NCBI GenBank assembly: GCA_003242085.1 | Contig: QBML01000029.1 | Location: 1 to 64,000, forward strand | Direction: 5' to 3' | Source: Pseudanabaena frigida | GTDB lineage: Bacteria; Cyanobacteriota; Cyanobacteriia; Pseudanabaenales; Pseudanabaenaceae | Length of the DNA stretch: 64,000 nucleotides | In this document: in pieces, positions 1 through 64,000 of the stretch | How positions within the stretch are numbered: the first letter of the stretch is position 1 | How the letters are laid out: each line of letters opens with the position of its first letter | Translations under genes and position numbers: made by a program | The notes under the pieces: generated by a model | The model's input: only the letters and a program-made list of their open reading frames with translations | Told to the model about the DNA's origin: nothing | Database searches by the model: none

Positions 1-118
1 ACAATGTAGCGATCGCCTTTCCTTTATTTAATTTTAATCTTGATTTTAATCTTCCTAAGCTAATCAGACGCTAAGATTCAGACGTTAAGATAAAGCCATT
101 ATCTTTGGTTTTATTTCT

Positions 119-622
119 ATGCCATTTTTCAAGCTGTCTTCATTTTTGCGCTTGGCGATCGCAGTTGTTTTGGCGATTGTTTGTTTGGTAACTTCTCCGA
201 CTAATACTCATGCAGAAACCCTATCCTTTAGCCATGCCCAATTAAAAGGACGAGATTTTTCGGGAAGGGAACTAGTGGGATCGGGTTTTGCCAATGCCAA
301 CATGGAGGGTGCTAACTTTGAAAATGCGGATGTACGCGGAGCTGTGTTTAGTGCTTCGATTTTACGAAGAGCTAATCTTAAGGGGGCAAATTTTTCGGGG
401 GGATTGCTCGATCAAGCCGACTTTGCAAAAGCCGATCTGAGCGATGCTTTGTTAGTAGAGACGATTTTGCTACGCAGTACCTTTGATTTTGTGAATATTG
501 ATGGCGCGGATTTTACCGATGCGATTATAGATGGCGGTCAACGAAAATGGCTATGCTCTAAAGCTAAAGGTACAAATTCAAAAACAGGTGTAACTACTAG
601 AGAATCTCTAGAATGCGACTAA
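119..622 (+). CDS. Secreted pentapeptide-repeat protein
   Basis: 167 aa. A hydrophobic N-terminal segment ending THA (residue 32) reads as a Sec signal peptide, so the mature protein should be periplasmic or lumenal. From about residue 40 to 140 the sequence follows the A(D/N)LxX pentapeptide pattern, with units such as ANMEG, ANFEN, ANLKG and ADFAK, which builds a right-handed quadrilateral beta-helix. Two cysteines in the C-terminal tail (146 and 166) could form a disulfide, as in lumenal pentapeptide proteins. The gene stands alone. The family fold is clear but the function is unknown. A second secreted pentapeptide protein lies at 49256-49909. Confidence 0.85.
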   Translation: MPFFKLSSFLRLAIAVVLAIVCLVTSPTNTHAETLSFSHAQLKGRDFSGRELVGSGFANANMEGANFENADVRGAVFSASILRRANLKGANFSGGLLDQADFAKADLSDALLVETILLRSTFDFVNIDGADFTDAIIDGGQRKWLCSKAKGTNSKTGVTTRESLECD

Positions 623-677
623 AAAATTAGTGTCATTATTTTTGGCAATATGGCTAGCGTCAACTGTAACAGGACGT

Positions 678-718
678 AAACCCCAAGAAGGATTGCAGCG
701 CAATCCTTCTTGGGGTTT
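678..718. repeat. Perfect 19-bp hairpin, AAAACCC-family palindrome
   Basis: Arms at 678-696 and 700-718 are perfectly complementary, with loop AGC. The left flank AGGACGTAAACCCC and right flank GGGGTTTTGATTTTGTCC match the conserved ends of the hairpins at 781, 29195 and 32183. It may also terminate the pentapeptide gene upstream. Together with the next hairpin it fills most of the 295-bp gap to mraY. Confidence 0.75.
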
Positions 719-780
719 TGATTTTGTCCCAACATGATTGGCGATCGCTACAGAAACGAAAGAGATAACTGGGATAAATC

Positions 781-835
781 AAAACCCAAATAAATAGAGG
801 CGGCGCTTCGTGCCACCTCTATTTATTTGGGTTTT
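781..835. repeat. Long palindrome, AAAACCC-family
   Basis: Twenty-base arms (781-800 and 816-835) begin AAAACCC and end GGGTTTT. The tip is GGCGGCGCTTCGTGCC. The right flank ATGTCCTAA is the inverted copy of the left flank TTAGGACAT found beside the element at 32183. Confidence 0.75.
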
Positions 836-865
836 ATGTCCTAAGTAAAATGCATTGCTAGATAT

Positions 866-894
866 AAAAAGCCGTCCTAATGAACGGCTTTTTT
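866..894 (-). terminator. Rho-independent terminator of mraY
   Basis: The hairpin AAAGCCGT / ACGGCTTT lies 24 bp past the mraY stop. It is followed on the minus strand by a T run (plus-strand A5 at 866-870). Confidence 0.7.
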
Positions 895-917
895 GAGAAT
901 TAAGATTTAGATCTAGA

Positions 918-2021
918 CTAAGGAAGTTTGCTCATTAAAAGTGCGATCCCCACCAATAAACCACCCGTCAGATAAAAAGCTCTAACAACATGCAATTCAT
1001 GCCAACCACTTAACTCTAAGTGATGATGAAATGGTGCCATTCTAAAAAGACGCTTGCCCATACCCGTTTCATCTTTAGTTGCCTTGTAATAGGAAACCTG
1101 TGCAATTACTGAGATAGATTCCCAGATAAAAATTGCACCAACGATGAGAAAAGCCCAAAGTAAGTTGCCAAGAATTGCGGTAGATGCCAAAGCACCACCT
1201 AGAGCCAGCGATCCCGTGTCCCCCATAAATACCCTCGCAGGATAGCGATTGTGCCAGAGAAAACCTAAATAGCTACCACTGAGACACATACAGAAAATTG
1301 ATAGTTCTTTATTTTGAGGAAATAGCAATAGAGCCATCCCAAATAAAGCGATCGCCCCAGTTCCTCCAGCCAAACCATCCAAACCATCGGTAAGATTGGT
1401 TGCATTACTGCTCCCAAGAAATACAAACAAGGCAAGGGGAAAGAACAGCAGACCAAGAGGAATCACAAAGTGTAGAGGAAGATTAATAGTGGCGAGCTCC
1501 TGCCAGTTTTGGGTTAGAGCTAGCCATCCACAAAAACAAGCCGAAAAAAAGGCTTGAAGAAAAAGTTTGGCGCGAGGAGATAAACCTTTATTTGAATGAC
1601 GGCGCAAAATTTTCCAGTCATCCAACCAGCCAATAAAAGCAAAGGAAATAGTTAACAAGCTACAGGCAACTACTTTGTCATTAAAGCCGGACCATACAAC
1701 TGCTAATAAGATCCCAACAGGTATAATGAATATCCCCCCCATTGTCGGCGTACCTTGTTTTTTGAGGTGAGCTTGTGGCCCATCCTCTCGAATAATCTGA
1801 CCAGCCTTGAGGCGTCGTAAAGCAGGTACAGCGAAAGTTCCAATTAATGCAACGCCTATACTTCCAAGAGTAAAGGGTAGCAAAAGTCTTGAACTTATAT
1901 TGGGATTCAAGAAAAGATCGACACCAACAATTAAACTTATTAAACCAATTGCCAACCCGAGTGCTAGGCTACTTCCCGTTGGAAATTTAGCTTTCCTAAC
2001 TCTTACACCAGTATCAACCAT
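918..2021 (-). CDS. mraY: Phospho-N-acetylmuramoyl-pentapeptide-transferase MraY
   Basis: 367 aa, normal family length. MraY transfers phospho-MurNAc-pentapeptide from UDP to undecaprenyl phosphate to make lipid I, the first membrane step of peptidoglycan synthesis. The protein is polytopic (about ten membrane segments). It carries the family signatures TPTMGGIFI near residue 91, the catalytic Asp cluster NATNLTDGLDGLAGG near 205-219, GDTGSLALGG, and the histidine motif APFHHHLELSGW near 329. It is not in a dcw cluster here: the neighbours are unrelated. Another peptidoglycan lipid gene, murJ, lies at 20258. Confidence 0.97.
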   Translation of the reverse strand: MVDTGVRVRKAKFPTGSSLALGLAIGLISLIVGVDLFLNPNISSRLLLPFTLGSIGVALIGTFAVPALRRLKAGQIIREDGPQAHLKKQGTPTMGGIFIIPVGILLAVVWSGFNDKVVACSLLTISFAFIGWLDDWKILRRHSNKGLSPRAKLFLQAFFSACFCGWLALTQNWQELATINLPLHFVIPLGLLFFPLALFVFLGSSNATNLTDGLDGLAGGTGAIALFGMALLLFPQNKELSIFCMCLSGSYLGFLWHNRYPARVFMGDTGSLALGGALASTAILGNLLWAFLIVGAIFIWESISVIAQVSYYKATKDETGMGKRLFRMAPFHHHLELSGWHELHVVRAFYLTGGLLVGIALLMSKLP

Positions 2022-2232
2022 TGCAAATCCTCACACCCACAGTAATCACCACATTTCCTTAAAACCCAAAACCTTCTTGCAGCTTTGCATCAGATAATAA
2101 AAACTGCCTGAATCTACGCTCTTAGATACCAAATTATGGTCGCATTTGTCTACAGTACAATCATTGAATTTTGCTAATTCGGTGATTTTGCTTTCTTTTA
2201 AATTGTCCCTTAAATTGCCTTTGAAATTGCCG

Positions 2233-3591
2233 ATGACGAGTAAGAACTCTCGACAAATTGCTTTAGAAGCTCTCCGCCTGATCCAGAGACGAAACGCCTA
2301 CGCCGATGTGGCACTTGACTGTACACTCTCGCGTGCGCGTCAGGATAACACAACTCTCGCAGAAAGCGATCGCCGACTAATTACTGAATTAGTTTATGGA
2401 TGTACTCGTCGCCAGAAAACTCTGCAAGCGGTTTTGCAAAACTTCTCACAAAAACCAACTACAAAACTACCGCCAGACTTACTAATAATCTTACAGATTG
2501 GTATCTACCAACTATGTTTTCTCGATCGGATCAAGCCATCGGCGATCGTTCATACCACAGTGGAATTAGTCAAAGAAAATAATTTGGCGGGGTTATCTGG
2601 ATTTGCAAATGGGGTGATGCGATCCATACTCAGAGCCAAAGATAAGGAAGATATTCTCGCGAAGATTACCGATCCTGCCAGCTTTTATAGTTTTCCTGAA
2701 TGGCTGATCGAATTATGGCAAAAAGAGTTTGGTCAAGAAGCGATCGCAAATATTTGCAATTGGTTTAACCAAACACCTCACCTAGATTTGCGAGTAAACC
2801 TTTTGCATACAACACGGGATCGAGTATTAGCTGCTTTTGCCGAAGCGGAGATCGAGGCTCAGCCAATTCCTTATTTACCCGATGGTATCCGCGTGTCGCA
2901 AGGTGCTGGTGATGTCAGCCAATTGCCAAAATTTAAAGAAGGTTGGTGGTCAGTGCAGGATGCAAGCGCTCAGTTAGTTACCTACTTATTAGATCCCCAA
3001 CCTAATGAGATCGTTATTGATGCCTGTGCTGCCCCAGGGGGGAAGACCACACATATTAGCGATCGCCTCAAAAATACTGGCAAAGTTTATGCCTTAGATC
3101 GGCTTGCTAACCGCCTCAAAAAAGTCGAACAAAATACTGCTCGTTTGGGGATCGCTAATGTCCAAACCTTTGAGATTGATGCCCGTGAATTTGATGTGGA
3201 AAAAATAGGGGGGAAATGCGATCGCGTATTGTTAGATGTGCCTTGCTCTGGACTAGGTACATTACATCGTCATGCCGATGCCCGCTGGCGACAAACTCCC
3301 GAAGAACCCTATAAATTAGCGAAAACTCAAGCGGAAATTCTCGATCGTGCGACGCAATGGGTGAAACCTGAAGGTGTAATTGTTTACAGTACTTGTACCC
3401 TGCATCCTGCCGAAAATGAAGAAGTTATCGAGCAGTTTTTAACCAATCATCCCGATTGGCAAATCGTCCCACCAAGTGCCGAAAATCCTGCCGCTCATTT
3501 TGCATGCGATCGGGGTTGGGTCAAAGTCTTGCCTCACGAACACGATATGGATGGCTTCTTTATGGTGAAGCTTCAGAGAATAGATAAATAA
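2233..3591 (+). CDS. rsmB: 16S rRNA (cytosine-967-C5)-methyltransferase RsmB
   Basis: Makes m5C967 in 16S rRNA. The N-terminal part (about residues 5-130) is the NusB-like RNA-binding domain. The C-terminal part is the Rossmann methyltransferase with SAM motif DACAAPGGKTTHIS, motif IV DVPCSGLGTLHRHAD holding one catalytic Cys, and motif VI YSTCTLHPAENE holding the other. The reading frame is open from a TTG at 2146. That extension adds 29 hydrophobic residues unlike the family, so the ATG at 2233 (MTSKNSRQIALEAL) is the better start. Stands alone, divergent from mraY. Confidence 0.95.
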   Translation: MTSKNSRQIALEALRLIQRRNAYADVALDCTLSRARQDNTTLAESDRRLITELVYGCTRRQKTLQAVLQNFSQKPTTKLPPDLLIILQIGIYQLCFLDRIKPSAIVHTTVELVKENNLAGLSGFANGVMRSILRAKDKEDILAKITDPASFYSFPEWLIELWQKEFGQEAIANICNWFNQTPHLDLRVNLLHTTRDRVLAAFAEAEIEAQPIPYLPDGIRVSQGAGDVSQLPKFKEGWWSVQDASAQLVTYLLDPQPNEIVIDACAAPGGKTTHISDRLKNTGKVYALDRLANRLKKVEQNTARLGIANVQTFEIDAREFDVEKIGGKCDRVLLDVPCSGLGTLHRHADARWRQTPEEPYKLAKTQAEILDRATQWVKPEGVIVYSTCTLHPAENEEVIEQFLTNHPDWQIVPPSAENPAAHFACDRGWVKVLPHEHDMDGFFMVKLQRIDK

Positions 3592-3698
3592 ACGAAGCGC
3601 CGCCTTTATTTATTAAGTATATAAACACAGAAATGAAAAAGTATGGTGTGACGCTCTCATTTTTTGGTTATGGCTACATATAAAAATATTTGCTAACA

Positions 3699-3752
3699 CT
3701 TTCGAGAAGCAGCTTAAGTGCGCTATAATTGCAAACCTATGCCTATAGGTTT
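3699..3752 (+). promoter_or_regulatory. Candidate rps1 promoter and 5' leader hairpin
   Basis: TATAAT at 3724-3729 is a good -10. A -35 is not convincing. Just after the expected start site lies AAACCTAT-GCCT-ATAGGTTT (3733-3752), a perfect 8-bp hairpin at the head of a ~130-nt leader before rps1. A leader hairpin could serve in S1 autoregulation; that is inference. Confidence 0.35.
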
Positions 3753-3879
3753 TACTAAAAATATTAACGACATAAATAGGCGTAGGATGTAAACCGCAAC
3801 AAGCTGTAATAGCTACTGCTCTTACATTTCTGGGAGGAAACCAGATAAATTCAAAACAGGAACAAGGAAAAATTTAGTT

Positions 3880-4914
3880 ATGATCAATCGGGCAAAAACT
3901 GCTACTACGACCAATGTCGGCTTCACGCATGAAGATTTTGCGAAGCTTTTAGATAAGTATGACTATCACTTCAGTCCTGGCGACATCGTTGCAGGTACGG
4001 TATTCAGCATTGAGCCAAGAGGCGCACTTATTGACATTGGCGCAAAAACAGCAGCATACATCCCGATTCAGGAGATGTCGATCAACCGTGTCGATCAGCC
4101 TGAAGAAGTTTTGCAGAACAATGAAACCCGTGAGTTTTTCATTCTCGCTGACGAAAACGAAGAAGGGCAACTAACTCTTTCGATTCGTCGCATCGAGTAC
4201 ATGAGAGCATGGGAGCGCGTCCGTCAGTTGCAAGCAGAAGACGCAACTGTGCGATCGCTTATTTTTGCTACCAACCGTGGTGGTGCTCTGGTCAGAATTG
4301 AAGGACTACGCGGATTTATCCCTGGTTCACACATTAGTACTCGTAAGCCTAAGGAAGAATTGGTTGGCGAAGAATTGCCACTCAAGTTCTTGGAAGTTGA
4401 TGAAGACCGCAACCGTCTCGTCCTCAGCCATCGCCGTGCCCTCGTCGAGCGCAAGATGAACAAGCTCGAAGTTGGCGAAGTCGTGATCGGTGTCGTCCGT
4501 GGTATCAAGCCTTACGGTGCATTTATCGATATCGGCGGTGTCAGTGGTCTACTTCACATCTCCGAAATCTCCCACGAACATATCGAAACTCCTCACAATG
4601 TCTTCAATGTCAATGACGAAGTGAAGGTAATGATCATCGATCTTGATGCTGAGCGTGGACGGATTTCACTCTCGACCAAGCAGCTCGAAGCTGAACCAGG
4701 TGACATGGTGCGCGATCCGCAGCTTGTTTACTCTAAGGCTGAAGAGATGGCTGCCAAGTATCGCGAACAACTCAATGCAGCTCCTGCGGTTATGGAAATC
4801 CCTGTAGCAGCAGTTGAAGAGGAAGATTATGAAGTTCCTGATGCAATGGAAGAACCTGAAATTCCTGAAGAAGTTATTCCTGAAGCCGTAGAAGAAACTA
4901 CTGCTGAAGTTTAA
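3880..4914 (+). CDS. rps1: 30S ribosomal protein S1
   Basis: 344 aa with three S1 RNA-binding domains (about residues 32-103, 121-187 and 203-272), the short cyanobacterial/plastid form rather than the six-domain E. coli form. The first repeat begins GDIVAGTVFSIEPRGALIDIG and the third GEVVIGVVRGIKPYGAFIDIG. The C-terminal ~60 residues are a Glu/Pro/Val-rich acidic tail. S1 helps mRNA bind the 30S subunit. Preceded by GGGAGGA and a ~130-nt leader, and followed by a strong terminator, so it is a single-gene unit. Confidence 0.96.
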   Translation: MINRAKTATTTNVGFTHEDFAKLLDKYDYHFSPGDIVAGTVFSIEPRGALIDIGAKTAAYIPIQEMSINRVDQPEEVLQNNETREFFILADENEEGQLTLSIRRIEYMRAWERVRQLQAEDATVRSLIFATNRGGALVRIEGLRGFIPGSHISTRKPKEELVGEELPLKFLEVDEDRNRLVLSHRRALVERKMNKLEVGEVVIGVVRGIKPYGAFIDIGGVSGLLHISEISHEHIETPHNVFNVNDEVKVMIIDLDAERGRISLSTKQLEAEPGDMVRDPQLVYSKAEEMAAKYREQLNAAPAVMEIPVAAVEEEDYEVPDAMEEPEIPEEVIPEAVEETTAEV

Positions 4915-4920
4915 ATAAAT

Positions 4921-4961
4921 AACAAAAAAGAGGCAGTGCAAAGCACTGTCTCTTTTTTGTT
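4921..4961 (+). terminator. Terminator of rps1
   Basis: Perfect hairpin with 19-bp arms from AACAAAAAAGAGGCAGTGC to its complement (one mismatch) around loop AAA, ending in a T run. It lies 6 bp after the rps1 stop and just before the riboswitch. Confidence 0.85.
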
Positions 4962-4978
4962 ATAAACTAGAAGCTATA

Positions 4979-5100
4979 TGAAAGGGAGTAGCTAATTACC
5001 TTTAAGGTAATTCCACTTGAGTCAACATACTGTCTAACCGACTGGTTCAAGTGACAAGTTTTATTTAGATCCTTCTAAAAGCTTGGCAGCGAGACTTTCA
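4979..5100 (+). promoter_or_regulatory. yybP-ykoY-type Mn2+ riboswitch
   Basis: The closing stem TGAAAG (4979-4984) pairs with CTTTCA (5095-5100). Inside are the conserved loop strings of the yybP-ykoY class: AAAGGGAGTAGC at the 5' side, GTCAACATACTG in the middle and GCAGCGAGACTTTC at the 3' side. This class senses Mn2+ and in other bacteria commonly precedes UPF0016/GDT1 and TerC exporters, which fits the gene downstream. A small hairpin (TCACA/TGTGA, about 5107-5121) follows, without a T run, so control may be translational. Confidence 0.85.
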
Positions 5101-5194
5101 CTGAGTTCACACCTGATGTGAGCTTGGTGAGGTCTTGCGTATCTCTTCAAGCTCATTCTCAGGACTTTTCAAAAACCTGAAGGAGTTTGCCAGA

Positions 5195-5857
5195 GTGCTA
5201 ACAGCTTTTACAGCAAGTTTATTATTGATTACTATTTCAGAATTAGGCGATAAAACTTTTTTTATCGCGGTGATTCTGGCTATGCGTCATCCGCGCCGTA
5301 TCGTGTTTTCGGCAGTGTTGGCTGCTCTCGCGGTGATGACTATTCTTTCGGTTTTGTTAGGTCAAACTTTAGCGCTATTTCCTAAAATCTATATTCACTA
5401 TGGCGAAATAGCCTTATTTCTGCTCTTTGGCATAAAGTTAATTTATGATGCTTCCAAAATGTCGGCTAAATCGGAAGATGCGGTAGTTCAAGAAGCTAAA
5501 GAAGCTGTAGAGACTCAAGATTCACCTAATTACATTACTAAATTGCCAATTTTCGGTCAGTTTTTGGGTGAGATTTTATCTCGCTTTCTTTGGTTAGGCG
5601 TATGGACGCAGGCATTTGTGATGACCTTTATTGGCGAATGGGGCGATCGCACTCAAATTAGCACGATCGCCTTAGCCGCAGCCTATAATCCAGTTTTTGT
5701 AACCCTCGGTGCGATTTTAGGGCATGGCATTTGCACGGCGATCGCTGTAATTGGTGGTCGTTTGATCGCAGGCAGAATTTCTGAGAGAGTAATTACTGCG
5801 AGCGGCGGAGTCCTGTTTATCATTTTTGGCGTAACTGCTTATTTTCAAGGAGTCTAG
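5195..5857 (+). CDS. TMEM165/GDT1 (UPF0016) family Mn2+ exporter
   Basis: Two copies of the family signature E-x-G-D-(K/R)-(T/S), ELGDKTF near the N-terminus and EWGDRTQ in the second half, sit in two three-helix blocks separated by a charged loop. Cyanobacterial members (Mnx) export Mn2+ from the cytoplasm. The frame is open from a TTG at 5135, but GTG 5195 has AAGGAG 9 nt upstream and gives the usual family start (MLTAFTASLLL). The extra 20 residues would also overlap leader RNA. Control by the upstream Mn2+ riboswitch is expected. Confidence 0.9.
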   Translation: MLTAFTASLLLITISELGDKTFFIAVILAMRHPRRIVFSAVLAALAVMTILSVLLGQTLALFPKIYIHYGEIALFLLFGIKLIYDASKMSAKSEDAVVQEAKEAVETQDSPNYITKLPIFGQFLGEILSRFLWLGVWTQAFVMTFIGEWGDRTQISTIALAAAYNPVFVTLGAILGHGICTAIAVIGGRLIAGRISERVITASGGVLFIIFGVTAYFQGV

Positions 5858-5971
5858 ATTTGAAAAAGTGGAATGGGGAACTTTAGGTTCCTCTCTACTT
5901 TGGTTGTGCCAGTTGCAATAACTGTAAGGCTTATGCTTAAAGTAGATATATGTAAGTGGGTTCGATAAAGT

Positions 5972-6772
5972 TTGAAAAAGCGTTTAGATGTTTTATTGGT
6001 TGACTTGCAGCTTGCACCGTCGCGGGAGCAGGCTCAAAAGTTTATTCGGGCTGGTTGGGTGCAGGTCAATCAGCAGGTGATTGATAAGGTCGGCATGGAG
6101 GTTAAGGAGGATGCGGCGATTTTGGTGAAGCAGCAATCGCCTTTTGTGTCGCGTGGGGGTGAGAAATTGGCGGGAGCTTTAGCTAAGTTTGGGATGAATT
6201 TACGCGATCGCACTTGTTTCGATGGCGGCATCTCGACTGGTGGTTTTACGGACTGTATGCTGAAGCAGGGAGCCGCTAAAGTTTACGGAATTGATGTGGG
6301 CTATGGTCAGGTGGCTTGGGAAATTCGTAGTGATGAGCGGGTGGTGTTGCGAGAGCGCACTAATCTAAGACATCTTACACCCGAAGATTTGTATGCTGAT
6401 GGCGACATCGTTCCTGATTTTGCGGTTTTGGATTTATCGTTTATTTCACTGACGAAGATTCTGCCTTCGCTCTGGAATTTGTTGCGATCGCCCCGTGAGA
6501 CTTTATTGTTAGTGAAGCCGCAATTTGAGGCTGGTAAGGGACAAGTCGGCAAAAATGGCATTGTGCGCGAACCAAAAATTAGAGCAGAGGCGATCGCCAA
6601 TGTGTTAGCTACTGCTCAAACTTTAGGTTGGCAGTTTCAAGGTTTAACACCTTCGCCGATTCAAGGTCGTACTGGTAATTATGAGTATTGGCTATGGCTA
6701 AGTGAACAACCTTCAGAAATAACTGTACCTAGTTTTGAGGATATTCTGGAAATTTCCAAAGGCTTAAATTAG
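5972..6772 (+). CDS. tlyA: TlyA-family rRNA 2'-O-methyltransferase (hemolysin A type)
   Basis: 266 aa. An N-terminal S4 RNA-binding domain (residues 1-62, KKRLDVLLVDLQLAPSREQA) is joined to an FtsJ-type Rossmann methyltransferase with FDGGISTGGFTDCML as the SAM motif, the DLSFISLTKILPSL segment and a C-terminal GNYEYWLWL. In actinobacteria TlyA makes 2'-O-methylcytidines in 16S/23S rRNA; the family is named hemolysin for historical reasons. The start is TTG; no ATG or GTG in the right place would keep the S4 domain. Its 3' end overlaps the convergent DUF2358 gene by 4 bp. Confidence 0.92.
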   Translation: MKKRLDVLLVDLQLAPSREQAQKFIRAGWVQVNQQVIDKVGMEVKEDAAILVKQQSPFVSRGGEKLAGALAKFGMNLRDRTCFDGGISTGGFTDCMLKQGAAKVYGIDVGYGQVAWEIRSDERVVLRERTNLRHLTPEDLYADGDIVPDFAVLDLSFISLTKILPSLWNLLRSPRETLLLVKPQFEAGKGQVGKNGIVREPKIRAEAIANVLATAQTLGWQFQGLTPSPIQGRTGNYEYWLWLSEQPSEITVPSFEDILEISKGLN

Positions 6773-7182
6773 AAGACAAAGTGCTGTTTAATAACATCAA
6801 ATTTGGTGCATTCCCAATAATCAACATGGGAAATAATTAATTCGCGATCGCCTTCGCCATTATTCAAATTATCAGCAAAATTATTAACAGTTAAATCACT
6901 CCAACCAGTGACACTAATCCGAGGCTTCCAAGGTAAAGGAGCATCCCAACTCATTGTCCAACGCGCTTTAACGAGATTTTCGGTACGGGAAATATCATGA
7001 AGTTCGAGCTTGAGATTTTTAAACCAAAAGGTAATAAAGCCGATCATTTTTTGATATTGCTTAATCCCACGAAAGTTATAGACAGGATCTTTAAAATAGA
7101 CATCTTCGCTATAAATGCTATAGGTTTGTGCTTCAGGAAATTTCGCGTAATCCGCCTTAATGATGTCGAGAATATTGGTCAT
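6769..7182 (-). CDS. DUF2358 family protein (NTF2-like fold)
   Basis: 137 aa. The sequence TYSIYSEDVYFKDPVYNFRGIKQYQ near residue 20 is characteristic of the DUF2358 proteins of cyanobacteria and plastids, which are predicted to have a small SnoaL/NTF2-like fold. Probably soluble and cytoplasmic. No catalytic residues can be named and the function is unknown. Convergent with tlyA. Confidence 0.75.
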   Translation of the reverse strand: MTNILDIIKADYAKFPEAQTYSIYSEDVYFKDPVYNFRGIKQYQKMIGFITFWFKNLKLELHDISRTENLVKARWTMSWDAPLPWKPRISVTGWSDLTVNNFADNLNNGEGDRELIISHVDYWECTKFDVIKQHFVF

Positions 7183-7239
7183 GGTGGCGATCGCCTTTTA
7201 AAAATAAGTAAGCTTAGCTTTGGTGAAAATAGGATGAAT

Positions 7240-8460
7240 CTATATTTTATAGCGCCAAGCTCGAATTGCTAAATCTACAAACCATCCTAATTTATCGGTT
7301 TCTTGAGTTTGAAATTCTTGCCACCAGCCTTGAGGATTTTTAGCAACTAATTCTGGATACAGCTCTTCAAAAACAGATCGGTTATTGTAAGCAAAACTTA
7401 GCTGTGCAAAATATCCTTTACCCGTACACCATTTGGGCATACAGTCTCTACCATGAATCAATCTGTTTTTTTCAAAGTTAGCGGATAAGTTTTCTCTCTC
7501 TTTTGAACTTATGCCACGAGTCGAACTTAATGCTATATATTGAACGACACTTTCAAGTTTAAACAGATCTTCTAATTCAGAAAAAATAATCTCAAATCTC
7601 TTAGGTTTTACAGGATTGCCTGTTGAAGAGTTGAAATCCATACCAGTATGTTTACTGGGGAGATACAAGAAGAAAGAAGTTTGTTTACCTGAAATACAAA
7701 TCTCAGCTAGATTTTTGCTACCTTCTCTATTACTTGTGGCATAAAAAACACGAGTACCTAAAGAATTAACAATTTCTTTTACTTTAGGCTGAGCTAAAAA
7801 GAGTTTTCGTAAGTTCCAAAAATCCTCTCTATTTTTGTCAAAGATATTGTATGTTAAAGCTGCTAGGTTTGGTACTGTTTCACGCATTTTACTCCATTTT
7901 GGAACAGACTCAGAGGCAAGCTCATTAGACAAGCCAGCTATAGAGTATGGAATTACATGGTTTTGTTCTGCAATCTGAAAAGTTTTTGATTCAACTAGAA
8001 AATTAAATTTCAGTAGTTTGATATTCTCTTCAAACTTACAAGCTTCTTTATCTACAAGACTATCTTCATTAAAAGAAGGGGCGATCGCAATTAACTCAAC
8101 TGGAAGTGAATAATCTATTTGATCTGAGAATGGATGCTCAGTAATAATTAGTTTTCTATACCTGACTAATTGCTAGATAATACTTCGATCTTCTTCATTT
8201 TTTAATTCCAGAATAACTGCTTGATGAGTATGTTTATGGCGACACAGTAAATCGTAGCGATTTGTCTTTAATCGAAATTGACGTTGCAGTAACTCTAAAT
8301 CAGGGAAAAGTTCATCAAAGTGATTTTCAATATAAATCTCTAAATCTTCCTCTGATTGAAACCTCAGAGCGTTAGCTGTATATGCAATTCTAGGGATTTT
8401 GTCAGAAACTCCCCCCTGACCAAAATACTTAGGTGTTATAGATTTTTTCCGAGGAGCCAT
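7240..8460 (-). pseudogene. PD-(D/E)xK nuclease-like gene interrupted by one in-frame TAG
   Basis: The minus-strand frame is open from ATG 8458-8460 to the stop at 7240 except for a single TAG at 8173-8175 (codon 96). Reading through gives about 406 codons. The N-terminal part (RYDLLCRHK...HQAVILELKNEEDRSII) resembles the core of NucS/RecB-like nucleases, Asp then ELK. After the TAG the sequence continues QLVRYRKL, and related nucleases often have a QL.RY element here, so TAG probably replaces CAG (Gln). The 230-residue C-terminal part is not recognised. The rest of the frame is undamaged, so the lesion is recent or the codon is sometimes read. Two products (95 aa, and 230 aa from a TTG at 7932) would otherwise result. 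Confidence 0.7.
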
Positions 8461-8630
8461 ATCAACTCATAATTAGGCTTAAAGTTGCAATTGAGAGACT
8501 ATATTATAAATAAAGTCAAAATCCTATATATATTCACTTGTATCATAGATTATCATCATTATTTGCTGTAAATCATATTAAATCCCAATTGTAATGATAA
8601 CCTTGGGACTGTTTATTTGAGGAGAATCCC

Positions 8631-9095
8631 ATGTGGGCTAATGCGATCGCTGCCTATCTACATTATTTGAGCTTAGGACTTATTTTTGCCAGCTTATCAA
8701 CGGAATTATTTACGCTCAAACAAGACTTAACCAATAAAGAAGGATGGCGAGTTCTCATTGCTGATAGTGTGTATGGGCTAGCAGGTATCACCGCCTTAAC
8801 AACAGGAATTTTAAGGGTTTTATATTTCGAGAAAGGGGCTGACTATTACACCCATCAACCAGTTTTCTGGATGAAAATATCCGTATTTATTGTGGTTGGT
8901 TTGTTATCGCTATATCCCACCTTTTCCTTCTTAATGTGGATTAAAAATCTCCGTGCCGAAAAGCCCCCTGAAGTTAGTCCAGAAAAAATCAAAATCCTCA
9001 GAACCATCGTTCATATAGAACTGGTTGGTTTTAGTGTAATTCCACTTCTAGCCTCGATGATGTCAAGAGGTATTGGCGCAAACTGGTTCCATTAA
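8631..9095 (+). CDS. DUF2214 family membrane protein
   Basis: 154 aa with four membrane helices. It starts MWANAIAAYLHYLSLG, as is usual for DUF2214, and contains YGLAGITALTTGILRVLYFEKG and a PTFSFLMWIK segment. The function of the family is not known. A good GAGGAGA ribosome site lies 7 nt before the ATG. Single-gene unit closed by the terminator shared with arsR. Confidence 0.8.
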   Translation: MWANAIAAYLHYLSLGLIFASLSTELFTLKQDLTNKEGWRVLIADSVYGLAGITALTTGILRVLYFEKGADYYTHQPVFWMKISVFIVVGLLSLYPTFSFLMWIKNLRAEKPPEVSPEKIKILRTIVHIELVGFSVIPLLASMMSRGIGANWFH

Positions 9096-9097
9096 TC

Positions 9098-9126
9098 AAA
9101 AAAGCGTCGCTCAGCGACGCTTTTTT
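9098..9126. terminator. Bidirectional terminator between DUF2214 gene and arsR
   Basis: Perfect hairpin AAAAAAGCGTCGC-TCA-GCGACGCTTTTTT, with A and T runs on both sides. It serves both convergent genes. Confidence 0.85.
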
Positions 9127-9494
9127 TAAGACAAAGCATCCCGTAACATCGCTAACTTTTCAGGCAAAATGCGATAGTAAATCCAAGTTCCACGACGCTC
9201 TTTAGTCAGTAACCCTGCTTCATATAAAACTTTGAGATGATGGCTGACCGTTGGTTGGGCTAAACCTAACGTCTCTACCAATTCACAGGCGCATACTTCT
9301 TGGCTGGGTTGAGCCGCAATCAAACTCAAAATTTGCAAACGTGCAGTTTCGCCCAATACGCGAAAGATACTAGCTAATAAAGCTGTGTCCTCAAGTTGTA
9401 ATCGCCCAGCCATAAGTGGCGGACAACATCTCGTTGCGATCGCAGCGTCTTTGGATGAGTCAATCATAGGTTGAGAAAGTTTCATAGTTTTCAT
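9126..9494 (-). CDS. arsR: ArsR/SmtB-family metalloid-responsive repressor
   Basis: 122 aa winged-helix protein. Residues 66-71 (EVCACE) are the metal-binding box with Cys68 and Cys70, typical of As(III)-sensing ArsR; an N-terminal Cys-Cys pair (23-24) could supply further thiolate ligands. Recognition helix: LAQPTVSHHLKVLYEAGLL. It is divergent from the arsenic GAPDH/arsJ operon, with palindromes in the shared intergenic region, so it should repress both directions and release on arsenite. Start ATG at 9494; a second ATG lies three codons later. Confidence 0.92.
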   Translation of the reverse strand: MKTMKLSQPMIDSSKDAAIATRCCPPLMAGRLQLEDTALLASIFRVLGETARLQILSLIAAQPSQEVCACELVETLGLAQPTVSHHLKVLYEAGLLTKERRGTWIYYRILPEKLAMLRDALS

Positions 9495-9529
9495 CTTGAC
9501 ATATCCCCATCAAAACAATCAAAATATCG

Positions 9530-9563
9530 ATCAATATAAATATTGATTTATATCAATATCTTG
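9530..9563. promoter_or_regulatory. Candidate ArsR operator
   Basis: Perfect palindrome ATCAATAT-AA-ATATTGAT (9530-9547), followed by a second, ATCAA-TATC-TTGAT (about 9551-9564). It lies between divergent arsR and the arsenic GAPDH gene. ATCAA-type palindromes are typical ArsR-family sites; the binding itself is inferred. Confidence 0.65.
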
Positions 9564-9578
9564 ATGATAGGTGAAAGT

Positions 9579-10598
9579 ATGGCAGTGCGCGTTGGTATTA
9601 ATGGCTTTGGTCGGATCGGTAGATTGTCTCTGCGAGCTGCTTGGGAATTTCCCGAATTAGAATTTGTGCATATCAATGAAATCAATGGCGGCGTAGAAGC
9701 GGCTGCGCATTTACTCAAATTTGACTCAGTACATGGACGCTGGTTGCCTGATGTGCAAGTAATAGGCGATCGCATAGTCATTGACGATCGGAAATCAATC
9801 CAAAAAATCAGCTTTAGCGAATATGCCAAACCCGAATTAGTCAACTGGCAAGAATTAGGCGTAGATCTGGTGCTGGAATGTTCTGGCAAATTCCGTACCC
9901 CCGAAACCCTAAATCCCTATTTCACCAAAGGCGTAAAGAAAGTCATCGTGGCGGCTCCTGTGAAGGAGGAAGCCCTAAATATCGTGATGGGAATTAACGA
10001 TTATCTCTACGATCCCGAAAAGCATCATATTCTCACCGCCGCTTCATGTACTACCAATTGTCTTGCACCTGTAGTGAAAGTCATCCATGAAGGCTTAGGA
10101 ATTAAGCATGGTGTGATTACCACGATTCATGACAACACAAATACCCAAACCCTCGTCGATGCACCGCACAAAGATCTGCGCCGTGCTAGGGCTTCGGCTT
10201 TATCGCTAATTCCGACTACTACGGGATCGGCAACAGCAATAACTCTCATCTATCCCGAACTCAAGGGCAAGTTAAATGGATTAGCTGTGCGCGTACCTTT
10301 GCTGAATGCTTCGCTGACGGATTGTGTGTTTGAAGTAGAAAGAGAAACCACAATTGAGGAAGTCAATCAATTATTAAAAACAGCCGCCGAAGGTGAACTC
10401 AAAGGAATCTTAGGCTATGAAGAACGTCCCTTAGTTTCCATTGATTATAAAGACGATTCGCGATCGTCGATTATTGATGCTCTCTCGACAATGGTGGTCG
10501 ATCGCACTCAGGTAAAGATTTTGGCTTGGTATGACAACGAATGGGGCTATTCCTGTCGCATGGTGGAATTAGCGAGAAAAGTGGCGATCTCTTTATAA
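9579..10598 (+). CDS. ArsJ-associated glyceraldehyde-3-phosphate dehydrogenase
   Basis: GAPDH fold with the N-terminal NAD motif [12 protein letters not shown], catalytic Cys in [14 protein letters not shown] and the C-terminal [12 protein letters not shown]. Divergence from housekeeping Gap and position beside arsJ identify the arsenate-detoxifying form. It uses arsenate in place of phosphate to make 1-arseno-3-phosphoglycerate, which ArsJ exports. The frame is open from a TTG at 9543, but those 12 codons lie on the operator palindrome. ATG 9579 with AGGTGA upstream is the likely start. Confidence 0.92.
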
Positions 10599-10600
10599 AA

Positions 10601-10635
10601 GCAAAATTGAGCGTGCGAAGCACGCTCAATTTTGC
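10601..10635. repeat. 16-bp hairpin between the arsenic GAPDH gene and arsJ
   Basis: GCAAAATTGAGCGTGC and its perfect complement around loop GAA, in the 61-bp gap. It has no strong T run, so it may be an mRNA-stabilising or attenuating hairpin rather than a full terminator. Confidence 0.7.
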
Positions 10636-10659
10636 TGCAAATATTCTTTTAGAAAACCT

Positions 10660-11919
10660 ATGACCTCTTCTACTGCATCTCAATCAAACTTCAAAAACTA
10701 TGTGCTAGTCACCCTCACCTATTGGGGATTCACGATTACCGATGGTGCTTTGCGGCTATTGGTATTGCTCTACTTTAATAACATTGGCTATACGCCGATT
10801 CAAATCGCTTCGCTATTCCTATTCTATGAAGTCTTTGGAGTCGTTACCAACTTCTTAGGCGGATGGATTGGTTCGCAATTAGGGCTAAAAGTTACACTCT
10901 ATACAGGGATTGGCTTACAGATTTTCTCCTTAGTGCTGTTATCTTTTCTTAACCCTGAATGGGCGCAATGGCTAGCGGTTCTCTATGTGATGATTGCCCA
11001 AGCTTTTTCAGGAATTGCCAAAGACTTAACCAAAATGAGTACTAAAAGTGCAATTCGCTTAGTTGTACCGCAAGATGCTCAATCGGCTTTATTCAAATGG
11101 GTTGCCATTCTCACAGGTTCTAAGAATGCCCTTAAAGGCGTAGGCTTTTTTGTCGGCAGTGCTTTATTAGGGCTATGTGGCTTTGTGAATTCCCTATGGA
11201 TTATGGCGGCAGGATTATTCCTGCTCTTGTTTACAGGATTATTTCTACCAAAGGGAATGGGCAAAATCAAAGCAAAAGTTAAGTTCAAACAACTCTTTTC
11301 CAAAAGTCCTGAAATTAATCTTCTATCCGCAGCGAGATTCTTTCTCTTTGGTTCTAGAGATGTTTGGTTTGTAGTGGGATTGCCTGTATTTTTGCGAAGT
11401 GTTTTAGGTTGGTCGTTTTATCAAGTTGGGGGCTTCTTAGCTTGCTGGATAATTGGCTATGGCATTATTCAATCCCTTGCACCGACATTAATTAAGCGCT
11501 TCGGATCTGGTCAGCCGCCGCGATCTCAAACCGTGCGATTTTGGACAACTTCTCTAATAGCTGTTCCTGCGATTATCGCGATCGCTTTGCAATTAAATCT
11601 CCCTGCAAACCTAGTAATCATCGGCGGCTTACTGATTTTCGGTGTAGTCTTTGCCTTTAACTCATCGGTACATTCTTACCTAGTTCTCGCCTTTACCGAT
11701 GATGACAAAGTAGCCCTAAATGTTGGCTTCTATTACATGGCAAATTCGGGCGGACGCTTAGCAGGAACGGTTCTCTCTGGTTTGATTTATGAATTTTATG
11801 GGTTGGTTGGCTGTCTGTGGGTATCCGCAATCATGGTTTTAGCCGCCGCCGTGATTACGCGCAAGTTACCCGATCCTCAGACGAGTAAAGCGATCGCATG
11901 GAAATCTGACGGAGACTAA
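10660..11919 (+). CDS. arsJ: Organoarsenical efflux MFS transporter ArsJ
   Basis: 419 aa, about 12 membrane segments, major facilitator family. The start NYVLVTLTYWGFTITDGALRLLVLLYF and the segment AFSGIAKDLTKMSTKSAIRL are typical of ArsJ. It exports 1-arseno-3-phosphoglycerate made by the preceding dehydrogenase; the unstable compound then decays to arsenate outside the cell. Together the two genes give arsenate resistance without an arsenate reductase. Same operon as the dehydrogenase. Confidence 0.92.
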   Translation: MTSSTASQSNFKNYVLVTLTYWGFTITDGALRLLVLLYFNNIGYTPIQIASLFLFYEVFGVVTNFLGGWIGSQLGLKVTLYTGIGLQIFSLVLLSFLNPEWAQWLAVLYVMIAQAFSGIAKDLTKMSTKSAIRLVVPQDAQSALFKWVAILTGSKNALKGVGFFVGSALLGLCGFVNSLWIMAAGLFLLLFTGLFLPKGMGKIKAKVKFKQLFSKSPEINLLSAARFFLFGSRDVWFVVGLPVFLRSVLGWSFYQVGGFLACWIIGYGIIQSLAPTLIKRFGSGQPPRSQTVRFWTTSLIAVPAIIAIALQLNLPANLVIIGGLLIFGVVFAFNSSVHSYLVLAFTDDDKVALNVGFYYMANSGGRLAGTVLSGLIYEFYGLVGCLWVSAIMVLAAAVITRKLPDPQTSKAIAWKSDGD

Positions 11920-11958
11920 TGCATTAAGATGATTTCATCCTAAATCGAGGTCATTTTT

Positions 11959-12867
11959 ATGGCTCATCATCACGAACACAGTCATGCTCCTAAAACCTAT
12001 AATCGTGCTTTTTTGTTTGGCACAGGGCTAAATATTGGCTTTGTCCTAGTTGAAGCTTGGTTTGGGTTGGTCACCAATTCGTTAGCATTATTAGCAGATG
12101 CAGGACATAACCTCAGCGATGTTTTGGGATTATTATTAGCATGGGGGGCTAGTTATCTCGTACAGCGTCCACCTAATCACAAATATACCTATGGACTACG
12201 CCGTTCTTCGATTTTGGCAGCTTTGATTAATGCAATTCTGTTACTGCTAACTATGGGTGGTATCACTTGGGAAGCGATTCGCCGCTTGCAAGAACCGAGC
12301 GCAGTGGCTGGTGGTACGGTGATTTTAGTCGCAGGGATCGGTGTGGCGATCAATACGATTACAGCTCTCCTATTCATGTCAGGACGTGACAAGGATATGA
12401 ACATTCGGGGCGCATTTTTGCACATGGCAGCCGATGCTTTGGTTTCAGTGGGTGTTGTGCTGGCAGGAATTGCGATTTTGCTAACAGGTTGGCTTTGGTT
12501 CGATCCAGCGATTAGTTTGATTATTGTTGTCGTGATTGTCGTGGGAACATGGAATTTATTCAAAGAAGCTTTGGAATTAATTCTTGATGGAGTTCCTAAA
12601 CAGATCGAACCGATCGCAGTGCGGACGTTTTTACAAAATTTGCAAGGCGTAACCCAAGTTCACGATCTGCATATTTGGGCAATCAGTACGACCGAAACGG
12701 CTCTTACCGCGCACCTAGTGATACCAGAAGGAAATGGAGGCGATCGCTTTCTTACCGATACTTGCGAAGCTCTTCATGCTAATTTTGGTATTGACCACTC
12801 AACCCTACAAATTGAATCTGGCGATCCAGCGTATCCGTGTCATCTAGAGCCAGAGAGTCATGTGTAA
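11959..12867 (+). CDS. Cation diffusion facilitator (Zn/Cd/Co-type efflux)
   Basis: 302 aa CDF protein with six membrane helices and a C-terminal cytoplasmic domain. The transport site is the two HxxxD pairs, HNLSD on helix 2 (His50, Asp54) and HMAAD on helix 5 (His155, Asp159), the pattern of Zn/Cd exporters of the CzcD/ZitB group. The N-terminus is His-rich (HHHEHSH). It begins 39 bp after arsJ, so it is probably the third gene of the ArsR-controlled operon. A paralogue lies at 34732. Confidence 0.9.
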   Translation: MAHHHEHSHAPKTYNRAFLFGTGLNIGFVLVEAWFGLVTNSLALLADAGHNLSDVLGLLLAWGASYLVQRPPNHKYTYGLRRSSILAALINAILLLLTMGGITWEAIRRLQEPSAVAGGTVILVAGIGVAINTITALLFMSGRDKDMNIRGAFLHMAADALVSVGVVLAGIAILLTGWLWFDPAISLIIVVVIVVGTWNLFKEALELILDGVPKQIEPIAVRTFLQNLQGVTQVHDLHIWAISTTETALTAHLVIPEGNGGDRFLTDTCEALHANFGIDHSTLQIESGDPAYPCHLEPESHV

Positions 12868-12910
12868 AAATTATAACGAAATGGGCTTTACATAGTTTTT
12901 GACTCTATTA

Positions 12911-12940
12911 TTAATATATCGATGCATATCGATATATTAA
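12911..12940. promoter_or_regulatory. 30-bp palindromic operator before the thioredoxin-permease pair
   Basis: Thirteen-base arms TTAATATATCGAT and ATCGATATATTAA flank GCAT and are perfectly complementary. They lie 54 bp before the thioredoxin start. The ATCGAT core and AT-rich arms resemble ArsR-family sites. The adjacent arsR at 9126 or a regulator elsewhere may bind. Confidence 0.65.
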
Positions 12941-12994
12941 GCTTGTTGGCAAGATTTTTCAAAACTGATAAGCCATAGAATTTAGGAGAGCTCT

Positions 12995-13237
12995 ATGGAT
13001 ACGGTCAAAATTGAAATTTTGGGCACGGGCTGTAAGAAGTGTCAACAGTTAGAGGAAAATGCTAAACAAGCTGTGGCAAATCTGAATCTCACTGCAGAAG
13101 TTGCGCATATTACCGATCCTGTGGAAATTGCTATGCGTGGGGTGATGTCTACCCCTGCAATGACCATTAATGGCAAGGTTGTAAGCAAAGGTCAAGTAAT
13201 TAGTACAGAGCAAATTCAACCACTATTGCAACGTTAA
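12995..13237 (+). CDS. Small thioredoxin-like protein (MTH895/TM0996 type)
   Basis: 80 aa. Starts MDTVKIEILGTGCKKCQQL with redox pair Cys13-x-x-Cys16. The cis-Pro segment STPAMTINGKVV near residue 51 completes a glutaredoxin-sized thioredoxin fold. Such proteins are commonly encoded beside DUF318 permeases under ArsR-type control, as here, and may reduce or hand over a thiol-bound metalloid; that role is inference. AGGAGA lies 7 nt upstream of the ATG. Confidence 0.85.
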   Translation: MDTVKIEILGTGCKKCQQLEENAKQAVANLNLTAEVAHITDPVEIAMRGVMSTPAMTINGKVVSKGQVISTEQIQPLLQR

Positions 13238-13294
13238 AGGGAGAAAGCCATTTATCCCTTTGATTGGCTCGCAACTCAGATTGTCACTAAACTT

Positions 13295-14233
13295 TTGGGG
13301 CTAGAAATCGCCTCACATTTAGGATCGAGTCTGCACTTCTTCCTCTACGATGTGCCGAATGTTTTAACATTGCTGATTGTGATTAGCTTTATTGTTGGTA
13401 CATTTCAGAGTTTTTTAGAGCCAGAACGAGTTTGTTCTTTGTTAGAAGGAAAGCATACTTTTGCTGGAAATGTTTTGGCGGCAATGGTGGGAATTGTCAC
13501 TCCATTTTGTTCCTGTTCTGCGGTTCCCTTGTTTATTGGATTTTTAGAAGCAGGTGTTCCTTTAGGCGTGACTTTCTCCTATCTAATGGCTGCGCCAATG
13601 GTCAATGAAGTTGCGGTGATCTTGCTGTGGGGATTATTCGGACTGAAGGTTACGCTGATTTATATCGGCTTTGGTGTGGGCTTAGCGATCGCTTCTGGCT
13701 ACATCATCGGACTTCTAAAATTAGAAAAATGGGTAGAACCCTTTGTATGGGAACAGCAAAGATCTCGTCAAGGTATGGTTATTGAAGATGAAGACAACCT
13801 CGAACCTGCTCTGAATTGGAATCAAAGATTTGAGCAAGGCAGATATCAATCCAGCGAAATTGTGCGATCGGTATGGCTGTATGTATTACTTGGTATTGCG
13901 ATCGGCGCAGGAATACATGGTTACGTGCCGACCGATTTTATTGTTAAACATGCAGGTTTCAATAACCCTTTAGCCGTTCCCCTTGCCGTGATTTTGGGTG
14001 TGCCACTCTATGCCAATATTGCAGGAGTTATGCCAATTACCGAAGCTCTAGTCAATAAGGGAATGCCGATGGGTACAGTTTTAGCTTTCACGATGGCGGT
14101 TACTGCCCTATCCCTTCCTGAAATCGTGATTCTCAAAAAAGTTTTACAACCCCAACTTTTAGTTGTATTTGTGGGTCTAATGACTATTGGCATTATCAGT
14201 ATCGGGTATATCTTTAATGTGCTGCTACTATAA
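13295..14233 (+). CDS. DUF318/YraQ-family permease (ArsP-like)
   Basis: 312 aa from TTG 13295, about eight membrane helices. The conserved block TPFCSCSAVPLFIGFLEAGVP contains the CSCS motif of the permease family that includes ArsP (organoarsenical efflux). A second block is AAPMVNEVAVILLWG. The TTG has no ribosome site. The same frame continues upstream to an ATT at 13250 (I-YPFDWLATQIVTKLLG) with GGGAGA 7 nt before it, so the real start may be that non-standard codon. Partner of the thioredoxin gene just upstream. Confidence 0.85.
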   Translation: MGLEIASHLGSSLHFFLYDVPNVLTLLIVISFIVGTFQSFLEPERVCSLLEGKHTFAGNVLAAMVGIVTPFCSCSAVPLFIGFLEAGVPLGVTFSYLMAAPMVNEVAVILLWGLFGLKVTLIYIGFGVGLAIASGYIIGLLKLEKWVEPFVWEQQRSRQGMVIEDEDNLEPALNWNQRFEQGRYQSSEIVRSVWLYVLLGIAIGAGIHGYVPTDFIVKHAGFNNPLAVPLAVILGVPLYANIAGVMPITEALVNKGMPMGTVLAFTMAVTALSLPEIVILKKVLQPQLLVVFVGLMTIGIISIGYIFNVLLL

Positions 14234-14250
14234 AATCGAAAAAAGATAAA

Positions 14251-14283
14251 AAGAGAGGTGACGCAAAGCACTGCCTCTCCTTT
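14251..14283 (+). terminator. Probable terminator of the permease gene
   Basis: Imperfect stem GAGAGG...CCTCTC around GCAAAGC, followed by a short T-containing stretch. Confidence 0.45.
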
Positions 14284-14402
14284 GAGAAAGCTAGACTTAT
14301 TTATATGTCGCCAGATAATTCCTGCAAGTTCTGAGGAAACTAAGTAGAATTATCTAGCTGATTTTTGGCTACCTGTGGTAGCATCTCATGTAAGTCTCTT
14401 GG

Positions 14403-14903
14403 ATGGTAATGGCAAAAGTCCTTGTACTAAATGCATCCTATGAACCGCTGAACATCACAAATTGGCAGCGCGCTATTGTGTTGGTCATAAAAGGCAAAGC
14501 TGAGCAAGTCGAACATAATGGCAAAATGGTTTATCCTGGAATGCCATTGCCGACGGTGATCCGAATGCTGCAATATATCAGCATTCCTTACAAAGAAATT
14601 CCGCTTACACGTCGCAATATTCTCCATCGTGATTCCCACGCCTGTCAGTACTGTGGGCATACGGGTGATGACTTAACACTCGATCATGTCATGCCGCGAT
14701 CGCGCGGTGGTGTTGACAGTTGGGACAATATTATTACTGCGTGCGTGCGTTGCAACGTCAAAAAGGGCAATCGCACCCCTAAAGAAGCCTCAATGCCATT
14801 AAAGAAGCAACCCCGCCGTCCCCATAGTGGGCTGCATTTTGAAGTGACAAAATACCTGCGATCGGGCAACCACAACGAGTGGGAAAAATATATTATCAAC
14901 TAA
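14403..14903 (+). CDS. HNH endonuclease family protein
   Basis: 166 aa. The C-terminal half has a classic HNH/zinc-finger site: CQYCG (first Cys pair), LTLDHVMPRSRGG (catalytic His region), DNIITACVRCNVKKGNRTP (Asn and second Cys pair). The N-terminal half, VLVLNASYEPLNITNWQRAIVLVIKGKAEQVEH, is typical of a widespread conserved HNH family in cyanobacteria and other bacteria whose role is unknown. ATGs at 14403 and 14409 are both possible. Convergent with aar through a shared terminator. Confidence 0.88.
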   Translation: MVMAKVLVLNASYEPLNITNWQRAIVLVIKGKAEQVEHNGKMVYPGMPLPTVIRMLQYISIPYKEIPLTRRNILHRDSHACQYCGHTGDDLTLDHVMPRSRGGVDSWDNIITACVRCNVKKGNRTPKEASMPLKKQPRRPHSGLHFEVTKYLRSGNHNEWEKYIIN

Positions 14904-14940
14904 AAAATAGAGAGCCGCTTCGCGGCTCTCTATTTTTTAG
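14900..14940. terminator. Bidirectional terminator containing both stop codons
   Basis: Perfect 19-bp hairpin CTAAAAAATAGAGAGCCGC / GCGGCTCTCTATTTTTTAG with loop TTC. The stop codons of the HNH gene (14901-14903) and aar (14937-14939) both lie in its arms. Confidence 0.85.
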
Positions 14941-15956
14941 TTGATTAGTGGTCTAAATCCGTGTTTAATCGAAACTTCGCCAATTTTTTCCATGTTTTCG
15001 ATACTGATTTGGTTCCGTCCCCATGAAAAATTGGTATGCCAGCCTTCAAACTCTAGTAGCATCGCTTCGGCAAAACAGGCAAAAAGCTGACGAGCTGGTG
15101 CTGTCATATTTACAATTTTCATGATTTTCCAATCAATATCGAGACTATGCTCGACGATGCCGCCATCGATTACATGAATACCTTCTTCTTGAACGAGAGT
15201 AGACATATTTTTAGGATAACCACCGTCGATCAGGATGCAAGGACGCTTTAGAGTCGTAGAGTCGATCGCCATCCCTTTTGCCATACTTGCCACCCAGACG
15301 ATAATGTCTGACTGCGGTAAGGCTTCTTCGATCGCCATGACTTTACCGCGACCGAGTTGAGCTTGTAGCTCTTGCAAACGTTCTTGATTGCGAGCAACTA
15401 GTAATAGATCTTTGATATTTGTCCTAGCATCGAGCCAACGACAAACCGCACTGCCAATGTCCCCCGTTGCACCACAAACAGTCACCGTTGCTTTTGCTAA
15501 ATCAATACCAAACTTACGGCTAGCTTCCTCAATCTGACGACAAATAATGTAGGCAGTATGGGTGTTACCCGTAGTAAAGCGATTAAATTCCAGTTGAATA
15601 TTCCGTACACTTGACATTTGACTGAGGTTAAAATTCTCGAAAATGATCGAAGAAAATCCACCCAAAGCGGTGATATCAATATCGTGTTTTTGCGCGTGAG
15701 CCATCGCATTAAGGATCTTGCGAATAGCCGTTTTAATTTTGCTGCCTGCCAACATTTCAGGTAAGAAGCAGGATTCCACATACAATCCTTCGATCTGCTG
15801 ACCTGTTGCACTCGTAACTTTGATGCGATCGACGATTTGGGGCGGGGCGCTACACCAAAATTCCAAACCTTGATCGGCGTATTCGGGATAGCCTAATTCC
15901 CTTGCTACAGACTGAGCGTGTTCAAGACTTGTCAAATGCCCAATGAGACCAAACAT
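14937..15956 (-). CDS. aar: Long-chain acyl-[acyl-carrier-protein] reductase
   Basis: 339 aa, normal length. Reduces fatty acyl-ACP to fatty aldehyde with NADPH, the first step of cyanobacterial alkane biosynthesis. The nucleotide motif [14 protein letters not shown] lies at mid-protein and the catalytic cysteine is Cys294 (LFACFAEA), the acyl-thioester residue of the family. Starts [15 protein letters not shown] as usual. Lies downstream of ado on the same strand, the usual cyanobacterial order. Confidence 0.97.
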
Positions 15957-15978
15957 CGATTGCGGTTACCAGTTTTTT

Positions 15979-16108
15979 ATTAGCAGTTAGCTATTAGCTA
16001 TTAGCTGTTAGCTGTTTTATTTAGAATTTTTAGAAATAATAATTTCTTTTTTGAAAAAAGATAATTAGCTGTTGGCGATTAGCTAGACGCTAACAGCTAA
16101 CAGCTAAT
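15979..16108. repeat. TTAGC(T/A)-repeat inverted element between ado and aar
   Basis: Short head-to-tail TTAGC/TTAGCTGTTAGCTGT units on the left (15979-16015) face their complement on the right. The core arms ATTAGCTGTTAGCTGT (16000-16015) and its perfect complement (16093-16108) enclose a 77-nt AT-rich loop. It fills almost the whole ado-aar gap and could act as an attenuator or a small mobile remnant. Confidence 0.7.
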
Positions 16109-16113
16109 TTCCC

Positions 16114-16809
16114 CTATGCAGCTACTAAACCCATTGCAGACATTCTCATAATGTCGCGGGTATTAAAGCCAATTTTGCCAAGGCTTTCGCCATATTGAAT
16201 CATGAAGTCTTCAACCAAAGCTTCTTTTTCCATACCAAGAACTTTGGCATCGGTTTCGACTTGGTTAAGCATTTTCCAAACTATGGGCAAGTTTTGACGA
16301 TTGGCTTGCTCAAGGGTTACCTTGGAATCATCAAAATGATTTTGCAACCAATTTTCGCCAAAGTTAAGATGCAAATATTCGTCTTTGACCACGCCCTCAG
16401 TGATTTTGCGCGCAAAAGGATCGGCTACAGGTATATAGATGTTATAAGCCGCGATCGCAAAGCACTCAATGATAAGTGATTGAATCAGCAGACAGGTAAC
16501 AATATCTTTTGTTGCAAATGCTTTCTGGAAATTGCCATGTAATTCAGCAAAGAATTGTCGAGCAAAATCCATGTCAGGGGTGACGTTGAGGTTTTTACCA
16601 CAAGCTGTAAAACCTTTTTTGTGACGATCCTCCATTTTTGCCAATTTGGTAAAATCTTCAGTAAATTCGGGCAGTAGCTCCGCTAATTGGAGATAGTTGC
16701 TGTACGCCTCAGCTTCGCCTTCAATGACGATCGCATTGATACGACTGTAGGCATCGCGATAGCTTTCGGTTTTATAATCGATTGCTATAGCTTCGAGTAT
16801 TTGCCCCAT
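16114..16809 (-). CDS. ado: Aldehyde-deformylating oxygenase
   Basis: 231 aa ferritin-like di-iron enzyme converting fatty aldehydes to alkanes plus formate. All six metal ligands of the cyanobacterial enzyme are at the expected positions: Glu32, Glu60, His63, Glu115, Glu144, His147. The gene lies upstream of aar, which makes its substrate. About 180 bp of non-coding sequence separates it from divergent glyS and should hold both promoters. Confidence 0.97.
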
Positions 16810-16992
16810 GTGTTGCCTCTTTCAGAATTCCTGCTCAATAAAAGTTAATCTATAGCTATTTTATGCTAAGTGGCACAGCGAATAAAATTAAAACCCAAAC
16901 AGCTAGAGTCCTTACCCAATAACAGCGACACCAGCACCTTAGGTTTTTACACACCAAAGCGCTAAACTGAAATAGTCCCTCAACTCGTAGTT

Positions 16993-19119
16993 ATGGCAAG
17001 TTTTTTATTAGAAGTTGGTACTGAAGAGCTACCTGCTAGTTTTATTGTCGATGCTTTGCGCCAATGGCAAGAGCGCATCCCGAAAAATTTAAATGAACAC
17101 CAACTAACTACGAGCAAAGTCAGTGTTTATGGTACGCCTCGTCGTCTTGCCGTATTAATCGAAGGCTTACCAACACAACAAAGCGATCGTAGTCTAGAAC
17201 TTAAGGGACCATCAATAGGTTCGGCGTTTGTTAATGGCGATCCACAGGAAGAGCCGACTAAGGCTTTGTTAGGTTTTGCTAAATCTAAGGGGATTGACCT
17301 CAAAGATATTTTTATTAAAGAAACTGATAAGGGCGCTTTTGTGTTTGCCAATCAGCAAATTATTGGTCGTGAGACGACTGAGATTTTGCAGGAATTGGCT
17401 CCAACTTGGATCACAGGTCTAGATGGAAAGCGTTTGATGCGTTGGGGGAATGGAGATCTAAAGTTTCCCCGCCCGATTCGCTGGTTGGTAGCGTTATTTA
17501 ATTCTAGAATTTTGCCGATCGCCCTAGAAAATGTGCAATCTAATCGCATTAGCCAAGGTCACCGCGTGCTGCATCCACGATCCGTAATCATTGACACGGC
17601 GATCGATTATGTTGCAACCCTGAATGAAGCCTTTGTAGTAGTTGATGGCAAGGAGCGTCAGCGACATATATTTACGCAAATTAACAGCATTGTGGAATTG
17701 TTTGGTGGAAAAGCTGAAATACCTGAAGATTTATTAGAAGAAGTTACTTACTTAGTTGAATTTCCCACAGCGGTAATTGGTGAATTTGAACGCGAGTTTT
17801 TGGAGCTGCCGCAGCCTGTAATTAAGACCGAAATGGTTAGCCATCAGCGCTATTTCCCCGTGCATTCCATCAAAAATCCCGACCAATTACTACCTCGCTT
17901 TATCACTATTTCTAATGGCGATCCTGATAAGTCGCGTTTGATCGCGGCTGGCAATGGTCGCGTAATTCGGGCACGTCTCTCTGATGGCAAATTTTTCTAC
18001 GAAAGCGATCGCGCCGTACATTTAGAAACTTTCTTGCCACTTCTGGAGAAAGTCACTTTTCAGGCACAACTCGGTTCAGTGGCTGAGAAGGTTGAGAGAA
18101 TTAGGGCGATCGCCAAATCTGTAATTGACTCGATTACTAATCTAGAAATTACTGAGGCAGATCGGGTACTGGTCGATCGTACGGCTCAACTGGCTAAGGC
18201 TGACCTAGTCACGCAGATGGTGAAGGAATTTCCCGAACTACAAGGTCAAATGGGCTATTACTATGCGCTCTCTAGCCAAGAGCCACTTGCAGTTGCAACG
18301 GGGATTCGCGAGCATTATCAGCCGCGCGGGGCTAGTGACTCGTTACCAACTTCTTTAACAGGCAAGATCGTGGCGATCGCCGATCGTATTGATACTTTAG
18401 TTGGCATTTTTGGCTTAGGCATTATTCCTACGGGTTCGTCAGATCCATTTGCGCTGCGTCGGGCTGCTACTGGCGTTGTCCAGATTGTCTGGGAAAGTGG
18501 CTTTGCCCTCAATTTGCCAAAACTTTTGCAAGCCGCGATCGCTATTTACGCCGAGAAAAATTTACTAGCTAAACCCGCCGAAACTGTTCTTGAAAATCTC
18601 TATAAATGGTTTACACAACGCTATGAGACGATTTTGGCTGACCAAGGTATTGAATATGATCTGGTTAATGCTGTCTCAGGTAACGAAGATTTTGATTATA
18701 CTTTGCAAGGCTTAAGCAATCTCATTCGTATTAAAGAACGCGCTTATTTTCTCCAACAGTCTCGTGAAAGTGCCACACTCAGTGCCATCTATGAGCCAAT
18801 TGTGAGAGCTTCCCGTCTTGCGGTTCAAGGTGATTTGGATAGTCTGACAGTTGACGTGAAAGCAGTAATCAATCCTGAGAATTTAATCGAACCTGCGGAA
18901 CGAGATTTATATCAGGCGATCGCGGCTTTGCCCAGTCAACCTAGCGATGAACAACTCATGGCGGGCATTAAGGCGATCGCGCCATTCTTATCCAAGTTCT
19001 TTGACGATGTGCTGGTCATGGCTGAAGATTCACAAGTTCGCCAAAATCGACTCAATATGTTGGGTATTATCCGCAACTACAGTCGCCAATTAGCAGACTT
19101 TAGCGCAATCCTCAAATAA
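16993..19119 (+). CDS. glyS: Glycyl-tRNA synthetase beta subunit
   Basis: 708 aa. Starts MASFLLEVGTEELPASFIV, the conserved family start, and contains FPRPIRWL, KTEMVSHQRYFPV and DPFALRRAATGVVQI. The beta chain carries tRNA recognition and an HD-like domain in the alpha2-beta2 type enzyme; the alpha gene is not in the window. Normal length. Followed by a strong terminator. Confidence 0.96.
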   Translation: MASFLLEVGTEELPASFIVDALRQWQERIPKNLNEHQLTTSKVSVYGTPRRLAVLIEGLPTQQSDRSLELKGPSIGSAFVNGDPQEEPTKALLGFAKSKGIDLKDIFIKETDKGAFVFANQQIIGRETTEILQELAPTWITGLDGKRLMRWGNGDLKFPRPIRWLVALFNSRILPIALENVQSNRISQGHRVLHPRSVIIDTAIDYVATLNEAFVVVDGKERQRHIFTQINSIVELFGGKAEIPEDLLEEVTYLVEFPTAVIGEFEREFLELPQPVIKTEMVSHQRYFPVHSIKNPDQLLPRFITISNGDPDKSRLIAAGNGRVIRARLSDGKFFYESDRAVHLETFLPLLEKVTFQAQLGSVAEKVERIRAIAKSVIDSITNLEITEADRVLVDRTAQLAKADLVTQMVKEFPELQGQMGYYYALSSQEPLAVATGIREHYQPRGASDSLPTSLTGKIVAIADRIDTLVGIFGLGIIPTGSSDPFALRRAATGVVQIVWESGFALNLPKLLQAAIAIYAEKNLLAKPAETVLENLYKWFTQRYETILADQGIEYDLVNAVSGNEDFDYTLQGLSNLIRIKERAYFLQQSRESATLSAIYEPIVRASRLAVQGDLDSLTVDVKAVINPENLIEPAERDLYQAIAALPSQPSDEQLMAGIKAIAPFLSKFFDDVLVMAEDSQVRQNRLNMLGIIRNYSRQLADFSAILK

Positions 19120-19156
19120 AGAAGAAGGCACGCAATGCGTGCCTTCTTCTTTATTT
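19114..19156 (+). terminator. Terminator of glyS
   Basis: Perfect 20-bp hairpin AAATAAAGAAGAAGGCACGC with loop AAT. It overlaps the glyS stop codon. Confidence 0.75.
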
Positions 19157-19163
19157 AGTTAAC

Positions 19164-19304
19164 GTGAGTTCGGGATAATTTAAAACGGACTTTGAGAGAG
19201 GGTTTGCATAGCAAACCCTCTCTCAAAGCCCAGAAGCAAAAGCATTGCGTAGCAATGCTTTTGCTTCTGGGCTTATAAAATTTGCAAGCTTAACCTGAAC
19301 TCAC
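19164..19304. repeat. Compound palindromic element with two tandem hairpins
   Basis: Outer inverted ends GTGAGTTC (19164-19171) and GAACTCAC (19297-19304) enclose two perfect hairpins: 19190-19228 (18-bp arms, loop ATA) and 19228-19272 (21-bp arms, loop GTA). The left end GTGAGTTCGGGATAATTTAAAA resembles that of the element at 29441. The remaining ~475 bp up to petF hold a weaker hairpin (19328-19370), AT-rich sequence and the ferredoxin leader; no gene was seen. Confidence 0.7.
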
Positions 19305-19780
19305 ATTAATTAGGCATGACCGCAAAAGAGATTTGTGGTGCTTAGCGTCTCAACTCTCTTTTGTGGGTTTCTTACTACACTCGCGACAACTGGCTAAGAG
19401 GCAATCATTGATTGAATATTCATATCAAAAAACTACCTGTGATTATTTCCGTCAATAAGATTAAAAAAACTTATTAGAAAAATCAAAATACAAACGAAAA
19501 CTCATCATTTTATTGGCTTGTTAAAATGCCTGAAACCCTTTTTTGGAAATAGTTTGAGCTGATTGGATGGACTTGAAAGCGATCGATAACTATCCCCTAT
19601 AACTAATGATAGAAATAAAAAGCTAGTTGTTCGCTTGGCTGCCAAGAGCGATATGATGCGTGTTGATACCCTTGTGGGTGATTGAGATAAACGTAACTTG
19701 GCTGAGTGCCCTTAACTGGGTACAACTTCAAGACCTCGTTTATTTTTTTGGCTGCAATCTTTAAGAGGTTTATTACATAC

Positions 19781-20080
19781 ATGGCTACCTACAAAGTAAG
19801 ACTAATTAACGAAGCTGAAGGTCTTGATAAAACTATCGAAGTTCCTTCTGACGAGTACATTCTTGACGTTGCTGAAGCTCAAGGCATCGATCTTCCTTAC
19901 TCCTGTCGCGCTGGTGCTTGCTCTTCCTGTGCTGGCAAAATCGTAAAGGGTGAAATCGATCAAGGCGATCAATCCTTCTTGGATGACGAACAAATCGAAG
20001 CTGGCTACGCTCTTCTTTGCGTAACCTATGCTCAGTCTGATTGTGAAATCTTGACCCACCAAGAAGAAGCTCTCTACTAA
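19781..20080 (+). CDS. petF: Plant-type [2Fe-2S] ferredoxin
   Basis: 99 aa. Cluster ligands Cys42, Cys47, Cys50 and Cys80 lie in [13 protein letters not shown] and ALLCVTY, as in photosynthetic ferredoxin I. It carries electrons from photosystem I to ferredoxin-NADP reductase and other enzymes. The frame extends upstream to 19706, but that part is leader; the ATG at 19781 ([14 protein letters not shown]) is the standard start. Codon use is clean and highly expressed-looking. A long leader and its own terminator suggest a monocistronic unit. Confidence 0.97.
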
Positions 20081-20103
20081 TCGCTTCTTTTTATAAATAT
20101 TTT

Positions 20104-20149
20104 AAAAACTCCGATCGCTAGTACCTTATGTACAACGCTCGGAGTTTTT
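20104..20149 (+). terminator. Terminator of petF
   Basis: Stem AAAAACTCCGA / TCGGAGTTTTT with an inner GTAC/GTAC pairing and a T6 tail, 24 bp past the stop. Confidence 0.75.
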
Positions 20150-20257
20150 TAGTCTTCATCGAATAAAGCTCGCAAGACCAGCTTTATTCTGCGTGCTATT
20201 TTGATGTTACATTTCTCAAAGTCTAAAAAGTCTCAACCGTAAGGGGTATCACCAATT

Positions 20258-21994
20258 TTGGCTGGCAACGAAGAAGAAGAGATCGTCACAGAAACGCAGG
20301 AATCACAAGCCAATGGGCAACCTGCTCAACAATCCGCTAAGCGATCGCTACTAAATATCGCCACAATTGTAGCGATCGCCACGTTGCTGAGCAAAATATT
20401 TGGATTACTGCGTCAAGTGGCGATCGCGGCGGCTTTTGGTAGTGGTACTGCCTACGGTGCTTACAACTTTGCTTACGTGATCCCAGGTTTCTTGCTGATC
20501 TTGCTGGGCGGCATTAATGGACCTTTTCATAGTGCGATCGTTAGCGTGTTAGCTAAACGCGATCGCCGTGAAGTCGCTGCCATCATCGATAGCATCACCA
20601 CCATCGTTACAGGAATTTTATTGCTGGTGAGCATTGTGCTGGTGATTTTTGCCGAACCATTGCTACACCTAGTCGCCCCTGGATTGTTCGTACCTGAGGC
20701 TACTTTACTTGCTAAAGGAATTACCGTTGAAGATATTCAAAATCTGAAAATTACCAAAGATATTGCGATCCAACAGTTTCAGATTATGGCTCCGATGGCA
20801 GTGTTAGCGGGGCTCATCGGGATTGGCTTTGGGGCGTTAAATGCTGCCGATGCTTACTGGTTACCCTCGGTTAGTCCTATATTTTCTAGCTTGACTGTAT
20901 TGATTGGGATCGGCGGCTTATTTTGGGTTATGGGCAGCCAAATATTGTTGCCCGAAAATGCCGTGTTGGGTGGGGCAGTCCTTGCATGGTCAACTCTTGC
21001 GGGGGCTGTTTTGCAATGGCTGGTGCAATTGCCCGTGCAGATTAAAGCGGGTATGGGTGGATTTAAACTGCGGTTTGACTTTCAGCGTCCTGAAGTCAAA
21101 GAAGTTCTAAAAATTATGATCCCAGCCACTTTTTCATCAGGAATGCTGCAAATTAATGTCTGGACAGATTTATTTTTTGCTTCATTCATTCCCAATGCGG
21201 CGGCAGCGGTGTCGGCTATGGGTTATGCGGGACTATTAGTGCAAACGCCTCTGGGAATTTTGTCGAATGTGATCCTCGTGCCATTGTTTCCTGTTCTGTC
21301 TAAGCTTGCCGCTCCCGAAAACTGGGGTGAATTAAAACAAAGGATTCGTCAAGGCTTGATGCTTACAGCTCTGACGATGTTGCCGATCAGTGCGGTCATG
21401 GTAGCCCTAGCTTTACCGATCTCACAGGTGGTTTATGAGCGCTATGCATTCGATGCCGAAGCATCGCAATTAACTGCGGTAGTCTTGATGGCTTATTCAG
21501 TGGGTATGTTTGTCTACTTGGGGCGCGATGTGCTGGTGCGGGTGTTTTATGCGCTAGGGGATGGCGACACACCTTTCAAGATCAGTATTGTCAATATTTT
21601 CTTAAATGGCTTATTTGATTACTTGCTAGTCCAACGATTTGGCGCAGCAGGATTGGTTTTAGCAACGGTTTCCGTGAATTTGCTATCGATGTTGGTGCTG
21701 ATCTATATTCTCGATCGCCGCCTCAATGGAATGCCGCTAAAAAGTTGGAGTATCACCATTTTGGGTTTAATCGTCGCTAGTGCGATCGCAGGTGGTGCAA
21801 GTTGGGGAGTTTATCATCTGATCGGCCAGAGCTTTGATAGTCTAAGTACCGTACTAAAATTTGGCGCAGAATTGGGTGGATTAGCGATCGCCAGTGCCGT
21901 TGGTTTCACCATCTTTGGAGCGATCTCCGTGCAATTGAAAATCCCTGAAATCAAAGCTCTCACTAATCAAATTAAGCGCCGCTTTTCACGTTAA
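20258..21994 (+). CDS. murJ: Lipid II flippase MurJ (MviN family)
   Basis: 578 aa with about 14 membrane helices. The family start SLLNIATIVAIATLLSKIFGLLRQVAIAAAFG is clear after a ~28-residue acidic, Gln-rich N-terminal tail. MurJ moves lipid II across the membrane for peptidoglycan synthesis. TTG start, with AAGGGG about 12 nt upstream; an alternative internal start would cut the tail. Convergent with sbtB (2-bp gap). Confidence 0.93.
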   Translation: MAGNEEEEIVTETQESQANGQPAQQSAKRSLLNIATIVAIATLLSKIFGLLRQVAIAAAFGSGTAYGAYNFAYVIPGFLLILLGGINGPFHSAIVSVLAKRDRREVAAIIDSITTIVTGILLLVSIVLVIFAEPLLHLVAPGLFVPEATLLAKGITVEDIQNLKITKDIAIQQFQIMAPMAVLAGLIGIGFGALNAADAYWLPSVSPIFSSLTVLIGIGGLFWVMGSQILLPENAVLGGAVLAWSTLAGAVLQWLVQLPVQIKAGMGGFKLRFDFQRPEVKEVLKIMIPATFSSGMLQINVWTDLFFASFIPNAAAAVSAMGYAGLLVQTPLGILSNVILVPLFPVLSKLAAPENWGELKQRIRQGLMLTALTMLPISAVMVALALPISQVVYERYAFDAEASQLTAVVLMAYSVGMFVYLGRDVLVRVFYALGDGDTPFKISIVNIFLNGLFDYLLVQRFGAAGLVLATVSVNLLSMLVLIYILDRRLNGMPLKSWSITILGLIVASAIAGGASWGVYHLIGQSFDSLSTVLKFGAELGGLAIASAVGFTIFGAISVQLKIPEIKALTNQIKRRFSR

Positions 21995-21996
21995 GA

Positions 21997-22299
21997 CTAG
22001 CTGCTTACTGCGTTAATTGCCATCGCATCGGAAATATAGCAAACGCCACCAAACTTTTTGGTGACAGGCTTGAGTTTGTCAACCAGAGTCTTCATTTTGT
22101 CCTCCAAGAAGAAAGCAATCACGTAGTCATTCTCCAACATGCTCATATCAAGGTCGCCTGAATTAGTACCTCTGACTCCCTTGCCGATTACATTGCGAAT
22201 TACTGTATAGTTCAAAACCCCAACGCTTTCTAAAACTTTGATGATTTTATGAGACTCGACAGAATCAGATACAATTTCGATTCTTTTAACAGCTTGCAT
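21997..22299 (-). CDS. sbtB: PII-like carbon-sensing protein SbtB
   Basis: 100 aa ferredoxin-fold trimer of the PII superfamily. It binds adenine nucleotides including cAMP and controls the bicarbonate transporter SbtA, its neighbour. The T-loop is NVIGKGVRGTNSGDLD (about 39-54). The C-terminus ends DAMAINAVSS and lacks the CGPxGC redox R-loop seen in some SbtB proteins. Located 82 bp downstream of sbtA, the usual arrangement. Confidence 0.92.
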   Translation of the reverse strand: MQAVKRIEIVSDSVESHKIIKVLESVGVLNYTVIRNVIGKGVRGTNSGDLDMSMLENDYVIAFFLEDKMKTLVDKLKPVTKKFGGVCYISDAMAINAVSS

Positions 22300-22381
22300 G
22301 ATTTTATTTCTACTAAATTCTTACTAAAATTTTTTGCTAATAATTAAAACTACTGACGGCGCAAAGCGCCGCCAATATTTT

Positions 22382-23374
22382 CTAAGTAGTTACCCAAAAC
22401 AAATTAATCACGTACATGTACAGGGGAATGCCGACAATAATATTGAAGGGGAATGTAACCGCCAGAGCTGTAGAAACATAAAGGCTAGGATTTGCTTCTG
22501 GCACTGTTAAGCGCATTGCCGCAGGTACAGCGATGTAAGAAGCACTAGCGCATAACACTGCAAACAACAGCGCATCTCCCTGTGACATGGAAATTAATTT
22601 AGCGATCGCGATACCCACACCCGAATTTAAGATCGGCATTAAAATTGCAAAAGCAATTAGGAAAACCCCAGTTTTTTGCAGATCTTTAATTCGTTTTGCC
22701 GCAACTAAGCCCATGTCCATTAAGAAGAACGTCAACACGCCATAAAACATGTCTTGTGTAAAGGGTGACAATACATGCCAGCCTCTTTCCCCTGTCAAGC
22801 AGCCAATGATCAAACTGCCGACGAGCAAAAATACAGAACTATTGAGAAAAGCTTCACGGAGTACTTCTGACCATGCAAATTCGCTAGTTTCACCTTTTTT
22901 GGCTTTTTCTTCTGCCGTAAATAGGCTTACGAGAATAAGTCCGACAATGATTGCGGGAGACTCCATCAGAGCTAAAGCTGCCACCATATAGCCATCAAAG
23001 GAAATACCTAATTGCCCCAAAAATGAGCTTGCCGTAATAAAGGTAACGGCACTGATCGAGCCATAGGTTGCCGCGATCGCCGCCGCATTGTAAGAGTCAA
23101 GTTTGATCTTGAGAATAAAAAATGAATAGACTGGTACGATGCAAGCCATTAGGATTGCTGCTGCCATAGTCAAAATCACTTCTTGGTTGATACCGCTTTT
23201 AACTAGCTCAACACCGCCCTTAAAGCCGATCGCTAATAGCAAGTACAGCGAAAACAATTTTGGAATTGGCGGTGGAATTTCTAAATCCGACTTAATCAAC
23301 ACAGCCATCATCCCTAGAAAAAAGAACAGGATCGGCGGGTTAAGAACATTAGAGACAATTAGGTCTAAATCCAT
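22382..23374 (-). CDS. sbtA: Sodium-dependent bicarbonate transporter SbtA
   Basis: 330 aa with about ten membrane helices and a cytoplasmic central loop (residues ~155-170, EEKAKKGETSEF). Starts with LIVSNVLNPPILFFFLGMMAVLIKSDLEIP, the usual SbtA N-terminus. It is a high-affinity Na+/HCO3- symporter of the CO2-concentrating mechanism, expected to be induced by low inorganic carbon. Operon with sbtB. The 200-bp upstream region should hold the low-carbon promoter; no operator was identified with confidence. Confidence 0.95.
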   Translation of the reverse strand: MDLDLIVSNVLNPPILFFFLGMMAVLIKSDLEIPPPIPKLFSLYLLLAIGFKGGVELVKSGINQEVILTMAAAILMACIVPVYSFFILKIKLDSYNAAAIAATYGSISAVTFITASSFLGQLGISFDGYMVAALALMESPAIIVGLILVSLFTAEEKAKKGETSEFAWSEVLREAFLNSSVFLLVGSLIIGCLTGERGWHVLSPFTQDMFYGVLTFFLMDMGLVAAKRIKDLQKTGVFLIAFAILMPILNSGVGIAIAKLISMSQGDALLFAVLCASASYIAVPAAMRLTVPEANPSLYVSTALAVTFPFNIIVGIPLYMYVINLFWVTT

Positions 23375-23573
23375 TGGGACAGATCCACATAAAAGAATTT
23401 TTTAAAGAAAACAATGAATACTTGATGACAGTTTACAGAATTGTATGGCGATCGCAATCTGAAATGAGTTATGAGAGACACACCCTTAGCTCAAACCTAG
23501 CAGTCGGCGCTTCGTACAGCCTTTTAGGTTTGATAACATAGATCCAAGTATTGTCTTTGGGAGAATATCAATA

Positions 23574-24272
23574 ATGACGGCAATCGCACCTCCCCCTATT
23601 AAACAACAGCCAGAAGATTCAATATCCCTGCCACTCATCACAGATCGGTGGATTAGTGCAACGTGGGAAGAGTTTGTGCAGATTCTTGAAAATCCTCTGT
23701 ATGCAGAATCTCGATGCTATTACGACAAAAATCAACTTCGGCAAATGAGGATTGAAACTATGCCTATTGGCTCTGAACACGCACTAGATAACGGCATTAT
23801 TTATGCTGTGATTTTTTTGTACTGCACCTTAAAAAATCTTCCCAACAAAGGTTTGCTCAATGCTAGTTATGTCAAAACAGGATTTCAAGGTTGTCAGCCA
23901 GATATCTCCTATTACATCGGTGAAATCGCTGCCCTCGCTCCTCGTAGCAGTTCTATTGTCAGTCTTGATGAATCACCTGTACCAAATTTGGTGATTGAAA
24001 TATCTAGCTCTACCATCAGTGATGATTTAGGCAAGAAACGCTTACTTTATGAACAATTGGGGACTAGTGAATATTGGGTAGTTGATGTCCAAGAGGTGAA
24101 AATTATTGCTTTAGAAATGCTAGAAAACGGTGGCAGCCGGCAGATCGCTGCATCCAAGTTATTAGGAGGTTTAGCGATCGCGGATCTCGAAGAAGCCCTA
24201 AAATTAAGCCGCGAAAAATCTCAATCGGAAGTTGGGGCATGGATCTTACAAAAATACAGCCATAATTCATAG
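23574..24272 (+). CDS. Uma2 family (DUF820) PD-(D/E)xK-like protein
   Basis: 232 aa. Uma2 proteins share a restriction-endonuclease-like fold. Seen here: the acidic site QPDISYYIG, then NLVIEISSSTISDDLGKKRLLYEQLGTSEYWVVD, the signature of the family. Uma2 genes are present in many copies in cyanobacteria and their role is unsettled. Two others lie at 60874 and 62058; this one is the most divergent and has a long N-terminal part. Confidence 0.85.
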   Translation: MTAIAPPPIKQQPEDSISLPLITDRWISATWEEFVQILENPLYAESRCYYDKNQLRQMRIETMPIGSEHALDNGIIYAVIFLYCTLKNLPNKGLLNASYVKTGFQGCQPDISYYIGEIAALAPRSSSIVSLDESPVPNLVIEISSSTISDDLGKKRLLYEQLGTSEYWVVDVQEVKIIALEMLENGGSRQIAASKLLGGLAIADLEEALKLSREKSQSEVGAWILQKYSHNS

Positions 24273-24447
24273 GATTTAGTCACGAAGGGACTGGTTCCTA
24301 ATGATATTCAAAAGTTTAGATTAGGTATTTTAAATCAGACGTTATACTATGTTTAGACATTAAGCTGCACAATATTTTCTGATCAGTTGCTTAGTTGCCT
24401 TTTCAGTAAATATATGGCGAACTCTACAAACATTTACAGTTGGAAAA

Positions 24448-25065
24448 ATGAGCGAACCAACTCCCTACGACAAACTAGGAGTCAATGACGAAGCCTCCTT
24501 TGAAGAAGTGCGCGACGCGCGCGATCGCCTATTGCGCGAATATGAGGGGGATGAGTCTCAGCAAGAAATGATCGAGGTTGCTTACGATGCCATCCTCATG
24601 GATCGTTTACGCGCCCGTAAAGAAGGCAAGATCGCTGTACCTGACCGCATTCGCTATCCCGAACGACTATCTACAGCTATTCCTGCTGCTATACAAAACA
24701 ATACGCAGCGTCGCACCCCATCGTGGATGTCGAGGCTATTAGACACGCCAAGCCAAAAAGATATTTATATTTCGTTGGGAATTTTTACGGGACTTGGTGC
24801 GGTTAGCTTTTTTATTCCTGCTGCCACCACTTGGCTATCCTTTGGATTGATTGCCAGTGTTTATTTGTTAACGCGTAAAGAAAATCGCTTTGGACGAGCT
24901 TTGCTAATCTCTCTATCAGGGATTACTATCGGTGTCATATTAGCAGCTTTGACTAATCAAGTTTTAGTGCTGTCCCGTTTGGTAGGTGATGGATTTTTTC
25001 CTAGCTCTATTCAAATGCTCATTATTTTGTTAGTAATGTGGCTACACGCTTGTTTCTTGAGGTAG
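24448..25065 (+). CDS. CPP1-like (DUF3353) J-like membrane protein
   Basis: 205 aa. The N-terminal ~70 residues (TPYDKLGVNDEASFEEVRDARDRLL) resemble a J-domain without the HPD motif. Three or four membrane helices follow from about residue 105. This is the layout of CPP1, the plastid chaperone-like protein that stabilises protochlorophyllide oxidoreductase. The cyanobacterial role is probably similar but not shown. Confidence 0.8.
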   Translation: MSEPTPYDKLGVNDEASFEEVRDARDRLLREYEGDESQQEMIEVAYDAILMDRLRARKEGKIAVPDRIRYPERLSTAIPAAIQNNTQRRTPSWMSRLLDTPSQKDIYISLGIFTGLGAVSFFIPAATTWLSFGLIASVYLLTRKENRFGRALLISLSGITIGVILAALTNQVLVLSRLVGDGFFPSSIQMLIILLVMWLHACFLR

Positions 25066-25116
25066 AAAGCGCTTAGCTTTTAGCTTTTTAGACTGCTTTG
25101 CACGTTTGGTAATCTC

Positions 25117-25163
25117 TAATATATTTTAAAAGCCTTGCTTAGCAAGGCTTTTAAAATATATTA
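25117..25163. repeat. Perfect 23-bp hairpin
   Basis: TAATATATTTTAAAAGCCTT continues into GCT, then a 1-base loop and the full complement. Followed by AGGACAAGC. The core AAAAGCCTTGC...AAGGCTTTT and the trailing GGACAA are shared with the hairpin at 49158. Confidence 0.75.
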
Positions 25164-25205
25164 GGACAAGCTAACAGCCAATAATTTCAAAAAGATGAAA
25201 TAAAT

Positions 25206-26915
25206 ATGTCCCCTGCAACTTTTGGGATCGCACAACTTAACCCAGTGATTGGAGATTTGGTCGGTAATAGCGATCGCATCCTAGCCGCAGTTCAACAACT
25301 GGCAAATCGAGGTGTGCAACTAGTACTGACACCTGAGTTATCCATCTGTGGTTATCCGCCTCGTGATTTGTTGATGAATCAGCAATTTGTGCGGGATATG
25401 GAAAAAGCGATCGCCGATCTTGCGCATAAACTCCCTCATGATGTAGCCGTGCTAGTGGGGACTGTTTCTGTAAATCCTAATGCTAGTCAAGCAGGTGGTA
25501 AACCACTGTTTAATAGTGCCGCTTTGTTAAAACGGGGAAAGGTACAGCAGATTTTTCATAAGCGTTTGTTACCGACCTATGACGTATTTGATGAAGATCG
25601 CTATTTTGCGGTGGGGAATGGCAGTCAAGTTTTTACGCTAGATGTGAAAGGTGGTAAATCACTGCGGGTAGGCGTGACTATTTGTGAAGACATCTGGAAT
25701 GATGAAAAATTTTGGGGTAAGCGTAGCTACGCCGACGATCCTGTTGCCGAACTCACTCAAAATCATGAGCTAGATTTGCTAGTTAATTTATCGGCTTCTC
25801 CCTATGCAGTTGGAAAACAAAATTTACGTGAGTTAATGTTGAGTCATAGTGCGATTATGCATAATTTGCCATTAATTTATGCCAATCAAGTCGGAGCTAA
25901 TGACGATTTGATTTTTGATGGACGTAGTATGGCATTTAATAGGCATGGCAAAATAATTGCTCGTGCCAAAGGTTTTGACGAGGATTTGTTGGTGGTTAAT
26001 CTTGAAGAATTGGTGCTGAATGATAGTTCTTTAAGATATGAAAGTAATGATGCTGAGATTTTTGCAGCTCTGGTTCTTGGTGTGCGTGACTATGTGCGGA
26101 AATGCCGATTTCGTCAAGTGGTAATTGGTTTGAGTGGAGGGATTGACTCGGCATTAGTGGCGGCGATCGCCGCAGAGGCGATCGGCAAAGAGAATGTGTT
26201 AGGCGTACTTATGCCTTCTCCCTATAGTTCCGCACATTCCATTACCGATGCGATCGCCTTGGCTAATAATTTAGGGATATCTACGCAGACTATTCCAATT
26301 CAAGCAATGATGGAAGCATTTGATGCTAGTCTGGCTAATTTATTTGCAGGAAAAGCTAGTGATGTGACTGAAGAGAATTTACAGTCAAGGATTCGTGGCA
26401 GTCTACTGATGGCGATCTCTAACAAGTTTGGTCATTTACTTCTCTCTACGGGGAATAAATCAGAGGTTTCGGTGGGTTACTGCACGCTCTATGGTGATAT
26501 GAATGGTGGACTAGCTGCGATCGCAGATGTACCGAAAACACGGGTGTTTTCCATTTGTGAATGGCTAAATCGTACAAGTTCACATTTAACGATTAAGCAA
26601 GGGATTATGGAAGTAATTCCTGTAAATATTATTACTAAGCCTCCCAGTGCAGAGCTAAAGCCCGATCAACTCGATCGAGATTCACTTCCTCCCTACGATA
26701 TCCTTGATGATATTTTGCATAAGTTGATCGATCGACATCTTTCAGCTTCCGAAATTATTACTACAGGGCACGATCGCGCGATCGTCGAACGGGTAGTGCG
26801 TCTGGTCAAAATTGCTGAGTTCAAGCGTCGCCAAGCGGCTCCAGGGCTAAAAATTACGGCGCGTGCTTTTGGCTCAGGATGGAGAATGCCGATCGCCAGT
26901 CAAGTTACGCCATAA
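25206..26915 (+). CDS. nadE: Glutamine-dependent NAD+ synthetase
   Basis: 569 aa two-domain enzyme. The N-terminal nitrilase-type glutaminase has its triad in LTPELSICGYPPRD (Glu), FHKRLLPTYDVFDE (Lys) and VTICEDIWND (Cys). The C-terminal synthetase has the PP-loop VIGLSGGIDSALVAAIAAEA and STGNKSEVSVGYCTLYGDM. It makes NAD from nicotinate adenine dinucleotide, ATP and glutamine-derived ammonia, the last step of NAD synthesis. Monocistronic, with a long hairpin after the stop. Confidence 0.96.
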   Translation: MSPATFGIAQLNPVIGDLVGNSDRILAAVQQLANRGVQLVLTPELSICGYPPRDLLMNQQFVRDMEKAIADLAHKLPHDVAVLVGTVSVNPNASQAGGKPLFNSAALLKRGKVQQIFHKRLLPTYDVFDEDRYFAVGNGSQVFTLDVKGGKSLRVGVTICEDIWNDEKFWGKRSYADDPVAELTQNHELDLLVNLSASPYAVGKQNLRELMLSHSAIMHNLPLIYANQVGANDDLIFDGRSMAFNRHGKIIARAKGFDEDLLVVNLEELVLNDSSLRYESNDAEIFAALVLGVRDYVRKCRFRQVVIGLSGGIDSALVAAIAAEAIGKENVLGVLMPSPYSSAHSITDAIALANNLGISTQTIPIQAMMEAFDASLANLFAGKASDVTEENLQSRIRGSLLMAISNKFGHLLLSTGNKSEVSVGYCTLYGDMNGGLAAIADVPKTRVFSICEWLNRTSSHLTIKQGIMEVIPVNIITKPPSAELKPDQLDRDSLPPYDILDDILHKLIDRHLSASEIITTGHDRAIVERVVRLVKIAEFKRRQAAPGLKITARAFGSGWRMPIASQVTP

Positions 26916-26935
26916 AGTTGATTGTATAGCTGCTG

Positions 26936-26996
26936 CCAAAACAACTAAAGGAGAGTTGCGGCACGAAGCGCCGCAACTCTCCTTTAGTTGTTTTGG
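26936..26996. repeat. Perfect 27-bp hairpin after nadE
   Basis: Arms 26936-26962 and 26970-26996 are fully complementary. The tip, GCGGCACGAAGCGCCGC, is the same core seen in the other GGCGCTTCGCGCC hairpins, in the opposite orientation. It lies between nadE and the convergent kinase gene and may terminate both. Confidence 0.8.
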
Positions 26997-27019
26997 GAAA
27001 GAAGTTACAGACGAATACC

Positions 27020-29101
27020 TCAGTTTGACAATTGCCAAACTTTAACTTTTCCATCTAGACTTCCACTAACCAAGAATTTTTGATTAGGGCTAAAATCTAC
27101 TGACGAAACTCCTTGCTCGTGTTCGGATAAAACTTGTGGCGATCGCTTGTCTTTAAGATACCAAATTCTAATTGTCTTATCAGCACTGCCACTAGCTAAT
27201 AAGCGATCGTCACTACTAAAAGCAACAGTATGCACTTGATTCGTGTGACCTGTGAGAACTTGCTTTATTTGCCCAGTCGTTGCATCCCACAAACGGACAG
27301 TATTGTCTTCCATCGCACTGGCAATTAGCTTGCCATTATTACTGTAAACAATCGATCGTACAGAACTTCCATTATCCACTAAAGTCTTAACAACTTTTCC
27401 TGTCTCTACATTCCAAAGTCGAATTGCGCCATCTTTGCAGCCACTGACTAAAAATTTGTTATCGGGTGTAAATGAAATATCATATACCCACGACTTTTCT
27501 TGAAAAATACTAATCGCTTTGCCAGTTTCAGCATTCCACAAACGAATCGTGCGATCGGCGCTGGAGCTAGCGATTAATTTGCCATCATGACTGAAAATCG
27601 CTGTATATACCCGTTCTTGATGACCTTCAAGGGTATTCGAGATTGCGCCAGTTTTTACGTCCCATATAATCACTTTGCGATCATCGCTGGCACTGACTAG
27701 ACGCTTGCCATCAGGACTGAAGTAGATATCGTAAACTCGACCTGTATTACCTTTTAAGGTCTGTATTTTTTTGCCTGTTGCCAAATTCCATAATTCAATA
27801 TTGCGCTCAGAGTTTCCCCCAGCAACAGTTTTACCATCAGGACTAATGGCAACACTATAAATTGCATCGGTATTTGAGAAATCTTTTACTAATAGTGGCT
27901 TTGAATTTGCTATGCCACTGGAGTTGCTAGGATCTTCTGTGGATGAGTTTTGTGAAGATGTTTGAGGAATATTAGGATTTGTTGATGGAGGTTCACCAGA
28001 ACCATTTGTACGTGAAGTCTTGGAGGGGACTGCAAATAGAAGAATAACAGTAGTAATCGCGATCGCGCCAAAAGTAACAACACCTAGTCCCCAGTGCCAA
28101 GGTTGAATATATTGCCAAATGGTTGATTTGCTTGTGTTCTGTTTCTGGTCATCTCGGAGATCGAGTACTTGTCGATCGTGCAAATAATCGCTAGGTTGAT
28201 TACCGTTCGCACTAAGCCTTACAGTTGGCAAACTTTGATTCAAATTAGAGATAGGATAGCGATTGCGGAATTCCTTAATCTCTTCATAAGCGGCATTGGC
28301 ATTTGGATAACGTTGCCTAAAATCAAATCGCACCATCCGTGAAAGAATATCCGCGAATTCGGGATAGACTTTGGGTGCATATTGCCGCCATACGATTTCG
28401 AGATCGCTATCCTTATCCAAATGATTGGGGGTAATGCCTGTCAAAGCTTGGATGCCAATTATACCGATCGCATATATATCACTAGCGAACTTTGGTTCCC
28501 CATGAGCTTGCTCACTAGGCATATAACCAGGCGTACCAATGCCTACCGTATATCCTGCCTTTTCGGAGTCTTGACCGTTCAACACCATAGTTGGCGTAGC
28601 GATTTGTTTCACAACTCCAAAATCAATTAAAAAAAGCTGTCCATCGCGCCGTCGAATAATATTTTCGGGTTTAATATCTCGATGAATCACATTATGCTGA
28701 TGCACGAAGCTGAGTACTGTTAAAAGATTTTGCAACAAGTCCACAACTGTAAACTGTTCCCAAATCTTGCCCCGTAAAAGCTCATGGCTAAGGTCTTTCC
28801 CATCAATGTATTCTTGAACTAGATAGAATTCCGATAATTCTTCAAAGTGAGCAAAGAGTTGTGGAATTTGGGGATGTGCTCCCAGTCGATACAGAACTTG
28901 CGCTTCAGTCTCAAAAAGCCGTCGCGATAGCTGTAAAACACTTGATTCTTGAATACGCGGACATAACCTTTTAATTACTCGTAACGGGCGATCGGGCAAG
29001 TGCAAGTCTTTTGAGAGATAGGTCTCACCAAATCCACCACCACCCAAACGCTCGATAACTTCGTAATGCCCACCTACTAATTGACCTTCTGTAAGACTCA
29101 T
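27020..29101 (-). CDS. Ser/Thr protein kinase with C-terminal WD40 propeller
   Basis: 693 aa. The Hanks-type kinase domain (about 12-280) is intact: Gly-rich loop LGGGGFGETYL, catalytic HRDIKPEN (His140-Asp142), DFG at 160-162. A single membrane helix follows near residues 336-360. Then comes a Ser/Thr/Asn/Pro-rich linker and seven WD40 repeats (about 405-693), each ending like RLWNAETGK. The kinase is therefore cytoplasmic and the propeller probably outside, or the reverse. Cyanobacteria have many such proteins, with unknown substrates. Confidence 0.92.
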   Translation of the reverse strand: MSLTEGQLVGGHYEVIERLGGGGFGETYLSKDLHLPDRPLRVIKRLCPRIQESSVLQLSRRLFETEAQVLYRLGAHPQIPQLFAHFEELSEFYLVQEYIDGKDLSHELLRGKIWEQFTVVDLLQNLLTVLSFVHQHNVIHRDIKPENIIRRRDGQLFLIDFGVVKQIATPTMVLNGQDSEKAGYTVGIGTPGYMPSEQAHGEPKFASDIYAIGIIGIQALTGITPNHLDKDSDLEIVWRQYAPKVYPEFADILSRMVRFDFRQRYPNANAAYEEIKEFRNRYPISNLNQSLPTVRLSANGNQPSDYLHDRQVLDLRDDQKQNTSKSTIWQYIQPWHWGLGVVTFGAIAITTVILLFAVPSKTSRTNGSGEPPSTNPNIPQTSSQNSSTEDPSNSSGIANSKPLLVKDFSNTDAIYSVAISPDGKTVAGGNSERNIELWNLATGKKIQTLKGNTGRVYDIYFSPDGKRLVSASDDRKVIIWDVKTGAISNTLEGHQERVYTAIFSHDGKLIASSSADRTIRLWNAETGKAISIFQEKSWVYDISFTPDNKFLVSGCKDGAIRLWNVETGKVVKTLVDNGSSVRSIVYSNNGKLIASAMEDNTVRLWDATTGQIKQVLTGHTNQVHTVAFSSDDRLLASGSADKTIRIWYLKDKRSPQVLSEHEQGVSSVDFSPNQKFLVSGSLDGKVKVWQLSN

Positions 29102-29194
29102 AAGTTAAGTTGTTTTTTGGATGTCTCAGACTCGCTCATAATCTTCACATATCGTGTTCCCCGTTTAGTGAAGTATAGCTATAGTCAAGTAAGT

Positions 29195-29268
29195 TAAGAC
29201 ATAAAACCCAGAAGTGAGTTGCGGCGCTTCGCGCCGCAACTCACTTCTGGGTTTTGCTTTTGTCCTAA
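29195..29268. repeat. AAAACCC-family palindrome
   Basis: Stem from AAAACCCAGAAGTGAGTTGC to GCAACTCACTTCTGGGTTTT with tip GGCGCTTCGCGCC. Left flank GACAT and right flank GCTTTTGTCCTAA are the conserved family ends. The 459-bp gap 29102-29560 contains this element, the next one, and no convincing gene. Confidence 0.8.
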
Positions 29269-29440
29269 CATAACTGGCTACTGCTATACATGGTTCTGTA
29301 CCTCGCTTGCTTGAATAGTGCTATATTGCGGACTTTAAGTTTTGCATGAGCAATATCAAGCGTCGTCCATAATATATCAAAATTTTTAGAAATCTTGCTT
29401 CTTATGGTTTTGATAAGAACGCAAAGCGTTATAGTGATAG

Positions 29441-29531
29441 GTAGCTCGGCATAATTAAAAACAGAGTGTGTGTCGTCCGCGTAGCGGGCGACACACACTT
29501 CTGGGTTTTTAGTTTATTTACGCTGAGCTAC
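29441..29531. repeat. Palindromic element with outer inverted ends
   Basis: Inner hairpin: AGTGTGTGTCGTCCGC (29465-29480) and its complement (29484-29499, one mismatch) around GTA. Outer ends GTAGCTC (29441) and GAGCTAC (29525-29531) are inverted. The end resembles that of the element at 19164. Confidence 0.7.
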
Positions 29532-29560
29532 TTACTAAAAGCAATTCAGTCTAGGCGGTT

Positions 29561-29989
29561 ATGACCCCATTACCGAAATATCGACCTAAACAATTATCTC
29601 TAGGTCCTTTAGAGTCGGAACTTTTAAATATTATTTGGGATCGCGGGAACCTCAGTGCTACTGATATTCACGATCGCATTTTGACCGATCCCGATCGCGA
29701 ATTAGCCTATGGCTCGGTAATGACTGTACTACGCCGACTGGAACAAAAGGGCTGGATTTATTGTGAAAAGGAGGGGAGGACTCTCTATTGGCAAGCGCGG
29801 ATTTCTCGCGAAGAGGCTCAGGCTTTAACTGCTTATCACCAACTCAATCGCTTCTTAGAAGTAGGTGATGCCGACATTGTGGCAGCTTTTGCCAACGATC
29901 TCGATCGTGCCAGTATGGACAAACTTGAAGCAATTGCTGATCGCCTCAAAAATCTACGTCAATCAAGAGAACAATCACAGGAAGGTTAG
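29561..29989 (+). CDS. BlaI/MecI/CopY-family repressor
   Basis: 142 aa winged-helix protein. The N-terminus LGPLESELLNIIWDRGNLSATDIHDRI and AYGSVMTVLRRLEQKGWIYCEKEGRTLYW are typical of BlaI. The C-terminal helix should give the dimer and the protease-sensitive site. It ends 2 bp before an M56 peptidase gene, so the two form the usual repressor/anti-repressor pair. The regulated target genes are not obvious here; no beta-lactamase is present. Confidence 0.88.
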   Translation: MTPLPKYRPKQLSLGPLESELLNIIWDRGNLSATDIHDRILTDPDRELAYGSVMTVLRRLEQKGWIYCEKEGRTLYWQARISREEAQALTAYHQLNRFLEVGDADIVAAFANDLDRASMDKLEAIADRLKNLRQSREQSQEG

Positions 29990-29991
29990 CC

Positions 29992-30882
29992 ATGTCCTTT
30001 TTCTCTGTACATTCTGGAATGATGTTGGGATCGCTCAGCCTTGCTTGGGGACTACGTTACGGTTGGCAAAATGCAGACAAAAATTGGCAGATGCGCTGGC
30101 ATAAAGCACTGGTATGTTTTGTGTTGTCGCCATTGCTAGTGATCGTGACAGCGATCGCAGTGCTATGCATGGGATCTGAGGGACAGATGATCGGCGTGCA
30201 GGCAGGAAGAGTGAGCTATGCGATCGCCTTGATATTTTTGATTTACAGTATTTTTCGTTGCAGTCAACTGGCTTGGAGTGGTTGGACATCTCTACAAAAA
30301 TTACAAAAGCTCGTCATTAATACCAGTTGTTTTAACGCCGCAGGCGTTAAAACAACTGATTGCCAAGAACCAATGCGATTGCTAAATATACCGATGCTCT
30401 TTGCCGCCCAAATTGGTTTTTGGCGATCGCACCTTTTTGTAAGTCAAAAGTTACTTGATAGTCTGGATACACCCCACCTCGAAGCCGTCTTGTTACACGA
30501 ACGCGCCCATGCCCATTATCACGATACATTTTGGTTTTTCTGGCTGGGCTGTCTGCGTCAAATCATGCCTTGGTTACCAAATACCCAAGCATTATGGGAA
30601 GAATTATTGCTATTGCGCGAACTCCGTGCCGATCGCTGGGCAGCTCAACATTTAGATGGTTTATTACTTGCTGAGTCATTATTAGCTATGGTCAGCAGTA
30701 ACATGACCCCATTAGAAACATTTGCTGCTGCCTTTGGTTCTACGAATACCAGCGATCGCTTAGAGGAGCGTATTAATTTTTTACTTGCTACACCTGAGCC
30801 TCTACCTCATTTTTCGTGGCGATCGCTATTTTGGATTGGCTTTGCTCTACTACCGCTTACCGTACTGCCCTTACATTCATAA
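29992..30882 (+). CDS. M56-family membrane metallopeptidase (BlaR1-like, no sensor domain)
   Basis: 296 aa with about four membrane helices and a zinc-protease motif HERAH near residue 166 (LLHERAHAHYHD). A glutamate in LLLRELRADRWA is a likely third ligand. It lacks the penicillin-binding sensor domain of BlaR1. It should cleave the adjacent BlaI-type repressor. Residues ~111-123 (SCFNAAGVKTTDC) are encoded by a perfect palindrome inserted in frame, in the loop between two helices. Confidence 0.85.
   Translation: MSFFSVHSGMMLGSLSLAWGLRYGWQNADKNWQMRWHKALVCFVLSPLLVIVTAIAVLCMGSEGQMIGVQAGRVSYAIALIFLIYSIFRCSQLAWSGWTSLQKLQKLVINTSCFNAAGVKTTDCQEPMRLLNIPMLFAAQIGFWRSHLFVSQKLLDSLDTPHLEAVLLHERAHAHYHDTFWFFWLGCLRQIMPWLPNTQALWEELLLLRELRADRWAAQHLDGLLLAESLLAMVSSNMTPLETFAAAFGSTNTSDRLEERINFLLATPEPLPHFSWRSLFWIGFALLPLTVLPLHS
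30324..30358. repeat. Palindrome inside the M56 peptidase gene
   Basis: Perfect 16-bp arms CAGTTGTTTTAACGCC and GGCGTTAAAACAACTG with loop GCA. It keeps the reading frame. Confidence 0.85.
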
Positions 30883-30931
30883 AAGCCAGAAGGTCGATGA
30901 GGATAAGCTTTTCATTGACCTTCTGGCTTTT
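30881..30931. terminator. Terminator of the blaI-M56 operon
   Basis: AAAAGCCAGAAGGTC (30881-30895) pairs with GACCTTCTGGCTTTT (30917-30931) and ends in a T run. It overlaps the M56 stop codon. Confidence 0.7.
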
Positions 30932-31039
30932 ATATTATGCTTATAGCGTCATTTTCAATTACCTTAAACTGACGTTAAAGTAAGTAATAGAGAAATCCCG
31001 ATCGCCACCGCAATTTAGTCATGGTCAAAGCGAGCAACT

Positions 31040-32128
31040 ATGAGTCAACTGCCAAAGGAGCAAAAACTCCAGCTTATCCGCATTGATCGAGGCATTAGTC
31101 AGTTTAACCATGACTACTACGCTGCGCTGGGACTACCGATTGTTACCAGTCCCGTTTACATCCGCCATGTTTATCTAAGTATTGCGCGAATATTACATCC
31201 TGATGTTTTTGGGTTTTCTAACGAAGAGAAGCAAATAGCAACCCATTATTTGGCAAAACTGGTTAATCCTGCCTATAACGTATTAATGAAAGAGCAGGAG
31301 CGACAGGCATATCAAGGAATCTTTAAATTACTTGCCAAGCGCTTGATGCAAAAATCACGCAATCTTCCGATTCATTCTGCGACAGCTTGTGAGCTAATGT
31401 TTGCCCCTAGTGATGGCTTGTATGAGCGATCGGTGTCGTCGATCGCCAAAAAGCAATATCAGTCTTTAAAGAACATTCTGGAATATACAGCCGAGATAAG
31501 CGAGCTAAATTTGGTTTACATCCTTTACAAAGAGGGCTATCAGTATGGAGCAGATAATGTGCCTCCAGTACTTATGCCGATGGTGCAGTCTAAAAATGCA
31601 TACAGCCCATATTCAAATAGTTATGCAAGTTCGTCGTCTCAATATTATTCTCCCCCTAAAGATCGTCATGATGATGACACCATAATTCAAACCAGTATTG
31701 GAACTAACGATATTAAGGCAATCAGCGATCGCCTACGAATTTGTGAAATCTATCTCAGTAAGAGTGACTGGAAGACAGCACTTAAGGAACTACGTGAGAT
31801 TTTAGTGCTCGATAAAAATAATAGTAAATGTCTTGCCATGCTTGGGGTAGTTTACAAAAATATTAATCAACTAAAGATGGCAAAAATTAGCTTGCATCAA
31901 GCACTGCAAATTAATCCACGAGAGCCATTGGCACTAAAGCACATTAAAGATCTTGATAATCCTAATCCTACACAAACCAGCGCAAACACTAAACAGAATA
32001 GTCAAAGTAACAGCACTTCCAAAACAAATTCAGCAAAGACTACCCAAAAAACACAGCTACCACCTCCTCAAAAACGCGGTTGGCTATCTAATCTTCTGGG
32101 ATGGGCTTCTTCAGATGACCAAAAATAA
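31040..32128 (+). CDS. J-domain protein with C-terminal TPR repeats
   Basis: 362 aa. The N-terminal J-domain has its HPD motif at residues 53-55 (ILHPDVFG), so it should activate a DnaK ATPase. The middle (about 95-215) is not recognised. Two TPR-like repeats lie near residues 232-302 (WKTALKELREILVLDKNNSKCLAMLG, then a second). A Ser/Thr/Asn/Gln-rich tail ends PPPQKRGWLSNLLGWASS. Likely a co-chaperone; client unknown. Confidence 0.75.
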   Translation: MSQLPKEQKLQLIRIDRGISQFNHDYYAALGLPIVTSPVYIRHVYLSIARILHPDVFGFSNEEKQIATHYLAKLVNPAYNVLMKEQERQAYQGIFKLLAKRLMQKSRNLPIHSATACELMFAPSDGLYERSVSSIAKKQYQSLKNILEYTAEISELNLVYILYKEGYQYGADNVPPVLMPMVQSKNAYSPYSNSYASSSSQYYSPPKDRHDDDTIIQTSIGTNDIKAISDRLRICEIYLSKSDWKTALKELREILVLDKNNSKCLAMLGVVYKNINQLKMAKISLHQALQINPREPLALKHIKDLDNPNPTQTSANTKQNSQSNSTSKTNSAKTTQKTQLPPPQKRGWLSNLLGWASSDDQK

Positions 32129-32182
32129 AGGAAGAAGACGCTTATTTTCTGCTCCCTTCATTTATAGAAAGGTAAGTTTTGC

Positions 32183-32246
32183 TTAGGACATAAAACCCAA
32201 ATCAAGAAAGGCGGCGTGAAGCGCCGCCTTTCTTGATTTGGGTTTT
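32183..32246. repeat. AAAACCC-family palindrome with full left end
   Basis: The left end TTAGGACATAAAACCC (32183-32198) is the exact complement of the right end GGGTTTTATGTCCTAA at 828-843. The stem is AAATCAAGAAAGGCGGC with tip GTGAAGC. A second perfect hairpin, CTCGCATTGC...GCAATGCGAG (32248-32271), follows directly. Confidence 0.8.
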
Positions 32247-32326
32247 TCTCGCATTGCTATAGCAATGCGAGAAATGTTTCTGTAAGGATTCACGGTACGA
32301 TAAAAGGTGAAGACTGAGAGAACTGT

Positions 32327-33520
32327 ATGGTGCATCAACTGCCGACTGGCGCAAAAGATTTACTCCCCGTAGACGTGGCTCAAAAGCGTTGGATCGAAAG
32401 CCGCATTCAACAAGTTTTTCAGTCATGGGGCTATCAACGCATTATTACGCCAACCGTGGAACATCTGCGATCGCTGACTGCAGGTGGAGCCGTCGATCCT
32501 GAATCCGTGATCCAACTGCATAGTAACAGCATTGATATCTTAGGCTTACGTCCCGAATTTACCGCCTCGATCGCTCGTGCGTACGCTGCCCGTTTAGGGG
32601 GTGATATAGCAACTTGTCCGCAAAGACTCTATTACAACGCTAATGTTTTTCGGCGCAGAGCCAACAACACATCTGATGAATCATTTCAGGCAGGAGTGGA
32701 ATTACTTGGCGCATCAGGGTTACTGGCTGATGGTGAAATTTTGATGCTTTTAGCCGAAAGCCTCGATTGCTTAGAGTTGCAAAATTGGCAAATTATCCTT
32801 GGCGATGCCAGATTAACAAGCGCATTGATCGCGCTCTTACCAGAGCAATATCGTGACAAAGTACGGCAATGTCTTGCTAGTCTCGATCGCATCTCACTTG
32901 CAGAAATGGATTTACCCACAGATGTCAAAAGCTATGCTCTCCAACTAATCGACCTACGTGGCAAGCCTAAAGATGTGCTGAGCCGTCTTTCTAGCAGTGC
33001 ATGGACATCGGCGTTAACTGGCGAAATTAGCTATCTCAAGTCTTTGATCGATTTATGGGAAACCACTGGTGGCAATAGCGATCGCCTCATTCTCGATCTC
33101 AGCTTTATGCAAACCTTTGACTATTACACGGGCATCGTGTTTGAAGTTGCCTGTAATAATTATGTGGTTGCTCAAGGCGGACGTTACGATCGCTTACTCG
33201 GTGTCTATCATCCTCAAAATGTAAGCTACCCTAGTATCGGCTTTTGCCTTAACCTCGAAGATCTGCAACAAGCCTTACAATCGCGATTACCGCAAACTCT
33301 CGCTACTTCTGCCTGTTTAGTTGTTGCCAAAACTCCAGAAGCTATGCAAGCCGCTTTTGCCTACGCTGCGCAGTTGCGGCAATCAACAGATCTTGAAGCG
33401 ATCGAACTTGAGCTAGAATTTCGTGCTGCCGATCCGATTCGCAATCACGCGCGATCGCGGGGAATTCCGCAGATTGCTTGGGTAAATAGTGACGGTGCGA
33501 TCGACTCAGAAACTCTTTAA
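32327..33520 (+). CDS. hisZ: ATP phosphoribosyltransferase regulatory subunit HisZ
   Basis: 397 aa paralogue of histidyl-tRNA synthetase that lacks aminoacylation. Seen: LPTGAKDLLPVDVAQKRWIESRI at the start, LGLRPEFTASIARAYA (motif 2 region), QGGRYDRLLG (the HisA motif). HisZ pairs with the short form of HisG in the first step of histidine synthesis. hisG is not in the window. Monocistronic. Confidence 0.93.
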   Translation: MVHQLPTGAKDLLPVDVAQKRWIESRIQQVFQSWGYQRIITPTVEHLRSLTAGGAVDPESVIQLHSNSIDILGLRPEFTASIARAYAARLGGDIATCPQRLYYNANVFRRRANNTSDESFQAGVELLGASGLLADGEILMLLAESLDCLELQNWQIILGDARLTSALIALLPEQYRDKVRQCLASLDRISLAEMDLPTDVKSYALQLIDLRGKPKDVLSRLSSSAWTSALTGEISYLKSLIDLWETTGGNSDRLILDLSFMQTFDYYTGIVFEVACNNYVVAQGGRYDRLLGVYHPQNVSYPSIGFCLNLEDLQQALQSRLPQTLATSACLVVAKTPEAMQAAFAYAAQLRQSTDLEAIELELEFRAADPIRNHARSRGIPQIAWVNSDGAIDSETL

Positions 33521-33522
33521 CT

Positions 33523-33565
33523 CAAAAATAGAGAAGCGGCGCTAAGCACCACTTCTCTATTTTGG
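33523..33565. repeat. Hairpin after hisZ
   Basis: CAAAAATAGAGAAG (33523-33536) pairs with CTTCTCTATTTTGG (33552-33565) with one mismatch; tip CGGCGCTAAGCACCA is a decayed copy of the common core. Confidence 0.7.
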
Positions 33566-33592
33566 GTTCGGGTCTCTTAGGGTTCTACAACT

Positions 33593-33656
33593 TAATAAGG
33601 AACCGATTTTTGATAGCGCGGCTTCGCTGCGCCATCAAAAATCGGCTCCTTATTTT
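33593..33656. repeat. AATAAGGAACC-family palindrome, copy 1
   Basis: Left arm AATAAGGAACCGATTTTTGAT and right arm ATCAAAAATCGGCTCCTTATT with tip AGCGCGGCTTCGCTGCGCC. Its ends match those of the element at 51757. Confidence 0.8.
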
Positions 33657-33779
33657 ATGGTGAATCACTTAGCTGGTTTAAAAATCTCTGTTTAATTTGT
33701 TAAATTTGGAGAACTTAAGGTAATCTATTCAGTCAATCATCCATTTTCCTAGAGATTTGATACTGATAGGTACGTCTGA

Positions 33780-34223
33780 ATGAGATTTCCAGAAACTGCA
33801 AAATCGAGTACGAGTTTAGCTTTTAGCCTAGGACTAATTGGGGCAATTGTCGCATCGGGCTGGTACTATGTCGTTTTGCCATTTCAGAAACATCCCCAAA
33901 GACCAGTTTTTTCTAACGATCTAAGAGCTGCTCCTGCTCCAACATCGCCGATCGCTGCGATTAAAGTGCAGCCAATCCCTCAACCAACCGTTAAAGCTAA
34001 ACCCAAAGCGAATGACGCAAAATATCAAGGCAAAGTGAATGCCAGCATTGGTCTAGTATTTCGCGCCGATCCCAACCAATCCGCCAAAAATGTTGGAGGT
34101 GCAGACTTTAATACGAAGGTTGCAGTCATAAAAGAAACGCCCGATCGAGAATGGGTTTATGTCAGAAACGAAAATACCAAAGAAGAAGGCTGGGTAAGAA
34201 TCGGTAACATCACTAAAGAGTAA
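33780..34223 (+). CDS. Membrane-anchored SH3-domain protein
   Basis: 147 aa. One N-terminal membrane helix (about 12-33), a Pro/Ala/Lys-rich linker, and a bacterial SH3 domain (about 82-145) beginning [24 protein letters not shown] and ending EGWVRIGNI. Such domains often bind cell-wall peptides, so a periplasmic wall-associated role is likely. YnfA follows after 11 bp and is probably cotranscribed. Confidence 0.75.
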
Positions 34224-34234
34224 AAAAAATATTT

Positions 34235-34555
34235 ATGATCCAGTCCCTACTTTTGTTTGTATTGGCAGGATTATGTGAAATTGGTGGTGGTTATCTGTTT
34301 TGGCTGTGGTTAAGAGAAGGCAAAAGCTTTTGGTTGGCGATTTTGGGAGTGATTGTCTTGTCTTTATATGGTGTTCTTCCCACTCTGCAAACTGCAAATT
34401 TTGGTAGGGTATATGCGGCCTACGGTGGCATCTTCATTGTGTTATCGATCGTATGGGGATGGCTGGTCGATCGGGTTGTCCCTGATAAATTTGATTTGAT
34501 TGGTGGTTTGATTGCTTTCTTAGGAGTATTGATCGTCATGTATGCGCCAAGATGA
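34235..34555 (+). CDS. YnfA family (UPF0060) membrane protein
   Basis: 106 aa, four membrane helices, normal length. [26 protein letters not shown] and [23 protein letters not shown] are the family signature. YnfA resembles small multidrug-resistance transporters in fold; transport in this strain is unproven. Confidence 0.9.
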
Positions 34556-34610
34556 TAGCAACCTTAGCTATATAAACAGGCATAAAATATAGTTTAATTG
34601 AGACAAATAT

Positions 34611-34629
34611 GATAATGAAAATCGTTCTA
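34611..34629. promoter_or_regulatory. Fur/Zur-like box before the second CDF gene
   Basis: GATAATGAAAATCGTTCTA matches the 19-bp Fur consensus GATAATGATAATCATTATC at 15 positions (counted by eye). It is 103 bp upstream of the CDF start, in an AT-rich promoter region. Confidence 0.35.
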
Positions 34630-34731
34630 TATATGAATATATGTTGGTATTTTATATTAGTTGAAAGTTAGATTATGATGTTGCAAGATACTCATATACT
34701 AAACTATTAAATTTTTTAAAAATTTACAATA

Positions 34732-35700
34732 ATGCCGCATCAGCACTCGCATAGCCATCATCAACATTCACACAATAGTCATACAAACTCACATCACGGA
34801 CACGATCGCGCACCGTCTAACTATAATCGTGCATTTATTATTGGATTAGCACTAAATGGAGGATTTGTAATTGCTGAATTTATGTTTGGTCTATTGGCGC
34901 ATTCAGTATCGTTGATTGCGGATGCAGGGCATAATCTGAGTGATGTTTTAGGTCTAATCATTTCATGGGTAGCTATTTTGTTATCTCGTCGTCAACCCTC
35001 TAGCCGCTATACCTACGGTTGGCGAAAGTCATCGGTTTTAGCCACTTTCCTAAATGCGATCTTTTTGTTGGTTGTTACGGGGGGCATTATTTGGGAAGCG
35101 ATTCAGAGATTACTGCAACCCGACGGCATGGTTGAAGGCGGAGTGATTATTATCGTTGCGGCGATCGGCATTGCGATCAATACAGGAACTGCCTTGTTGT
35201 TTGCCTCTGGTCGCAAAGGTGATATGAATATCCGCGCTGTTTTTCTGCATATGGCAGCAGATGCATTGGTATCTCTCGGCGTAGTTTTATCTGGGTTTGC
35301 GATTATTTTTACTAAATGGTTTTGGCTCGATCCTGCATTTAGTCTGGTGATTAGTGCATTAATTATTTTCAGTACTTGGGAATTGTTGAAAGATTCCTTT
35401 AACTTAGCGATCGATGGGGTTCCTAACGATATTGACGAGCGAGTAGTTCGTGCTTATCTATCTGAATGTCAAGGTGTGACTCAAATTCACGATTTGCATA
35501 TTTGGAATATGAGTGCGGTGGACACTGCTTTAACGGCTCATTTAGTTATTCCTTCGGGATATTATGATGATAAATTTCTGGTTCAAGTTAGCCAAGATTT
35601 GCAGAATCGCTTTGGTATTCAACATACAACTTTACAAATTGAAAGTGGCGATCCAGATCATCCTTGTGTACTTGTAAATAACTGTCGTAAGGAAGAGTGA
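34732..35700 (+). CDS. Cation diffusion facilitator, second copy
   Basis: 322 aa, strongly similar to the CDF at 11959 across its length. Transport-site pairs: His67/Asp71 (HNLSD) and His173/Asp177 (HMAAD), the Zn/Cd pattern. The N-terminus carries 11 His in the first 24 residues, much more than its paralogue, so it may bind metal there. It stands alone with its own ~175-bp promoter region, unlike the arsenic-operon copy. Confidence 0.9.
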   Translation: MPHQHSHSHHQHSHNSHTNSHHGHDRAPSNYNRAFIIGLALNGGFVIAEFMFGLLAHSVSLIADAGHNLSDVLGLIISWVAILLSRRQPSSRYTYGWRKSSVLATFLNAIFLLVVTGGIIWEAIQRLLQPDGMVEGGVIIIVAAIGIAINTGTALLFASGRKGDMNIRAVFLHMAADALVSLGVVLSGFAIIFTKWFWLDPAFSLVISALIIFSTWELLKDSFNLAIDGVPNDIDERVVRAYLSECQGVTQIHDLHIWNMSAVDTALTAHLVIPSGYYDDKFLVQVSQDLQNRFGIQHTTLQIESGDPDHPCVLVNNCRKEE

Positions 35701-35714
35701 TAGCTGCCTCTACT

Positions 35715-35773
35715 TTCAAGATCCCAATATGAAAGGTGGCGCTTTGCGCCGCCTTTCATATTGGGATCTTGAA
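35715..35773. repeat. Perfect 22-bp hairpin with GGTGGCGCTTTGCGCCGCC tip
   Basis: TTCAAGATCCCAATATGAAA continues to GG and its complement lies at 35752-35773. Follows the CDF gene. Confidence 0.8.
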
Positions 35774-35933
35774 TTGCCCTAATCAAGCGAGTGATCGCTA
35801 TATCAGACATTGGTTAAGGTTTACTAAATTTACAATGCTTCGGCACTGCATAATAGAGTTAGAAATAACAGAGATAATGTCCCAAATATAAGTGCGTTAT
35901 CTCAGTTAAACAGAGAAAGAAATTGAGTTAGCA

Positions 35934-36929
35934 ATGCATTTTATTGATCGAGTTACGATACATGTAAAGTCTGGAGATGGTGGCGATGGATTAGTCGCAT
36001 TTCGCCGTGAGAAATATGTCCCTGCGGGTGGCCCTGCGGGTGGCAATGGTGGCAATGGTGGTTCGGTGATCTTACAAGCAACAACCGATCTGCAAACACT
36101 CCTAGATTTTCGCTTCGAGAATATTTTTAAAGCTGAAGATGGCGAACGCGGTGGTCCTAGTAATATGACGGGTCGCCGAGGCAGCGATCGCATTATCAAA
36201 GTTCCCATCGGCACTGTGGTAATGAATGAAGAGACAGGCGAGGTCTTAGGCGATCTCACAGAGGTCGATCAAACCTTGTTTGTGGCTAAAGGTGGTAAGG
36301 GTGGCTTAGGCAATAAATACTTTTTAAGTAATCAAAATCGCGCTCCTGATTACGCTTTACCTGGATTGCCTGGTGAAGAACTCAATCTTTATTTAGAGCT
36401 GAAATTAATTGCTGAAGTCGGGATCATTGGGTTACCGAATGCTGGTAAATCGACTCTGATCTCCGTTGTATCTGCTGCCCGTCCCAAAATTGCCGATTAT
36501 CCTTTCACCACACTCGTACCGAACTTGGGTGTAGTGTCTAAGCCATCGGGTGATGGGATCGTATTTGCTGATATTCCGGGATTAATCGAAGGCGCATCCG
36601 ATGGTATTGGCTTGGGACATGACTTTTTGCGACATGTGGAACGCACTAAGTTATTAATACATCTGATTGATGTGACGCAAGACGATCCCCTAGCGGCTTA
36701 TCACACCATTCAAGAAGAGCTAGTTGCCTATGGTCATGGCTTAGCTGATAAACCGCAGATTCTGGCTTTGAATAAGATTGATGCCATGCTGCCTGAAGAT
36801 GTGGAAGAGATTGCCTCGCAGTTCGATCTACCGATTCTTGCAATTTCGGCTGCGTCTAAGAAAGGACTAGATACTCTCCTGCAATCAGTCTGGAAAACAT
36901 TAGAGAAATTCGATCGGCAAAATCCCTAA
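35934..36929 (+). CDS. obgE: GTPase Obg
   Basis: 331 aa. The Gly-rich Obg domain (1-~158; GGDGLVAFRREKYVPAGGPAGG) is followed by the G domain: G1 GLPNAGKST, G2/G3 region DYPFTTLVPNLG and DIPGLIEGA, G4 NKID, G5 SAASKKG. Obg takes part in 50S ribosome assembly and stress control. It lacks the extra C-terminal OCT domain of some Firmicutes. Ends at a terminator. Confidence 0.96.
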   Translation: MHFIDRVTIHVKSGDGGDGLVAFRREKYVPAGGPAGGNGGNGGSVILQATTDLQTLLDFRFENIFKAEDGERGGPSNMTGRRGSDRIIKVPIGTVVMNEETGEVLGDLTEVDQTLFVAKGGKGGLGNKYFLSNQNRAPDYALPGLPGEELNLYLELKLIAEVGIIGLPNAGKSTLISVVSAARPKIADYPFTTLVPNLGVVSKPSGDGIVFADIPGLIEGASDGIGLGHDFLRHVERTKLLIHLIDVTQDDPLAAYHTIQEELVAYGHGLADKPQILALNKIDAMLPEDVEEIASQFDLPILAISAASKKGLDTLLQSVWKTLEKFDRQNP

Positions 36930-36958
36930 AAAAGGCGGTGCTTTGCACCGCCTTTTTT
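36928..36958. terminator. Bidirectional terminator between obgE and DUF4359 gene
   Basis: AAAAAAGGCGGTGC-TTT-GCACCGCCTTTTTT, perfect 14-bp arms, A and T runs on both sides. Confidence 0.85.
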
Positions 36959-37286
36959 ATTTGAACATATAGAAATTACCAAAGGCAGCGAGCGTGGTTA
37001 CCTTTTTGTTAGGCATATCGGTTTCGTAAAGACTGAGTACTATAAAATTTTTCTGCTTTGTTGAGTTCTCAACCAATGACTTAATTACACCTTTGCCCTG
37101 AGAGATTACGAATTTGCATGATTGCTGAGCAGCGATCGGGATATTATCTCCAGCACAAATTGAGGTTTTACCTGTTTCAGAAAACTGCTCAGTTGCGTAA
37201 CCAACATAACTCTCTCTACTAGGATTGCTAACAGCCATTACGCCAACGACTACAGCAGCACCAATCAAAATTACTTGTAATTTCAT
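36957..37286 (-). CDS. DUF4359 family secreted or anchored protein
   Basis: About 109 aa. Starts MKLQVILIGAAVVVGVMAVSNPSRESYVGYATEQ, a short hydrophobic leader followed by a Pro-x-x-x-x-Tyr pattern common to cyanobacterial DUF4359 proteins. Two cysteines (in TSICAGD and SCKFV) may pair outside the cytoplasm. A TTG five codons upstream (37301) is also in frame; the ATG is preferred. Function unknown. Confidence 0.7.
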   Translation of the reverse strand: MKLQVILIGAAVVVGVMAVSNPSRESYVGYATEQFSETGKTSICAGDNIPIAAQQSCKFVISQGKGVIKSLVENSTKQKNFIVLSLYETDMPNKKVTTLAAFGNFYMFK

Positions 37287-37389
37287 AATGGAAACAGACA
37301 AGGAGTTTAAGCTCCTTGTTCCTTAAATTTCTAAATGTCTTAACTTTACTGAATAATTGCTACAAAAAGTAGGATGTGTATCGTATATC

Positions 37390-38238
37390 CTACTTTTTGC
37401 TAGGCGCGATCGCATCTTGGCTGATTTGACAAATTTCGCGATGACAATGACCGTTGCTAGCGACGATCGTTCCCCACTGGCGCAATTCGAGATTGTTGTA
37501 AGACAGTAATGACAGATCGGAATGGGTGAGTTGTCCGCCAGCCTCGGTCAGAATAATTTCAGGAGCGCAATAGTCCCAATCCTTAGGAGCAGATTTGCCT
37601 GAGACCGAGATATAGACATCAGCATTACCTGAGGCGATCGCTGCGAATTTACCACCGATGCTACCAACAGCAATTTCAGCAGCCTTAGGCAATTGTTGGA
37701 GAATGCTTTCCAGTTGATAATTGCGATGGCTACGACTTGCCACCACCACCATTTGATCGAGTTGAATTTTGTTGGAAACTTGGATGCGTTTCTGCAAACC
37801 ATCTCTAGTCTCGATATATGCGCCATTGCCTAACATTCCCTGAAATAAGCGATCTTGAGCGGGAGTTGCCACTAGCCCAAGTACGGGTCGCTGGCGATAG
37901 GTCAATCCAATATGTACCGCAAACTCATTAGTACGCCGAATAAAGTCACTCGTGCCATCCATTGGATCGATGATCCATACCCATTCACGATTAAGGCGAG
38001 CGATATTGTCCTCGGTCTCTTCGCTTAGATACGCAAAGTTATCTGTGCCAAAGGATTGCTTTAGCTGGCTCAAGATGAAATCATTAGCTGCTAAATCTGC
38101 GGAAGTGACATTGCCTTCTTCGCCCCCCTTAAACCTGATTTCTAAGTCTTGAGGCTCTTGATAGTACTTCATCAAAATATCTCCAGCTCCCCAAGCGATC
38201 GGGCGAGCAAGCGACATAATTTCGTTTAAATTCAGCAT
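37390..38238 (-). CDS. Inositol monophosphatase-family phosphatase (CysQ type)
   Basis: 282 aa. The metal site is seen in the first motif KGGEEGNVTSADLAAND, then LSEETED, IIDPMDGTSDFIRR (the D-P-x-D-G-T signature) and KDWDYCAPEIILTEAGG. Members hydrolyse 3'-phosphoadenosine 5'-phosphate or inositol/fructose phosphates. The KGG and loop pattern favours a CysQ-like 3'(2'),5'-bisphosphate nucleotidase, but the substrate cannot be fixed from sequence. Stands alone. Confidence 0.88.
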   Translation of the reverse strand: MLNLNEIMSLARPIAWGAGDILMKYYQEPQDLEIRFKGGEEGNVTSADLAANDFILSQLKQSFGTDNFAYLSEETEDNIARLNREWVWIIDPMDGTSDFIRRTNEFAVHIGLTYRQRPVLGLVATPAQDRLFQGMLGNGAYIETRDGLQKRIQVSNKIQLDQMVVVASRSHRNYQLESILQQLPKAAEIAVGSIGGKFAAIASGNADVYISVSGKSAPKDWDYCAPEIILTEAGGQLTHSDLSLLSYNNLELRQWGTIVASNGHCHREICQISQDAIAPSKK

Positions 38239-38294
38239 CTTGAATTTTGGTGAAGCTAATAATTTGTACTATACAGTAACCAAATGCCAAAAAG

Positions 38295-38321
38295 AAGGAG
38301 GTAGGTCACACCTACCTCCTT
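38295..38321. repeat. Perfect 12-bp hairpin upstream of the CysQ-type gene
   Basis: AAGGAGGTAGGT-CAC-ACCTACCTCCTT. Lies 5' of the minus-strand phosphatase gene. Confidence 0.6.
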
Positions 38322-38416
38322 ACTTTAGAAAATCTAAGCGATCGCTGGATGTTTTCTGATTCGTGGTAGGGAGTGTCTTCAATTATTTCGGTTGTTTAGC
38401 GATGAGATTGATGAGT

Positions 38417-38512
38417 GATGATTTTTATTTTGGCATAGGTGAGTTGATAGAGTTTGTAAACTAAGCGATCGCACTCCTTTTCTAATTCACTCATATCAGC
38501 AAGGCGATCGCT
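38417..38512 (-). repeat. Restriction-modification tail repeat, copy i
   Basis: 96 bp beginning at the base after the nucleotidyltransferase stop. Read on the minus strand it encodes ...CDRLVYKLYQLTY..., the C-terminal tail of Eco57I-type restriction-modification enzymes. Very similar to copy ii. Ends in a stop after KIKIITHQSHR. Confidence 0.75.
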
Positions 38513-38956
38513 TTACTCATCTTGCAACTTTTCTAAGTCTGCCAAGTCTTGAAGTCTCCCAGATGCTAATTTGTTTTTTTTGAGATTGTTAAGGTCAATA
38601 AATTTAACAGGCACATCATTAAGTGTTACTTCAATTTTGGAATCATAGCAGGTTTGAAAATCTACTCCATCAGGATTGGTAATTAAATCAATTCGGTTAG
38701 GGGGATATCCAAGCTGAATGATTTGATTAGGAGTTTGGAAGTCTTCAGATGTTAAGCCTAAGCTTTCAAATCCAAATTGAGTTAATGCTGTCATTAATTT
38801 TTGAGCATTTTCTTCGCTTATTTCGATCCAAATATCGATGTCTTTGGTATAGCGTGGATGTCCATGAACTGCGACAGCATAACCACCAATAACGAGATAT
38901 TTAACTTGGTTGTCGTTTAATAATTGTATAAACTCTTTGAAATCTTGGTTGAGCAT
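38513..38956 (-). CDS. Nucleotidyltransferase-like protein (DUF6036/AbiEii type)
   Basis: 147 aa. The polymerase-beta-like core is seen: KYLVIGGYAVAVHGHPRYTKDIDIWIE, with the Gly-Gly and D-x-D metal residues. Such minimal nucleotidyltransferases are found in toxin-antitoxin and abortive-infection systems. It overlaps the 3' end of the small gene at 38901-39089 by 56 bp in another frame, so the two are translationally coupled. Function in this pair is inferred. Confidence 0.8.
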   Translation of the reverse strand: MLNQDFKEFIQLLNDNQVKYLVIGGYAVAVHGHPRYTKDIDIWIEISEENAQKLMTALTQFGFESLGLTSEDFQTPNQIIQLGYPPNRIDLITNPDGVDFQTCYDSKIEVTLNDVPVKFIDLNNLKKNKLASGRLQDLADLEKLQDE

Positions 38957-39089
38957 TGTATTTATATTGGTGATATTCTTGGCGGATTTGTTCGAGTGCT
39001 TCTAGGCGTTTTTGGGGTGTTTGTTGTTGCCAATATTGGAAATCGCTAGTTTGTTCTTTTAGAGAGACTTTATTAATAACTTTTTCCAT
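38901..39089 (-). CDS. Small partner protein of the nucleotidyltransferase
   Basis: 62 aa. Contains SDFQYWQQQTPQKRLEALEQIRQEYHQYKY and ends RFQRVYTIIKRQPS. From memory, this small protein is often found directly before such nucleotidyltransferases. Basic and soluble. Probably one half of a two-component addiction or defence pair; which half is toxic is not known. The ORF reads through the start of the next gene. Confidence 0.7.
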   Translation of the reverse strand: MEKVINKVSLKEQTSDFQYWQQQTPQKRLEALEQIRQEYHQYKYNAQPRFQRVYTIIKRQPS

Positions 39090-39147
39090 ATTTTTATCCT
39101 GTTTTAATTGCTGTGTATTCTGGTTCTGTTAGTTCAAATTCTGGATC

Positions 39148-39243
39148 GATGATTTTTACTTCGTCATAGGTGAGTTGATAGAGTTTGTAAACTAAGCGAT
39201 CGCACAGCTTTTCTTGTTCACTTGTATCAGCAAGGCGATCGCT
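39148..39243 (-). repeat. Restriction-modification tail repeat, copy ii
   Basis: Begins at the stop of the RelE/YafQ-like toxin gene (39242-39244). Minus-strand translation CDRLVYKLYQLTYDEVKIIDPEFELT..., then a stop near 39110, matches the extreme C-terminus of Eco57I-type enzymes. The best-preserved copy. Confidence 0.75.
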
Positions 39244-39523
39244 AGTAGACTTCATCGTGAGTACCAATATCAAGTAGGACTATTGCTTCTGTCTGTTCTT
39301 CAGAAATTTCTATAGTAAATAGAATTCTACAGTCATAGCCACAGGAACAGGCTTTTAATCCTGCTAATTTGCCTTGCAGTGAATGAGTACTTAACTGGGT
39401 TGCAAAAACGTCCTCTTTCATCAATTGTAATATTTGAATTAGTCTTGGTTCAAGCTGAGAATTACGCTTGGCAAATTTCCGAAATGCTCGTTTGAATTTT
39501 GGCGTTAAAACTAGTTCTCTCAT
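39242..39523 (-). CDS. RelE/YafQ-family toxin
   Basis: 93 aa. LVLTPKFKRAFRKFAKRNSQLEPRL and SLQGKLAGLKACSCGYDCRILF are typical of cyanobacterial YafQ-like mRNA interferases, with the conserved basic and Tyr/Arg residues and the C-terminal GTHDEVY. Its start overlaps the last base of the antitoxin stop codon, the usual operon coupling. Should cut mRNA at the ribosome unless bound by the antitoxin. Confidence 0.85.
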   Translation of the reverse strand: MRELVLTPKFKRAFRKFAKRNSQLEPRLIQILQLMKEDVFATQLSTHSLQGKLAGLKACSCGYDCRILFTIEISEEQTEAIVLLDIGTHDEVY

Positions 39524-39744
39524 TAGTCTTCTGCCAAAGTTGCTTGTAGTTCAGAAATGATTTCTTCTATGGGTTGAGGTTTTAGCTCTCCACGATGAAA
39601 GGCAGCGATCGCTTCTTTGGCATCTTGAGCAATTTCCTCTCGACGGGCTTCAATCATTTGATTCTTAACTATTTCTAAAAGCATTTCCCTTTGTTCAATT
39701 GAAAGCTGATTAACTGTTAAAATTGCTTCTTCCAATGTAACCAT
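39523..39744 (-). CDS. Antitoxin of the YafQ-like module
   Basis: 73 aa, acidic, mostly helical: TLEEAILTVNQLSIEQREMLLEIVKNQMIEARREEIAQDAKEAIAAFH. Precedes the toxin with a one-base overlap. AGGAGA lies 7 nt before the ATG. No DNA-binding fold is obvious. Antitoxin role follows from position and pairing. Confidence 0.8.
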   Translation of the reverse strand: MVTLEEAILTVNQLSIEQREMLLEIVKNQMIEARREEIAQDAKEAIAAFHRGELKPQPIEEIISELQATLAED

Positions 39745-39852
39745 TTTAGTTCTCCTAATTAAGTTTAATTTTCCTGATTATAGCCAAATCTCAAGGATTT
39801 TGTTCTAATTCACATTGTTAACATACTTCTCTTGTCACCTCTCTTCTTCCAC

Positions 39853-39944
39853 TATTTTAATTTCTTCTTCTGTCAATCCATAAAGTTGATAAACTAAAGC
39901 GTCGATCGCACATCTTTTCTAATTCACTTGTATCAGCATTAGGA
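39853..39944 (-). repeat. Restriction-modification tail repeat, copy iii (decayed)
   Basis: Minus strand reads DTSELEKMC then, after a small frame-disrupting insertion, ALVYQLYGLTEEEIKIVEE. Lies 7 bp past the stop of the DUF5615 remnant. Confidence 0.65.
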
Positions 39945-39951
39945 TTAATGT

Positions 39952-40110
39952 TTACCTTTTTCTGATTCTGAATTTATTTTGATCGACAATTACAGTTGTG
40001 CCAATTATTTCGGACAAATTAACTCGATCGATAAATTGTTCTAATGCTTGCCGAATTTCTATAGCGATCGCTTCAAAGGGAAATCTCAAAATAATTAAGC
40101 CGCAATGCGT
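39952..40110 (-). pseudogene. C-terminal remnant of a DUF5615 PIN-like toxin
   Basis: About 50 codons translate as LIILRFPFEAIAIEIRQALE, then QFIDRVNLSEIIGTTVIVDQ and NKFRIRKR before a stop. This is the C-terminal end of DUF5615 proteins, which pair with DUF433 antitoxins. The N-terminal catalytic part is missing: it begins within 5 bp of the DUF433 stop. An internal deletion has removed it. Confidence 0.7.
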
Positions 40111-40112
40111 GC

Positions 40113-40310
40113 TTAAGAGAAGTAAGCAAGTGATGCAAGAATCTGTTCGCGGGTAACTGCGTATTCTTGGATGACTTCGTCATAGGTCATGCCACCAGCG
40201 AGGGAGCCGATAATCACGGCGATCGGAAGGCGAGTTCCTTTTAGTACGGGTTTACCATGTTGGATTTCGTTGTCGATGGTAATAATGTCATGTAGAATGA
40301 TGTTTTTCAT
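40113..40310 (-). CDS. DUF433 (VapB-like) antitoxin, orphan
   Basis: 65 aa. IQHGKPVLKGTRLPIAVIIGSLAGGMTYDEVIQEYAVTREQILASLAYF is the DUF433 signature. Antitoxin for a DUF5615 PIN-like RNase that here survives only as a fragment. AAGGAGA lies 8 nt before the start, so it could still be expressed. It may now act as an anti-addiction gene or be decaying. Confidence 0.85.
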   Translation of the reverse strand: MKNIILHDIITIDNEIQHGKPVLKGTRLPIAVIIGSLAGGMTYDEVIQEYAVTREQILASLAYFS

Positions 40311-40334
40311 AATCTATCTCCTTATAAAAGTTAG

Positions 40335-40369
40335 TTTTCTAATTCGCTCGTATCAGCATGGCGATCGCC
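40335..40369 (-). repeat. Restriction-modification tail repeat, copy iv (fragment)
   Basis: TTTTCTAATTCGCTCGTATC and the following AGCATGGCGATCGCC match the 5' third of copies i-iii. Lies between the DUF433 start and the tiny ORF at 40448-40531. Confidence 0.5.
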
Positions 40370-40447
40370 TTTTTTAGCAATTGAGCATTAGACTCATTCT
40401 CAGGAAGTTAATCGCATAAGCTCAATCTGATTTTAATTCCATTTGAA

Positions 40448-40531
40448 TTAAGGCTTTAGCTCCTGCTCGCTAGGTTGTAGTTGTTGTAAAGTTGTAATTA
40501 GTTGCTCTAGGGTTATTGGTAACTGAATCAT
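40448..40531 (-). CDS. Tiny ORF, possible antitoxin remnant
   Basis: 27 codons, MIQLPITLEQLITTLQQLQP then SEQELKP. The start resembles small cyanobacterial antitoxin-like proteins (M-I-Q-L-P-I-T-x-E-x-L). It stops early; the same sequence shifted by one base would continue ALIQMELKSD, which suggests a frameshift. Low certainty. The other bases of 40311-40632 hold copy iv of the tail repeat and no gene. Confidence 0.3.
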   Translation of the reverse strand: MIQLPITLEQLITTLQQLQPSEQELKP

Positions 40532-40632
40532 AGGTTTAACTTTCAAAATTCATCCTGTTTTATTCTACATCTCTAAACTCGTTGATTTTATTTGTCAGTA
40601 AAACCTTAAGAAAACAAATCTCTTTTCCCGTT

Positions 40633-42957
40633 TTACCTTTTACTTGGCAATAGCAGACTTTCCTCAATCTCCTGTCTCGTCTCACGTTGTACATAACAGT
40701 CGCTCTTCAGACATTCAACTAAAAGCCGATTCGCTTGATAATATTGCTCCAATTTTTTGCGTTGCTCATCGGTAAATTGCCAATCATGACCGATATTGCG
40801 ATGCTCGATTAGCACTTGGCGATATTCTGCAATCCATCTCTTATTATTCCTTTCCCACCATTCTATAAAATCGTTCCAGACTCGCTTGGGATTGGTAAGT
40901 TGATAATTTAGGGCTTGCAATCGTTGGTATAATTTCTCGTAGCCGATTTCCTTGTCGCAGTCGAAGTAGCGGATGCGGTCTCGGTTGCGAATGTTATTAG
41001 CGAGGATACGATCTAGAACTAGGTTGAGGTCTCGGTCGAGTGTAAGTTCTCGGATAAGGTCGAAGTCGCGGCTGAGGTTGCAGTCAAGGTCGGAGGTAAG
41101 GGGGCAGTGGGTATAGTCGAAGGTGAGTGAGACGTATAATTTGATTTTGTCATCGTCGTGATCGCGGTCAAAGGTGAGTTCTTGGCGTCTGCGGTTGAGG
41201 TCGAGAGCGATGTTGAAATAGTAAACTCTAACGGCAACAAGTTTATAAGAGACTTTTATTGATCGTGATTTCTCATCAACCCATGATAAAAAGCTCTGTA
41301 GCTTATCATCCTCCTCTAATAAACTATCAATCTTCCTTTTCATCAAAAGCAACAAATCATCGGCTTCCCTTGCTATCCCTACCGATAGCAAAATCACCTC
41401 TCGCCAGCGTTTGTCGGTAATATGAGTCACTAGATTTTGCAAGGCAGCTTCTAATTTGCTAGGGCTAGTCGATACCACAATCTGTCGCGCCGCAAAATAT
41501 TCATGAAAGGTCAAATGGGAGAAAGAGTAAATCCCTCTAGCGCGTTCTACAAATAGCCCATGCTGAGCCTCAATGGATTTCAACACGGCTTCGCTATCTA
41601 AATGCAACTCCTCCTCTTCGGTTTTCGCGTTAGAGGTATTACGAATATAGTCACAAATATAGTCCTCAAGTTGCCGTTGCTTTATAAAATAATCTCCCTT
41701 CTCAAAGGTTGTCAAAGCAATTTGCGAGAGCAAATCCTCCTTTTTCTGCACCGAAAAATCTTTATATACACTATCTCGCCTAATCCTTCTTTTTGAGTCC
41801 CATTTTCGCAACAATGCATCCAATCCTTCTTTATAAAGTTCTGAACGATTTGCAGGGAATTTCCCCGACTCATCAAAAGCCAAACATAATAAAGTCAGCA
41901 ATAATGGGCTTGTTGCTAATTGTTGAACTCGATTATTTTGCTCAAGCTTTGCTAAAAAATCCTCAGATTTAATTTCTTTCTTACAGAACCAATTTCCAGC
42001 AAAAGTAGCAATCTGTCGCTCGTCAAAATCTGCTATTTCTACTTCAGTAAACTGCTCAAAAGTGTATTCCTTCGTTGCTATTCGACAAGTCACCACCATC
42101 TGACTTTCGCTATAGTTTCGCGCTAATTCTCGAATCTCACGTAATATCCGATCGTCATGTTCGGCTCGAACTTCGTCTAATCCATCCATCAAAACTAAAG
42201 TCTTCCCAGATTTTAAAATCGCTTCAATTTCAATATCCCATTGACTAAACTCTCCCGTCAAAAATTGCAGCAAACTCGGACGATTTTCTCGATCCGCAAA
42301 ATCCTTTAACGTCACAAAGATAGGAACCCAATCCACAAAATCTTTCCCACTAATACAGGACATCGCCAAAAATTTCAAAAACGTAGTTTTCCCTGCTCCC
42401 GGTTTACCCAAAATCATCAACTTACTGTGATTTCTAACCGCTTCGATCCCCTCAACCCGCTTTTGTTTGATTCCTGACAATCCCCACCGATCGAACTCTT
42501 CAAATCCACATATAGCTCTAAATTCTTCAAGTTCTTTTCTTTGGTTGCGGGTTATCTTCTCCAAAATATTTACATCCGTATAAATATCACTCAAAGCGAC
42601 AGGTTGCTCCATATCCAACACCCGCATCGTCCCGCACCGTTTACGAATATCTTCCGCGCATCGCTCCCGTGCTAGTTTTACTAATGCCTCAATATCAATG
42701 CCCTCACCCCCAGCCCCTCTCCCAGTTGGCGATGGGAGTTGTCCAGAGATTTCTTGCCAATTAATTTCCAGCTTTTCGCAGATTTTGACAAAGATTTGGC
42801 GATCTACAGGTTTCCCCGCGAAGAAATTAGAAATTGTAGATCGTGACTGCACATCAACTAATTCCATTAGTTTCTCTTGCGTTAACTTCTTAGTCGTCAA
42901 AGCAATCTTTGCGATTTCGATGCCTGCTGTTGTTGCTTTTAAAGATCGATCGCTCAC
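40633..42957 (-). CDS. HTH-NACHT NTPase, bacterial NLR-like defence protein
   Basis: 774 aa STAND NTPase. N-terminal Cro/XRE-like helix-turn-helix (about 10-70, LTQEKLMELVDVQSRSTISN). A linker follows, of which residues 75-86 (PSPTGRGAGGEG) are encoded by an inserted REP-like repeat. The NACHT domain has Walker A GKPGAGKTT at 184-192 and Walker B LVLMDGLDE at 254-262. A helical region carries SHLTFHEYFAARQIV. A C-terminal segment (about 590-690) is very rich in Asp, Arg and Leu, and the tail is WNDFIEWWERNNKRWIAEYRQVL. Bacterial NACHT proteins of this layout protect against phage. Its HTH and the direct repeats upstream suggest autoregulation. Confidence 0.85.
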   Translation of the reverse strand: MSDRSLKATTAGIEIAKIALTTKKLTQEKLMELVDVQSRSTISNFFAGKPVDRQIFVKICEKLEINWQEISGQLPSPTGRGAGGEGIDIEALVKLARERCAEDIRKRCGTMRVLDMEQPVALSDIYTDVNILEKITRNQRKELEEFRAICGFEEFDRWGLSGIKQKRVEGIEAVRNHSKLMILGKPGAGKTTFLKFLAMSCISGKDFVDWVPIFVTLKDFADRENRPSLLQFLTGEFSQWDIEIEAILKSGKTLVLMDGLDEVRAEHDDRILREIRELARNYSESQMVVTCRIATKEYTFEQFTEVEIADFDERQIATFAGNWFCKKEIKSEDFLAKLEQNNRVQQLATSPLLLTLLCLAFDESGKFPANRSELYKEGLDALLRKWDSKRRIRRDSVYKDFSVQKKEDLLSQIALTTFEKGDYFIKQRQLEDYICDYIRNTSNAKTEEEELHLDSEAVLKSIEAQHGLFVERARGIYSFSHLTFHEYFAARQIVVSTSPSKLEAALQNLVTHITDKRWREVILLSVGIAREADDLLLLMKRKIDSLLEEDDKLQSFLSWVDEKSRSIKVSYKLVAVRVYYFNIALDLNRRRQELTFDRDHDDDKIKLYVSLTFDYTHCPLTSDLDCNLSRDFDLIRELTLDRDLNLVLDRILANNIRNRDRIRYFDCDKEIGYEKLYQRLQALNYQLTNPKRVWNDFIEWWERNNKRWIAEYRQVLIEHRNIGHDWQFTDEQRKKLEQYYQANRLLVECLKSDCYVQRETRQEIEESLLLPSKR
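42701..42737. repeat. REP-like repeat inside the NACHT gene
   Basis: CCCTCACCCCCAGCCCCTCT followed by CCCAGTTGGCGATGGGA is the widespread CTCACCCCCAGCCCCTCTCCC repeat. It is in frame and encodes a Pro/Gly-rich linker. Confidence 0.8.
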
Positions 42958-43031
42958 AACCCAAAATCCTCACGAAACCCTTACCACATTTATTTTATCT
43001 AAATTAACCAAAACATCCAAAATACCAATAA

Positions 43032-43097
43032 AAACATAAATCAGACATAACCCAAACACAAGTCAGACATTGCTCAAACATAGCTCAGGTCGATGTT
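43032..43097. promoter_or_regulatory. Three 22-bp direct repeats upstream of the NACHT gene
   Basis: Tandem copies start at 43032, 43054 and 43076. Each has AAACA-T/C-A, then a TCAG-centred half, with the pattern TCAGACAT in copies 1 and 2. Copy 3 has diverged. They lie 75-140 bp before the NACHT start and 47 bp before the small ORF at 43144, a good position for a shared operator. Confidence 0.65.
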
Positions 43098-43143
43098 TTC
43101 AGCGATCGCACCTAAGCTAATCACATCGAATTAAATCAAGGCA

Positions 43144-43302
43144 ATGAAAAACACCCAAACGACCGAACCCTCAACCAGCGCTAATCCCAACCTCGATATC
43201 ACGCCTCTAATCTTGCCCATCAGCTACGCCATCTCAGGAGCGATCGCTCTCGCCGCGATCGCCGCCTTTCTTCGTCAACTATTCAACCTCGGCAGAGAAT
43301 AA
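43144..43302 (+). CDS. Small membrane protein divergent from the NACHT gene
   Basis: 52 aa. Soluble, Thr/Asn/Pro-rich N-terminus (MKNTQTTEPSTSANPNLD) then one hydrophobic helix (about 20-42, LILPISYAISGAIALAAIAA) and a basic tail FLRQLFNLGRE. No known family recognised. It is transcribed away from the NACHT gene and shares its repeat-bearing promoter region. A membrane-active partner of the defence protein is possible; that is speculation. Confidence 0.5.
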   Translation: MKNTQTTEPSTSANPNLDITPLILPISYAISGAIALAAIAAFLRQLFNLGRE

Positions 43303-43304
43303 CC

Positions 43305-43391
43305 ATGAGTGCCATTGCGATCGCCTGTTACCTTACCCATGAGATGACTAGGCGATCGCGATTACAACCCGTTACCGATGATGATAAATGA
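43305..43391 (+). CDS. Tiny ORF coupled to the small membrane protein
   Basis: 28 codons (MSAIAIACYLTHEMTRRSRL then QPVTDDDK), starting 2 bp after the previous stop. Part of it is encoded by HIP1 sites, which may make it fortuitous. The following ~250 bp to the PKS gene hold a decayed half of the AATAAGGAACC-type hairpin (about 43503-43545) and no gene. Confidence 0.25.
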   Translation: MSAIAIACYLTHEMTRRSRLQPVTDDDK

Positions 43392-43640
43392 CATCCAATA
43401 ATAGGGACGATCGAAGTTTTGGGAAGAAACCTTTAAAGACTTCTCATCATTGTTTTGAAACTACCAAAAACCATTTTGTCTTCCTCCTATGAGTCTTACT
43501 TAAGGTTCTGCGATTCAATCAAGAAACTATTTTTTGTGGCGAATCTTGAATCATTACTATTATTGTGTTAGATCGACAATTTTTCCCCATAGCATGTTTA
43601 GATTAACGCTTGTTTATCGTTGCTTAGGCAGTTTAACTAA

Positions 43641-44765
43641 ATGTATACAGTTTTAGAAGCGATCGCGACTGCCAACCCACCCTACAAACTCACCCAGTCT
43701 GAAGCAGCAGACTTTATGTTACAAACCGAAAGTTTATCCCCAACAATCAGAAAAAGAATTCCATCAATTTATGCCAACTCAGGAATTGATTATCGCTATA
43801 GCTGTATTTCCGATTATGGGGGAGATCTGCAAAAATTTGAACTATATCCACCTAATTGGGAACTGACACCAACTCCCACTACCTTTAGCCGCAATCAAAA
43901 ATATGCAACCTATGCTCCAAAAATTGCCCTGCAAGCAGCCGAACAGGCGATCGCGGAAGCAGAGCTTGAAGCAAAAGATATCACTCATATAATCATTGTT
44001 AGTTGTACGGGCTTTTCGGCTCCAGGTATAGATATTCACCTCATCAAGCATTTAGGGCTTTCCTACGCGATCTCCCGCACAATGATTGGTTTTATGGGCT
44101 GTCATGCGGCGTTTAATGGACTCAATGCAGCCCATGCGATTTGTCAAAGCGATCGCCAAGCTAAAGTTCTATTAGTTTGCGTTGAGTTATGTTCATTGCA
44201 TTTTCAAGTTGCGGATACTTTAGAAAATACAATTATCAATGCCATCTTTTCTGATGGAGCCGCCGCCGCAATTCTAACCTCACGACCATTCGCCGAAGCT
44301 GAAGGAAAGCTCGCCTATACCGATGGATATAGCTTATTGATTGAGAATACCGAAGAACATATGAATTGGACGATTGGTGATACTGGATTTCTGATGGGCT
44401 TATCACCCAAAGTTCCCGATGTAGTGGTCGGTCATTTACCCAATTATTTGAAAAACATATTAGATCAGCATCATCTCACTCAAAACGATCTCGACTTTTG
44501 GGCAATCCACCCAGGAGGAAGACGCATTATTGAAAAACTTCAATCAGTTTTAGAACTTAGCGATCGCATGGTTGCTGATTCCTTCGAGATTTTGCGGCGC
44601 TATGGCAATATGAGTTCGCCCACGATTCTATTTATCCTAAAGCGAATATTAGACAAGCATCAAGCGAGACTTCTCAACTCCCAAGATGCTAACTTTCAGA
44701 ATGGAATTGCTTTAGCCTTTGGCCCTGGACTGTCGATTGAAGGTTGTTTGTTTCAGACAGTCTAA
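43641..44765 (+). CDS. Type III polyketide synthase
   Basis: 374 aa chalcone-synthase-fold enzyme. The Cys-His-Asn triad is intact: Cys122 (SCTGFSAPG), His290 (AIHPGGRR), Asn323 (YGNMSSPTIL). It condenses a CoA starter with malonyl-CoA. The next gene is a methyltransferase, and an FAD oxidoreductase and MFS transporter follow after a break. This points to a methylated, oxidised alkylpyrone, resorcinol or quinone-like product. The product cannot be named from sequence. Confidence 0.92.
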   Translation: MYTVLEAIATANPPYKLTQSEAADFMLQTESLSPTIRKRIPSIYANSGIDYRYSCISDYGGDLQKFELYPPNWELTPTPTTFSRNQKYATYAPKIALQAAEQAIAEAELEAKDITHIIIVSCTGFSAPGIDIHLIKHLGLSYAISRTMIGFMGCHAAFNGLNAAHAICQSDRQAKVLLVCVELCSLHFQVADTLENTIINAIFSDGAAAAILTSRPFAEAEGKLAYTDGYSLLIENTEEHMNWTIGDTGFLMGLSPKVPDVVVGHLPNYLKNILDQHHLTQNDLDFWAIHPGGRRIIEKLQSVLELSDRMVADSFEILRRYGNMSSPTILFILKRILDKHQARLLNSQDANFQNGIALAFGPGLSIEGCLFQTV

Positions 44766-44792
44766 CCCTCTTACTATCATTCAGGAATATAT

Positions 44793-45527
44793 ATGCCTTC
44801 ATTTCAAATCCGCACCAATCAAGACGAATTGATGGATGACTTCACAATTCAGGATGAGCGTCTTACCGATGCATTAGAGCAACTGCGACCGATTAATCAA
44901 TTACTAGGAGGATATGCCACAACGATGGAAATAATTGCTCCTTTTTTAAAATCGCGTTCCAACCAAAAAACACGTATCCTTGATTTAGGAACGGGCATCG
45001 GAGACTTTCCTGAATACATTGTGCGTTGGGCTGCGACGCAATCACCTGCGATCGATGTTGAAGTTGTGGCGATCGATGCGAATCCTGTAACTGTCGATTA
45101 TGCGCGTTCGGCATTACAAAAGCGATTGCCGCTAAATCTCCAATCAAAGATTAAAGTCGAAGTCGCCGATGCCCTCGCGCTTCCCTATGCTGACGATGAG
45201 TTCGATCTAGCGATCGCTGCTATGTTTCTCCATCATTTTGCCCATGAGAATGCCGTGCAAATTGTGCGATCGATGCAACGAGTATCTAAGCATGGAGTTT
45301 TGATTAACGACTTACATCGCCATCCTTTTGCCTATTACGGTATCTATGCTCTTACAAGGCTTTTACCTGCTGCGCCAATGGTTCGTAATGATGCACCACT
45401 TTCAGTCCTGCGCGGTTTTAAATTCCCAGAATTAAAAAGTATCGCCGAATCAGCAGGATTAATTAATTTCTCTCTCAAATGGCGCTATGCCTTTCGTTGG
45501 GTACTAAGCACAGTAAATTCTAAATAG
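44793..45527 (+). CDS. SAM-dependent class I methyltransferase of the PKS cluster
   Basis: 244 aa Rossmann methyltransferase. SAM motif ILDLGTGIGDFPEYIV near residue 61, acidic motif VVAIDANPVTVDYA and VADALALPYADDEFDLAIAAMFLHHF. Starts 27 bp after the PKS gene, so it is in the same operon and should methylate the polyketide. The last 8 bp overlap the convergent HNH gene. Confidence 0.88.
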   Translation: MPSFQIRTNQDELMDDFTIQDERLTDALEQLRPINQLLGGYATTMEIIAPFLKSRSNQKTRILDLGTGIGDFPEYIVRWAATQSPAIDVEVVAIDANPVTVDYARSALQKRLPLNLQSKIKVEVADALALPYADDEFDLAIAAMFLHHFAHENAVQIVRSMQRVSKHGVLINDLHRHPFAYYGIYALTRLLPAAPMVRNDAPLSVLRGFKFPELKSIAESAGLINFSLKWRYAFRWVLSTVNSK

Positions 45528-45951
45528 CAAGATTAGGTGGATGTTCTCCTATTTTCACCCACATTCTACGTATACGAATTAACTCAGGTCGATTCATTTT
45601 TAAGGCGGCAATGGTTGCTCTGCCAGTTGGATTAATTCCAATAATTTCTGTGCTATCTTCTCCCCAATTGAACACATCTAACCATCGTTGAAGATGAGGA
45701 TGAAATAGTGAAATTACTTCTTGGCTTAATGGATCGGTTGCAGTCTGACGTGATGATTTATAGCGATTGCAAGAAGGGCAAGAAAGGCATAGATTCTCAA
45801 ATGTTGTTTCTCCGCCCAATGAGCGAGGAAGAATATGTTCAATTTCAAATGTCGTTACAATTAGGGCTTCAGCCGTTTGACAATAAGCACAACAGTTAGA
45901 AAATCGACTACGAATTTGACGTTGTAAATCGACAGAGATGTAAACACTCAC
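45520..45951 (-). CDS. HNH endonuclease
   Basis: 143 aa. CAYCQ, then FEIEHILPRSLGGETTFENLCLSCPSCNRYKSSR gives the full HNH pattern with zinc Cys pairs. Its start overlaps the upstream gene by 4 bp. The pair is on the opposite strand to the polyketide genes and divides them. May act in a small defence or addiction pair, or be a former homing-type nuclease. Confidence 0.88.
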   Translation of the reverse strand: MSVYISVDLQRQIRSRFSNCCAYCQTAEALIVTTFEIEHILPRSLGGETTFENLCLSCPSCNRYKSSRQTATDPLSQEVISLFHPHLQRWLDVFNWGEDSTEIIGINPTGRATIAALKMNRPELIRIRRMWVKIGEHPPNLAI

Positions 45952-46280
45952 GCAGATTTTGCATAGGTCTCTATGCTTTTTAAAGTATACCTAGCCCTAG
46001 TTTTGAGAATATTTAACTGATCTACTCTCACCAACAGTCGATCTAAATTGGCTAACTCATCGGTTGAAAGGACGTTTTCAGAATTACGCGCCAACATTTC
46101 ACTAAGTTGTTGTTGAGAGTCAGATGTTAATTTACTCTCAGCTAATGCTTCTAGTTCAGGAATACTTAGACCTTGTAGTAAGTCAGGATCGATATTTGCA
46201 GTCAAACGATTGTAGGTTGTGATATCTAACACAACTCCAACTTTTTCGCCTTGCTGGTCAGTTATATATTGCAGAGACAT
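45948..46280 (-). CDS. Partner of the HNH gene, antitoxin-like
   Basis: 110 aa. Starts MSLQYITDQQGEKVGVVLDITTYNRL, which resembles prevent-host-death/antitoxin-type N-termini (a short beta strand, then VVLD). The C-terminal half is helical. Overlaps the HNH start (ATGA-type). This two-gene pair is common in cyanobacteria. Function inferred only from context. Confidence 0.7.
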   Translation of the reverse strand: MSLQYITDQQGEKVGVVLDITTYNRLTANIDPDLLQGLSIPELEALAESKLTSDSQQQLSEMLARNSENVLSTDELANLDRLLVRVDQLNILKTRARYTLKSIETYAKSA

Positions 46281-46419
46281 GGCTTTTGCAGATTATTGAG
46301 GCTACTAGGCAATTTAGTCTTCCTTCAAGATACAAGCAAGAAATTCTAAGGTCAAGTTTACAAAGAATGATTTTTAGTAAGTTAAAATTATCAGAGAAAA
46401 GCAAAATAGATTCGGATAA

Positions 46420-46602
46420 ATGATAAGTAAGTTATTAAAGAGGATAACTCGTGGAACCGTTAAGAGTGCAAGCAAATCTGTTAAGACTGCAAAAGTTTTG
46501 CCTAGAAAAGTTAGTAAAACGCTAAATCAAACAAACGAAATCGTAACTGCGAGCATTTTGCTCGTTATTGTCGGAATGAAGTATGGAGGATATGAGGGCT
46601 GA
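46420..46602 (+). CDS. Small hypothetical protein with one membrane helix
   Basis: 60 aa, a strongly basic N-terminus (RITRGTVKSASKSVKTAKVLPRK) followed by a hydrophobic segment ASILLVIVGMKYGG. No family recognised. It lies between the HNH pair and the FAD oxidoreductase. GGAT is the only ribosome-site hint. Confidence 0.35.
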   Translation: MISKLLKRITRGTVKSASKSVKTAKVLPRKVSKTLNQTNEIVTASILLVIVGMKYGGYEG

Positions 46603-46728
46603 CCTTTGTAAACCTGAAATTTAGGTTAATGAATTTGTACGAGATAAATTCTTTCCATTGAAATCAAAGTATTCTTCTGGTTTCGCGTAACATCATTTCA
46701 TTAGAAGTAATGCTGTCAAGAGTAATAA

Positions 46729-47889
46729 ATGAATTATGATGCGATCGCGATCGGGGCTGGGCTATCGGGCTGTAGTGCCGCCATTCAACTAGCAAAACTC
46801 GGTTATCGAGTTCTCCTGCTAGAGCAAAGTCATTATCCAGTGCATAAACTCTGTGGCGAGTTTCTATCTATTGAAGTTACTGAAGCATTTGAGAATTTAG
46901 GAGTGCTAGAACGGGTTCGTAAAGTCGGCGCACATCCGATTCATCGCGCTTATCTAACTACCTCTAGCGGTGCATCATTTCGGAGCGCTCTCCCCAGCGC
47001 TGCACTAGGACTGAGTCGCTATCAACTAGATTTGATGCTATTCCAACGGGCGCAAGAATTACATGTTGATTGTCAAGATAACACCAAGGTTTTAGGTGTA
47101 GTTGGGAACTTGCAAGATGGATTTACGGTGAATACTAGTAAAGGAGACTTTACTGGACGTGTAGTATTAGGCGCTTTTGGGAAACGATCGCCTCTCGATC
47201 GCACACTCAATCGAGAATTTATCCAAAAAAAATCACCTTGGATTGCTTATAAAGGACATTTTACTGGCGTTGATATTGGTGATGCGATCGAATTGCACAG
47301 TTTCCCAAATGGATATTGTGGACTATCGCAAATTGAAACAGGGGAAATTAATGTTTGTTGGATTGCCCATGAAAGAGTAATGAAAGAGCCGACACACAAA
47401 GATCTGGGTATTCCCGAATCTTTAGCTAAAAACCCAGTATTAGCCGATCGCTTTCACAATATGCAAAGAGTTTCAACCTCATTGCAAGGATTGAGTCAGA
47501 TTACCTTTGCTCTTAAAGGAAACTTTCATGGCGATATTTGCATGATTGGCGATACGGCGGGAATGATTACGCCGCTTTGTGGGGATGGTATGGCGATGGC
47601 GTTGCGGTCGGCGGAAATTGCCGTTCCTTTTGTCAGCCAGTTTTTAGAGCATCAACTCAGCGCGATCACCTTTAAGCAACAATATGCGATCGCTTGGCGC
47701 AAGGAGTTTCAAACGCGATTGCAACTAGGTCGGTTCATGCATAATTGCTTTGTGCAACCACCACTGGCGAATATCGGTGTGAGCCTATGTCAAATGGTTC
47801 CCGCCTTAGGAAATTGGATTATCGGCGCTACTCGCGGTAAACCCAATCATTTAGTCAGCTACGATTTTGCCAGTAATGCGCTCTCCTAA
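46729..47889 (+). CDS. FAD-dependent oxidoreductase of the PKS cluster
   Basis: 386 aa, geranylgeranyl-reductase/monooxygenase-like fold. FAD motif AIGAGLSGCSAAIQLAKLGY at the N-terminus, then GEFLSIEV, and the second FAD motif DICMIGDTAGMITPLCGDGMAMALRSAE near residue 265. Genes of this type commonly sit with a type III PKS and a methyltransferase. The 1.2-kb gap to the methyltransferase is filled by opposite-strand genes. Ends overlap the convergent MFS gene by 39 bp. Confidence 0.88.
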   Translation: MNYDAIAIGAGLSGCSAAIQLAKLGYRVLLLEQSHYPVHKLCGEFLSIEVTEAFENLGVLERVRKVGAHPIHRAYLTTSSGASFRSALPSAALGLSRYQLDLMLFQRAQELHVDCQDNTKVLGVVGNLQDGFTVNTSKGDFTGRVVLGAFGKRSPLDRTLNREFIQKKSPWIAYKGHFTGVDIGDAIELHSFPNGYCGLSQIETGEINVCWIAHERVMKEPTHKDLGIPESLAKNPVLADRFHNMQRVSTSLQGLSQITFALKGNFHGDICMIGDTAGMITPLCGDGMAMALRSAEIAVPFVSQFLEHQLSAITFKQQYAIAWRKEFQTRLQLGRFMHNCFVQPPLANIGVSLCQMVPALGNWIIGATRGKPNHLVSYDFASNALS

Positions 47890-49113
47890 GGCAATGCCAA
47901 CTCCAGCGATTAGGAAAGAGATCGCCGTTAACACGATCGCATTCGTCATTGAGAGCATGTCCGCAGGTTTAGGGACTAAATAACCAAAAATCGCGATCGC
48001 CCCTGATAGACCCCCAAAAAATGTGCCAACGGTCAAACCTCCGAGAGATTTGGGAACCATTGTGAGCGCAAAGGCAATCATGCCATTGTTCACCGCACTG
48101 AGACAGGTGAGCATAAATAGAATGCTGATGATAGCGGCGATCGCGCCATAACCAAGCGATAACAATCCCAAACCTGCCGCAATTCCGCCCAAGCTAACGA
48201 TCATCAGTCGTTTGTTATCAATTAACTTTGAGATGCTTCCCGTCATGAGAGCTAGCAATCCTTGAGCAATCAGTGCTGAACCCATTAGCACCTCAAAAGA
48301 GAAGCCTGTAAAACTTGTAAGATCGGCTTTGATCGCTCTGGGTAATACATCCCCCATTAGTAAGCGGATTCCTAAGCCGATCGCTGCCCCAACAAACATG
48401 ACGATCGCTAAGTTGAGCAAACATTCTCGAATTGGTAAGGGTTCGTTTTTTTCTAATTCGGGATTGAGGTTTTTGGGAATATAGATCATCGCACTTCGTA
48501 AGCCTGCTACGCTTGCTAGTAATACAATCGAGGCGATCGTAAAAGTTGCAGGTGCGCCCAGTCCCAAAATGAATTTTGTTGCCAAAGGTTTGATCGAACC
48601 AACAAAACCACCGACTAGAGTTAAAACACTTCCTGCCTGCGGTAATTTTGTTGCTCCTGCGAAGATACCGAGCAAGCACATGACAGGACTCCGAAAAGTC
48701 GCCATGACGAGCGCCCATAGAAGAGCTAAACCGATCAAAATTATGCGCGTAATTTCGTTTGCTCCACCGAAAATGACAGCACAGGGCAAGCCAATAAATA
48801 AAGCCGTCGAAGCGATCGCGGCGGCAACAATGAAGGGCATTCGCGAGCTATACCAACGCTGCCAGCGATCGGACAGACCTCCAAATAGTGGCTCGACGAT
48901 TACAGCGATCGCGCTTTCAATTACTAATATCAGCGCCGTTAGTTGTTGTGCTTGACTAGCGGAATAGCTAAATACCTGTTCGATAAACTGTGGCAAATAG
49001 ATCCCGTAAGCAATCCAAGTCAGCGACATAGCTCCCTGAACTGATGCTAATCCCCATACTTGGAGCCAACGCACTTGATTAGATGCTCGATCTGATGATG
49101 TGGCGATCGCCAT
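47851..49113 (-). CDS. MFS transporter
   Basis: 420 aa, about 12 membrane helices. Starts LQVWGLASVQGAMSLTWIAYGIYLPQFIEQVF, with the family loop GGLSDRWQRWYSSRMPFI between helices 2 and 3 and its counterpart near GSISKLIDNKR. A candidate exporter for the polyketide made by the neighbouring genes; the substrate is unknown. Its 3' end lies inside the FAD oxidoreductase gene on the other strand. Confidence 0.85.
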   Translation of the reverse strand: MAIATSSDRASNQVRWLQVWGLASVQGAMSLTWIAYGIYLPQFIEQVFSYSASQAQQLTALILVIESAIAVIVEPLFGGLSDRWQRWYSSRMPFIVAAAIASTALFIGLPCAVIFGGANEITRIILIGLALLWALVMATFRSPVMCLLGIFAGATKLPQAGSVLTLVGGFVGSIKPLATKFILGLGAPATFTIASIVLLASVAGLRSAMIYIPKNLNPELEKNEPLPIRECLLNLAIVMFVGAAIGLGIRLLMGDVLPRAIKADLTSFTGFSFEVLMGSALIAQGLLALMTGSISKLIDNKRLMIVSLGGIAAGLGLLSLGYGAIAAIISILFMLTCLSAVNNGMIAFALTMVPKSLGGLTVGTFFGGLSGAIAIFGYLVPKPADMLSMTNAIVLTAISFLIAGVGIALGERITGKIVAD

Positions 49114-49157
49114 AAAGCTTTCCTCGTTTTATAGCGCTTTGCGCTATGCCTAAAACC

Positions 49158-49206
49158 AAATAATTTTTAAAAAGCCTTGCTAAACAAGGCTTTTTAAAAA
49201 TTATTT
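49158..49206. repeat. Perfect 22-bp hairpin
   Basis: AAATAATTTTTAAAAAGCCT extends to TG and its complement (49185-49206) around CTAAA. Shares the core with the hairpin at 25117 and is likewise followed by GGACAA. Confidence 0.75.
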
Positions 49207-49255
49207 GGACAATACCCATTAAGCAAGAGAGTCTTGTCATGGCTCTCTTTAATTT

Positions 49256-49909
49256 TTATTTCAATATACAGCCTTGCAGAGAGGTTGTGCCGTCAGGCAT
49301 TGTTGCACGGCAAAGATTAGCTTGGCTCAAATCAACATTGGTGACATTCGCATTGGTGAGATCGGCACGATATAGATCCGCACCCTTAAGATTTGCACCT
49401 GTCAAGTCAGCACCATAAAGGCTCGCATTCCGCAAAGAGGCATTGCTAAGATTGGCTCGGTTGAGTTTTGCATAGACCAACTCGATATCGATCAAATTGG
49501 CATTCTGCAAATTTGCTTCGGTAAGGTCAGCATATTTCCAGCGACTATTTCTCGCATTTGTGCCAGACAAATTTGCTTGAATCAAATCGCTATTAATCAA
49601 GAAAGTATTCCGTAGATCGGAGTTACTAAGATCCGCACCGCGAAAATCAGCATAATACATAGTACTAAAAGCTAAAATCACTCCAGAGAGCGCACTCTTT
49701 CGCAAATCTGCAACATCGAGAAATGACTCACGCAAATCAGCACCAGTTGCTTGAATGCCGCTTAGTTCGCAACGCTGACAAGTACGATGTTCTAATAAAG
49801 ACTGGAGATGTGCGGCATTTTGCGCTTGAACGCTCGATGTCATACCAATTGTCACGATGCTAGCAGTGAAAGCGCTAGCGATCGCAGTAGTAAAGGCTGT
49901 TAACTTCAT
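49256..49909 (-). CDS. Secreted pentapeptide-repeat protein, second
   Basis: 217 aa. Signal peptide MKLTAFTTAIASAFTASIVTIG...VQAQN with likely cleavage after VQA (residue 29). A Cys pair in RTCQRCELSGIQATGADL, then about 25 pentapeptide units such as ADLRG, ANLQN, ANLSN and ADLYR, and a C-terminal Cys. More regular and longer than the protein at 119-622. Function unknown. Confidence 0.88.
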   Translation of the reverse strand: MKLTAFTTAIASAFTASIVTIGMTSSVQAQNAAHLQSLLEHRTCQRCELSGIQATGADLRESFLDVADLRKSALSGVILAFSTMYYADFRGADLSNSDLRNTFLINSDLIQANLSGTNARNSRWKYADLTEANLQNANLIDIELVYAKLNRANLSNASLRNASLYGADLTGANLKGADLYRADLTNANVTNVDLSQANLCRATMPDGTTSLQGCILK

Positions 49910-49972
49910 GAGAAAGTACCTAAATTTAGCAATCCCTTACTAATTGTTATCACACCAACTCCCACTACAACA

Positions 49973-50221
49973 CAGCAAAATGTAACAAAAATTAGAAAGT
50001 ATCGAGGTTGCTTCGCACCTTCGATACTTTTTGAGAGCAGCAAAATGTAACAAAAATTAGAAAGTATCGAGGCTGCTTCGCGCCTTCGATACTTTTTTAG
50101 AACAGCAAAATGTAGTGAAAATTAGAAATTGTCAAGGCAACGGAACATCTTAGGCGCTTTTATGAAACAGAAAAACTAGCAAGTATAAAGGCTGATTTTT
50201 AACTACGATACTTTTTTATAG
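49973..50221. repeat. Four tandem 65-bp repeats
   Basis: Units start with CAG at 49973, 50038, 50103 and 50168, an exact 65-bp period. Copies 1 and 2 are nearly identical and each contains a hairpin AAGTATCGAGG...CCTTCGATACTTT with a GCTTCGC tip. Copies 3 and 4 are degenerate. No reading frame. Confidence 0.8.
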
Positions 50222-50272
50222 CGAGAAGAGGATATGTGGTGCTTCGCACCACATATCCTCTTCTCGCTATAA
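50216..50272. repeat. Perfect 27-bp hairpin
   Basis: Arms 50216-50242 and 50246-50272 with loop TTC; inner sequence GTGGTGC/GCACCAC. Follows the tandem array and precedes the terC promoter. Confidence 0.8.
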
Positions 50273-50376
50273 CGGTTTTGCAGCGTGATATTGCATAATT
50301 TTAATTCTCTAGCCGATAGTCTAATGTTTTGTATACTAATAATGTTTTGTTGATTTTTTGTTGTGGATCCCACTGA

Positions 50377-51093
50377 ATGTTCGAGCAGTTTCTAAATACG
50401 GATGTTTCATTCTTTAGGGTTGAAGTCATCCCCATTTTGGTGGTGCTGATTCTTCTAGAGGCGATTCTGTCTGCTGACAACGCGATCGCTCTTGCCGCGA
50501 TCGTAAGGAGTCTACCAGACCCAAAGCAGGAGGAATGGGCGCTACGTTATGGCTTAATTGGGGCTTTTGTATTACGAGTCGTCTTAATTTTTACCGCAAC
50601 ATGGGTAATCAAATATTGGCAGTTTGAGTTAGCAGGTTCTCTTTATCTGCTCTGGCTTGCAGGTAAATTTTTCTTAGAAAAGTCGCAAGACGGACATGAT
50701 GCTAAGCATCCAGTGCGGATGGCGGATAAGTTATGGCAAGTTGTAGCGCTAGTATCACTTACTGACTTAGCATTTTCGCTAGACAGTGTGACGGCTGCCG
50801 TAGCAGTTGCACAAGAAACTTGGCTAGTACTAATTGGTGGGGTAGCAGGAATTATCACACTGCGTTTTTTGGCAGGTCTTTTTATTAAATGGTTGGAAGA
50901 ATTTACGCACCTTGAGTCGGCAGGCTATTTGATTGTTTTGTTGGTAGGATTGCGCCTATTTATCAAAGTATTTTCTGATAGCCTTGTTCCTCCTGAATGG
51001 TTAATGCTGTCTTGCATTGGTCTGGTTTTTCTATGGGGATTCTCTAAGCGCGAACCTCTAGATGATGTCGAAGCGATCGCCGATCCAAAGTAA
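50377..51093 (+). CDS. TerC-family integral membrane protein
   Basis: 238 aa, about seven membrane helices. ILLEAILSADNAIALAAIV near residue 25 and LTDLAFSLDSVTAAVAVAQE near 132 are the two paired acidic motifs of the family. TerC proteins are linked to tellurite resistance, thylakoid assembly and Mn2+ export. No yybP-ykoY element was seen upstream of this gene. Confidence 0.9.
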   Translation: MFEQFLNTDVSFFRVEVIPILVVLILLEAILSADNAIALAAIVRSLPDPKQEEWALRYGLIGAFVLRVVLIFTATWVIKYWQFELAGSLYLLWLAGKFFLEKSQDGHDAKHPVRMADKLWQVVALVSLTDLAFSLDSVTAAVAVAQETWLVLIGGVAGIITLRFLAGLFIKWLEEFTHLESAGYLIVLLVGLRLFIKVFSDSLVPPEWLMLSCIGLVFLWGFSKREPLDDVEAIADPK

Positions 51094-51123
51094 AGAAATT
51101 GCAGCACTTTGCGCTTAAGTCCA

Positions 51124-51178
51124 AACTAAGAAAAACCTTAAAATTGTTGCTTTGCAGAGATTTTAAGGTTTTTCTTTT
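51124..51178. repeat. Hairpin after terC-family gene
   Basis: AAACTAAGAAAAACCTTAAA and its complement around a GCTTTGC tip with mismatches. Probably also a terminator. Confidence 0.65.
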
Positions 51179-51341
51179 GGTTCGTTTGCTCGGTAATTGC
51201 TGTAAGAGGGGGAATGCTTAGTGTTCCTCCTCTTTTTTGAGCGCAATTTTTGGTATAAAGACTGTGGGCAGCGATCGCGTTATTCTGCTAAGCCGATTAT
51301 TTTCACAGCAACAACGACAGCAAAAAGGAAAAAGTAGTCAG

Positions 51342-51728
51342 ATGTTTGAATATCCCGAAGACCTAAAATACACTAACTCCCACGAATACATTCGATTAGA
51401 AGATGATACTGTCACCGTGGGGATTACTGCTTTTGCGATCGATCAACTAGGCGATATTGTATTTCTCGATCTCCCAGAAGTCGGAACAAAGGTAGAGAAA
51501 GGTCAAACCTTCGGGACGATCGAGTCTGTCAAAGCCGTGGAAGATATCTATTCACCTGTAACGGGGACAGTGGTGGAAGCAAATACAGCTTTAGTTGATG
51601 AACCAGAAAATATTGCTAACGATCCCTACGGTGCGTCGTGGTTGCTCAAAGTTAATATCGAAGATGAAAACGAACTTAGTGACACCATGTCTTCCAGCGA
51701 ATATCGCGATAAAGTAGAAGGTAAATAA
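51342..51728 (+). CDS. gcvH: Glycine cleavage system H protein
   Basis: 128 aa from the ATG at 51342 (MFEYPEDLKYTNSHEY), the usual start. The lipoyl lysine is Lys64 in GTIESVKAVEDIYSP. Carries the aminomethyl intermediate between the P, T and L proteins. The frame is open from a TTG at 51237, but those 35 residues are not family-like. gcvP and gcvT are not adjacent. Confidence 0.96.
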   Translation: MFEYPEDLKYTNSHEYIRLEDDTVTVGITAFAIDQLGDIVFLDLPEVGTKVEKGQTFGTIESVKAVEDIYSPVTGTVVEANTALVDEPENIANDPYGASWLLKVNIEDENELSDTMSSSEYRDKVEGK

Positions 51729-51756
51729 CTAAAAAGAGCTTAAGGGTTGTGCAATT

Positions 51757-51822
51757 TAATAAGGAACCAATTTTTGTGTGGCGCGGCAAAGCAGCACCAC
51801 ACAAAAATTGGTTCCTTGTTTT
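51757..51822. repeat. AATAAGGAACC-family palindrome, copy 2
   Basis: AAGGAACCAATTTTTGTGTG pairs with CACACAAAAATTGGTTCCTT, tip GCGCGGCAAAGCAGC. Same outer sequence as the copy at 33593, with a different stem. Confidence 0.8.
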
Positions 51823-51845
51823 ACGGCGAGAGCTTTACGCTCTTT

Positions 51846-54512
51846 TTAGTTATCTTGAGTTCTGTGTAATCGAGGTGGTAACTCAACAGTGAAAATAGAA
51901 CCTTGATTAACTACACTTTCTACATGGATCGATCCACCCATTAGGATGACAAGCTGCTCTGTAATTGCTAAACCCAAACCAGTACCGCCATGCTTGCGTG
52001 TAGAAGACTGATCGACCTGACGAAACTGTTCAAAAATTGTGCGCTGAAACTCAGGTTCAATGCCAATTCCTGTATCTCGAACTGAGATTAAAATATTTGA
52101 TGTCGCTAGAGGAGATACTTGAGATTCTTCAGTCAAAGAGTTGTTATCGTCAGAAAGAACTTCTGTGGATGAGATTGCAGATTTTTCTCCTGATGTTTCA
52201 GCATATTTTAATTCGATGCAGACTTCGCCAACATCAGTAAATTTAATAGCATTGGAAACTAAGTTTGTAATTACCTGTTTAATGCGAATGGAGTCATGGT
52301 AAATCGCGCAACTACCAATATGATTTTGAAAAACAAAATTTAAGGATTTGATGCTGGCAAGTGGTTGGAGACTCTCGCAGGTATGATGAATTAATTCATC
52401 AAGATTAAATAGCTCTGGATGAGATTCCATTTTCCCTGCTTCGATTTTTGATAAATCGAGGATGTCATTAATCAAATCTAATAGGTTTTTGCCATTACGC
52501 AGAATGCGCTCTACCATATCCACTTGACTAGAGGAGAGGGCATCGCGGCGCTGACGTAGTAGCACTTGCGAAAACCCAATAATCGCATTCATGGGTGTGC
52601 GTAACTCATGACTCATATTTGCTAGAAACTGACTCTTGAGTTGAGTTGCTTCTAGTAATTGAGCATTTTGAGCTTCGATTTGATTGATTAATTGGGCGTT
52701 ACCGATCGCGATCGCGGCTTGGACACCAAAGGAAGCAAGTAAATTCAAATCTTCGCGAGAACTAGCTCGCTCTAAATGAAAATGCCCGATCGCCAAAACC
52801 CCCAAACGTCCTGAGCGACTTGATTCAATGGGTACGCATAAAGCACTTTTAACAGGAAGAGACTCTACTAGCCGAGATTCGCCTGCTTTAATTTCAATCG
52901 GAATTCCTTCTTTAAATACCTGTGCGATTAAATTAGGGGCATCCAATTCAAAAGATTCTTGAAGTGGAAAATCATCGGGTAATCCCTTTGCTGCCGATAG
53001 AATGAGTTTATTTTCTTTAGGATTGTAGAGGGCAAGCACACAGACTTCTGCCCACATAATTGCGTCGCCAGCCGCCTCTACTACTGATTCTAATAAGACA
53101 TCAAGATCCTGCAACTGTTGGTTAATTAAGTTCGTGAGACGTTGCAAAATGCCCATTCGCTTCTGCTGCTCGATCATGATCTTGTTAGTCTCTTGCATCA
53201 CCTTATCCCGATAACGCTGTTCGGTGACATCGCGCAAAATCATCACGCTACCTATTAGCTCTGATTCACTACCCACAAGTGGAGCCGCCTTGGTACTCAG
53301 AATGATTTCATTCCCTTCAGGCTGGCGTAAAACTACTTGATCTTCGACTACTTCCCCTGTAGACATGGCACGGAACACGACAAGGTTTGCCAGATCCACA
53401 GGTTCGCCATCCTGATGCTTAATATCAAATTGCTTGACAATCTCTTCCATCGACTTGGCAATTACAGGTGATGCAGGCACTCCATTAGCCGAAGGCAATG
53501 CATTAAAACTGAGAATTTTGCGCCCAGCGGAATTGATTTTGAGAATGCGCCCCGCAGGATCGCTGAGTAATACACCGTCGGCAAGCTGCTCAAATACAGT
53601 GGTTAATTCTTCGCGTTGTCTGGCGATTGTTTCGATGCTCTGAGCATTGCTAATGGCGGTTGCAAGACGACGACCAATTGATTGCAGAATATTCCGACCG
53701 CGCTCGGATAGTGGAGTAAGACTACCTAAAAAGAGAACGCCGACTAAGCTCTGTCTGAGCATCAGTGGATATGCCGAAAGACTTTGGGGCAAGAGATCTC
53801 CAACAGGAGTGCGATATACGAGAGTTTGTCCTTTGAGGCGATCGCCTTCCCAAATGATCACCTCTTCTAACTGACCTGCTTGACCAACAATGCCTTCACC
53901 CAGAGTGATTTCGGTAAGTGCTTGGCTAGTTTTGTACCCCCACTCTGCGCTTAATACTAAACATCCTTCAGGACGTGAGGATGGAGTTTCCCAAAGATAA
54001 ATGCTGCCAAGTTGAGCGCCTGTGAGTTTACAAATTTCCTCTAAACTTGCCTTGATGAGTTTGTGCTGATCGGTGGTGTTGACTAAAACGCGATCGAGGG
54101 CTTGCAGTGCAAACTGAATATCACGGGCTTCGAGAGTGGCATTTTTAGATTCGAGATGCGCCGCCATGCGATTAAATACTTTGGCAAATTCACCAATTTC
54201 ATCAGCGCGGTTTAATTGCGATCGCGCTGATAAATTACCTGTAGATAGCTCTTCAGCTGCCTCAGAAAGTTCTGTGAGTGGGGGCTGAATGCTACGAACG
54301 ATTGAAATTGCTAAAAATAAACCTGAACCTAACCCCGCAGAGAGAATCACGATCGCTAGCCATGTGGTAAATGCTTCTAGCTCTGGAGTCCCTTGCTGTA
54401 TGTGTAGCAACAGAATCAAGGTAGCAGTTGCTAGCAAAGAGGTGCTTGTGGTCAGACCAAAAATCAAGCGATTGACTAAACTTTCTCGGCGGGGTAGGTT
54501 GGCATTTGTCAT
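51846..54512 (-). CDS. Membrane sensor histidine kinase (HAMP-GAF-PAS-GAF)
   Basis: 888 aa. Two N-terminal membrane helices with little periplasmic loop, a HAMP domain (about 73-125), a GAF domain (about 150-295), a PAS domain (about 300-430), a second GAF (about 465-610) and a kinase core. H-box NMSHELRTPMNAIIGFSQ, N-box IKQVITNLVSNAIKFT, G1 VRDTGIGIEPE and G2 HGGTGLGLAI are all intact. No receiver domain and no adjacent response regulator. The signal may be a cytoplasmic ligand in a GAF domain. Confidence 0.92.
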   Translation of the reverse strand: MTNANLPRRESLVNRLIFGLTTSTSLLATATLILLLHIQQGTPELEAFTTWLAIVILSAGLGSGLFLAISIVRSIQPPLTELSEAAEELSTGNLSARSQLNRADEIGEFAKVFNRMAAHLESKNATLEARDIQFALQALDRVLVNTTDQHKLIKASLEEICKLTGAQLGSIYLWETPSSRPEGCLVLSAEWGYKTSQALTEITLGEGIVGQAGQLEEVIIWEGDRLKGQTLVYRTPVGDLLPQSLSAYPLMLRQSLVGVLFLGSLTPLSERGRNILQSIGRRLATAISNAQSIETIARQREELTTVFEQLADGVLLSDPAGRILKINSAGRKILSFNALPSANGVPASPVIAKSMEEIVKQFDIKHQDGEPVDLANLVVFRAMSTGEVVEDQVVLRQPEGNEIILSTKAAPLVGSESELIGSVMILRDVTEQRYRDKVMQETNKIMIEQQKRMGILQRLTNLINQQLQDLDVLLESVVEAAGDAIMWAEVCVLALYNPKENKLILSAAKGLPDDFPLQESFELDAPNLIAQVFKEGIPIEIKAGESRLVESLPVKSALCVPIESSRSGRLGVLAIGHFHLERASSREDLNLLASFGVQAAIAIGNAQLINQIEAQNAQLLEATQLKSQFLANMSHELRTPMNAIIGFSQVLLRQRRDALSSSQVDMVERILRNGKNLLDLINDILDLSKIEAGKMESHPELFNLDELIHHTCESLQPLASIKSLNFVFQNHIGSCAIYHDSIRIKQVITNLVSNAIKFTDVGEVCIELKYAETSGEKSAISSTEVLSDDNNSLTEESQVSPLATSNILISVRDTGIGIEPEFQRTIFEQFRQVDQSSTRKHGGTGLGLAITEQLVILMGGSIHVESVVNQGSIFTVELPPRLHRTQDN

Positions 54513-54605
54513 GAGAATTTAGTTTTAGCTTGTACTGGGCGCTTAGCAATCAGTTTAGCAAACCTCACATAGCAATCCGAAAGCAATTACCAATCGAACA
54601 AACCA

Positions 54606-54652
54606 CAACAAAAATTTGAAAGCGTTGCAAAGCAACGCTTTCAAATTTTTGT
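54606..54652. repeat. Perfect hairpin with CGTTGCAAAGCAACG tip
   Basis: AACAAAAATTTGAAAGCGTT and its full complement. Lies between the sensor kinase start and accA. Confidence 0.75.
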
Positions 54653-54696
54653 TGGTTTAGTTTGGAGTGCAAAGCGCTGTAAATCCTATGAGAGAG

Positions 54697-54747
54697 GCTT
54701 CGGCTCCATTCAGCCAGAGTAAACTGTTGGCTGAGCGGAGCCGAAGC
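54697..54747. repeat. GCTTCGGCTC inverted repeat
   Basis: GCTTCGGCTCCATTCAGCC faces GGCTGAGCGGAGCCGAAGC. Related to the copy at 55867; the two flank accA. Confidence 0.7.
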
Positions 54748-54784
54748 ACAAGATTCCTACAAATGATTAAAGACTGCTACATAT

Positions 54785-55750
54785 TTATGATTCGAGAAAT
54801 ACGCCCATCTTGCGGAATTTTTGATAGCGTAACTCTTGTAAATCTTCAGGGTTCAATTTACTCAAGCGATCGAGATTTTCGACTAGCGCCGCCTTGAGAT
54901 TTTCGGCTGCTTTCAAAGGCAAGCGATGTGCGCCACCTAGCGGTTCATCGATTACGTAGTCAACAATCCCCAAACGTTTGAGATCGGGCGCAGTAATTTT
55001 TAGAGCTTCTGCGGCTTTGCCCGCTTTTGCTGAGTCACGCCAAAGGATAGCCGCACAAGCTTCAGGTGTAGCGACAGTATAGACCGAATTCTCAAACATC
55101 ATAATGTGATCGCCAATGCCGATCCCCAAGGCTCCGCCCGATCCACCTTCCCCAATCACAGTGCAAATAATTGGTACTCTTAAGCCAAACATCTGCCGTA
55201 GATTTGCAGCGATCGCCTCGCCTTGCCCCTGCTCTTCTGCTGATACGCCTGGATATGCGCCAGGGGTGTCAATCAAAGTGATGATTGGTAGATTAAAGCG
55301 ATTAGCATGATCCATTAATCTAGAAGCTTTGCGATATCCACCAGGTGATGCCATACCAAAGTTACGGGTCATATTGTCTTTGGTGTCCCGACCCTTTTGA
55401 TGCCCCAAAATTACCACAGGGCGATCTCTAATTCGCGCCAGTCCACCTACTAGCGCAGGATCGTCATTACCTCGGCGATCGCCATGCAACTCCATCCACT
55501 CATCAGTAATTGCTTGCACGTAGTCAAGGCTGCTAGGACGACGGGGATGCCTTGCAATCTGCATCCGTTGCATTGCCCCTAGCCCTGAAAAAATCTCACG
55601 CCGCAAAAGCTCGGCTCTTTGCTCTAAAAGGTGAATCTGCTCGACCATATCCACATCGTTTTCATTCGCGAGTTCGCGGATTTGGGCGATACGGTTTTCT
55701 AGTTCAACGATGGGCTTTTCAAAGTCAAGCAGGATTTGGCGATCGGCCAT
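54785..55750 (-). CDS. accA: Acetyl-CoA carboxylase carboxyltransferase alpha subunit
   Basis: About 321 aa from ATG 55750 ([18 protein letters not shown]). Transfers carboxyl from carboxybiotin to acetyl-CoA, the first step of fatty acid synthesis. Seen: IHGDRR-like [70 protein letters not shown]. The frame is open 9 codons further (55777) but the family start is at MADRQ. accD is not in the window. Confidence 0.96.
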
Positions 55751-55866
55751 GATGCAATTTTGTATAGTAGATACCAAATCTCAGATTAGCAGACAAAGCG
55801 TTAGTTAGCAGCGTTTCTTGCTATGTACAAAGTTATAGCAGTCCTGAATTATTTGTGAGAATCTTG

Positions 55867-55922
55867 GGCTTCGACTTCGCTCAGCCAGCAATAGTAATCG
55901 TTGGCTGGGCGAAGTCGAAGCC
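55867..55922. repeat. GGCTTCGACTTCGCTCAGCC inverted repeat
   Basis: GGCTTCGACTTCGCTCAGCC faces GGCTGGGCGAAGTCGAAGCC (one mismatch). A widespread cyanobacterial repeat type. Confidence 0.75.
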
Positions 55923-55928
55923 TAAAAT

Positions 55929-56897
55929 TTATTTCGGATTACTATAGTGTGAAATTTTTAGTGCGTCTAAACTATAAATAGGTTTACCGAGTTTTTCTAA
56001 TAAATGACAGTATAAATTTTCATTAAAGAAATTATTAGTATATTTCTGAGTAATAACGTCTAAACTGTCTTCCGTAATCTCAAAGAAAGGAATGTCTAGT
56101 AAATTTAGATACTGTATATAATTTTGTGTATTTGTATGTTTGTTATTGATGATTACAGGGATTACACCTAAGTATAGGCTTTCCCAAAATCTATGTGTAT
56201 CAACACCATTTCCTCTTACACATAGACAAAATCTATATTCTGACAAATCATTTAAATATTCAGCGAAAGGCTTTGCCTCTGATGCTACTAAGTAACTGTT
56301 GGATTTTTTGATTGCGCCTAAAACATCTTTTCTATAGGGGAAAGTATTAGGGTTAATGTTGACGTATAAATTCTTGATTTTCTCTAATGAAGATGTTCTA
56401 GTAATTGTTTCGTGTAAAGCATGAATATTTCCATGCTCCCACATACTATTGGCTATACCAATAGGCAAAAAATTTAACTTAGGGTGTAAGTCTGATAAGT
56501 TTATGTTCTGGGAAAAGACCTTGGTTATATGTTTTGCTTCAAGTAATTTGCTATTGCAATCATTAAAGTGGTGATCTGAATTATGCAGATAAATGATGTA
56601 TTCATATCTTTTGTCGAGTATATCTACAACATATTCGACAAACTCTTCTAATAAATGTGTATAAACAAAAAGCTTTATTTGTTTCTTATTGTTGTTGGTC
56701 GCAAAGTTTTCAAAATAGCTATTTAGCTTATTAATTGAATTGCTGCTTATATTCTTAAAATCCTTAAAAAACAAAACATTCTGCGGATTAATAAAATCAC
56801 CAACATTTATATGGAAATGTGATATTTGTTCCGTAATGATTACAAAATCACATAAACTAATAACTCTATCGCCAGTTATTATATCTGAATATTCCAT
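55929..56897 (-). CDS. Exostosin-like glycosyltransferase (GT47 candidate)
   Basis: 322 aa. The C-terminal part YRFCLCVRGNGVDTHRFWESLYLGVIPVIINNK is the exostosin-type signature (the acceptor Arg/Glu loop and VIPVI strand). The N-terminal part is not recognised. Base use is much more AT-rich than its neighbours (many AAT, ATA and TTT codons), which suggests transfer. It probably adds a sugar to a surface glycan; no other glycan genes are near. Confidence 0.65.
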   Translation of the reverse strand: MEYSDIITGDRVISLCDFVIITEQISHFHINVGDFINPQNVLFFKDFKNISSNSINKLNSYFENFATNNNKKQIKLFVYTHLLEEFVEYVVDILDKRYEYIIYLHNSDHHFNDCNSKLLEAKHITKVFSQNINLSDLHPKLNFLPIGIANSMWEHGNIHALHETITRTSSLEKIKNLYVNINPNTFPYRKDVLGAIKKSNSYLVASEAKPFAEYLNDLSEYRFCLCVRGNGVDTHRFWESLYLGVIPVIINNKHTNTQNYIQYLNLLDIPFFEITEDSLDVITQKYTNNFFNENLYCHLLEKLGKPIYSLDALKISHYSNPK

Positions 56898-57108
56898 GTA
56901 TTTTTGATATGTGTTTTCTCTAGGACAATGTCGAGAAAATGATGAAAAACAGAATGACTATATTATATAAACTGATTGCAACAATTTCTAGGAATTAGAA
57001 ACATCAGTTTAAGTAATAGCGTTATAGCTTTTCGTATTAAAAAATCAATTTCCATAATTTTGGTGATTGGTGATTGGTATAGTAAAAAAAGTTTTGATTT
57101 AGAATCTG

Positions 57109-58623
57109 ATGTCTCAAATACTCGATGCGGATGTAATTGTAATTGGCTCAGGGATTGGCGGATTGGTCACCGCAACGCAATTGGCGGCGAAGGGGGCAAG
57201 GGTTATTGTCCTTGAGCGCTACTTGATTGCCGGGGGTAGTGGTGGCTATTTTGAGCGCAATGGCTACCGCTTTGATGTGGGCGCATCGATGATTTTTGGC
57301 TTTGGCGATCGCGGTACGACTAATCTGCTCACCCGTGCGTTAGCGGCGGTGAATATGAAAATGGAGACGATTCCCGACCCCGTGCAGATCCATTACCATT
57401 TGCCGAACAATCTAGAGATTGAGGTACATCGAGACTATGAGCAGTTTATTAAAGAATTAGGCGATCGCTTTCCCCATGAGCGTGAGGGAATTCGTAAGTT
57501 TTACGATGAATGTTGGAAGATTTTTAATTGCTTAAATGCGATCGAGTTGCTGTCATTGGAAGAATGGCGCTACTTAATGCGCGTATTTTTCCAGAATCCT
57601 TTAGCTTGTTTAGGTTTAGCTGCTTACTTGCCCCAAAATGCGGGAGATATCGCCAAGAAATATATTCGCGATCCTGAGTTGCTCCAATTCATCGATATGG
57701 AATGCTACTGCTGGTCAGTGGTTCCCGCCGATCGCACACCTGCAATTAATGCAGGGATGGTCTTTAGCGATCGCCATTATGGGGGCATTAACTATCCCGT
57801 TGGTGGTGTGGGTAAGATTGCCGAAAAATTGGCGGAAGGTTTGGACAAAGCGGGTGGAGAAATTCGCTATGGGGCAAGGGTTACCCAGATTATTCCCAAA
57901 GCAAAATCTGGTAAAGGGGCGATCGGGGTAAAGTTGGCGAATGGGGAAGTTCTCTATGCCAAGAAAGTTGTTTCCAATGCGACGCGCTGGGATACATTTG
58001 GGAACTTGCTCAAGGATGAACCTTTGCCCAGTGGTGAAAAGGGATGGCGATCTCGCTATCAAAAATCCCCTAGTTTCCTGAGCTTACATCTTGGTGTCGA
58101 AGCTTCTGCAATCCCTGATGATGCAGCTTGTCACCATATTTTGCTCGAAGATTGGAACGATATGCAGAAAGAACAAGGCACGATTTTTGTATCGATTCCC
58201 ACGCTCCTTGATCGCTCCCTTGCGCCTGAAGGCTATCATATTGTGCATACCTTCACACCTAGCTGGATGAGCGAATGGGAAAGTTTATCTGCTTCGGAAT
58301 ATGAAGCGAAGAAAAATGAGGCTGCGAGGAAATTGTGCGATCGCCTGTTAGTAATTTTCCCTAAACTAGAAGATTGTCTTGACTATCAAGAAGTCGGTAC
58401 ACCCCGCAGCCATCGCCGCTTCCTCGGTCGTGCGGATGGAACCTATGGCCCAATTCCTGCGGGTAAGCCCTTAGGTCTTTTGGGAATGCCTTTTAATCGG
58501 ACTTCTATTCCCGATTTATATTGTGTGGGTGATAGTACTTTCCCAGGACAGGGTTTAAATGCTGTAGCATTTTCAGGCTTTGCCTGTGGGCATTTGGTTG
58601 CATCATCATTAGGACTTGTATAG
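57109..58623 (+). CDS. crtH: Carotenoid cis-trans isomerase CrtH (CrtISO)
   Basis: 504 aa. The FAD motif [29 protein letters not shown] is at the N-terminus, then [29 protein letters not shown], which is specific to CrtISO rather than phytoene desaturase. C-terminal FAD motif [21 protein letters not shown]. It isomerises poly-cis lycopene to all-trans lycopene. Monocistronic. Confidence 0.95.
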
Positions 58624-58700
58624 AATTGTCCACTCTACTTATCTAAAGTTAGAAGATTAGATCTTGGAGCAATAAATTTCAAAAAAATTAGTTATAGCGT

Positions 58701-59516
58701 ATGGAAGAAAAAGTTCATTCTATTAAAATGCCATTCTTTGAAGTAATTGGTAATCTTAGTCATCACCATTTTGGGTGGCATCATAAAATTTTATGTCACT
58801 CCCTATTTTGGTCACTAGAACGAGTGTTTGAGCAGTATTATCGAATAATTAGTGTTTAGGATCCCTACTGCATAGGAGATAACCATCTAAATAGTATTTT
58901 TCTTGCGAATGATATAGAAAGTTTTATTATTAGATTACGAATACTACTCAATGAAGTTGCTTTTATTATTCGACAGCTATATCCCAACCAAGTTCGTGGG
59001 ATGCCTTCCCCTAAAGGTGAAAGAAGAGCAGAAAACAAAGAAATATCAATAAATGATCTTCGGAAATTCACTCTTAAAAATCCTGATTTTGATCCAAAAC
59101 TTACAGAATTACTTAAACGAAATAAAGATTGGTTGGATACCATGCGTAAACAACGTGATGACATCGTACATTACAAGTCCCAAGTTCAAATATTTGAGCC
59201 AGATAAGCCTGAAATGACGTTTGCTATTATGAATCCTGGAGGGAATTATCCTACCGAAAGGATACAAGACGGTGAAATTAGGATTGTACTAACGCCAGTT
59301 TTTGAGTTTGTAAATAGTCAAATGGTTTCACTACTAATCTTCCTAAATCAGGATGTTGTTGAATTCATTATGTCTATGGTAGTAAGCAAAGGCTTTAAAT
59401 ATGGAGAGACTGGAGTGTCTGGGAGTACCAGATTTTCATGCACTGGGGTTGCTCTTTTCAACCTGATTAATGAACGTTGCAATGCTTATCCTAGAAATCA
59501 TGACCCACAGTCCTAG
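58701..59516 (+). pseudogene. HEPN-like hypothetical gene interrupted by one in-frame TAG
   Basis: ATG 58701 to stop 59514-59516 is one frame except TAG at 58857-58859 (codon 53). Read through it gives 270 residues. The downstream part contains RLRILLNEVAFIIRQLYP, KRNKDWLDTMRKQRDDIVHYK and a C-terminal beta-rich segment. RDDIVH fits the R-x4-H pattern of HEPN RNases, so a HEPN-type defence/toxin role is a weak guess. Nothing else in the frame is broken. A 171-residue product from ATG 59001 is also possible. Confidence 0.6.
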
Positions 59517-59523
59517 CGATCGC

Positions 59524-60165
59524 CTAACTTCTCAAATCGCTAATATAAGCCCCAATTTGTTTGAGTCCCTGCAAAACTTGGATACGCTCCGCTGTATTTT
59601 CGATTAACCGATAAGTAGGCGATCGCATATATTGAGGCTGACTTTGTTGGCGATCGCATTTCAAAAATAATACTTCTCTTCCATTTGTGACCATGCCATA
59701 GCAACTTGACTGTAAGTTAGGAGCGCTCAACAAATAGGTAAGTGCTTGAGGAATTCCCGCCGTAACATCTAGCCGTGCTGGTTTTGATTCGATTACCAAA
59801 ATCCAAAAACTATCTTGGATTACTAAAATATCAATTCTGCCTTGAACTGCCATAGCATTAGCTTCGTCAGTAACTTCGATATTGGTGCTTACTTCTGCTT
59901 TTACCAAAAAAGGAAATTGATAAAAACCTGCTAAATCTAGTAATGGAGATACAACCACAAGCTTAACAACTTCTTCGAGGGGTGGTTCTTCTTGACTGAG
60001 ATAGGCATAGTTTTGACTGAGACGATCAAGTCCCTGTAGTTCTGATTCTGTCAGAGTCTGCGCATTATTTAACCACTCATCAAAAAAGTGATCGCTAGAG
60101 TTAAGTTTCAACCCAAAAGTTTGACGCAGATTGCTAAAGGTGAGGCTACTAGCATTTGTAATCAC
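59524..60165 (-). CDS. PD-(D/E)xK nuclease-like protein (HsdR N-terminal type)
   Basis: 213 aa. GRIDILVIQDSFWILVIESKPARLDVTAGIPQALTYLL gives the restriction-endonuclease core D...E-x-K, followed by a conserved Gln (PQALTYL), as at the N-terminus of type I R subunits. Helicase domain absent. Common as a lone gene in cyanobacteria; role unknown. It is convergent with the TAG-interrupted gene 7 bp away. Confidence 0.8.
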   Translation of the reverse strand: MITNASSLTFSNLRQTFGLKLNSSDHFFDEWLNNAQTLTESELQGLDRLSQNYAYLSQEEPPLEEVVKLVVVSPLLDLAGFYQFPFLVKAEVSTNIEVTDEANAMAVQGRIDILVIQDSFWILVIESKPARLDVTAGIPQALTYLLSAPNLQSSCYGMVTNGREVLFLKCDRQQSQPQYMRSPTYRLIENTAERIQVLQGLKQIGAYISDLRS

Positions 60166-60276
60166 GGTTAAATCCTTTTAGTAATTACATGAATTTTAGG
60201 AATCCAGATATTTGATCTAGGCTCTAATACCTAATATACGACAACATTTTGGGAAACTGTAATTTTTTAGGTACAA

Positions 60277-60822
60277 CTATGGCAGTCTTTCGCCAATTTG
60301 CGTGAGATTAACTGCATAGCCACCTGTGACTAGATAAACAGCATCAGCGATCGCACCGATTTTCCGACTGAGACCACCAAGGCGATCACGAAACTTTCTT
60401 CCTAATTCATAGGCAGGTACAATTCCCCAACCTACCTCTTCAGAAACAAAAGTAATATCAACTACACAACCCTGAATCGCTTGTAAAAGTTCATTCTCAA
60501 TTTTTGTCCAAGCTTCTTCATCATATTCCAAAAGATTCGCTAGCCAAGTTCCTAACGAATCCACCAGAATATAAGCAGAATGATCTTTAATATCTAAAAT
60601 ACTTTGAACTAATTCAATAGGAACTTCCAAAGTATGCCAACTATCAGGACGGCGATCTCTATGTTTTTGCAATCGTGCTTCCCATTCCGCATCATCAGGA
60701 TAACGAGTCGCCGTAGCGATATAGATTACAAGTTTTTGCGATCGCATAGCTAGATGCTCAGCCCATTCGCTTTTGCCTGAGCGAGTTGCGCCCGTTACTA
60801 AACTAATCATAATTGCTACCAA
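60277..60822 (-). CDS. cobU: Adenosylcobinamide kinase/guanylyltransferase
   Basis: 181 aa. P-loop VTGATRSGKSEWAEHLA at the N-terminus, YIATATRYPDDAEWEARLQKHRDRRPDSWHTLEVP, and VSEEVGWGIVPAYELGRKFRDRLG near the C-terminus. Phosphorylates adenosylcobinamide and adds GMP in the nucleotide-loop part of cobalamin synthesis. Other cob genes are not adjacent. Divergent from a Uma2 gene. Confidence 0.94.
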   Translation of the reverse strand: MVAIMISLVTGATRSGKSEWAEHLAMRSQKLVIYIATATRYPDDAEWEARLQKHRDRRPDSWHTLEVPIELVQSILDIKDHSAYILVDSLGTWLANLLEYDEEAWTKIENELLQAIQGCVVDITFVSEEVGWGIVPAYELGRKFRDRLGGLSRKIGAIADAVYLVTGGYAVNLTQIGERLP

Positions 60823-60873
60823 CGATTGCCCCTTGTTATACTATTACAGTATCGCTCATCGTAGGAATCCATC

Positions 60874-61500
60874 ATGACTCAAGCGATCGTTACTACCACT
60901 GAAACCGTAAATAATCCTATTAGCTCTGAATCGTCGATCTCTAAACCAGAAGAACAGCTTTTGTGGGCTAGTTCTGACTTAGAACTGATGCCCAACAATG
61001 GCAACCGTTATGAAATTATTAATGGAGAACTTTACGTGACTAGAGCACCTCATAATAAGCATCAAAAAACTTGCGGTAGATTTTTTACTGTTTTGGATGT
61101 TTGGTCACGGGCAACAAAGTTAGGTGAAGCGGAGATTGGGGCAGGATTAATCTTTGGTGACAATGATGATGTCATTCCCGATGTGATCTGGATGAGTAAG
61201 GAGAAATATGCAGCTTTAATTGATGATACGGGACATTTTCGTGGTGCGCCTGAGCTAGTAATCGAGGTGCTATCGTCGGGAACTGATAATGAAAAGCGCG
61301 ATCGCCAAGTTAAGTTAAAACTCTATTCAAATCATGGCGTATTGGAATATTGGATTGCTGATTGGCGAACTAAGCAAATAGAAATCTATCGCCGCGAAAA
61401 TGGCATTCTCAAACTAGCCATGACTCTATTTAATAGTGACACTTTAACCTCACCTTTATTGCCAGAGTTTTCCTGTTTAATATCACAGCTTTTTGAATAA
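60874..61500 (+). CDS. Uma2 family (DUF820) PD-(D/E)xK-like protein
   Basis: 208 aa. RYEIINGELYVTRAPHNKHQK, VIPDVIWMSKEKY and ELVIEVLSSGTDNEKRDRQVKLKLYSNHGVLEYWIAD give the conserved family core with D and E-x-(S) residues. Two more Uma2 genes lie at 23574 and 62058. Confidence 0.88.
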   Translation: MTQAIVTTTETVNNPISSESSISKPEEQLLWASSDLELMPNNGNRYEIINGELYVTRAPHNKHQKTCGRFFTVLDVWSRATKLGEAEIGAGLIFGDNDDVIPDVIWMSKEKYAALIDDTGHFRGAPELVIEVLSSGTDNEKRDRQVKLKLYSNHGVLEYWIADWRTKQIEIYRRENGILKLAMTLFNSDTLTSPLLPEFSCLISQLFE

Positions 61501-61550
61501 GATCGCGATAAACTCTGTAAAACTATACTTATTACTGACCTTTCATACCT

Positions 61551-62051
61551 ATGAAAAAAGTTTTTTACAGCATTGTCGCGATCTCTATTGGTTGTTTTAG
61601 TTCTAACTTTGTGGCGATCGGTGAAGCTCAGGCGATTGAAGAAGGACTTTATTGGGGTGGTGGTTCGCGCTATATTCGTATAGCCAAGCAAGCAAGCTCG
61701 ATGGGAAATTCAGATAGCGATCGCGTTTGTTACCATGGTTTTTCACCTAACGGCTCAGTAATTACCTCTCTAAAGTTAGAAATTCCTCGTTATCAGACAG
61801 GTATCGACTATGAGGTTTATCGGTTACAAGCCCCCAAAACAAATAATCTGGCTAATCTCGCAATTCAACAAAATACAGCAAGTCCAGACAAAATCACCTT
61901 TGGTAAATTAGTAGGACGCTTTGTTCGAGAAGGCTCAGAGTACAAACGCGATGGCTATTCTGCATCAGATGGAACACCAGAGCTACAAGAATGCCTCGAC
62001 TCCACCAAGCCATACTTTAAACAAATCCTATCAGGACGCGATCGGCGCTAA
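61551..62051 (+). CDS. Secreted hypothetical protein
   Basis: 166 aa. Signal peptide KKVFYSIVAISIGCFSSNF...EAQA (cleavage near 29). The mature part has EEGLYWGGGSRYIRIA, a SDRVCYHGFSPNGS segment and a C-terminal Cys (LQECLDS), which may pair outside. No recognised domain; seen as a cyanobacterial secreted-type protein. Between two Uma2 genes. Confidence 0.65.
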   Translation: MKKVFYSIVAISIGCFSSNFVAIGEAQAIEEGLYWGGGSRYIRIAKQASSMGNSDSDRVCYHGFSPNGSVITSLKLEIPRYQTGIDYEVYRLQAPKTNNLANLAIQQNTASPDKITFGKLVGRFVREGSEYKRDGYSASDGTPELQECLDSTKPYFKQILSGRDRR

Positions 62052-62057
62052 GTCATT

Positions 62058-62633
62058 ATGGTTACTCAACTTGCCAAGAAAACTTATACCGTTGACGAAT
62101 ACCTAGAACTAGAAATAGCGTCAGACATTCGCAACGAATACCGTAATGGAGAAATTATCCCAATGACTGGTGGAACACCAAATCATACCGAAATCGCCGT
62201 AAATTTATTGTCAATCATCAAAATTTCCCTACGCGGTAAACCTTTTCGTCTATTTTCTGCCGATCAGAGACTTTGGATCCCTGATATCAAGATACATACC
62301 TATCCTGATGTAATGGTTGCGCCTAAACCCTTAGAAATGCAGGATGGTCGTAAAGATACGATTACCAATCCTTGCTTCATTGCGGAAGTGTTATCTAAAT
62401 CTACCCAAAACTACGATCGTAGTGAAAAATTTGCAGCTTACCGAACTATTAATACTTTTCAGGAATATTTATTAATCGATCAGTATCGCGTTCATGTAGA
62501 GCACCATGTGAAAACTGCGGTCAATCAATGGCTATTCTCAGAATATGATGACCCTTCAGTGACGATTTCTCTGCAATTTTTGGATTTGCCAATTCAAATA
62601 GCCGATCTTTACGACAATATTGATTTCGCTTAG
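62058..62633 (+). CDS. Uma2 family (DUF820) PD-(D/E)xK-like protein
   Basis: 191 aa. YTVDEYLELEIASDIRNEYRNGEIIPMTGGTPNHTEI, HTYPDVMVAPKP and FIAEVLSKSTQNYDRSEKFAAYRTINTFQEYLLID match the most common Uma2 subgroup. It starts 6 bp after the secreted protein's stop and is probably cotranscribed with it. Confidence 0.9.
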   Translation: MVTQLAKKTYTVDEYLELEIASDIRNEYRNGEIIPMTGGTPNHTEIAVNLLSIIKISLRGKPFRLFSADQRLWIPDIKIHTYPDVMVAPKPLEMQDGRKDTITNPCFIAEVLSKSTQNYDRSEKFAAYRTINTFQEYLLIDQYRVHVEHHVKTAVNQWLFSEYDDPSVTISLQFLDLPIQIADLYDNIDFA

Positions 62634-62662
62634 GATTGGAAATTTAGTAAAACCATCGTCTT

Positions 62663-62732
62663 ATATAGGGGCGGGTTTTGCTATTACCACCTTACGATGC
62701 ATGGTCAAATTATCGGCTAAACCCGACCCTAC
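62663..62732. repeat. Inverted-end repeat element, TATAGGGGCGGGTTT type
   Basis: ATAGGGGCGGGTTT at the left faces AAACCCGACCCTAC at the right (two mismatches). About 70 bp with no coding frame. Lies in the 290-bp gap before thiC, together with the TPP riboswitch. Confidence 0.6.
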
Positions 62733-62822
62733 TTTGTGCCTCTATCCTATGGCAATAATTAATTTTTATAGTCCAGCTTATCTCTACCTATAAGCACTAG
62801 CGTTACAATGCTATGATCTCAA

Positions 62823-64000
<1,178 letters not shown>

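Follow-up and report, generated by a model that had tools for sequence, protein, structure and literature searches.

The stretch of DNA analysed here, which we call the window, comprises the first 64,000 nucleotides of a contig of Pseudanabaena frigida. Its minus strand carries a gene for a 774-aa protein with a GTG start (40633..42957 (-)), in which Pfam recognizes a NACHT NTPase domain (residues 180-325, 41983..42420 (-), E = 2.5e-15), an NCH2 C-terminal helical domain (residues 676-771, 40645..40932 (-), E = 6.7e-34) and, weakly, HTH_3. The NACHT domain scores above the Pfam cut-off and conserves the Walker A and B motifs as GKPGAGKTT and LDGLDEV. When the whole protein was modelled with AlphaFold (pLDDT 71), the best fold matches were NLRC4, NOD2 and NLRP3; judged by its domains and this predicted fold, the protein belongs to the NACHT clade of STAND NTPases and has an NLR-like architecture. 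Residues 1-75 (42733..42957 (-)) are modelled as five helices (pLDDT 87). Profile comparison of this N-terminal part returned C.BclI, HipB and the 434 repressor, and fold comparison returned HipB, C.AhdI, CylR2 and SinR, the single E values being modest in both cases. By profile and predicted fold the head is a Cro/C1-type HTH domain, so that a DNA-binding domain and an NTPase would reside on one protein, as STAND transcription regulators require. The Pfam search gave no enzymatic effector domain on the protein, whose N-terminus is the HTH, and comparison with PADLOC and NCBIfam yielded no more than weak matches, to PDC-S60 and EruA. The NACHT gene is followed downstream by a DUF433 protein (40113-40310 (-)) and, at 39242-39744 (-), by a YafQ-like toxin (39242-39523) preceded by a 73-aa ORF, its possible antitoxin.

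The GTG start is separated by 186 bp from a divergent ORF beginning at 43144, and within this gap lies an array of direct repeats (43032..43086 (+)), which we consider a putative operator. Repeats at this place had already been reported in a preliminary description of the DNA, as three head-to-tail 22-bp copies. The head-to-tail array is indeed real; it is better read as five 11-bp units (unit like AAGTCAnACAY), namely AAACATAAATC AGACATAACCC AAACACAAGTC AGACATTGCTC AAACATAGCTC at 43032-43086, given that the third 22-bp copy matches in its first half only. TRF reports both periods, 22 (43032-43082, score 67) and 11 (43032-43087); elsewhere in the window, at 49972-50128, it lists a 65-bp tandem repeat of 2.4 copies with 91% matches. 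Over the five units 30 of 44 positions match at a lag of 11, a count that none of 300 dinucleotide shuffles attained (p = 0.003), and among 30 further intergenic stretches of the window only one or two have such repeats at p ≤ 0.02. The orthologous promoter of a relative, G020, keeps all five units, and the family-1 promoter of G005 has three. The array ends 57 bp before the start of the divergent ORF. Read by eye, TCGATG (43090-43095) and TAAGCT (43113-43118), spaced by 17 nt, are a possible weak promoter of this ORF (43090..43118 (+)); a consensus promoter scan of this segment found no sigma-70-like site.

The divergent ORF (43144..43302 (+)) encodes a small protein of 52 aa with one hydrophobic segment at about residues 21-44 (hydropathy 2.09), a predicted single-helix membrane protein that we assign to family 1. 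It has no Pfam match, and the 2-TM family CyanoTRADDas_TM (PF20712) does not describe it. We detected eight intact homologues in the 26 genomes of the genus examined. Close pairs show dN/dS values of 0.08-0.11, and the window and G020 copies differ by 13 synonymous and 5 non-synonymous changes. These values of about 0.1 indicate that the small ORF is translated and under selection; going by the substitution pattern, it is a true gene. Two relatives carry altered copies: in G003 (L006) the 3' half is tandemly duplicated, and what remains in G024 (L010) is roughly the final 19 codons plus the downstream hairpin. No convincing relatives outside Pseudanabaena turned up in 386 genomes sampled from the phylum, and the search of viral contigs, plasmids and PHROGs gave none, for which reason a phage or plasmid origin of the gene was rejected. 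On its other side the small gene is adjoined, at 43641-45527 (+), by genes for a chalcone synthase family protein resembling type III polyketide synthases and, after it, a methyltransferase.

Directly behind the small gene the RNA folds into a strong hairpin (43314..43362 (+), -29.2 kcal/mol, z -5.7) with the arms GCGATCGCCT/AGGCGATCGC, which are conserved in most relatives and may form a 3' end structure. The hairpin overlaps a 28-codon ORF (43305-43391) that is present in the window sequence and had been noted 2 bp behind the small ORF. Its status as a gene did not hold: the ATG reads ATA in G019 and is missing in G003, the frame closes elsewhere after 8 to 28 codons, and the DNA overlies the hairpin, so we rejected the ORF as a gene.

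Family 1 is confined to Pseudanabaena, where it is encoded divergently from an HTH-NACHT gene or from what is left of one. The NACHT gene is intact in the window, G012 and G003. It is interrupted by a DDE transposase in G020, split in G019 at a repeat common to two contigs, reduced to a C-terminal remnant in G002, and absent in G005 from the site where G012 has it. The small ORFs are intact even where NACHT is broken, which leaves a dependence of the small gene on NACHT conjectural and counts against the explanation favoured below. When the remaining NACHT loci were searched for small hydrophobic ORFs in divergent orientation, a second single-helix family of 60-81 aa emerged, family 2. A profile search with it gave 16 loci in 15 genomes, 15 of them with the ORF divergent to a NACHT gene and one at a contig edge, and additionally the N-terminus of a family-1 protein in G001. 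In this chimaera a family-2 N-terminus is joined to the family-1 helix, showing that the two families recombine. The comparison of loci reveals further exchange. The window and G020 have HTH, repeats and small ORF in common (77-93% nt) at NACHT bodies of about 50% aa identity, while the window and G012 have the NACHT body in common (mostly 80-93% nt) and differ in HTH, repeats and small ORF. In the NACHT tree, some branches of which are weak, the protein paired with family 1 in G003 falls inside the family-2 clade; partners therefore change between NACHT clades, and the pairing as such persists across them.

Short tandem repeats lie near the small gene in all 19 promoters that we inspected, and they fall into four types. 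Type A (11 bp, AAACATAnnTC) occurs in the window and G020, type B (11 bp, CTAACATGAAG) in G016, G021, G019 and G012, type C (9 bp, GTCACGCAA) in G003, G008, G010, G004 and others, and type D (9-10 bp, ATGTAAGGC) in G022, G005 and a second locus of G020; the family-2 promoter of G002 reads as type C. Individual promoters give p values from 0.003 to about 0.13, with the repeats of G003, of G002 and of the three-unit family-1 promoter of G005 not significant alone. The distance from the repeat end to the small ORF is 56-62 bp for types A and C, 67-70 bp for B and 70-85 bp for D, and in type B the regulator's own start is also close, about 10-40 bp from the repeats. The repeat type equals the HTH type in 19 of 19 promoters, and repeats of this kind reaching p<0.05 were seen in 0 of 11 partnerless NACHT paralogues in one test and 0 of 8 in another, the loci in these counts not being independent of each other. 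Promoters that lack the window-type repeats have an HTH of another type and another tandem repeat in place; the type D heads are GerE/LuxR-like, below the Pfam cut-off. The repeat type follows neither the small-protein family, as family 1 is found with A, B and C, nor the NACHT body, as the two comparisons of the window with G012 and G020 reveal. HTH and operator are physically adjacent, so that joint inheritance of one block explains part of the match within the genus.

Beyond the genus, 67 of 367 sampled genomes contain HTH-NACHT genes at E≤1e-60. We divided the 84 analysable upstreams into core genes, a sister HTH group whose HTH carries the pattern RQPIW[RK]F (44), and non-core genes without it (40). 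At a distance of 100-260 bp, 15/40 non-core versus 0/44 core genes have a small hydrophobic ORF in divergent orientation (p=2.7e-6), and significant 9-11-bp repeats are found at 13/40 versus 3/44 (p=0.004), counts that are not phylogenetically independent and that use a split and a motif defined after inspecting the data. An earlier rule, later narrowed to the tryptophan in the recognition region, gave 13/37 versus 2/47; both versions are significant. The low share of non-core upstreams with significant repeats (13/40) counts against the operator reading. The 16 partner-bearing promoters of this survey include four that reach p≤0.05 individually, and all 16 together give a combined p of 2e-5. 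Grouped by eye, at least six unrelated small membrane-protein families occupy the divergent slot. One of them is the Pfam 2-TM family CyanoTRADDas_TM, divergent to HTH-NACHT in L027 and L197, with look-alikes in L132 and L142.

A 19-bp pattern for the 11-bp motif, TCANACAYAAGTCANACAY, was derived from five loci of other genera. When applied to the window, four of its five matches fall in the operator (0.52 matches expected), and the window operator is its best match in the whole genome. The pattern was found in 6/35 held-out non-core upstreams, compared with 4/700 shuffles. The motif of type C was met again in two further cyanobacterial families, at L131 and L038. A genome-wide regulon received no support: the operator is the sole tandem site, and the other sites with two mismatches have no HTH-NACHT gene nearby. 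In L079-L093, L100 and L101 the same HTH is the head of a conserved 320-aa protein (length approximate), possibly an acetate kinase, and TCAAACA boxes are repeated in the promoters of these genes. We rejected TCARACA boxes as a general operator for this HTH family, since they occur at the conserved set of HTH genes for the 320-aa proteins and are absent at core HTH-NACHT genes. Upstream of the core HTH-NACHT gene of L180, four 9-bp repeats TTGTTTGAA, which contain the reverse complement of TCAAACA, are located 32 bp before the start. In L135 and L140 the divergent neighbour across strong 11-bp repeats is not a membrane protein; it is soluble, has a length of at least about 205 aa and starts MNAITLTLDAPS or MSGINVTIDAPS, which counts against a general pairing.

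Discussion

The explanation that we favour, by a modest degree, is that the HTH-NACHT protein is a STAND regulator of NLR-like build; it would bind its own helically phased tandem operator and control a swappable, divergent small membrane protein. At rest the protein would be a closed monomer. Upon sensing a signal, the NACHT domain would exchange nucleotide and oligomerise, allowing adjacent HTH heads to contact successive helical turns of the array (11 bp here, 9-10 bp in other types). Heads held just upstream of the small-gene promoter would then switch the small gene on, and in short promoters the same array would also abut the regulator's own start. The small protein would enter the membrane as the output, probably as a membrane-acting stress or abortive effector; its hydrophobicity, the variety of families in the slot and the immune context of NACHT proteins suggest such an effect. 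Autoregulation and joint control of the small protein had been suggested in the preliminary description. Both ideas gain support from the pairing, the conserved repeats of G020 and the type-matched HTH; binding of the HTH to the repeats, the direction of control and an effector or sensor role of the small protein are presumed. Neither of the outcomes that it named as refuting was seen: the small ORF stays beside homologous NACHT genes within the genus, and the orthologous promoter retains its repeats.

Control could also run in the opposite direction, with the resting HTH-NACHT protein sitting on the repeats and shutting both genes until activation of NACHT releases it and the small protein is made. 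Relatives of the Cro/C1 fold are mostly repressors or controllers, and the type B repeats, some 10-40 bp from the regulator's start, would suit autorepression. In all types, however, the repeats stop 56-85 bp short of the small ORF, near or upstream of a plausible -35 and not over the start, and the known STAND regulators MalT and AfsR activate. From the repeat position and this precedent we prefer activation with moderate confidence and regard the repressor version as rather unlikely. Less probable again, in our judgement, is a physical partnership of the small protein with NACHT, for instance as a membrane anchor, sensor or inhibitor, with the repeats merely tuning the joint dosage. The persistence of the pairing across NACHT clades would fit, as would the 2-TM family PF20712, named for TRADD-N contexts, which fills the same slot at other HTH-NACHT genes. 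A binding partner should co-vary with the NACHT body, yet similar bodies stand beside different families, and at least six unrelated membrane-protein families occur in the slot.

Linkage alone, in which HTH, intergenic DNA and small ORF form one recombination block or mobile cassette and the repeats are functionless tandem duplications, strikes us as very improbable. Blocks are clearly exchanged by recombination, and MITE-like inserts and a transposase are present in these loci. Against this stand the four unrelated promoter backgrounds, each with a tandem repeat at a similar place, and the intergenic identity of the window and G020 (~90%), which exceeds that at synonymous sites. The recurrence of the 11-bp and type C motifs in other cyanobacterial families also weighs against mere linkage.

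Returning to the activating STAND regulator, we put forward, as a tentative extension and with rather less conviction, that the HTH head and its cognate phased operator act as an exchangeable specificity cassette of an effectorless NLR-like NACHT sensor. This would be a modular immune or cell-death architecture, widespread in cyanobacteria, that switches on a swappable small membrane effector from at least six unrelated families. The familiar role of NACHT proteins is that of immune switches, their effector being a domain of the same protein or a protein bound by it. If a membrane protein gene is indeed switched on here, bacterial NLR-like receptors would work as transcription factors, as CIITA does in mammals. 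The type-matched sets of HTH and operator, which nature has exchanged between NACHT bodies, open the idea to direct testing, and unannotated small membrane proteins can be sought in the slot beside the operator. A literature search, thin on subscription papers, returned no account of a small membrane protein encoded divergently from an HTH-NACHT gene together with a matched operator. MalT, AfsR and other STAND regulators of transcription are already known; the pairing with a small membrane protein is the new variation.

Comparison with known systems

MalT is the STAND activator of the maltose regulon, a sugar-uptake regulon, and carries its LuxR-type head at the C-terminus, whereas the LuxR/GerE-like heads of type D here are N-terminal. 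Multimers of MalT bind MalT boxes cooperatively (PMC4381067), and the same logic, multimerisation enabling cooperative binding of a box array, is proposed for the array here. AfsR and the large SARPs of Streptomyces resemble the present protein in combining an NTPase switch with a DNA-binding head and in the direct repeats at the target promoter, here the putative operator. AfsR differs in its SARP/OmpR-type head and TPR sensor, as against a Cro/C1 head with NACHT-NCH2, and its target, afsS, is not known to encode a membrane protein. SARP activators including AfsR, itself a STAND activator, bind direct repeats 11 or 22 bp apart, that is, one or two helical turns (PMC10936776).

The bNACHT antiphage proteins share the NACHT core and a helical C-terminal domain; the library matches given above are weak. 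In bNACHT25 a nuclease effector occupies the N-terminus (PMC12169576), the place of the HTH here. CyanoTRADDas_TM offers the likeness of a membrane protein divergent to HTH-NACHT, with two TM segments as against the one helix of the window protein, and we saw no TRADD-N domain here. The WYL factor of CBASS is a separate regulator without an NTPase switch. The likeness lies in a transcription factor linked to an immune system, as described for WYL (PMC9122588).
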